Source: Candidatus Woesearchaeota archaeon
GTDB taxonomy: Archaea > Nanobdellota > Nanobdellia > SCGC-AAA011-G17 > GW2011-AR20
Direction of reading: 5' to 3'
Length of the DNA: 33,343 nt
NCBI GenBank assembly: GCA_016203115.1
Contig: JACQNJ010000027.1
Span: 1-33,343 of the forward strand
The notes beneath the pieces are model-generated. The model made no database searches, had not been told where the DNA came from, and was given only the letters and a program-made list of their open reading frames with translations. The translations under genes and the position numbers were made by a program. Shown here one piece after another: positions 1 to 33,343 of this stretch (positions are counted from its first letter, which is position 1; each line of letters starts with the position of its first letter).

Positions 1-2
1 GT

Positions 3-3000
3 ACTGCTACTTCATGCACTTATGCAGACATAAATGTTCAAACAGGAGAGAGTTATACCTATATTGTAGGAGCTAGGTTTAGTGATCAACCAATAACTGC
101 GTCTATTAATCATGGTACGTTTACTACTATTGATATTCCTATTGAAGATCAGCCACCTATATGCCCTCCTAGAAATGCTGCTGCTATTTATAATGATTTA
201 GACTTTAATGGGGATAATGGAGTAGATGTTGTAATAGGAGGCACTGGTGCAACAGGGTTATCAGGACCAGATGGAGTGTTATTTGAACAACATATGGGAA
301 CTAACAGCCAAAGTGCAAATTGGGATGCTAAATATGATTTGAATGGAGATTGTCGGGTTGATCCTGATGATTTCTTCTTAATGGCAGATTTGATAGCACA
401 ACCCCCTGAGGCAACTGTGCTTCCGAAGGCCCCTGAAGCATCTTTAACTGTGGTTCAAATCTATCAAAGAGGTTTGCCTCTTCCTTTCGATGCACGAGAC
501 TCTAAGGATGATGATGGAAGTATTGTTTCTTATGTATGGGAATTTGGAGATGGAGAAAATCAAAATACCAGTGAGCCTTCTACTACTCATGTTTATGATA
601 CTCTTGGTACTTTTGAAGCCAGATTAACGGTTTATGATGATACACAGCTTTCTTCTTCTGTATCAAAAACCATTACTATAGTTTCTGGAGCAGGCCAAGG
701 TGGAGGTAGTCAGCCTCTAAATGTTGGAATTGATGATTATAATGCAAATCCTTTTGTGGGGCAGGAGGTAGTATTTACTGCTTCTTCTAAAGATCCAGTT
801 ACACAAGAAGTCTTGGCAGAGGTTAGCTATGAATGGGAGTTTGGAGATAATAGTGCAAACTTCACGGGCAACCCTGCAACACATACTTATACTACTCCAG
901 GAACTTATGAGTTTGAAGCTGTTGCAATAAAAGATAGTAGGAGAGGAAATGTAAAAAATACCATTACAGTACAATTAGCTGAAGTGGCTGCACAACTGAG
1001 TATTCCTTCTATTACTTCTTTAACTTATAATCCCTTGGATAATAAGATAATTATTAGGTGGAGAGATGAAGGGAATAGTGTTACTGTAACAGGAGGTAGG
1101 AGAGATTTATCTTATGTTATAAGCAGGGAATCAGGAGGAGCAAGAGATGATGAGTTTAAAACTGTTACTGCTACTGGTGTATGTACTGATCAAGAATGTG
1201 TTTATGAAGATAGTGATACAATTGGAACTAATATAAATTATATTTATAGGATTAAGGCAACTGAAGGGACACTACAAAGCCAATTTACAACTGGAGAACA
1301 AATTACTATTCCTGCTTCATGCACTTCTGTTGGTGGAGATGGATGTGTTGGATTCTTACAGGCAGGAGAATCCGAGGTTGCAATAGGAAATAGTTTCTGT
1401 GATGTTGTGAATAGCGGGAAATGTGTAAGGTGCAGTGATGAATTTAATTGGGATATGTCCTCTAATGTTTGCTTAGCAGTTAATCCAAAATCTAATGGGG
1501 AATCTTGTACATCTGGCAATGAATGTGCTACGGGTTTTTGTGGAGCAGATAGCAAATGCTCAGCGATAAGCCAAACTGAACTGGAAGTGTATGACTTTAA
1601 TGGAGATAATTGTGTAGATAAAATAGATTTTGAGGAGTTAGGAACTGCAGTAACTAACAACCCTACAGATATCTTGTCTTATGACTTAAATGAGGATGGA
1701 AATCTTGATGATAGTGATTTAACCTTATTATCAAGTAACATAGGGCTTGGGCAGTCTTGTCCAATCACAAAAGGAGATTTCAACAATGATAGATGCGTCA
1801 ATAGAGATGATAAGGTTGCATTACAAACTGAGATAGCAAAGGTTGAAGCTCAGAGAAACATTAGATTTGACTTAGATGGAAATGGAATGGTTAATGAAGA
1901 CGATTTAACATCATATAGAAGAGAGTTTAGAAATGGTGGAAATTGTGATCCTTTGCCTCTTTCTGTGGGAGATTTAGATGGTAATTATTGCATTGAAGAA
2001 GCAGATGTTGATCAGATGAGGGAATTGAGAAGAGCGACATCTGAAATAGCAATTGCTCAAAATGACTTGAATGGTGATGGGAGATTAGATACAGAAGATG
2101 AAAATGTTATAAGAAGATCATTAGGGCAAGGGGATAACTGTCCAGAGGTTGTAACTAGGTGGGGAGACTTTAATGGAGATGGTGTTGTAGATCTACAAGT
2201 GGTGGGATCTGATGTTACAGGCATGACTGGAACTGATGGCCAGTTATTTATAACACATATGGGAACAACAGAAGGAGATGCAAATTGGGATCCTATATAT
2301 GACTTGAATGATGATAAAATTGTAAACATTGGTGATTTCTTCATACTTAGCGATAATTTTGGAGTTATTGAAGAAAGAATACACTTTGATAGCAGGAGCG
2401 GATCTAGAGCTAATTTAGCAAATTCGAAAATAAGACTAGAGATTACTCCAACTGGAAGTGATATTATAAGCTCAGATATAACTGGGAAGTACAGGTCTTT
2501 CAACCTTATAGGGAGAGATGTAGGAGGAAGGAGTAGCTTGAACTTTGTAACTTTGGAAAGCACTACTGATTTAACCGGAAAATTGGCAAAACTTTCCATA
2601 TCTATAAGTTATGATGATGGAGATGTACAAAGACTTGGTATAAGCGAGTCTAGTTTGAAGATGTACTACTATAACCCTGCAACAAATGACTGGGAGCTAA
2701 TAGATACCACAGTGGATACTTCATCTAACTTAGTTACAGGAGAAACTGATCACTTTTCGGATTATGGTTTATTCGGAGATCTTACTCGTGTTGGGACTAC
2801 TGAAGATGGAAGTGAACCTCCTCCAGTAGATATAGGAGGGTCATCTCCTAGAGATGTAGATAGAAGAAGAACTTCAGGAAGCGGTTCATGTCCAAATGTT
2901 TTAATACAGAATGCAGGTGGGGATTGCAAACGTGCATGTCAGTCAAGTATACCTTTCTGGCAAAATAGCGGATATAATGTTGTAGATGAATGCAGTGTTG

Positions 3001-3554
3001 GGGAGCCGCAGCCTCCTGTTTCACCTTCGGCTGGAGGAGAGAATTATCCTACAATAGAAGATTATAAGAGAGCTGGAATTGATAGGAATGATTCAGATAC
3101 AGATAATGATGGCATATTGGATGATTTAGAAATTCAATTCTTTGCAGATTTGACTCAAGGATTTGATGATGATTATGATGGAGATGGGGTATCTAATGGT
3201 AAAGAGATTAATGTAGACCAAACTAATCCAACTGATCCTAGTGACTTCCTTACTGAAGAAAAGAGCGATAGAGGGATTATAACTGGTGTTATTGTTATTA
3301 TTATACTTGGAGCTGGAATTGGAACTTTGATATGGATGAGAAGACAAGGAAGATTTGGTGGAGGATCTGGTAAGACTTCCAAAATATTTAATACTACCGG
3401 GAAGATTCAATTAAATAATCAAGAAAAGAAGATGGTTATATACATAAAAGAAGCAAGAATAGCAGGCATGAATGATTCTGAGATTAGATCGAACTTACTT
3501 AAAGCAGGATGGAAATCAGAACAGATAGGCAATGCATTTTCTTCTCTTAAGTAA
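3..3554 (+). CDS. 5'-truncated cell-surface protein: dockerin/EF-hand-like repeats, two PKD domains, FN3-like region, Cys-rich region, TSP3-like Ca-binding repeat, TM helix, cytoplasmic helical tail
   Basis: The frame of the 276..3554 ORF stays open back to base 3 (TATSCTYADINVQTGE...YNDLDFNGDNGVDVV). Motifs: WEFGDG PKD signatures, repeated D-(F/L)-N-G-D-x-x-(V/L)-D loops, NDSDTDNDGILDDLE, hydrophobic GIITGVIVIIILGAGIGTLIW. Confidence 0.85.
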   Translation, partial: TATSCTYADINVQTGESYTYIVGARFSDQPITASINHGTFTTIDIPIEDQPPICPPRNAAAIYNDLDFNGDNGVDVVIGGTGATGLSGPDGVLFEQHMGTNSQSANWDAKYDLNGDCRVDPDDFFLMADLIAQPPEATVLPKAPEASLTVVQIYQRGLPLPFDARDSKDDDGSIVSYVWEFGDGENQNTSEPSTTHVYDTLGTFEARLTVYDDTQLSSSVSKTITIVSGAGQGGGSQPLNVGIDDYNANPFVGQEVVFTASSKDPVTQEVLAEVSYEWEFGDNSANFTGNPATHTYTTPGTYEFEAVAIKDSRRGNVKNTITVQLAEVAAQLSIPSITSLTYNPLDNKIIIRWRDEGNSVTVTGGRRDLSYVISRESGGARDDEFKTVTATGVCTDQECVYEDSDTIGTNINYIYRIKATEGTLQSQFTTGEQITIPASCTSVGGDGCVGFLQAGESEVAIGNSFCDVVNSGKCVRCSDEFNWDMSSNVCLAVNPKSNGESCTSGNECATGFCGADSKCSAISQTELEVYDFNGDNCVDKIDFEELGTAVTNNPTDILSYDLNEDGNLDDSDLTLLSSNIGLGQSCPITKGDFNNDRCVNRDDKVALQTEIAKVEAQRNIRFDLDGNGMVNEDDLTSYRREFRNGGNCDPLPLSVGDLDGNYCIEEADVDQMRELRRATSEIAIAQNDLNGDGRLDTEDENVIRRSLGQGDNCPEVVTRWGDFNGDGVVDLQVVGSDVTGMTGTDGQLFITHMGTTEGDANWDPIYDLNDDKIVNIGDFFILSDNFGVIEERIHFDSRSGSRANLANSKIRLEITPTGSDIISSDITGKYRSFNLIGRDVGGRSSLNFVTLESTTDLTGKLAKLSISISYDDGDVQRLGISESSLKMYYYNPATNDWELIDTTVDTSSNLVTGETDHFSDYGLFGDLTRVGTTEDGSEPPPVDIGGSSPRDVDRRRTSGSGSCPNVLIQNAGGDCKRACQSSIPFWQNSGYNVVDECSVGEPQPPVSPSAGGENYPTIEDYKRAGIDRNDSDTDNDGILDDLEIQFFADLTQGFDDDYDGDGVSNGKEINVDQTNPTDPSDFLTEEKSDRGIITGVIVIIILGAGIGTLIWMRRQGRFGGGSGKTSKIFNTTGKIQLNNQEKKMVIYIKEARIAGMNDSEIRSNLLKAGWKSEQIGNAFSSLK

Positions 3555-3597
3555 AATCATAAAAAGTTTTAAATAGAAGGGACCTCTATTTTTATTG

Positions 3598-4749
3598 ATG
3601 GAAAAGGGGCAAAATGCAGGGAACGTAGGGATGTTGGTTTTTCTTATAGCGATTTTTCTCGTTCTTTTTATTTTATTATTGCCTCCAGAGGACAGGCAAG
3701 AACTTTTAAAGACAAATAAAACTGTAGATTCTGGGGAAGGATCCAGCAACATTGTTTTGTTATCACAAACACCTGGATTATTGAATACTATAACTGCTGA
3801 TGAATCTTTGCATAAACTTGATTCTATTAACATTTTTTTAAGAGATGAACCTATTGTTTCTGATTTGGCAAGCAGGTTAACTGTTACAGAAGGAGTATTT
3901 AGCTCAGATGTGAGAAAACTTACTTTTAAGGTGGAGGATACTGATGACTTAGAAAATGCTTATCTTATTTTTTCTATTTATAAAAATGATGGGAATCTAA
4001 TTGTGACCTTGAATGAGGCAGAGGTATTTTCCGGGAAAACTGAGGGTCTGCAGACTGTTGTTTTGCCTAGGAATCTATTACAAGAGATTAATTCTTTAGA
4101 ATTTCAAGTTTCTAATCCTGGAGCAAATATATTTAAGAAAAATGAATATATTTTGGAGAATGTTAAAGTGAGGCAGAGTTTTGAAATTATAAATACTAAA
4201 GAAAAAAGAACTTTTGTTTTAAGCGCAGCTGAAAAAGGAAATGGCAAACTGAATTATTTCTTGTTTTGTAATAATGCTGCCAAATCAAGCAGGCTGAGAA
4301 TCTTTTTGAATAAAGAAGAAATTAGCGATGAGTTGATAACTTGCGGATCTGCTGACAAGGAAGTTGACATTAATGCTGCTGATCTTGGAGATGGAACTAA
4401 TGAACTTATTTTTGAGATTGATAAAGGAGACTATCTAATTAAAGATATTGAGCTGAAAGTCAAGACTTCTGATGGGGGAGCTGCCAAATATAAATTTGCC
4501 GTCAGCAGGTCTACTTTTGAGAAGATATTTGAAGACAACAGAAATGTTGAATTAAGAATGTTGTTTGATGATAATGAGAAAAAGAGATTTATTTATGAAA
4601 TAAATAACAATGAATTTACTGTTGATATTGAAGATGATGAATTTAAGATTGAGGATTTAGGGGAGTTTATTGAAGAAGGGAATAATATCTTTAAGATAAC
4701 TCCTCAAAGTGAATTTACAATTGATAAACTAGAACTAATTTTGAAATGA
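3598..4749 (+). CDS. Membrane-anchored extracellular protein of unknown function (single N-terminal TM, beta-rich ectodomain)
   Basis: ORF; ATG at 3598 preferred over TTG at 3595; VGMLVFLIAIFLVLFILLLP TM segment. Confidence 0.75.
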   Translation: MEKGQNAGNVGMLVFLIAIFLVLFILLLPPEDRQELLKTNKTVDSGEGSSNIVLLSQTPGLLNTITADESLHKLDSINIFLRDEPIVSDLASRLTVTEGVFSSDVRKLTFKVEDTDDLENAYLIFSIYKNDGNLIVTLNEAEVFSGKTEGLQTVVLPRNLLQEINSLEFQVSNPGANIFKKNEYILENVKVRQSFEIINTKEKRTFVLSAAEKGNGKLNYFLFCNNAAKSSRLRIFLNKEEISDELITCGSADKEVDINAADLGDGTNELIFEIDKGDYLIKDIELKVKTSDGGAAKYKFAVSRSTFEKIFEDNRNVELRMLFDDNEKKRFIYEINNNEFTVDIEDDEFKIEDLGEFIEEGNNIFKITPQSEFTIDKLELILK

Positions 4750-4753
4750 GAAG

Positions 4754-6142
4754 ATGGCTAAAAGGGAAGAAGAATATGATGATCCTTATTTAAAACCAAC
4801 TCCACGCAGGAGTCGAACTAGACGTGTTGCTGAATCTATTTATGAAGGACCACCTTCTTTAAATCCTTTTAGAACATTAGCTAATATTCTTAGAGGTCCT
4901 ATTGGTTGGGTAATACTTTTAGTAACCATCTTTGCTATTACTATTTTCTTGACACAATCTTACAGGCAGGGAGCTCTTGAGAGTGTGTGGGCTACAACTA
5001 CAGATACTCTTAGCAGGATTCCTGGATTTTCTTATTTGATTCCGAAAATAGAAGAAGGAAGTGAGCTTATTGTGAATCCTTCCCAGGCAATTATTAAAAC
5101 TTCTAATAGCCAATGGAAAGCTAGCGTTGATGCTACTGAAGTAGATAATGAGCTAGGATTGAACTTTGTTAGCAGGCCTTCTTCAACTTCAAATCTTTAC
5201 TTTACTAATGAGAAAATAATTATAGATGCGGATTTGGCAATAAAGATTCCTCAGGGAAAGGAAGATGAAACTTCTGTTGTTTCTTTTGGATGTTTGGGTG
5301 AGACTAATGGAGAAGTAAAAGGGGGCATTGTTGTACCTGCTAAAAAGGAGATTTTTAAAGGAGAAAAAACACCCATACATGTAAACTGTGAATTTCCTGA
5401 AAACACATTTACAGTTGATTCTAGTGTTATACAATCAGAAAATAAATTACAACCATTAAAAGTAAAATTTATTGTTGATTATGAGTTCAGTTCTTATGCT
5501 TTCTGGGAAGTTTATACTAAGGGGTATGAAATATTAAGAGAAGACAGACAGTTAGGAGATGACCCTTTTGATGACATTAAAAGCAGGTATATTGCAGATA
5601 GAACAACAGGTAAAGTTGCAAGCCAACCTAGTAAGGCTCCAATGAGAATTATTTTGGGAGGATTAGGGCAGCCTTACAGCGATAGAAGTGATAATGAGAA
5701 TGGAAATTTCCTAGGAGTTTCTTTTGAAGAATATGGAAAATATGCCCCTGCTAACAGAGGTGTAGTGAGGGAAATAAAAGATATAAGGTTAAGAATACCT
5801 AATAATTTTGTTATTAATACTGAACAAGGAGATTTTATTGAGGTTGATACACAAGAGGATAATAGGAGAGAATATCAAATAAGGTCTGAAAAATTAGCTG
5901 AATTAAATGCTAGATGTGAAAGGTTAGGTGTTAAAGAAAAACTTACTCAGGGATATTTAAGCGAAGAATGTTTTAAGGATTTAATATTAGAAGACTTTTC
6001 TTTAAGGACTTCATTTAATGTCGATTATTTGGAAAGTGATCAACTAACTATAGACGAAGTTACTGCAAAAACAGAGTATTTATATGAAACCTATGATACT
6101 TTAGTTTTAAATTTAAGAAGACCTCAAGGAGCTATTGCATGA
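4754..6142 (+). CDS. Single-TM surface protein of unknown function
   Basis: ORF starting 4 nt after the previous stop; basic N-terminus then GPIGWVILLVTIFAITIFL TM. Confidence 0.75.
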   Translation: MAKREEEYDDPYLKPTPRRSRTRRVAESIYEGPPSLNPFRTLANILRGPIGWVILLVTIFAITIFLTQSYRQGALESVWATTTDTLSRIPGFSYLIPKIEEGSELIVNPSQAIIKTSNSQWKASVDATEVDNELGLNFVSRPSSTSNLYFTNEKIIIDADLAIKIPQGKEDETSVVSFGCLGETNGEVKGGIVVPAKKEIFKGEKTPIHVNCEFPENTFTVDSSVIQSENKLQPLKVKFIVDYEFSSYAFWEVYTKGYEILREDRQLGDDPFDDIKSRYIADRTTGKVASQPSKAPMRIILGGLGQPYSDRSDNENGNFLGVSFEEYGKYAPANRGVVREIKDIRLRIPNNFVINTEQGDFIEVDTQEDNRREYQIRSEKLAELNARCERLGVKEKLTQGYLSEECFKDLILEDFSLRTSFNVDYLESDQLTIDEVTAKTEYLYETYDTLVLNLRRPQGAIA

Positions 6143-7050
6143 AAAGAATATTAATTGTTTTTTTGTTGATTTTTATAATTGGATGCGGACAACCAGGACA
6201 AGGCAGAGGAAAGATTACAGGTGAACCTGATGGTCTGCAGATTAGCTTCTTGCCTTTACAACCAGCATCTTCTTTGAGAGAAAATCAGGATGTTAATGTG
6301 GGTTTAGAGTTAGTTAATAATGGTGTTTGTGATATTTCTTCAGAGGTTTGCGTTACTGATACATTGAGCAGTGTTTGGGCGGGCGTTGAGGAGCAGTGCA
6401 CTTCTTTAGAGCTAAGAGGTATTGAGCAAGTAGGGGAAGGAGTTACTAAAGATTCTACTACAAAGCAATTTAGTTTTCCTGCTTATAGGGGGGTAGATAG
6501 AGATTTGTCTACTTCTATCATTGCAAAATCTAAGTATAATTGTGATATCACTGCTGGGCCTCAACTTTGTGTTAAACCTCTTGTTGGACAAAAAGAAAAG
6601 GAATGCCCTTCTTTTGAAAAGATTACAGGAGATAAGTTAAGAGCTACTATTGCACCTATTACTCTTGTAGGTGTTGACAAACAATTGGTTCCTGAGCAAG
6701 GAGGGATAAAATTAGTTGTAGCTATAACTTTGAAAAAAATGGGAGCAGGAGAGATTAAGGGGGAGCTTGATGAATCTACTATCAATAAAAAAGGCTCTTC
6801 TTCTGCTTTGAGATATGTTCCTGTAAGAGTTGAAGTAGATTATAGAGGGTATGGGAGCTTAGAATGCAGGGAGCTTGAAAATGGCATATTTTTATGGAGA
6901 AAGGATAAGGATCAAGAGATTCTTAACTGTGAAATATTCTTGGGAAGCATAGATTATGTGGAGAATCCTTTGGATATTAAGCTAGGTTATGAATATGAGG
7001 TTTCTCAGATGATGCCTATTCAGATTTTAGATGTGGATAAACAGAGATAA
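6139..7050 (+). CDS. Putative lipoprotein
   Basis: ATGA overlap with upstream gene; lipobox-like signal MKRILIVFLLIFIIGCG. Confidence 0.75.
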   Translation: MKRILIVFLLIFIIGCGQPGQGRGKITGEPDGLQISFLPLQPASSLRENQDVNVGLELVNNGVCDISSEVCVTDTLSSVWAGVEEQCTSLELRGIEQVGEGVTKDSTTKQFSFPAYRGVDRDLSTSIIAKSKYNCDITAGPQLCVKPLVGQKEKECPSFEKITGDKLRATIAPITLVGVDKQLVPEQGGIKLVVAITLKKMGAGEIKGELDESTINKKGSSSALRYVPVRVEVDYRGYGSLECRELENGIFLWRKDKDQEILNCEIFLGSIDYVENPLDIKLGYEYEVSQMMPIQILDVDKQR

Positions 7051-7090
7051 TTTTATAAATGAGTAAATCTCCTTAATTATAGGTGTTACT

Positions 7091-8014
7091 ATGAAAAAGT
7101 CTTATATTTTTATTATTTTTTTGGTTTCTTTATTGATAATTGCTGGATGCAAAAAAGAAGGTACAGGAAAGACAGGGACTTTTTTTGGGGGTGTTGATGG
7201 GGTTTCTATAGAATTTGAGAAACTATCTCCTCCAAGCAAGTTTGAGCAGGATGATTCGGTTTCTATCCAAACTATTTTAAAAAATAAAGGAGAATTTGAC
7301 TTGCAAAGCGGGAAAGCAAAAGCAAAGATTTTTGGCATTAATTTGAATACTTTCGGTTTAACTGACCAGTATAAAGGATCTGCAGGACCATTAAGAGGCA
7401 GAGGGGAATTTTCTGATCAGGGAGGAGAGCAGGTTCTTGATTTTGGCAATGCTAGGTATAATCAACCAATCATTAATTCTCAAGATTTTACTATAAGAGC
7501 TAAGGTTTGCTATCCCTATCAAACTAAAGGGCTAGTCAATGTTTGCATTACACCTTTGATTGCAAAGGAAAGTGGAAAAGAAGTCTGCTCTGTTGAAGAG
7601 CAAAAAGTTAAAAAAGGAGATATTTCAAGTGGGCCTGTGCAGATTACTTCTGTTACTGAGGAAATAAGAGGAAGTGATCAGGTAAGGTTTAATATTGAGA
7701 TTCAAAATCAAGGCAAGGGAGATGTTTTTATGCCTGAGATTGAATGCGAGAAGCTTGAAGAAGCAACTGCCAGAGTTGCTAATAAAGATAAAGTTGAAGT
7801 ACACATCTTGAATCCTGCAGATGTTCAGTGTGATTTTAGAACTTCTGATTTGACTAATAGGGGTATAGTTGAATTAGTTGGTGGAAAACAGGTTGTGAGC
7901 TGCTTTACCACTGCAAGGGACAGCTATGAAGATAAGCTGAATATCCGATTAAATTATGTCTACTTAGATGAGACTAGTGTTCCTGTTACTATTTTTGAGA
8001 GCACAACTAAATAG
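7091..8014 (+). CDS. Putative lipoprotein, paralogous to 6139..7050
   Basis: Signal MKKSYIFIIFLVSLLIIAGC; similar architecture and alignable segments to the preceding gene. Confidence 0.75.
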   Translation: MKKSYIFIIFLVSLLIIAGCKKEGTGKTGTFFGGVDGVSIEFEKLSPPSKFEQDDSVSIQTILKNKGEFDLQSGKAKAKIFGINLNTFGLTDQYKGSAGPLRGRGEFSDQGGEQVLDFGNARYNQPIINSQDFTIRAKVCYPYQTKGLVNVCITPLIAKESGKEVCSVEEQKVKKGDISSGPVQITSVTEEIRGSDQVRFNIEIQNQGKGDVFMPEIECEKLEEATARVANKDKVEVHILNPADVQCDFRTSDLTNRGIVELVGGKQVVSCFTTARDSYEDKLNIRLNYVYLDETSVPVTIFESTTK

Positions 8015-8044
8015 TTTTATTAATTTTGATGTTTATTTCTTTTT

Positions 8045-9286
8045 ATGGATTTTATTGCAGATTTACAGATTCATTCATCTTTTTCTAGAGCTACTAGTAA
8101 AAGTATAAATTTTCAAAACTTAGAAAAATATGCCAAGATAAAAGGATTAAATCTTTTAGGAACTGGAGATTTTCAACATCCTAACCAATTTGAAATCATT
8201 AATAGGGAATTGAAAGAGGATGAAAATGGTGTTTTATGGAGTAAAACCAAATTCCCTTTTTTATTGCAAACTGAAATTAGTTTAATTTATACTCAAAATG
8301 GAAAGGGACAAAGAATACATCATTTGATTTTTTCTCCAAATAAAGATGTAGCTAAACAAATTATTGATGCCTTGAGCAAAAAAGGAAGGTTGGATTATGA
8401 TGGAAGACCTATATTTGGATTTAATAGTGTTGAACTTGTAGACATGATGAGAAGCATTAGTGAAGATATTGAGATTATACCTGCTCATGCATGGACACCA
8501 CATTTTAGCCTTATGGGGGAATATAATCAGCTTACAAAGGTTGAAGACTGTTTTAAAGATAATACAAAATACATACATGCTTTGGAAACTGGGATGTCTA
8601 GCAATCCTGCTGACAATTGGAGAATTAGTTCTTTGGATAAATTTCAATTAGTGAGTTTTAGCGATGCACATAGCATGTGGCCTTGGAGACTTGGCAGAGA
8701 AGCGACTGTTTTTGATTTTGATGAATTGAGTTATAAAAACTTCTTAAAAGCAATTAGAACTGGTCAAGGATTAAGAAGCACAATTGAAACTCCAACCTTT
8801 TATGGTAAATATCATTTTTCAGGTCATAGGAATTGTGATGTTGTTTTATCCCCTAAAGAGTCTTTAAGATTAAACCAGACTTGTCCAAAATGCGGAAATA
8901 AATTAATTATTGGCGTAGCTGACAGGATTGAAAAATTAGCGGATAGGCTGGAGGGTTATAAAAGAGAGAACATAAAACCTTTTGTTTCTTTAATTCCTTT
9001 ACATGAATTGATTAGCGCTGTTTATGACATTAAACAATTAAATGGGAAGAAAATTTGGGAAATTTATAATTTGTTAATTGATAAATTTGGAAATGAATTT
9101 AATATTTTATTGAATGTCAAGGAAGAAGAATTAAGAAAAGTTATTCATGAGAAACTAGCTAAGGCTATAATCATGAATAGGGAAGGGAAATTAAGATTAA
9201 AGGCAGGTTTTGACGGAGTCTATGGTGGGGTTGTTTTAAACCCCGGAGACAAGATAAAAACTCAGAAAATGTTGGGAGAGTTTTGA
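8045..9286 (+). CDS. Endonuclease Q family protein (PHP domain plus zinc-binding Cys region)
   Basis: MDFIADLQIHSSFSRATSKS N-terminus, GTGDFQHP, SFSDAHSMWPWRLGRE, CPKCGNKL. Confidence 0.85.
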   Translation: MDFIADLQIHSSFSRATSKSINFQNLEKYAKIKGLNLLGTGDFQHPNQFEIINRELKEDENGVLWSKTKFPFLLQTEISLIYTQNGKGQRIHHLIFSPNKDVAKQIIDALSKKGRLDYDGRPIFGFNSVELVDMMRSISEDIEIIPAHAWTPHFSLMGEYNQLTKVEDCFKDNTKYIHALETGMSSNPADNWRISSLDKFQLVSFSDAHSMWPWRLGREATVFDFDELSYKNFLKAIRTGQGLRSTIETPTFYGKYHFSGHRNCDVVLSPKESLRLNQTCPKCGNKLIIGVADRIEKLADRLEGYKRENIKPFVSLIPLHELISAVYDIKQLNGKKIWEIYNLLIDKFGNEFNILLNVKEEELRKVIHEKLAKAIIMNREGKLRLKAGFDGVYGGVVLNPGDKIKTQKMLGEF

Positions 9287-9336
9287 TTATTTTTGAGAAC
9301 ACAAATTCTTAAATAATTCTTGGTAATCTAAAAGTT

Positions 9337-10386
9337 ATGGATGTACCACAGCAAATAGATTACTTGGAACCAGAAACTAGACAAAAAGTGTCTCTTCTTT
9401 TGGCGGAGACTGCTGATGAAAGAGCAATGCATTCTCGGGGTGAATCTGAATTAGTAAGATTAGTTAGAGGAATAGAGGAAAAAGCCCGCTTTGGAAGTGC
9501 AAAATTATTTCTGGAAACAAGAAGATTTGAATTTGCTGAAGAATTATTCTTGAGAAACGGGAGCTCTTTTTGGATGGCAGAAGCAGAGAGAATGCATGGA
9601 GAGCAGTTAGGACAGGAAGAACATTTTTCAAGAGCGAGAAAGTACCTTAAGACATCATTAAACAAAAGGGAAGCGATGCCTTGTCCAACAATTTTTCGTA
9701 TGGCAGTAGGATTATATCCTAAATCTGATTTAGAACGTTTATTTTTACCTTTAGCTGCCTTGTATGGGGGGAATATCCCTTTATTAATAACTGCTTTTCT
9801 TGCAAACGAACTTGGAAGAACTGATGAAGTAGAAACAATTTATCAGGGAAAGAAAAGAGAGTTAGTGGAAGCAGAAGTATATCTTCCATTTGAGGATACT
9901 GAAGATCATGAAACAGCAGAGGGAGTTGAATCCCCATTTGGGGATGAAGATACTGATGACTATGAATCTGATGCAGAACATCATATGTATGTTGAAGATT
10001 TAAGAAGTGAATATGCAGAATTATGTGAAACTCTTGGAAGATTTGATGAGGCAATAGATCATATTTTAGATGGAGACTTAAATTATCATATTTTACTGCA
10101 TGAGCCATTTTCTACTGTTGTAGAAAGAAGAGAAGACAGAAATGAGATTTATGAACGGGCTTTATTAAGACATTTCGGAAGAGATCCCTTCCATAGAGCA
10201 TTAGCACTTGAAAAAGTTGGAAGGGCTGATGAAGCAAGAGGATATTATCATAAAGCAATGTTGGATGGGGAAGATGAATTGGATTTTGGCGAAGCATTTA
10301 GCATAGCGAGAAGATTAGGAAGTTCTAAAAAAGTAGAAGCATATGATGCTGTTGCTACTCATTTATATGCACATGGGCACATTTAA
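9337..10386 (+). CDS. Alpha-helical TPR-like protein with acidic central region, unknown function
   Basis: ORF with repeat-like helical segments (LGRFDEAIDHIL, LEKVGRADEARGYYHKAM). Confidence 0.65.
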   Translation: MDVPQQIDYLEPETRQKVSLLLAETADERAMHSRGESELVRLVRGIEEKARFGSAKLFLETRRFEFAEELFLRNGSSFWMAEAERMHGEQLGQEEHFSRARKYLKTSLNKREAMPCPTIFRMAVGLYPKSDLERLFLPLAALYGGNIPLLITAFLANELGRTDEVETIYQGKKRELVEAEVYLPFEDTEDHETAEGVESPFGDEDTDDYESDAEHHMYVEDLRSEYAELCETLGRFDEAIDHILDGDLNYHILLHEPFSTVVERREDRNEIYERALLRHFGRDPFHRALALEKVGRADEARGYYHKAMLDGEDELDFGEAFSIARRLGSSKKVEAYDAVATHLYAHGHI

Positions 10387-11154
10387 CTAGCCAATGTAGC
10401 TTACTCTATCTTGTTGAGCTGACATTGCCTTCGTTAGTTTGCTCAATGTTTTTGATGAGATATCAACTTCTTTTTCTATGCTTTCTATTTCTTTGTCTAG
10501 GCTTTCAATATCTAGATTTAATTCAAATGAATTTTTTAACACCTTAAGAAGCTCTCGAGCGCCTCTAATGCCTATGTAGGTAGGATGACCGAATGTCTGA
10601 GCTAGTAATATCATTCCTGGAATTTTTCTTTTTGAGGCCAAGCCGATTAGCAGTCCTGAAACTCCAATAATCGGACCTACAACCCCAAAGATATTTGTGT
10701 TGATACTTTTTGATTTATACTTCTTTATTATTGCTTTTTCATTTGCTGTGCAGTATACTAATGGCTGTTTTGGTATTTTAGGCAAGCCAATTCCTCCCAG
10801 TGTAATTATCTCTTTTCCACCCTGTTTTTGAAATATGTTAAGAATTGTTTCACAAAATGCATGGCATGAAGTCTCATCTAAAGGTTGGATGTCGCCTGAT
10901 ACGAAAAGAAAATCCCTTTTTTTGCCTTTTTTGTAATAAACCTCTATCTTTGGCAGATCAACTAAGTTTTCTTCGTTGACAAACACTGAATGAGGAAAAT
11001 GTGATGAATAAATTTCCATCATTTTTTTTGCGCCAACAGAATCTATCATAAAATCTATTGCTATTTTACCCACGTTTCCTATTCCTGGGAGCCCTTCTAT
11101 AAGAATTGGGTCTTTTAATTTAATTTTCTCAAATTCTTTTATTTCAAACTCCAT
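10387..11154 (-). CDS. PAC2 family (proteasome assembly chaperone) protein
   Basis: DPILIEGLPGIGNVGKIA...SHFPHSVFVNEE and GVSGLLIGLA...LAQTFGHPTYIG...A signatures. Confidence 0.88.
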   Translation of the reverse strand: MEFEIKEFEKIKLKDPILIEGLPGIGNVGKIAIDFMIDSVGAKKMMEIYSSHFPHSVFVNEENLVDLPKIEVYYKKGKKRDFLFVSGDIQPLDETSCHAFCETILNIFQKQGGKEIITLGGIGLPKIPKQPLVYCTANEKAIIKKYKSKSINTNIFGVVGPIIGVSGLLIGLASKRKIPGMILLAQTFGHPTYIGIRGARELLKVLKNSFELNLDIESLDKEIESIEKEVDISSKTLSKLTKAMSAQQDRVSYIG

Positions 11155-11311
11155 ATTTAGCCTTATATTTCAGCCTCCATTTTCCGTATGGATCCTGAGG
11201 AGAGTATTTCGCAGGTTTTGTTGATAATGTTTGTGCTGAGCAAACACCACACTCCTTTTTTAATGTATATCTTAAACATTTACTGCACTTCAATATTTCT
11301 ACCTTGTTCAT
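11144..11311 (-). CDS. nop10: Ribosome biogenesis protein Nop10 (H/ACA RNP)
   Basis: Translated by hand, absent from the ORF track: MNKVEILKCSKCLRYTLKKECGVCSAQTLSTKPAKYSPQDPYGKWRLKYKAKYGV*. Stop/start overlap with aIF2alpha; 11-nt overlap with PAC2. Confidence 0.93.
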   Translation of the reverse strand: MNKVEILKCSKCLRYTLKKECGVCSAQTLSTKPAKYSPQDPYGKWRLKYKAKYGV

Positions 11312-12075
11312 TTCCTTTTAAACTCTACCTTTACACTTATGTCTTTTGTGAATTTTGTTGTTGAATCTGTTATTTTTTTTAATACTGACTCTGCTTCTTT
11401 GTAATCTGGAGCATTGATTGTTAGCTTGTAATTTGGTGCTCCCAGATAAGTTAATGAGGCTTGATATGCACTTATATGCTTTAAAGTTTTTTTAATATCC
11501 TCTATTCCCTCTCCGGAAAAACTTTGTAATTTCACTATTGAGGAGACCGAGACAGAAGGTATTTGGATCTTTTCCTTTATCTTTTCTGTTAATATTTTTT
11601 CTATTTTTGCAGGAATTTTTAAATCTTTTAGTTTTATTTGGTCTTTTACAACTTCATAAAAGCATGGTGTCAACGCACCATACTTCTCTATCATAATATT
11701 ACCTGCTTGTTTGTACATTTCATCCAAGCTTATTTTCAACTCTTTTGCTGCACTTTCCAAGATTTTTTCTGCTTTCTGCTCTTGCTTGTATTCTGCAACT
11801 TTTTTTATTCTTTGAGATTGATTGACTCTTCTTAATGAAAGGTCAACGTGGCCTTTTTCTCTGTAGATGTTTAATGCTTTACATACAATCTGCTTTCCTT
11901 CCCTTACATGGTCCCTTAAATTTCTTATTCTACCTGGAGCTATTTCAGAAATATGAATCATACCCTCGATTTTGTATTCTTCAATGTCAACAAAAATAGA
12001 ATGGGGCAGTATTTTCTTTACTGTGCACATGACGAGTTCGCCAACTTCTGGCAACCCTTGTTTTTTATATAACAT
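11308..12075 (-). CDS. Translation initiation factor aIF2 subunit alpha
   Basis: S1 domain: GELVMCTVKKILPHSIFVDIEEYKIEGMIHISEIAPGRIRNLRDHVREGK. Confidence 0.95.
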   Translation of the reverse strand: MLYKKQGLPEVGELVMCTVKKILPHSIFVDIEEYKIEGMIHISEIAPGRIRNLRDHVREGKQIVCKALNIYREKGHVDLSLRRVNQSQRIKKVAEYKQEQKAEKILESAAKELKISLDEMYKQAGNIMIEKYGALTPCFYEVVKDQIKLKDLKIPAKIEKILTEKIKEKIQIPSVSVSSIVKLQSFSGEGIEDIKKTLKHISAYQASLTYLGAPNYKLTINAPDYKEAESVLKKITDSTTKFTKDISVKVEFKRK

Positions 12076-12077
12076 CT

Positions 12078-12257
12078 TTATTCAAGTACCTCAAGAATTT
12101 GGGCTTTAATTTTAGCCTTACCTCCGCTTGGCGATGCTAGAATATTACTGCATACTAAACACTTTATCTCTGAGGCTGCTTTACCGAATATTATCTGTTC
12201 GTTCTTACATTTCATGCATCTTACCTTAATAAATTTACTTGTCGGTTCTTTAATCAT
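12078..12257 (-). CDS. rps27e: Ribosomal protein S27e
   Basis: Translated by hand, absent from the ORF track: MIKEPTSKFIKVRCMKCKNEQIIFGKAASEIKCLVCSNILASPSGGKAKIKAQILEVLE*. CxxC...CxxC zinc ribbon. Confidence 0.93.
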   Translation of the reverse strand: MIKEPTSKFIKVRCMKCKNEQIIFGKAASEIKCLVCSNILASPSGGKAKIKAQILEVLE

Positions 12258-12574
12258 TTTTCCTGCTCTATTACTAATTTTTTTGTCCTAAACCCTTTTC
12301 TCTGTACTGTTGTTTTTTTACAGACTTGGCATGTAAACTTAATATTTGTCTTTTTTGATATTTTTGCGCCTGTTCTCTTGAATTGGGATATTGGAGGCTT
12401 TGAACCCCATTTTCCCTTATTGCCTGCGCCTTGACCTCTTCCTCTTTTTCTGGCCCTCTTAATTGAGCCATGCTTAAGAGCACCTCTTTCTCGTCCCTTT
12501 ACCTCTGAAACCTTGTGTTCTGAGTATTTTCTGCAGTATTTACAATACTTTTTTACAGCTCTAGGGAATTTCAT
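12254..12574 (-). CDS. rpl44e: Ribosomal protein L44e
   Basis: MKFPRAVKKYCKYCRKYSEHKV...RGRGQGAGNKGKWGSKPP. Confidence 0.93.
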   Translation of the reverse strand: MKFPRAVKKYCKYCRKYSEHKVSEVKGRERGALKHGSIKRARKRGRGQGAGNKGKWGSKPPISQFKRTGAKISKKTNIKFTCQVCKKTTVQRKGFRTKKLVIEQEK

Positions 12575-13167
12575 ATTTCTTGCGCTCTCTTATTTATTAT
12601 TAGTAATTCTGCTATTTCTGAAGGCAAATTTGCAACATATTCTTCTTCAAAAGGACCATATACTTTTTGGTCATTCCCTATAAATTGGGGTACTGGATTG
12701 GTGAACCGGACGGTTTTTAAATTTTCCCCTTCTTTTTTTTCAGGAGGTTTGACTTCTAAAGATGGCTGTTTCTTGTCCAATACCTTAGCAAGGACGTTTT
12801 CTCTATAAAAATTGAGATTAGAAACTAGAGTATTATACATCTCCTGCTCTTCTTTTAACATGGAGGAATCATTTAATGAGCCTGTTTTTGAGGCTATTAA
12901 TGCTAGTTTTACTATCTTATTTTCTCTTCTTTCATAGATCTCTTTTAACATTTTTTTAATGTTTTCTAATTGTTTTGCTGTTTTTCCCACTTCTTTTTCT
13001 GCGAAAATTGAGTTTTGCTGCCTTTGAGAGTCTAAAATCTCTGTTTTTTCATTTAAATAAGAAACAACTTCTGTTAGGAAAGCATCCGGGATTTTTTGCA
13101 GCTCTGGATAGATTTTTTCTTTTCTTAACAGATCATAGACTCCTTCATAGGTTATTATGTTTGTCAT
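12571..13167 (-). CDS. Archaeal GINS complex subunit (Gins51/15-like)
   Basis: Helical N-terminal domain plus small C-terminal domain (VRFTNPVPQFIGNDQKVYGPFEEEYVANLPSEIAELLI); conserved neighbourhood with L44e/S27e/aIF2alpha. Confidence 0.85.
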   Translation of the reverse strand: MTNIITYEGVYDLLRKEKIYPELQKIPDAFLTEVVSYLNEKTEILDSQRQQNSIFAEKEVGKTAKQLENIKKMLKEIYERRENKIVKLALIASKTGSLNDSSMLKEEQEMYNTLVSNLNFYRENVLAKVLDKKQPSLEVKPPEKKEGENLKTVRFTNPVPQFIGNDQKVYGPFEEEYVANLPSEIAELLIINKRAQEI

Positions 13168-13237
13168 GCTTTTTAAGTATTATTGTGTCTTTTATTCTTT
13201 TCGTAAGCTTTTAATGCTTTTTAGAATTGTTGCTTTT

Positions 13238-14215
13238 ATGTATAAGATTAAACAGATTCCTGAGGATTTTGCTGTAGAAGAAATTATTGACCTAAATCTT
13301 ACTGAAAAGGGAGATTATAGCTATTTTTTAGTTGAAAAGAAGAATTGGAACACTAAAGATATTATCAAGATTATTGCTAAGAGGCTAAACATTAGGGAGA
13401 GGAGAATAAATATAGCAGGGATTAAAGATAAACTTGCCTTAACTAAGCAGCATCTTTCTGTTTTTGGTATTAACCCTAGAAATTTAGAGAAAATTAAAAT
13501 TAAAGATGTCAAGATTAAATTTATTGGCTATGGTGATGAAAGGATAAGACTAGGACAGGCTGCTGAAAATAAATTTAAAATAATTGTTAGAAACTTGGAT
13601 AATATTGGAAGAAAAATCAGTTTTATTGAAAATTACTTTGATGATCAGAGATTTGGAGGCAGAAACCATTTACTTGGAGAAGCTTTAGTTAAAAAAGAAT
13701 TTAGAAAATTTTGTTATATGCTTCGTTTGAAATGGGATAAAAATGACTATATTGGTGCTATTAGAAAATTAAAGAAAAGTATGTTGACTTTTTACATTAA
13801 TTCTTATCAAAGTCTTTTATGGAACAAAGCTGTTTCTTCTTATCTTAACTCAAATTATATAAATTGCTTTTCTGTTGATTATAGTGCAGGTAATCTTGTT
13901 TTTTGTTCTGGCAAAGTTGACAATATTAAATTTCCTGTTTTAGGTTTCGGAACTGAATTTAGTGAAAAAAAAATTTCTAAGATTTATAATGAAATTTTAA
14001 AAGAAGAAAAAATAAAACTCGAAGACTTTATTTTCAAAGAAATCCCCGAACTTGTCAGTGAAGGCGTTGACAGAGATTTGGTTGTTGCTGTTAAAGACAT
14101 TAAAATCAAATATTTTGATGACGAAAGAAATCAGGGAAAGAGAAAAGCGGTATTAAGATTTAGCTTGCCTCCTGGAAGCTATGGCACTATTGTTGTGAAG
14201 AAAATGTTTAACTAG
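13238..14215 (+). CDS. truD: tRNA pseudouridine(13) synthase TruD
   Basis: MYKIKQIPEDFAVEEI start; GIKDKLALTKQHLSV; C-terminal LRFSLPPGSYGTIVVKKM. Confidence 0.93.
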   Translation: MYKIKQIPEDFAVEEIIDLNLTEKGDYSYFLVEKKNWNTKDIIKIIAKRLNIRERRINIAGIKDKLALTKQHLSVFGINPRNLEKIKIKDVKIKFIGYGDERIRLGQAAENKFKIIVRNLDNIGRKISFIENYFDDQRFGGRNHLLGEALVKKEFRKFCYMLRLKWDKNDYIGAIRKLKKSMLTFYINSYQSLLWNKAVSSYLNSNYINCFSVDYSAGNLVFCSGKVDNIKFPVLGFGTEFSEKKISKIYNEILKEEKIKLEDFIFKEIPELVSEGVDRDLVVAVKDIKIKYFDDERNQGKRKAVLRFSLPPGSYGTIVVKKMFN

Positions 14216-14782
14216 ATTTTTACTGAGGAAATTGTTAATTCTTCCATCTACAATTAAATGAAAGCTAAATCCAAGCATTCCAAAAATTGGAAGTATTGCC
14301 ATTTTAATTGGTTCCTGCCATAAAGTTGATCCTATTATAAATAAAAATATTCCCCAGATAAAAACTGTTTTATAATTATGAAAAAACTTTCCTTTTCTTG
14401 TGTAAAGAGGCTTTTTCCTGCCATCCAGGATGTAATAAATTATTACTGGGGCAAAAAATAGTAATGCATATTTCTCATACCATCTTGATTCAATATTTTT
14501 TGTTTCTTTTATTAAGAAATCAGTATCTGGCAGAAAATTGCTGTATAGGAACACTATAAAAGCTATTACAAGAGATCCTAAAACATTCATTTTAAAGAAA
14601 AATATTCCTACTAAAATGTATGCTATAGCTATCGGCAAAACTATTCTTTTAAATGCCCATTTTAGAAATCCAAAATGCTCTCTAATTTCATCTTCTATCT
14701 TTTGAAAATTCACGTAAGAAGGTATTTTCTTTGATATAAGCTTATCCCAGTAGATACTTAATTTTTTTCTTGTATTTTCCAT
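14153..14782 (-). CDS. Membrane protein, possibly YdjM/DUF457-like membrane-bound hydrolase
   Basis: Multiple TM segments with SNFLPDTDFLI and HLIVDGRIN motifs; convergent with truD. Confidence 0.6.
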   Translation of the reverse strand: MENTRKKLSIYWDKLISKKIPSYVNFQKIEDEIREHFGFLKWAFKRIVLPIAIAYILVGIFFFKMNVLGSLVIAFIVFLYSNFLPDTDFLIKETKNIESRWYEKYALLFFAPVIIYYILDGRKKPLYTRKGKFFHNYKTVFIWGIFLFIIGSTLWQEPIKMAILPIFGMLGFSFHLIVDGRINNFLSKNLVKHFLHNNSAIASRRQAKS

Positions 14783-14870
14783 AAATCTGGTAAATGTTAA
14801 TTATTAATAAAATTTTTGATTTAATCTTATCAAAACAAAAATTAATAAATTGATTGAAACTAGCTAAAAT

Positions 14871-16067
14871 ATGTTTAAATTTTTAAAAGACAAATTCAAG
14901 GATGTAGTTGATAAATTCTCTAAGAAAGTTGAAGAAGAAGGGAAAGATGTCAAGCCTGAAGCAGAAGAGAAAAAAGAAGATGTAAAGCAGGAACCTAAGA
15001 AAATTAAACCCTTGAAAAAAGCCCTTAAAGAGGCTGTTAAATTTGAAGAAAAGGTTGAGGATAAATTAGTTGATCTTAAAGGAGACACTGAAAAGAAATC
15101 TTTTTTTGAGTCTTTGAAAGAAAAATTTGCTGAAAAGCCTGAGAAACCTGAAGTTATGGGAGAAATCTCTGATGAAGAAATAAAGAAAAAATCTTTTCTT
15201 GCATCTGTCAAAGAAAAAGTAACAACGAAGAAGATTAATGAGAAACAATTTGATGAGTTTTTTTGGGATATTGAGCTTGGTTTAATGGAGAACAATGTTG
15301 CTGCAGAGGTTATTGACAAGATTAAAGATGACTTAAAGAAAAATTTAGTTGATCAGCCCTTGAAAAGGGGGAATATTGAAGAAACAATAATTGACTCTTT
15401 AAAAAAGAGTTTAGGTGAAGTCTTGAACTTTGAACCTGTAGATTTAGTAGGAAAAATTAATGAAAGCGAGAAACCTTTTGTAATAATATTCTTTGGTATT
15501 AATGGAGCGGGAAAAACTACTACTATTGCTAAAGTTGCCAATTTGCTGATGAAAAATAAGCTCAAATGCCTATTAGTTGCTGCAGATACCTTCAGGGCTG
15601 CTGCAATCCAACAACTAGAAGAGCATGGAAAGAAACTTGGAATAAAAGTTGTAAGACAGGATTATGGAAGCGACCCTGCCGCAGTTGCATTTGACGGTGT
15701 GAAAAGCGCTAAAGCCAGAGGAATCGATGTTGTTCTTATTGATACTGCTGGAAGACAGCATAGCAATGAAAATTTGATGGAAGAAATGAAAAAAATTGTA
15801 AGAGTCATAAAGCCCAATATGAAACTTTTTATTGGGGAAAGTATTACTGGAAATGACTGCATTGAGCAAGTAAAGAAATTTGATGAGATTGTTAAAATAG
15901 ATGGTATTATCTTAAGCAAAGCAGATATAGATGAAAAAGGTGGAACTGCATTAAGCGTTAGCTATGTTTCTGGAAAGCCTATTTTATTCTTTGGTGTAGG
16001 GCAAAAATATGATGATTTAAAACAATTTGATAAAGATTATGTTTTGAAAAACTTAGGATTAAATTGA
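14871..16067 (+). CDS. ftsY: Signal recognition particle receptor FtsY
   Basis: Charged N-terminus then NG domain: GINGAGKTTTIAKVA, DTFRAAAIQQLEEH, DTAGRQHSN, LSKADIDEKGGTALS. Confidence 0.95.
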   Translation: MFKFLKDKFKDVVDKFSKKVEEEGKDVKPEAEEKKEDVKQEPKKIKPLKKALKEAVKFEEKVEDKLVDLKGDTEKKSFFESLKEKFAEKPEKPEVMGEISDEEIKKKSFLASVKEKVTTKKINEKQFDEFFWDIELGLMENNVAAEVIDKIKDDLKKNLVDQPLKRGNIEETIIDSLKKSLGEVLNFEPVDLVGKINESEKPFVIIFFGINGAGKTTTIAKVANLLMKNKLKCLLVAADTFRAAAIQQLEEHGKKLGIKVVRQDYGSDPAAVAFDGVKSAKARGIDVVLIDTAGRQHSNENLMEEMKKIVRVIKPNMKLFIGESITGNDCIEQVKKFDEIVKIDGIILSKADIDEKGGTALSVSYVSGKPILFFGVGQKYDDLKQFDKDYVLKNLGLN

Positions 16068-16655
16068 GCTTCCTATTAAAAGTATTATTAATATTCCTAA
16101 GGTATTCATTGAATAGGAGATTATTGTGAACATTTTTTCTGAAAGCTTAGTATAAGAAGCTAATAAGGTTACTCCAATATCATCGGGCAGTGGAGAGGCT
16201 ATTATAATGTATCCGAGAATTATTACTAAATGCCTTTTTATTGATTTTGGGATGAGGCTTGTAAGATGAGCTATTCCTTTTTCTTTTGACAAGTTTTTGA
16301 ATTCATCTGCTACTGAATACCTTATGAATCTGAATATAGTCAAGTCACCTATTACTGCTCCAGCACCACCAATAATGGCTGCTATTAAGATATTTTGGTC
16401 TCCTGCTAAAACAAATAAAACTACTGTGGCTGCTGCTGATGTAAAACCATATGTATAGAATATCCCTGCTATGAAAATTCCCAGATATCCTAACGGAGCT
16501 AATACATTGTGTATGTGAATGTTAATGTTGTCATTAAACATTAGAAGTACTAAAATATAAGTTGTTACCAATATAGCTATTTTGGGATATGTATATGATA
16601 CCTCTTTTTGCATATTCATGTTAAATATCTTATCTATAAATGCTTTTTCTTTCAT
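16059..16655 (-). CDS. Polytopic membrane protein (weak resemblance to DedA/VTT-type small membrane proteins)
   Basis: Four or so TM segments; APLGYLGIFIAGIFYTYGF...AAIIGGAGAVIGDLTIFRFIRY. Confidence 0.6.
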   Translation of the reverse strand: MKEKAFIDKIFNMNMQKEVSYTYPKIAILVTTYILVLLMFNDNINIHIHNVLAPLGYLGIFIAGIFYTYGFTSAAATVVLFVLAGDQNILIAAIIGGAGAVIGDLTIFRFIRYSVADEFKNLSKEKGIAHLTSLIPKSIKRHLVIILGYIIIASPLPDDIGVTLLASYTKLSEKMFTIISYSMNTLGILIILLIGSSI

Positions 16656-16691
16656 ATAAAGATTTAAAAATGCCTTTTTCTTTCTTTCTTT

Positions 16692-18047
16692 ATGGTTTTA
16701 GACAATCTTGGAGATAAGTTAAAGGAAAGCCTCAGGAAAATAGCCAGGAGCATGACTGTTGATGAGGCTGCTATCCAGAATTTGGTTAAGGACATTCAGA
16801 GGTCTTTATTGCAAGCGGATGTTGATGTAGGTTTAGTATTAGACATTACTAAGAAAATTAAGGAAAGAGCGCTGAAAGAGAAAGATGTTAAAGGCCTTAA
16901 TTTAAGAGAGAGGATTGTTAATATTGTTTATGAGGAATTAGTTAATTTTTTGGGGGATGAGAGAGCTGATATTGTTATTGAGAGAAGAAAACCTTTCAAG
17001 ATCATGATGGTAGGTTGCTATGGTTCCGGAAAAACCACGAGTGTTGCTAAGATAGCTAAATTTTACCAGAAAAGGGGAAATAAAATAGCTGCTTTAGGAT
17101 TAGATGTACATAGACCTGCTGCTCCTGAGCAACTTCAGCAAGTTTGTGATGCTATTCATGTTCCTGTTTTCATTGATAAAAGTGAAAAAAATGCTTTAAA
17201 AATTTATGAGAAATATGAAAAAGAGTTTAGTAAATATGATATCCTAATTGTAGATACTGCGGGAAGACATGATTTAGATCCTGAATTAGTTAAAGAAATT
17301 GAGGATTTATCTGAGAGAATACAACCTGATGAAAAACTTTTAGTTATGAGTGCTGATATAGGACAAGCTGCACAGAAGTTAGCTAAAGGATTTCATGATG
17401 CTTGTGGAATTACTGGAATTATTATTACTAAATTAGATGGAACTGCTAAGGGTGGAGGAGCTTTATCAGGAGCTGCTGTTAGTGGAGCTAAAGTTAAATT
17501 TATTGGCATTGGGGAAAAAGTTGATGACTTAGAATTATTTAATCCTAAAGGCTTTGTTGGAAGATTATTGGGTATGGGGGATATAGAGACTTTACTTGAA
17601 AAAGCTAAAGAGGCAATTGACAGTGAAAAAGCTGAGGATATGAGCAAGAGATTATTGGAAGGTGATTTTAACCTAGTTGATTTATATGAGCAGATGGAGG
17701 CTATGAATAAGATGGGGCCCTTGAATAAAATTATGGAAATGGTTCCCGGATTTGGGCAAATTAAATTACCTAAAGAGACATTGAAAGTCCAGGAAGATAA
17801 GCTAGAGAGATGGAAATATGCTATGAACAGTATGAATAAAAATGAGTTGGAGAATCCTGAACTGATTTTAGAAGGCAATAGAATACAGAGAATAGCCAAG
17901 GGGAGTGGTGTTAGCGGGGCTGAGATAAGGGAATTAATAAAGCAGTATAGAATGTCCAGGAAGATGATGAAAATGATGAAAGGAGGAGATCCTGAAAAAT
18001 TAATGAAAAGATTTCAAGGTAAACTTGGAAAAGGGTTTGGGATGTAA
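16692..18047 (+). CDS. Signal recognition particle 54 kDa protein SRP54
   Basis: GCYGSGKTTSVAKIAKFYQKRG, DTAGRHDLD, TKLDGTAKGGGALS, Met-rich M domain. Confidence 0.96.
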   Translation: MVLDNLGDKLKESLRKIARSMTVDEAAIQNLVKDIQRSLLQADVDVGLVLDITKKIKERALKEKDVKGLNLRERIVNIVYEELVNFLGDERADIVIERRKPFKIMMVGCYGSGKTTSVAKIAKFYQKRGNKIAALGLDVHRPAAPEQLQQVCDAIHVPVFIDKSEKNALKIYEKYEKEFSKYDILIVDTAGRHDLDPELVKEIEDLSERIQPDEKLLVMSADIGQAAQKLAKGFHDACGITGIIITKLDGTAKGGGALSGAAVSGAKVKFIGIGEKVDDLELFNPKGFVGRLLGMGDIETLLEKAKEAIDSEKAEDMSKRLLEGDFNLVDLYEQMEAMNKMGPLNKIMEMVPGFGQIKLPKETLKVQEDKLERWKYAMNSMNKNELENPELILEGNRIQRIAKGSGVSGAEIRELIKQYRMSRKMMKMMKGGDPEKLMKRFQGKLGKGFGM

Positions 18048-18048
18048 A

Positions 18049-18312
18049 ATGACTCTACCTGTGGTTTATAGAAAGAAAAGGTTTAGAAAATTTCCATTCG
18101 GTATAAGAGAATTGTTTAAAGAAGGAATTGTTGTTTTTATACCAAAAGATTCGGAGCTTGGCGATAAAGGGCTTTTTCAAATAGCAGATTTAGTCAATGA
18201 TGAAAAAAATAAAAACAAACTTTCTAATGCACCTAAGTTAAGATATGAAATAATGGAAGTATGCGAAAAATTCGGTTATTTAGAGAATTTGAAGAAAAAT
18301 AAAAAGGGCTAA
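18049..18312 (+). CDS. Small conserved-looking hypothetical protein
   Basis: ATG 1 nt after SRP54 stop; MTLPVVYRKKRFRKFPFGIRELFKEG. Confidence 0.6.
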   Translation: MTLPVVYRKKRFRKFPFGIRELFKEGIVVFIPKDSELGDKGLFQIADLVNDEKNKNKLSNAPKLRYEIMEVCEKFGYLENLKKNKKG

Positions 18313-18342
18313 TTTTATAAATCCTTTTTCTATACTAATATT

Positions 18343-18939
18343 ATGGAACTACTTAAACAAGGTGCTGAAGCGAAATTATGGGAAGATGAAGGCTTCTTGA
18401 TTAAAGAAAGAATTAAGAAGAATTATAGAATTGATGAAATAGACAACAAATTAAGAAAAACTAGAACTAGAAAAGAGGCTAAGTTACTTGAAAAATCTCA
18501 TAGTCTGATAAATGTTCCAAAGCTATACAATGTTGATGAAAAATCTATGACAATTACTATGGAGTTTGTCCATGGAGATTTAGTTAAGAATGTTTTTGAT
18601 GAGCTGAATGAGAGGATTAGAGTAAATTTATGCGTGGATATGGGAAAACAGATTGCTGAATTACACAATAATAATATCGTTCATGGAGACTTGACTACAA
18701 GCAATATGATTCTTAATAAAGATAAATTATTTTTCTTTGATTTCGGGTTGGGGTTTGAATCTTTAAGAGTTGAAGATAAGGCTGTAGATTTACATTTGCT
18801 GAGACAGACTTTCGAAAGCAAGCATTATTTACATTCTGAAAAGGCTTTTGATAGTGTTTTAAGAGGATATTCTGCTAAAGGAGATAAAAATGCTGTTGAA
18901 AGACTAAAAAAAGTTGAAGGAAGAGGAAGATATAAATGA
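18343..18939 (+). CDS. KEOPS-associated serine/threonine kinase Bud32
   Basis: GAEAKLW, KTRTRKEAKLL, VHGDLTTSNMI, FFDFGLG, GRGRYK C-terminus. Confidence 0.93.
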   Translation: MELLKQGAEAKLWEDEGFLIKERIKKNYRIDEIDNKLRKTRTRKEAKLLEKSHSLINVPKLYNVDEKSMTITMEFVHGDLVKNVFDELNERIRVNLCVDMGKQIAELHNNNIVHGDLTTSNMILNKDKLFFFDFGLGFESLRVEDKAVDLHLLRQTFESKHYLHSEKAFDSVLRGYSAKGDKNAVERLKKVEGRGRYK

Positions 18940-19046
18940 ATGAGATTCATCCTGCTTTACTGATATTTTTATCTATTACTGGTCTACTTGTTCTTTATTA
19001 TGTTTTGTTTAGTAAAGAAGGAATTTTTAGAAAAGAAAAGGTTTAA
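18936..19046 (+). CDS. 36-aa single-TM microprotein
   Basis: Translated by hand: MNEIHPALLIFLSITGLLVLYYVLFSKEGIFRKEKV*; ATGA overlap with Bud32 stop. Confidence 0.6.
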   Translation: MNEIHPALLIFLSITGLLVLYYVLFSKEGIFRKEKV

Positions 19047-19071
19047 TAATTTTATTTTTTCTTAGTGATTT

Positions 19072-19677
19072 ATGAATGTGAACACTGAAATTGAAGCAAA
19101 GTTTCTTGATATTAACTTGTTGCTTTTAAGAGAAAGGTTGAAAAGAGTTGATGCTAGACTAGTTCATTCTGAGCTCCTTATGAAACGTAAAAATTTTGAT
19201 TTCCCTGATAAAAGTTTAGAAAAAATAGGCGCTTGGATCAGGGTTAGAGATGAAGGAGATAAGATAACTTTGAGTTATAAACGTCTTTTAGATAGGACTC
19301 TTCATGGTACTAAAGATATTACGGTGGAAGTAAATGATTTTGAACGAACTTGTAGTCTTCTTTTGTTACTTGGATTAAAACTTATTTCTTTTCAGGAAAC
19401 CAAAAGAGAAAAATGGACGTATGGTAATTCTGAAATAACTATAGATACCTGGCCTTGGATACCCTCTTTTGTTGAAATTGAATCACCTAATGAGAATGAA
19501 TTAAGAAATGTTGCAGATCTTCTTTGTTTTAGTTGGTCTTCGGTATTGCATGGAAGCGTTGAAATTATATACCAGAAATACTTTGATGTTACTGAGCAAG
19601 AGGTTGATAATTGGGAAACTATTACCTTTACTTCTGTACCCAAATGGCTAGAGAATAAAAGAATAAAATCTGAATAA
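19072..19677 (+). CDS. CYTH domain protein (class IV adenylate cyclase/triphosphatase-like)
   Basis: NTEIEAKF start, GAWIRVRDEGDKITLSYKR, TKDITVEV, ITIDTWPWIPSFVEIE. Confidence 0.88.
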   Translation: MNVNTEIEAKFLDINLLLLRERLKRVDARLVHSELLMKRKNFDFPDKSLEKIGAWIRVRDEGDKITLSYKRLLDRTLHGTKDITVEVNDFERTCSLLLLLGLKLISFQETKREKWTYGNSEITIDTWPWIPSFVEIESPNENELRNVADLLCFSWSSVLHGSVEIIYQKYFDVTEQEVDNWETITFTSVPKWLENKRIKSE

Positions 19678-19740
19678 AAAGTTTTAAAAGAGCCGTATAT
19701 TACTCTTTCTTTATAGCCCCGTCGTCTAGCGGTCAAGGAT

Positions 19741-19761
19741 AATACCCTAAGGTATCCTTAA
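19741..19761 (+). other. tRNA-Gln intron 1 (position 25/26, 21 nt)
   Basis: BHB: helix AAGG/CCTT, bulges ATA and AAA, intron hairpin ATACC-CTAA-GGTAT. Confidence 0.85.
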
Positions 19762-19773
19762 AGTGGCCTTTGG

Positions 19774-19785
19774 ACTTTGGAGGAA
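19774..19785 (+). other. tRNA-Gln intron 2 (canonical 37/38, 12 nt)
   Basis: BHB: helix CTTT/GAGG (two G-U), bulges GGA and AAA, flanking anticodon stem GTGGC/GCCAT. Confidence 0.78.
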
Positions 19786-19800
19786 AGCCATTGACCGAGG

Positions 19801-19829
19801 GATTTCTCAGTATTCTGAGAATTTCGGAA
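19801..19829 (+). other. tRNA-Gln intron 3 (T arm, 53/54, 29 nt)
   Basis: BHB: helix CCGA/TCGG, bulges GGG and AAT, exon helix TTGA/TCGA, intron stem TTCTCAG/CTGAGAA; excision restores T arm CGAGG-TTCGAAT-CCTCG. Confidence 0.9.
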
Positions 19830-19880
19830 TTCGAATCCTCGCGGGGCTAATTTTAAATACTTTTAAGTTTTCTATATTTT

Positions 19881-20126
19881 ATGGCAAAAGAAGTAGGTAA
19901 AGTTTTTGCGTATTATAGCAATATAGGCGTAGCTGCTATAAAGTTAAGCGGAGCATTAAAGGTAGGGGATACAATAGCAATAAAAGGGCACACTACAGAT
20001 ATTACCCAAAGGGTTGAATCTATCCAGATTGAGCATGAAAAAGTAAAGGAAGCCAAGAAAGGTGATGAAATAGGAATTAAGGTTAGCGATAGAGTAAGAC
20101 TCAATGATGTAGTTTACAAAGACTAA
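19881..20126 (+). CDS. Small EF-Tu domain-2-like protein
   Basis: GKVFAYYSNIGVAAIKLSGALKVGDTIAIKGHTTDITQRVESIQIEHEKV...GDEIGIKV. Confidence 0.85.
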   Translation: MAKEVGKVFAYYSNIGVAAIKLSGALKVGDTIAIKGHTTDITQRVESIQIEHEKVKEAKKGDEIGIKVSDRVRLNDVVYKD

Positions 20127-20140
20127 ATTGCAGGGAATAG

Positions 20141-20220
20141 ATTTATAAATGCTTACTTTTTGCACTAGTTAGGATAGTATTGGTGAAAGCTAATCTATGC
20201 CTAGATACTTAATTCTGGGC
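20141..20220 (+). promoter_or_regulatory. rps15 promoter (TATA) plus structured candidate 5' leader
   Basis: ATTTATAAATGC TATA; hairpin A 20170-20203 and hairpin B 20199-20220 share bases 20199-20203. Confidence 0.45.
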
Positions 20221-20230
20221 AGTTTTAAAA

Positions 20231-20686
20231 ATGGCAAGATTATACAGCGGGAGAAAAGGAAAAAGTGGAAGCAAGAAACCTATAAAAAAAGTTAAGCAGG
20301 GATGGATTCGATATAGTGATAAAGAAGTTGAGCAGTTAGTTATTAAACTAACCAAACAGGGATATAGCCAGAGCAAGTTAGGCGTTGCCTTGAGAGACAC
20401 ATATGGGGTGCCAGATGTTAAAGTTTTAACTGGAAAATCAGTTAGTACTATTATTAAAGAGAATAAATTAAATTCTGAGATTCCTGAAGATTTGCTTAAT
20501 TTAATAAAAAGAGAAACTATGATTCATAAGCATCTTGGGGCGAATAAAAAAGATAAGACTGCTTTAAGAGGATTACAGTTAACTGAGAGCAAAATCAAAA
20601 GACTTGTTAAATACTATAAGACTACAGGCCAATTATCCAGTGCTTGGAATTATAACCGGGAGCAAGCTAAATTATTAACAAGTTAA
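20231..20686 (+). CDS. rps15: Ribosomal protein S15 (S13e family)
   Basis: MARLYSGRKGKSGSKKP...GQLSSAWNYN. Confidence 0.95.
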   Translation: MARLYSGRKGKSGSKKPIKKVKQGWIRYSDKEVEQLVIKLTKQGYSQSKLGVALRDTYGVPDVKVLTGKSVSTIIKENKLNSEIPEDLLNLIKRETMIHKHLGANKKDKTALRGLQLTESKIKRLVKYYKTTGQLSSAWNYNREQAKLLTS

Positions 20687-20690
20687 TTTT

Positions 20691-20846
20691 ATGAATAATC
20701 CTTGCTATTTTAGGTAATCTCCCTGGTTTGTTCGATTTATCTTTTTTTGGAAAAGGGTCACTTTTGAGGTCTTACAGAATGATATTATTGATGCATTTAT
20801 TGAAAAACTTAAGAATTCTTTAGGAAATTTGACTATTGAGGCATAA
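20691..20846 (+). pseudogene. Possible decayed gene remnant between rps15 and rps3ae
   Basis: One frame reads MNNPCYFR*SPWFVRFIFFWKRVTFEVLQNDIIDAFIEKLKNSLGNLTIEA*; 3' half looks coding but has an in-frame TAA and no obvious start. Confidence 0.3.
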
Positions 20847-20883
20847 TAGAAAGTTTTATTAAGATTTTTTATGAGGGTATACT

Positions 20884-21453
20884 ATGGCAGTTCAGGCTTT
20901 AAGCAAGAAAGGTAGGAAAAAATGGTATACTATTACGGCTAGTTCTCATTTTAATGAAAGGCCTCTAGGAGAGACTTTATCTTATGAGCCAGAGCAGCTA
21001 ACGGGAAGAGTTATCAGCACTAATTTATCAAATTTAACTGGAAACTTAAAGGCACAGAATATTAAAGTCAGTTTTAGAATTAAGGAAATTCAGGATAATC
21101 ATGTTGTTACAGAGTTTATCGGCTATGAAATGTCCCCTTCATACCTTAAGAGAGTTGTGAGAACTGGAAGAGACAGAGTAGACCTTTCTTTTTCTGGGAA
21201 AACTAAAGATGGGGTGAAAGTGATTGTCAAGCCCTTTTTATTGACAAAATTTAATACTCATAGATCTGTAAAAACAGTCTTAAAAGAAAAATGCAGAGCT
21301 TTTTTTGAAAAATACTTCAGTGAAACGGAATATCACACTTTTGTTTCACAGCTTATTTCTAATAAAATTAATCAGGATATGAGGGAAGCATTAAGTAAAT
21401 TATATCCTTTAGGCAATGTAGAGATTAGAGCTATGAAGAGAGCTATAAAATAG
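20884..21453 (+). CDS. rps3ae: Ribosomal protein S3Ae (S1e)
   Basis: KKGRKKWYTITASSHFNERPLGET...FIGYEMSPSYLKRVVRTGRDRVD. Confidence 0.94.
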   Translation: MAVQALSKKGRKKWYTITASSHFNERPLGETLSYEPEQLTGRVISTNLSNLTGNLKAQNIKVSFRIKEIQDNHVVTEFIGYEMSPSYLKRVVRTGRDRVDLSFSGKTKDGVKVIVKPFLLTKFNTHRSVKTVLKEKCRAFFEKYFSETEYHTFVSQLISNKINQDMREALSKLYPLGNVEIRAMKRAIK

Positions 21454-21478
21454 AGGCATCATCTGTTTTGCCATTCTC

Positions 21479-21640
21479 TCATGCAGCTTCGTATTCTTGT
21501 TTTAATAATACATCAAAAGTAACTTTTGGATAGATCATACCTTCCACCTTTTTTGCTTCTTCTTTCATTTTTGAAAAATCTTCCCTTGAAGTAAAAGAGG
21601 CTGTACAATCATCTCTTGCTAGCACCTCCAGTTTTTCCAC
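21479..21640 (-). CDS. Possible 53-aa small protein (GTG start)
   Basis: Hand translation MEKLEVLARDDCTASFTSREDFSKMKEEAKKVEGMIYPKVTFDVLLKQEYEAA*; fills gap between S3Ae and tRNA-Thr; could be a fragment. Confidence 0.3.
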   Translation of the reverse strand: MEKLEVLARDDCTASFTSREDFSKMKEEAKKVEGMIYPKVTFDVLLKQEYEAA

Positions 21641-21692
21641 AATCTGGAGTGCATAAAAACATATTTAAACATGATTTTTCTGATTTAGCTGT

Positions 21693-21792
21693 GCCTCAGT
21701 AGCTCAGATTGCTAGGTTAATTCCAGCAAGGGCAATGGTAGAGCAGCGGTTTTGTAAACCGCAGGTCGGGTGTTCAAATCGCCCCTGAGGCT
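21693..21792 (+). tRNA. tRNA-Thr(UGU) with D-loop intron; predicted mature length 72 nt
   Basis: Acceptor GCCTCAG/CTGAGGC, discriminator T; anticodon stem GCGGT/ACCGC with loop TTTGTAA; T arm GGGTG-TTCAAAT-CGCCC; D stem GCTC/GAGC interrupted. Confidence 0.94.
21708..21735 (+). other. tRNA-Thr intron (15/16, 28 nt)
   Basis: BHB helix GCTC/GGGC (one G-U), bulges AGA and AAT, intron stem TTGCT/AGCAA; excision gives D arm GCTC-AGTGGTA-GAGC. Confidence 0.85.
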
Positions 21793-21795
21793 TTT

Positions 21796-21981
21796 TCATA
21801 TAGAAAAAGATTCATCGATAAGTCTTTTTATTCTTTCTTTATCTTCGGTTTTGGCTATTTCTTGTTTTAAGAATTCTGCTGCTAATTCTACTTCAGATCT
21901 GTCATAAATCATTTTTTTTATTAAAGGCTTAGGTGTATCCATTGTTTTTATTAAATTAAAAAAACTTAAAAGACTTGGCAT
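21796..21981 (-). CDS. Small hypothetical protein (real start may be Met14)
   Basis: ORF between tRNA-Thr and tRNA-Val; charged helical sequence LIKKMIYDRSEVELAAEFLKQEIAKTEDKERIKRLIDE. Confidence 0.45.
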   Translation of the reverse strand: MPSLLSFFNLIKTMDTPKPLIKKMIYDRSEVELAAEFLKQEIAKTEDKERIKRLIDESFSI

Positions 21982-22000
21982 ATATTATTTTATCGTTTAT

Positions 22001-22086
22001 GGGCTCGTCGTCTAGCGGTTATGAGTCAACTAATAAACGCGTCCTTGACGTGGACGAGGTCACAGGTTCAAATCCTGTCGGGCCCA
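22001..22086 (+). tRNA. tRNA-Val(GAC) with D-stem intron; predicted mature length 73 nt
   Basis: Acceptor GGGCTCG/CGGGCCC, discriminator A; anticodon stem CGTCC/GGACG with loop TTGACGT; T arm ACAGG-TTCAAAT-CCTGT. Confidence 0.92.
22024..22036 (+). other. tRNA-Val intron (23/24, 13 nt)
   Basis: BHB helix GTTA/TAAT, bulges TGA and AAA, exon helix GCG/CGC; excision gives D arm GTCT-AGCGGTTA-TGAC. Confidence 0.78.
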
Positions 22087-22093
22087 CCATAAA

Positions 22094-22861
22094 ATGGTAT
22101 ATATACATAAACTTAACCAGCTAACACCGAAAATTGCTGATATTGAGAGTGTTCCTATTATTAGGATCATTAAAAAAGATTTTTCTTTGCCGGTTAAGGA
22201 AGAGGTAATAAAAAAGTACTTTTCACCTTACTTTGTTCAAGAGCAAGATATTGAAGCTATGAAGAACTCTTTGAATATTATCCAACCAACACTTGAGGAA
22301 TTTAAAGAATTACTAGAAAAAAAAGACCCTGATTATGCATCTGTTAATATCACCAGGGCGTATAAGCTTGTATCGGAAGTGCAAGAACCTTTATTACTTA
22401 ATACTCATTATGCTGAAGGAATATTCACATGGCAAGAAGAATTTGTAAAAGAAGCTACTTTGATTTTTAATAGCCTGCCTGGTGCTAGGTCCCATGAGAA
22501 GAAAATAGAGTTGAATAATAAATTAAATGTCTTATTTCAAAAGATTTTGAGAAATAGAGAATTTACTTTTGCTTATCAGGATATTATCCATGAAGCTGAA
22601 TTTGAGCATATTGCCAGCTTAAAGAATATGATTTCTGATGGATTTCTTTTTTATATTAAGATGGAAGAAGAGCTTAATAAGATAAACTTTAACTCTATTA
22701 AAAAAAGGATACCTCTAGATAAATTACGTCATTCAGAATCTTTAGAAAAGAGTGTCTCTGGTATTAAAAATGGAGTTGATAAAGCTTATCACATTAATAT
22801 GAGCATGATAAACTGGGCTGTTTTGTTTTATTCTTATGTTAAATTTTTGAAGGGATCTTAA
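22094..22861 (+). CDS. Hypothetical helical protein
   Basis: 255-aa ORF starting 8 nt after the tRNA-Val discriminator base. Confidence 0.7.
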   Translation: MVYIHKLNQLTPKIADIESVPIIRIIKKDFSLPVKEEVIKKYFSPYFVQEQDIEAMKNSLNIIQPTLEEFKELLEKKDPDYASVNITRAYKLVSEVQEPLLLNTHYAEGIFTWQEEFVKEATLIFNSLPGARSHEKKIELNNKLNVLFQKILRNREFTFAYQDIIHEAEFEHIASLKNMISDGFLFYIKMEEELNKINFNSIKKRIPLDKLRHSESLEKSVSGIKNGVDKAYHINMSMINWAVLFYSYVKFLKGS

Positions 22862-22872
22862 TTTCGTATTTT

Positions 22873-22904
22873 CTTACTAAGTAACTAACTTACTAAGTAA
22901 CTAA
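22873..22904 (+). repeat. Two perfect tandem copies of CTTACTAAGTAACTAA, each containing palindrome TTACT-A-AGTAA; candidate operator
   Basis: Direct reading of 22873-22888 and 22889-22904; TATA-like TTTATAAA at 22911-22918. Confidence 0.7.
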
Positions 22905-22910
22905 GAAATA

Positions 22911-22918
22911 TTTATAAA
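22911..22918 (+). promoter_or_regulatory. TATA box for the 22941-31951 operon
   Basis: TTTATAAA about 26 nt upstream of ATG 22941. Confidence 0.65.
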
Positions 22919-22940
22919 TTAGAAAAATACCTGTTTTTTG

Positions 22941-23063
22941 ATGAAAAAATACCTTCTTCTTATTGAGGATGAAAAACTTTGGGAGAAATTTAAGTCTGTT
23001 ATTAAAAAAGACATTAATACAGAGATAATGGAGCTCATAAAGAAGAAGGTTAAAGGTGACTAG
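22941..23063 (+). CDS. 40-aa ribbon-helix-helix-like DNA-binding protein
   Basis: Hand translation, absent from ORF track: MKKYLLLIEDEKLWEKFKSVIKKDINTEIMELIKKKVKGD*; strand-helix-helix pattern of RHH proteins. Confidence 0.65.
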   Translation: MKKYLLLIEDEKLWEKFKSVIKKDINTEIMELIKKKVKGD

Positions 23064-23064
23064 A

Positions 23065-24972
23065 ATGCTTGAAAAAAGAGGCCAAGTTACAGTGTACATC
23101 ATTTTAGGAATTGTAGTAATAGCATTATTCCTTATAACAACTTATATTAGAGATAGTAACATTTTAGATAGTATCAATAAAAGAGTTGAAATTAATGCAC
23201 AGACGCTTCTTGCCCATGCTAGAGTTGAGGAATGCATAACTAATATTGCTAAGGAAAGTGTTAATATTCTGGGAGCACAAGGTGGGAAGATTGAACTTGA
23301 AGAATCAGCATCTTTGAACCCTCTTGTCCCTTTTGGAAACAGTCTGGATATTTTTAACAATGATGCTTTGCGTGTGCCTTACTGGTTTTATAGGACCCCT
23401 AATGGGATTAATACTCAGGAAATTCCAAGCATTAGTGATATGGAATTGGAGCTAGGAAACTATATCAAAAATAATATTATCTTTTGCTATGAGGATTTAA
23501 GAGACTTAGGACAGTATACTGTGGATTATGATGGAGATAGCGAGGTTGAAGTTGACATTCAGGATACTAAAATTTTGGTTTCTATTAGAGGTCCATTAAC
23601 TGTATCCATTGATGATGTTTCCTCTAATTTAGACTCATTTTCTATTGTTTTAAATGCTCCTTTAGGCAGGCTTTATGCTGATGCTAATGACATACTAGAC
23701 AAAGAAAATAAAGAGTTGTTCTTTGAAGAGAGAACTATTGACATGATTGGGTTATATGATGATATTCCCGGAACTGACACTGGATTCAGTTGCGATGAGA
23801 AAACTTGGAAAAAAAGCGAGGTTGAGAGAAGCTTTAGAAGCATTGTCCAGACTAATGTAGGGAACGTTAGAGCAGAGGGAGATTCGAAATACTATAGCTT
23901 AGATGTTCCTACTAATGCACAAGTTAATTTCAGATACTCTACGGATTGGCCTTTTGTGATGAAGGTTATACCTGATGAGGGGGAAGTTATGAAGGGAGAT
24001 TCTGTTATTGAAAGAAAAGGACTTTTGAAATATTTGTCAAGGTTTCTCTGCTTAAACAGCTATCACTTCGTTTATGATGTCCAATATCCCGTTCTTGTTA
24101 CTTTAAGCGATAATGGATATACTTTCCAATATGCTTTTATGGTAGTAATTGACAATAACCAGCCTAGAATCAACAGTGTTGATTTTGATACCATTGAGGA
24201 AGATACTTTTGATGTCTGTAAAGTGAGAAACCATCTTTTGGATGTTAGTGTATTTGCAGATGGCAGAAACCTTGATGATGCTGATGTAAGTTTCCAGTGC
24301 TTCAATTCAATTTGTTCAATAGGGAAGACTGTTAATGGAAACCTTAATGAAAAATTCCCACAATGCTTGAATGGGAAGATTATTGCTGAGAAAGAAGGGT
24401 ATGATAAATCTGAGCTGATTATTGACACTAATCAAGCTGGGAGTGCTTCTTTAGAATTAGAGCCAATTTATTCTAAGAACTTGAATGTCAAGCTTATTGA
24501 TAAAAAAACAGGAACTACTAAAGATGTTGCAAATGAAGTAATAATTATTGAATTTACTGAAGAAAATGGATATAGCACTTCTTTATCTTATCCTGAAGCT
24601 AAGACTGTTGAATTGAGGAGAGGAAAATATACAGTTAATGTTATTGTTTCAAAACCTGGAGAAGTTGCTGTTCCTTCACAAGAAATAGAGAGATGCACTA
24701 AAATTCCTGGATCTGGACTATTCGGAGACTTCCTTAGCAAAGAAAGCTGTGTTAAGGAAAATTTTGAAGCAACTAACCTTGATCAACAGGTTATTGGGGG
24801 GAATAATTTTAATTTTGGTATTACAAGAGAAAATTTAGTTCAATCTGAGGGAATCATAATTTATGCTTTAGTTGAAGATAAAGAGCTTACTCAAGAAGGT
24901 ATTATTTCAACTTATGAGTCTGTAGAGACAAATAATTTAAATTCAAATTTTAAATTACCGGAGTTCACATGA
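23065..24972 (+). CDS. Secreted/membrane-anchored protein with class-III-like signal segment
   Basis: MLEKRGQVTVYIILGIVVIALFLITTYI N-terminus (ATG 23065 preferred over GTG 23056); large ectodomain. Confidence 0.8.
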   Translation: MLEKRGQVTVYIILGIVVIALFLITTYIRDSNILDSINKRVEINAQTLLAHARVEECITNIAKESVNILGAQGGKIELEESASLNPLVPFGNSLDIFNNDALRVPYWFYRTPNGINTQEIPSISDMELELGNYIKNNIIFCYEDLRDLGQYTVDYDGDSEVEVDIQDTKILVSIRGPLTVSIDDVSSNLDSFSIVLNAPLGRLYADANDILDKENKELFFEERTIDMIGLYDDIPGTDTGFSCDEKTWKKSEVERSFRSIVQTNVGNVRAEGDSKYYSLDVPTNAQVNFRYSTDWPFVMKVIPDEGEVMKGDSVIERKGLLKYLSRFLCLNSYHFVYDVQYPVLVTLSDNGYTFQYAFMVVIDNNQPRINSVDFDTIEEDTFDVCKVRNHLLDVSVFADGRNLDDADVSFQCFNSICSIGKTVNGNLNEKFPQCLNGKIIAEKEGYDKSELIIDTNQAGSASLELEPIYSKNLNVKLIDKKTGTTKDVANEVIIIEFTEENGYSTSLSYPEAKTVELRRGKYTVNVIVSKPGEVAVPSQEIERCTKIPGSGLFGDFLSKESCVKENFEATNLDQQVIGGNNFNFGITRENLVQSEGIIIYALVEDKELTQEGIISTYESVETNNLNSNFKLPEFT

Positions 24973-27900
24973 GAAATAGGATATTTGCATTATTCTGCAT
25001 TTTTTTAGTATTGGGCACTAGTTTTGCTGCTGCTCAATCCATTAGAGATAGTGATATTCCTATTTTTACGAACACAATAGAAGAGACTGGGGAATCGATA
25101 CTTGTCAATGCTGGGAAATTAGAGCCTAGTATTGTTCCCACTAATATTTTAGAAGAGCAAGATGTTCCTGTATATGTGTTCTTGAAAGGAGCTACTTTGG
25201 GAAGCTTAGCTTTTGGGGAAGATGCTCCTGAAGCTAATCCTTTTTATGGAATCCCTGAAATTGAAAGAGTAAGCATTTCTGGAATTGAAAGCACTAATAA
25301 TCTTGTTTCTAATGTTGTGCATATTAAGCCTAAAGACAGGAGATATATTGTTGATGAAAGTGGGAGATTTTTTGATATGGGCTACTTGATTTTAAAATTG
25401 AGAAAAATCAAGGATGAAAAGGAATTGCCTCAGTTTAATGATACTGCCTTGGCAAGAGTTAAAGATGATAATCTAGAATTATTAAAAACTGGTGGACCTA
25501 CTATCGATGCAAAGATCGATTTAGATATTAGATTTAATACTGATACTTCTTTTGGGGTATTTGGCGCTCAAGATTTGAGATTGGCTGAGCAGACAAATGA
25601 AAAAGAATGGCTGGATAGTGCTAATAGGGTTTCTTTCTGGGGAAGGAATGGGTATATTAGAGCTGATAGAATTAGAGATGATGGTGTTACTTTAAGTGTT
25701 TATGATGGGAGAAATAGGAGAATTCATGGAGTTACTCTCGCTAAAAATGGAGATGAAAGTTCACCTATCAGATTAAAGGAATTTGGACCTGTTGAGAATA
25801 CTTTATTTAGAATTAGGCTAAATAGTGTTGTTATTCCTAGAGATAGTGCTGAGCTTGAGATTAGTGGAGATATTTATAATTTAGCTGAAGGACAGAGATT
25901 GTATCCTGGGAGCAATTGGAAAGTTGAAAAAATCAGAAATAATTTGGAAGTTAAAAGTGAAGAAGGAAAAGTTATTTCCCTATATGATGAAGTAACTTTA
26001 ATTGGAAAAGATGGACAGAGAAAGAGCTTGAAGATTGTTTATTTTGGCGAAGTGCAGAAACTTGAAGTTACAGAAAAGACCAAAGTTGATAAGACTACTG
26101 AAGGTTATATTAAATTTAAGGATATACTTGATAATGATCCGGAATTTATTGAAAAGGTTGAAGAGATTTCTCTTAAATTAAATATTGATCCAAACCATTT
26201 AATGGCTGTAATGGCTCTTGAAAGTGGGTTTGATCCGACAGTATATAATCCTCGCCCAGATTCTAAGGCAATTGGTTTAATTCAGTTTATACCTACAACA
26301 GCTGATAGTTTGGGTACTTCCACTGATAAATTAAGAGAAATGAGTAGAATACAACAATTAGAATTTGTTGAGAAACACTTTAATCCCTATAAGGGGAAAA
26401 TTAGGAAAGGCAGTTTGGAAGACGTTTATATGGTTATAATAGACCCTTCTGTATCGGTCGGCAAGGAACCAGAATCAATTATGTTTAGTAGAGAGTATCG
26501 CCCTGTAAAATATAATGCAAATGCTGCGGCTTTAGACAAAGATGGAGATGGAGTAATCTATATAAAAGAGGCAACTGAGTCTGTTAAGAGCGTCTATGGT
26601 TTAGGAGCACCTCTTGCAGTTACTGCACAACCAACTGTTCCTGGAGAATTTGCACTTTACTTAGAAAATGAAGATATCTGTGTTAATGTTGGTTTTGAGG
26701 ATAGTGAAGCATTAGATAAAACAAGCAACCAGATTTATTGCAAATCTATTCAGGAAATTGAAGAGTCTATAAATAAAGGATTAACTGGAGAAACATTAAA
26801 TGAAGCTTATTATAGACTAGGTGAAGCTAATGAAGCATTAGGAGTTAACAATCTGTACCATAAAAGGCAGGCTATTCTTGCATATGAGAATATTGCAGAA
26901 GGAACATTATATGATTTAGCGCAGGATAAAAAAGAAGGTTTAGAAGAGCAAATTGCTGGGAATATGGATATCAGCGGAGCAAATATTTTCTTAGAAGATG
27001 AAAATGTTAAGGTAATTTTCAGATCTATTAAAGTTGTAAGAGAAAAAGACAAGGCTAGTGCTACTTTAAGCTTGGATAATAACCAAGGAACTTATACTAC
27101 TGGAGATGTTATTACTGGAGGGATTGATGAGCAAAATAATAAGTTTGAATGGAAAATTGAGTCTATAACTACAGATAAAATAGTTCTGAAACAATACTTT
27201 GAGGATTCTAAGATTTCTGGAAGAAGAGAGACTCTCAGGATTAATGATGTTATTGCTTTGCAAACAGGTACTGGAAAAACTGTGACTGTACAAATTTTAG
27301 ACATTGACACAAAAAGGCAAGCATACATTACTATTTTACCTGGAAGCGGAAGGGCAATAAGCAGAAGCACTGTTGATGTCAAGATTCCAATTGAGAGAAG
27401 AGCGATCCAGTTCAGCACTGAGCAAATAGACTGGCAGATAAATAAGACAAGAGAAGTTATTAAGAAATTGGATTCTATAATTGACAAATTGGATACTACT
27501 GTAAAAATTTGGAAATCTACCTGTTTAGGAGTATTTGCATTTCTCAGCTTAAAGAACTTGGTAACTTCTAGTTCTGAAGGAGAAGCTAGAGCTTTAATCA
27601 TGAGGGGAATTGATGGCAAAAGCGGATTTGGTGCTTATTGCAATGAAAACAGCGGATTAAATAAAATTTATTCTAGTTATGATGAATGTATTTTCAAAAA
27701 CCAAGATTATATTGAGAAAAGAATTAATGAGGAAAAACAAAATATAATTAATGCTGATAATTATGTCAAAACTGGATATGCTCAAGAATATGGGCAATTT
27801 AAACTTAATGAAGATGATGCTTCTTTAATTTCAAAACAAGATGCAAGAGAGCTTAAGCTATTAGAGTCACAAATAAGAGTTTCTGAGGAAAATTTAGAAA

Positions 27901-30900
27901 GTGCTAGTAATGTGAATCAGGCAATTGAAACAAGGAGTTTAGACTCATTAAAAGAGCAGCTTAGGGTTAAACGAGAGGTTATAGAAAAAACCAAGGCAAA
28001 CTTTAATGAGGCTAAAAACTATGCTGAAACTGTTTCTAAAAATTCAGATATTACTGATCCGGAGGCTATTAAGAAGGTTAGAGATGAGGCATTTAGTGTC
28101 AAACTTAATGAATTATCCAGGTCAGTTGGAACTGGAATAAAATCTGAGGAATTTGCAAATTTACAACCTTTGACATTTGTTGATGGCAGGACTTTTGATA
28201 AAAATGGAGCTCTTTTGAATGCTAAAGAAGTCAAAGGATCAGAATATGTGGATTATTTACAAAGACAAATTGATGCAGAAAATGACCCAACCAAAAAGGC
28301 TAAATTAATTGCTTTGAAAGAAAAAATCGAAAAAAATCCTGAAAAAATAGTTGTTACTGATGATGGGAAGACTATTTACCAAGCAGAAGGTAATTATTAC
28401 TATTCTGAGACTGAGGATTATTTAGGATTGAGAATAAGAAGGAATTATGCAAGAGCTAATGTTGCTGAATATTATGAAAATGGAAGGCCATTTTGCGTGC
28501 CAATTGGTGAAGGCAATTATGTAAGAGTATTAGAATATTATGCTGATGGAACTGCTAAGACTGTTGATGAAAGGAATGTAGGATCAGATGGAGAATTGTG
28601 CACAAGTGATGATGTTATAATTAATTCTGATAGCTTGGTAAAATTAAACCCCCAAAAAGAGCAGGAATTAAAAAGAGCCGCTGCAAGAGCTGGAACTTGT
28701 GCTCCTGGCATGTATAAACCTGGTAATTTTATTTGCAGCTATGCTAGAGCTAAGGCTGCTGAGGTTATTACTAAGCTTCAATGTACAGATGTTATGAGTA
28801 TTAGTGACTGCAAAATATTGTTCAATACTTGTGATCCTGTAATGTGCCCGACTTCAAGATTTAATTTAGGTGGGAAATGGAATGTTGGAAGTGTTCCCGA
28901 GACAGGAATTGCAGGATCTTTATTTTTAGGATTGAAGACTGAAAATAATCCGTTATCCAGAGTATGCTATACAGGCGTATTATCTGGATTAGAGGGAGTT
29001 AGAAGCGTTTTCCAGGGATATGAGCAGTGTTTGCAAACTGCGAAAGTTGAAGGAACTACTGTTGGGATATGTGATAAAGTCAGAAGTGTATTTATTTGCG
29101 AGAATGTTTGGAGAGAAGCTGTTGCGATAACTGGAAGTGTTGGCGGGTTTAGTGCATTTAGTGGGAATTTATTTGGAAATGCTAATGGAGGAGGGGAATA
29201 TGCTCCGAATGAGTTCAGCAAGAGACTAAAACAGACTAGTGATTCTGCTAAGTTCTTTGCCAATGATTATGCCACTTCAAGCTTGGCTGCATATAACGCG
29301 AGATCTTTGGGTGAAGCAGGAAGCCAGATTTGCAGGAACATTTATGCTGGGAAAGCTCCTGGAATAGGAAAATTAATTGATCAGATAACAACACCTGAGA
29401 GTCCACCACAATTTACTGCATTCTTTGATGAGTATCCTTGGAGCAGTGATGCAGGAGATACAAGATTAAATGTCGGCGCAGGATTGCTTAGCAATGTGCA
29501 GGAGCAATCAAGATACAGTGTGTTCTACCACATTTATGCGGGAAGAGCTGCAGATGTTAGGTATAGTGTTTATTTGAAGGATAGATTGGGAAATATTGCT
29601 TATGTTACTGAGAGAGCTGGAGGCAGAGGCAGAGGGTTTATACCTAGGGAAGAATTTGCAAGCAAGAATATTGACTTTATTGGGAGAAGCGGATTTACTG
29701 AGATTTGCGTTGAGATAAATGGAAGGGAAATCTGTGGATTTGGAAGAGCTAGTACTGATTTTGGGGTTAATTATATCAATGACAAAGTTGTTACCAATGA
29801 ACTTCAAAGAGAGATTAAGACTAAAGAGCAGTGTGTACCTGAAAATGAGGCTGGGCCTACACTTGCAGGAATTGTAACTCCTGAAAATATTAATACAGGA
29901 GATGTTACTGGAGGAATTGTGAGAGTTTGCAGCAATAAAAATCCTGGGGAAGGAGGAAATGAAGCAAGATGGCAAGTTGTTGGAGAATGTGGCAAGGATA
30001 AAGAAGATATTGAACTTGGAAGTTGCTGGATTGATACAATGACTATAAGAATTAATGACAAGGCTTTGAAAGAGCAGACTGTTCAAAATATTATTAGCAA
30101 ATATGATGTCAAAGAAGGAGAGCTTGTTTTAGGATTGAGTAAAGAGCTGTTCATGAATTTGTATAATGAGCATATTTCTGCTTTAAGTAACTTTTTACTT
30201 TTTGAATCGGGCAAACCTTTAAGTGAAACAGAAAAAAATATTTTGCTTCAAACTATAGGCATTGAAGATGATGATGAAAGTTTGAGGTTTATTGCTGCTC
30301 AATCTATAGATTACGGGGCAATTGCTCAATTAAGAGTTGGAGAGATTTATTTGGTTTTAGCTAATGATAAGAGAACTAAAGAAAGTATTGCTGGGCAAGC
30401 TGGACAACAAACTTCTCAGGTTGCATCTCCCTCTGCCGCTACTACTGTTTCTGTTACTAGTAGTGCTACTGTATCTCTTTTCAATCTTTGCAGTGATTCT
30501 AACGGAGTTTATTACGCAGAAAATGATGAAGAAAGTTGTGCCTTTGGAGATACTAAGGTTAGATCTGCCCTATCTCAATTGGAAGTGAAAAAATTTAGAG
30601 ATAATAATCTTGTAGATAATGCTGCTTGTGGTGATAATACATTTTTGACTATTACCACTCCTTGGAATAACAGAGATGTTTGCCATCGAAGAACGAAAGG
30701 CGTAAATGGATGTTACTATGATAGCTCTCCTGTTATGATTAATGGCTGTTTTTTATGTGAATCTAAAACCTCTTGTTCTGTATATAAAGATAAAGAGGAA
30801 TGTGAAAAATGGGATCCTTGTGTTTTAGACTGTAAATGGAGCAATAACAAGTGTATATCTAGGGATTCTTTTAATCAGAATCAGCAACTAAATACTCAAC

Positions 30901-31277
30901 AAGGAGTCAATCAAGATTTTGCACAGGAGAAAACTAAATTGGAAACTTATAACTTAGACTACTATGATAGGAGTAATGGAATCTTGTATATCAATATTGA
31001 AAATTTAGGCGGGGGATATTACATAAGTAATGAAAATGCTGGAGGAACTTATCCAATATTTAAAAGCTATGATTCTCTGGAACTGGCGCCTGGGGCGCTT
31101 CCTGGTGAAGACATAGAAGTGGGATATGTTAGCGGTGATGGAAGTGTTTATATTACAAATGGGGAACAAAATGAGCAATTACTGGAAAAAATAAAGATAA
31201 AACAAGGGGTTATACCTAATCTTTTTGTCAATAAAGGAACTGAATCATTTTATTTTGATGGAAATCTCCTAGTATGA
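24969..31277 (+). CDS. Giant (2102 aa) secreted multidomain protein with SLT/lytic-transglycosylase-like domain, coiled-coil region and Cys-rich modules
   Basis: Signal MRNRIFALFCIFLVLGTSFAAAQ; LNIDPNHLMAVMALESGFDPTVYNP...AIGLIQFIPTTADSLGTSTDKLREMSRIQQLEFVEKHFNPYKGK; ATGA overlap with upstream gene. Confidence 0.85.
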   Translation: MRNRIFALFCIFLVLGTSFAAAQSIRDSDIPIFTNTIEETGESILVNAGKLEPSIVPTNILEEQDVPVYVFLKGATLGSLAFGEDAPEANPFYGIPEIERVSISGIESTNNLVSNVVHIKPKDRRYIVDESGRFFDMGYLILKLRKIKDEKELPQFNDTALARVKDDNLELLKTGGPTIDAKIDLDIRFNTDTSFGVFGAQDLRLAEQTNEKEWLDSANRVSFWGRNGYIRADRIRDDGVTLSVYDGRNRRIHGVTLAKNGDESSPIRLKEFGPVENTLFRIRLNSVVIPRDSAELEISGDIYNLAEGQRLYPGSNWKVEKIRNNLEVKSEEGKVISLYDEVTLIGKDGQRKSLKIVYFGEVQKLEVTEKTKVDKTTEGYIKFKDILDNDPEFIEKVEEISLKLNIDPNHLMAVMALESGFDPTVYNPRPDSKAIGLIQFIPTTADSLGTSTDKLREMSRIQQLEFVEKHFNPYKGKIRKGSLEDVYMVIIDPSVSVGKEPESIMFSREYRPVKYNANAAALDKDGDGVIYIKEATESVKSVYGLGAPLAVTAQPTVPGEFALYLENEDICVNVGFEDSEALDKTSNQIYCKSIQEIEESINKGLTGETLNEAYYRLGEANEALGVNNLYHKRQAILAYENIAEGTLYDLAQDKKEGLEEQIAGNMDISGANIFLEDENVKVIFRSIKVVREKDKASATLSLDNNQGTYTTGDVITGGIDEQNNKFEWKIESITTDKIVLKQYFEDSKISGRRETLRINDVIALQTGTGKTVTVQILDIDTKRQAYITILPGSGRAISRSTVDVKIPIERRAIQFSTEQIDWQINKTREVIKKLDSIIDKLDTTVKIWKSTCLGVFAFLSLKNLVTSSSEGEARALIMRGIDGKSGFGAYCNENSGLNKIYSSYDECIFKNQDYIEKRINEEKQNIINADNYVKTGYAQEYGQFKLNEDDASLISKQDARELKLLESQIRVSEENLESASNVNQAIETRSLDSLKEQLRVKREVIEKTKANFNEAKNYAETVSKNSDITDPEAIKKVRDEAFSVKLNELSRSVGTGIKSEEFANLQPLTFVDGRTFDKNGALLNAKEVKGSEYVDYLQRQIDAENDPTKKAKLIALKEKIEKNPEKIVVTDDGKTIYQAEGNYYYSETEDYLGLRIRRNYARANVAEYYENGRPFCVPIGEGNYVRVLEYYADGTAKTVDERNVGSDGELCTSDDVIINSDSLVKLNPQKEQELKRAAARAGTCAPGMYKPGNFICSYARAKAAEVITKLQCTDVMSISDCKILFNTCDPVMCPTSRFNLGGKWNVGSVPETGIAGSLFLGLKTENNPLSRVCYTGVLSGLEGVRSVFQGYEQCLQTAKVEGTTVGICDKVRSVFICENVWREAVAITGSVGGFSAFSGNLFGNANGGGEYAPNEFSKRLKQTSDSAKFFANDYATSSLAAYNARSLGEAGSQICRNIYAGKAPGIGKLIDQITTPESPPQFTAFFDEYPWSSDAGDTRLNVGAGLLSNVQEQSRYSVFYHIYAGRAADVRYSVYLKDRLGNIAYVTERAGGRGRGFIPREEFASKNIDFIGRSGFTEICVEINGREICGFGRASTDFGVNYINDKVVTNELQREIKTKEQCVPENEAGPTLAGIVTPENINTGDVTGGIVRVCSNKNPGEGGNEARWQVVGECGKDKEDIELGSCWIDTMTIRINDKALKEQTVQNIISKYDVKEGELVLGLSKELFMNLYNEHISALSNFLLFESGKPLSETEKNILLQTIGIEDDDESLRFIAAQSIDYGAIAQLRVGEIYLVLANDKRTKESIAGQAGQQTSQVASPSAATTVSVTSSATVSLFNLCSDSNGVYYAENDEESCAFGDTKVRSALSQLEVKKFRDNNLVDNAACGDNTFLTITTPWNNRDVCHRRTKGVNGCYYDSSPVMINGCFLCESKTSCSVYKDKEECEKWDPCVLDCKWSNNKCISRDSFNQNQQLNTQQGVNQDFAQEKTKLETYNLDYYDRSNGILYINIENLGGGYYISNENAGGTYPIFKSYDSLELAPGALPGEDIEVGYVSGDGSVYITNGEQNEQLLEKIKIKQGVIPNLFVNKGTESFYFDGNLLV

Positions 31278-31951
31278 AAAAAACATCCAGAAAAAACATT
31301 TTTAGGACTTACTTATTAGATATTGGATTTGTTTTGTTTTTAGGATTCTTTTTGATCTTTTCTAGAAATATTGTAGGGAACTATATTTCACAAATGAATG
31401 TTTATTTGCCACAGATTAATTCTATTGATCCAAATTTAGACCCTGTTGGAGCCGAGTTTTTGATTAAAGATGCTAATTCAATTTCTAATAACATGTTTAT
31501 TTTTTTATTAGTAATACCTGTTGTTGTGTTTTTAATTTACTTTATATTTCAGGGTTTGAGTTTTTATTATCTGAAAAAAGAAAAAAAATATTTGATTTAT
31601 TTTTTTGTAACTAGCTTGTTTTCTTATATCTTATTTGCGCTTTTATTAACTAAATCTTCTTTTAATATACCTTTAATCTTGATATTTTTGTTAATCGCTT
31701 ATTTAACATTTTTATCTTATTTAACTATCAATGGAGAAGATTATTTGAAGTTATTGAAGCAGTCTTATGTTTTGTTTTTTGTATTTTTGGGTTATTTACT
31801 ACTATGGATAATCTCTTTCTCTTTATTTTTAATGGCTATACTGAATTATACAATAAGTAATATTAGCTATGTTCTTTTTGCTGGACTTGGATTGCTTGTA
31901 TTATTAGGAATAAGCTACTGCAAAATCTTGATCGTAGAAAAATTTTCTTAA
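31274..31951 (+). CDS. Polytopic membrane protein, operon partner of the giant protein
   Basis: ATGA overlap with giant ORF; multiple strongly hydrophobic segments. Confidence 0.75.
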   Translation: MKKTSRKNIFRTYLLDIGFVLFLGFFLIFSRNIVGNYISQMNVYLPQINSIDPNLDPVGAEFLIKDANSISNNMFIFLLVIPVVVFLIYFIFQGLSFYYLKKEKKYLIYFFVTSLFSYILFALLLTKSSFNIPLILIFLLIAYLTFLSYLTINGEDYLKLLKQSYVLFFVFLGYLLLWIISFSLFLMAILNYTISNISYVLFAGLGLLVLLGISYCKILIVEKFS

Positions 31952-32002
31952 AATTTTGAGGGAGTCAGGATTCGAACCTGAGTAAGCACTAAGCTACTGG
32001 GT

Positions 32003-32021
32003 GTCTTATGCCTCTTAGCAG
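32003..32021 (-). other. tRNA-Leu intron 2 (canonical 37/38, 19 nt)
   Basis: BHB helix CTTA/TAAG, bulges GGC and ACA, intron stem TGCT/GGCA. Confidence 0.85.
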
Positions 32022-32028
32022 CCTAAGC

Positions 32029-32049
32029 TTGACCTTTTATTTCTAAAAT
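32029..32049 (-). other. tRNA-Leu intron 1 (30/31, 21 nt)
   Basis: BHB helix GGCT/GGTC (two G-U), bulges GGA and AAG, intron stem TTTT/AAAA. Confidence 0.75.
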
Positions 32050-32128
32050 CCAGCCCGTTTGACCGCTCCGGCACTCCCTCATTTAAAAAACTAAATCAAT
32101 ACTGTTTAAAAAATATTCTGAAAAAGAA

Positions 32129-32377
32129 TTAGTGCTGTATTCTTGGAAGCCTTCTGTTAGCTTTCTTTGTTCTTATAATTGTTTTTTGCTTTTTGTGATT
32201 GCCAGTTCCTGTTTTGTTCTGCCAGGAATAACTTCTCAAACTTCTTGATTTTCCATAACCACAACTTGAGCATTTTTTATGAGACTTGTGATAAGTTTTT
32301 TTGCCGCATCTCCTGCATCTTATAACTTGAGTCCTTTTACCGGACTTCTTACCCATAGAATATGTTCCTTTTGTCAT
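32129..32377 (-). CDS. rpl37e: Ribosomal protein L37e
   Basis: [44 protein letters not shown]. Confidence 0.94.
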
Positions 32378-32381
32378 TTCT

Positions 32382-32609
32382 CTATTGAGGCGATATCAGA
32401 ATTATTGTGTCTCCCCGCAAAAACACATTTCCTATTTTTCTTTTTAATGTGCCTTCAGCATGCTCTTCTGCATCCTCTAGCACGAGATTAATGTGAATAT
32501 CAAATGATTTTAAGACACCAATGAACTGCCTTCCATTCTTAAGTTCTATCATTATTCTTTTATTCCTTGAATCATTAAGGATGTCCAGAGGTCTATCACT
32601 ATTACTCAT
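32382..32609 (-). CDS. Archaeal LSm (Sm-like) protein
   Basis: [44 protein letters not shown]...LRGDTIILI. Confidence 0.95.
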
Positions 32610-32695
32610 AAATCCATTTTAAAATCACAATATATTTAAAGCTTTGTATGAAGCTAAACATAAATATTTAAAAAAGAAACATTTCACTAATAAAT

Positions 32696-33079
32696 ATGGC
32701 ATTAATACATGTGCGATCAAAGAGAAAAATTACTGGTGGCAGGTACAGGGATTTAAGGAAAAAAAGATTAAGAGACTTAGCGGGAGTTCCTGCTAATACT
32801 AAATTAGATGAAAAAAAAATTGTTAGGATTAGAAAACGCGGGGGAGCATTAAAAACTCTTCAGCTATCTAATAATATCGCTAATATTTATAATCCAGAGA
32901 CCAAGAAATATCTAAAAAGCAAGATTCTTACTGTTGTAAGTAGCCAAGCGAACAGAAATTTTGTAAGACGAAACATTATGACTAAAGGAGCTGTTATTAA
33001 AACAGAACTAGGAGAAGCCAAGATTACTTCAAGGCCTGGACAAGAAGGTCATATTAATGCTGTTTTGATCAAGAAATAA
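32696..33079 (+). CDS. rps8e: Ribosomal protein S8e
   Basis: SKRKITGGRYRDLRKKR...IMTKGAVIKTELGEAKITSRPGQEGHINAVLI. Confidence 0.94.
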   Translation: MALIHVRSKRKITGGRYRDLRKKRLRDLAGVPANTKLDEKKIVRIRKRGGALKTLQLSNNIANIYNPETKKYLKSKILTVVSSQANRNFVRRNIMTKGAVIKTELGEAKITSRPGQEGHINAVLIKK

Positions 33080-33259
33080 AAAGATTATCACCTCTTTTTT
33101 GGAGTGTGTTACATGTATGTTGTCAGCAGCATATTCTAGTATATAAATCTTTTTGTTTTTGTTATTATTTAGTGACTATGTAAAATGGGAAAACTTTATA
33201 AACTGTTGATTATAATGCCTTTTTAAAGGTTATTGTGCCTTCATCGTTTGGGGGTAAAA

Positions 33260-33343
33260 ATGGCGCCATATATTAAGAAATGTTCTGAATGTGGTGGGAT
33301 TAATCTCATCATGAATAAGGAAAAAGGGGAGATTATTTGCCGA
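33260..33343 (+). CDS. Transcription initiation factor IIB (TFB), N-terminal zinc ribbon, truncated by window end
   Basis: Hand translation MAPYIKKCSECGGINLIMNKEKGEIICR...; GGGGGT Shine-Dalgarno-like element just upstream. Confidence 0.75.
   Translation, partial: MAPYIKKCSECGGINLIMNKEKGEIICR

Follow-up and report, generated by a model that had tools for sequence, protein, structure and literature searches.

A probable phage-type lytic transglycosylase domain in an exchangeable slot of a conserved DPANN surface protein

From sequence comparison and modeling, we consider it probable that positions 26080-26630 of the window, i.e., the whole 33,343-nucleotide stretch of DNA analyzed here, encode a functional phage-type lytic transglycosylase (LT) domain, which occupies an exchangeable catalytic slot within a DPANN surface protein that is itself conserved. 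The domain is part of a giant secreted protein of a Candidatus Woesearchaeota archaeon, and in relatives of this protein other wall hydrolases are found in its place. The locus comprises the following features:

23056 to 24972, plus strand: operon gene 1, encoding a 638-aa protein with an archaeal class-III (pilin-type) signal, KRGQVTVYIILGIVV; from the start region as read, ATG 23065 is the more likely start
24969 to 31277, plus strand: giant secreted protein of 2102 aa, from the open reading frame
24969 to 25037, plus strand: predicted signal peptide, residues 1-23, MRNRIFALFCIFLVLGTSFAAAQ, from a hydropathy scan, with a putative exact cleavage site
25074 to 25958, plus strand: conserved, beta-rich N block, residues 36-330, from the order-wide alignment and the predicted model
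26079 to 26603, plus strand: phage-tail-type SLT/LT domain, residues 371-545, in the variable slot
26220 to 26222, plus strand: codon GAA of the catalytic Glu418
26274 to 26288, plus strand: GLIQF motif of the SLT family, residues 436-440, from the alignment
26535 to 26570, plus strand: EF-hand-like DKDGDGVIYIKE loop, residues 523-534, kept in phage relatives
28326 to 30128, plus strand: conserved Cys-rich C block, residues 1120-1720, with a CDPVMCPxSR signature and 15 invariant Cys, from the alignment of relatives
31274 to 31951, plus strand: operon gene 3, encoding a 225-aa multi-pass membrane protein, at the same position in many relatives

A preliminary description had proposed an SLT/lysozyme-like domain at residues of about 370-555 of the 2102-aa protein, with Glu418 as candidate catalytic residue, and Pfam, PHROG, PDB sequence and fold searches bore this out. 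Against Pfam SLT (PF01464), the domain scored 35.2 bits (cut-off 21.3, E 1e-8), and 39.5 bits in a whole-genome profile search. Phage tail PHROG families scored much better than generic SLT, with E 5e-33 for phrog_4928 and E 1e-28 for the baseplate hub family phrog_196. The best match in the PDB sequence search was 9udh, a 'lytic transglycosidase' (E 5e-26), also matched by a four-row family profile with E 2e-44. Structure prediction, as had been suggested, yielded the lysozyme-like fold. The AlphaFold2 model of residues 1-590 reached pLDDT 92-98 across the LT domain, and its top Foldseek match in the PDB was the bacteriophage protein 9udh (E 5e-11, TM 0.77 by target length, 43% identity), followed by phiKZ gp144 (3bkh) and then by Slt, MltF and MltE with E of at least 0.02. 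Sequence and model together confirm residues of about 371-545 as a predicted lysozyme-fold LT domain of phage-tail type with an intact Glu418.

In the alignment of the phage-type family, Glu occupies the E418 position in 89 of 89 relatives, although part of the viral rows had been retrieved by a pattern containing the Glu, unlike the other pattern used; a survey of homologs thus revealed no family-wide loss of this residue. All motifs quoted in the preliminary description were present, the actual text of one being LEDVYMVIIDPSVSVGKEPE, and its EF-hand-like motif turned out to belong to the phage domain itself, with D523 of the DxDxDG loop (D523-E534) kept in 89/89 rows. The phage-tail LT subfamily (phrog_196/4928, 9udh) matches the domain over its full length, including the C-terminal part with Y-x-x-N and DxDxDG. 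Compared with a same-genus relative, the LT domain shows a dN of 0.34 and a dS of 1.4 (dN/dS about 0.24), the N block 0.105 and 0.65, and the C block 0.092 and 1.08. Although under purifying selection, the LT domain changes more rapidly than either the N or the C block. With Pfam, we found no SH3, LysM, PG_binding or other known cell-wall-binding domain in the giant from this contig.

The giant had been described as secreted, and its N-terminus indeed reads as a Sec-type signal. In a 19-residue hydropathy scan this was the sole hydrophobic segment of the 2102-aa protein, with no C-terminal transmembrane segment. In Woesearchaeota and Pacearchaeota, a conserved operon places the giant between the class-III-signal protein and the membrane protein. 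Homologs of gene 1 (about 640 aa, class-III signal) occurred in 45 of 54 fetched relative loci, mostly immediately before the giant and overlapping it by 4 bases; gene 1 itself gave no Pfam, PHROG or NCBIfam match. Counterparts of gene 3 (225-270 aa, multi-pass) follow directly downstream in many loci, and gene 3 matched DUF6320 weakly, below the cut-off. A little upstream of the operon (20231-21453, plus strand) lie two small ORFs of 151 and 189 aa, with homologs within giant loci of relatives (13 and 20 loci, respectively, including our own contig). They resemble archaeal ribosomal proteins, and this may simply be conserved synteny. The window also encodes another large secreted protein (3-3554, plus strand), which combines PKD-like repeats, numerous EF-hand/dockerin-like DxNxDG repeats and, at its C-terminus, a transmembrane segment, and after which come further secreted or lipoprotein-like ORFs (3595-8014).

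With the whole giant as query, 54 of 61 related genomes gave matches, via the N block, the middle part and the Cys-rich C block. A pattern scan for the C block returned 261 relatives; all 80 among the matches listed were archaeal records, mostly named Woesearchaeota, Pacearchaeota and Nanoarchaeota. Throughout the phylum, the C block matched in 135 of 279 genomes, many of them weakly. It could not be assigned to a known fold: AlphaFold2 pLDDT was only 66, and Foldseek gave no PDB match below 1e-3, the best being an ApaG-like beta sandwich at 1.4e-3. The conserved core of the giant is the Cys-rich block, and the catalytic part varies. The slot, i.e., the segment between N block and middle part, has entirely different content among relatives.

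Phage-type LT domains occupy the slot in our giant and in those of genomes G001, G009 and G012, and canonical SLT domains lie in or near it in G003, G005, G007, G002, G016, G056 and G023. In other loci (L094, L095, L102-L108, L111, L112, L178, L188, L190, L193, L194), SLT is found at the C-terminus, after the C block. The catalytic Glu was kept in 49 of 49 canonical SLT matches in giants. For giants that do not contain SLT, Pfam tallies listed M23, Amidase_2, NlpC/P60, VanY, DUF1615, DUF2272 and 3D, as well as the non-wall domains GDSL, metallophosphoesterase and trypsin; we take DUF1615 to belong to the lysozyme clan and DUF2272 to an NlpC/P60-like clan. M23 sits in the slot of L152 and, by motif, of L147, and follows SLT in L094 and L104 (E 4e-21 and 1.6e-21). 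Further cases are Amidase_2 plus GDSL (L163), DUF2272 (L202), DUF1615 (L195), VanY with a weak SLT (L109), NlpC/P60 (L089), and SLT in the slot with a DPBB_1 'lytic transglycolase' in the tail just below the cut-off (L099). The two closest full-length relatives (L064 and L065, one from the same genus and one from the family) feature a C-terminal Amidase_3 (E 1.8e-42 and 2.2e-42). Our giant ends before that part, and a search of its genome found no Amidase_3 anywhere; an entire hydrolase was apparently gained or lost recently. Where Amidase_3 and M23 replace or join SLT, their catalytic motifs look intact.

For L170, and tentatively for L085 (PWELIAAIHYRESSLN, like L170), we assume a lysozyme-like motif, and the slot motif RHNNPLNI of L070 presumably has a lysozyme-like look as well, again tentatively; the slot contents of L070 and L085 gave no Pfam, PHROG or PDB match. 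No hydrolase was recognized in about one half of the giants, several of these being intact, e.g., L075, L077 and L080. In L073 (G050:C11, 5540-6938), the slot SLT is interrupted by a TAA that splits the gene into two ORFs, which would reflect either decay or an assembly error. Peptidoglycan enzymes are not the only occupants of the slot, since GDSL, metallophosphoesterase, trypsin and Exo_endo_phos domains also occur there. Metallophosphoesterase, Exo_endo_phos, DUF218 and FGE-sulfatase-like domains were seen in wall-hydrolase positions of L310, L311, L313, L314, L069, L130 and L133; their substrates could be teichoic acids or further polymers of the cell surface. Ape esterases remove O-acetyl groups that block LTs; by analogy, the GDSL esterases could do the same.

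In a distant group (f30), the gene order is class-III-signal gene, giant, a pilin-like gene of about 190 aa, and a variable secreted gene, which places the hydrolase gene two positions downstream of the giant. A Pfam scan of these variable genes, from which L312, L315, L316 and L322 were left out, found GDSL plus phage LT in L301 (motif and profile), SLT in L320, L321 and L324, DUF2272 in L308 and, with Phage_lysozyme2, in L314, Amidase_2 in L309 and L319, M23 in L317, whose next gene has SLT, and a weak Glucosaminidase match in L318; L306, L310, L311 and L313 had only GDSL, metallophosphoesterase or Exo_endo_phos. One group thus provides the hydrolase in cis, and f30 provides it in trans. A 789-aa fragment in L302 (G285:C66, 2-2371) contains a phage-type LT preceded by an HELTHVVQQR stretch, which we take to be typical of eCIS-associated proteins; the contig is short and may represent bacterial DNA contaminating the bin.

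Mapping the hydrolase labels on a tree of 90 C blocks required at least 28 changes, including swaps between sisters, a rough figure given that many 'none' labels stem from incomplete contigs or from domains absent from Pfam. Sisters L193 (SLT) and L202 (DUF2272) pair with a support of 99, and a small clade with a support of 100 unites L109 (SLT and VanY), L089 (NlpC), L170 (lysozyme-like) and L177 (none). The eight-row clade of our own giant (support 95) contains phage LT, canonical SLT and an unrecognized third type. As to the number of phage-to-archaea transfers, the four phage-type copies in giants group together (98 SH-aLRT) within the viral diversity, and a single origin for all archaeal phage-type copies is compatible with the data (p-AU 0.565).

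The owner genome (G000) is a MAG of 763 kb and 89% completeness, whose nearest relatives are NCBI-named Candidatus Woesearchaeota MAGs. That an archaeal owner would be devoid of murein had been assumed from the start, and in profile searches we found no Mur ligase (PF08245) and no transpeptidase (PF00905) domain in its own genome or family, an absence that is not absolute for an 89%-complete MAG. Among the 61 related genomes, PF08245 occurred in four and PF00905 in one. Since the organism and nearly all relatives searched are devoid of murein-synthesis domains, the likely target would be the bacterial peptidoglycan of another cell. Contamination was considered and rejected: the contig carries SRP54, FtsY-like, TruD, aIF2-alpha-like and archaeal S8e/L44e-like genes (by eye), and the giant is found order-wide. 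The same genome encodes a second, separate SLT protein of 279 aa on contig C33 (28719-29108; L001 1168-2007, minus strand). It is a canonical SLT (Pfam E 2.6e-24) with the LT Glu present, only a few genes from an aIF2-beta-like gene.

We propose that the giant is exported by Sec and probably kept at the surface alongside the other two products of its operon, the class-III-signal protein and the small membrane protein. Upon contact with a bacterium, the LT domain would cut MurNAc-GlcNAc bonds of its peptidoglycan, with E418 as general acid/base, and a locally opened wall could allow attachment, nutrient access or lysis. Other wall hydrolases would repeatedly have taken the place of the catalytic domain, whether within the slot, as a C-terminal tail or as the product of a nearby downstream gene, and we suggest that this is because the walls of prey or hosts differ. 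The fold, the intact Glu, purifying selection, the secretion signal, the conserved operon, the swap to unrelated wall hydrolases and the absence of murein-synthesis domains support this scheme, from which we infer enzymatic activity. The bacterial wall of another cell is suggested as target because the owner has no murein synthesis and the enzymes jointly cut glycan strands, amide bond and peptide stems. Anchoring and a contact-dependent use are likewise suggested by the operon and the conserved Cys-rich core. Action on bacterial walls, one of two roles initially envisaged, became more plausible with the range of unrelated peptidoglycan hydrolases that relatives have in this position. Going further, we lean slightly toward viewing the conserved surface operon of Woesearchaeota, Pacearchaeota and the distant sister group as an anti-bacterial contact apparatus, its catalytic tip switched between ten or more wall-hydrolase families that are unrelated or only distantly related, fused or encoded two genes downstream, and often accompanied by GDSL or phosphoesterase helpers.

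The other role initially envisaged, a repurposed glycan-binding fold, would mean that the LT domain had lost its enzymatic function. Its faster evolution compared with the core would fit, but the retained Glu418 and GLIQF/EF-like residues, purifying selection, the unbroken Glu conservation in canonical SLTs and the intact look of the Amidase_3 and M23 motifs make this very unlikely. Specialized LTs of the VirB1 type serve bacterial secretion systems, and the domain might by analogy cut the archaeon's own wall polymer or aid its own pilus. This we regard as highly improbable. A VirB1-like function presupposes an owner that makes a murein wall, whereas PF08245 and PF00905 are missing from its genome and family and rare in the order, and the amidases and D,D-carboxypeptidase-like domains of relatives need peptide stems that these archaea seem unable to make.

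The domain might also be a digestive enzyme that releases amino sugars and amino acids from the peptidoglycan of dead bacteria, with no contact to living ones. Tiny genomes and the scavenging lifestyles proposed for the group agree with this, as does the array of hydrolases, and peptidoglycan of dead bacteria has been proposed as an amino-acid source for Pacearchaeota (PMC11537232). However, most of the domains reside on one conserved giant in an operon with a pilin-type-signal and a membrane protein rather than on small free enzymes, and fast replacement at a fixed position is more arms-race-like than expected for general digestion; we consider scavenging unlikely. Release to the medium as a competitive weapon or anti-predator defense, not for attachment, would be in agreement with a Sec signal that is not complemented by a C-terminal transmembrane segment, and haloarchaeal peptidoglycan hydrolases do kill bacteria (PMC12352652). 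Yet the size of 2000-3000 aa, the Cys-rich core and the operon with membrane components suggest a surface structure, and a released weapon thus seems improbable to us.

If the contact apparatus is real, many uncultured DPANN archaea would be predators or episymbionts of bacteria, with a tip adapted to the partner's wall. A conserved operon in which the variable portion is time and again a peptidoglycan hydrolase points to bacteria as targets and suggests that uncultured archaea attack or attach to them; the hydrolase type could then predict the type of wall attacked. To our knowledge, the hosts of Woesearchaeota and Pacearchaeota are unknown. According to a 2024 study, all cultivated DPANN need an archaeal host (PMC11291902).

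The preliminary description had called the fusion to a large surface protein unusual; it is, on the contrary, recurrent in a Woesearchaeota/Pacearchaeota family already in the literature (PMC8204110, PMC9723730). Castelle et al. 2021 (PMC8204110) reported fam00969, large extracellular proteins of Pacearchaeota and Woesearchaeota that reach 3000 aa and contain a murein-like LT domain, and suggested that they bind or degrade bacterial walls. Such LTs were reported for other MAGs as well (PMC10936187; Vigneron et al. 2022, PMC9723730). Lineages, size range, LT domain and suggested role are the same as for our giant, and the AR20 genome (CP010426, locus L127), whose LT Castelle et al. mention, encodes a giant of the present family. 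Where they discuss the family, those papers treat the LT as its content, whereas here it is one of about ten wall hydrolases that alternate on a conserved core, either at two positions of the giant or in trans, and the operon around them is conserved; our own copy is of phage-tail type. In the open-access literature we came across no account of the slot, of the use of two positions, of the trans arrangement, of the operon, or of this copy being of phage-tail type. Replacement of the LT by other wall hydrolases in some members explains the patchy LT annotation in the family.

The phage-tail/endolysin LT family (phrog_196, phrog_4928, 9udh; e.g., Pantoea phage AAM22 gp44, Acinetobacter phage HD01 LT) is about 36-47% identical to our domain over most of its length and has the same Glu, GLIQF, Y-x-x-N and DxDxDG loop. 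These phage LTs sit in the virion hub or an endolysin, whereas ours is fused into a 2102-aa archaeal secreted protein. The GH23 enzymes phiKZ gp144 and MltE/MltC/Slt are lysozyme-fold LTs too, but with only 12-18% identity in the fold matches, and are phage or bacterial enzymes that act on the host's or their own wall. The modular archaeal hydrolases of Strock et al. 2025 (PMC12352652) are likewise proposed or shown to act on bacterial walls, with killing of bacteria demonstrated, but the search behind them made a known cell-wall-binding domain a prerequisite. Our giant has no such domain, and the present work provides a list of wall-lytic domains in archaea that would escape searches of this kind.
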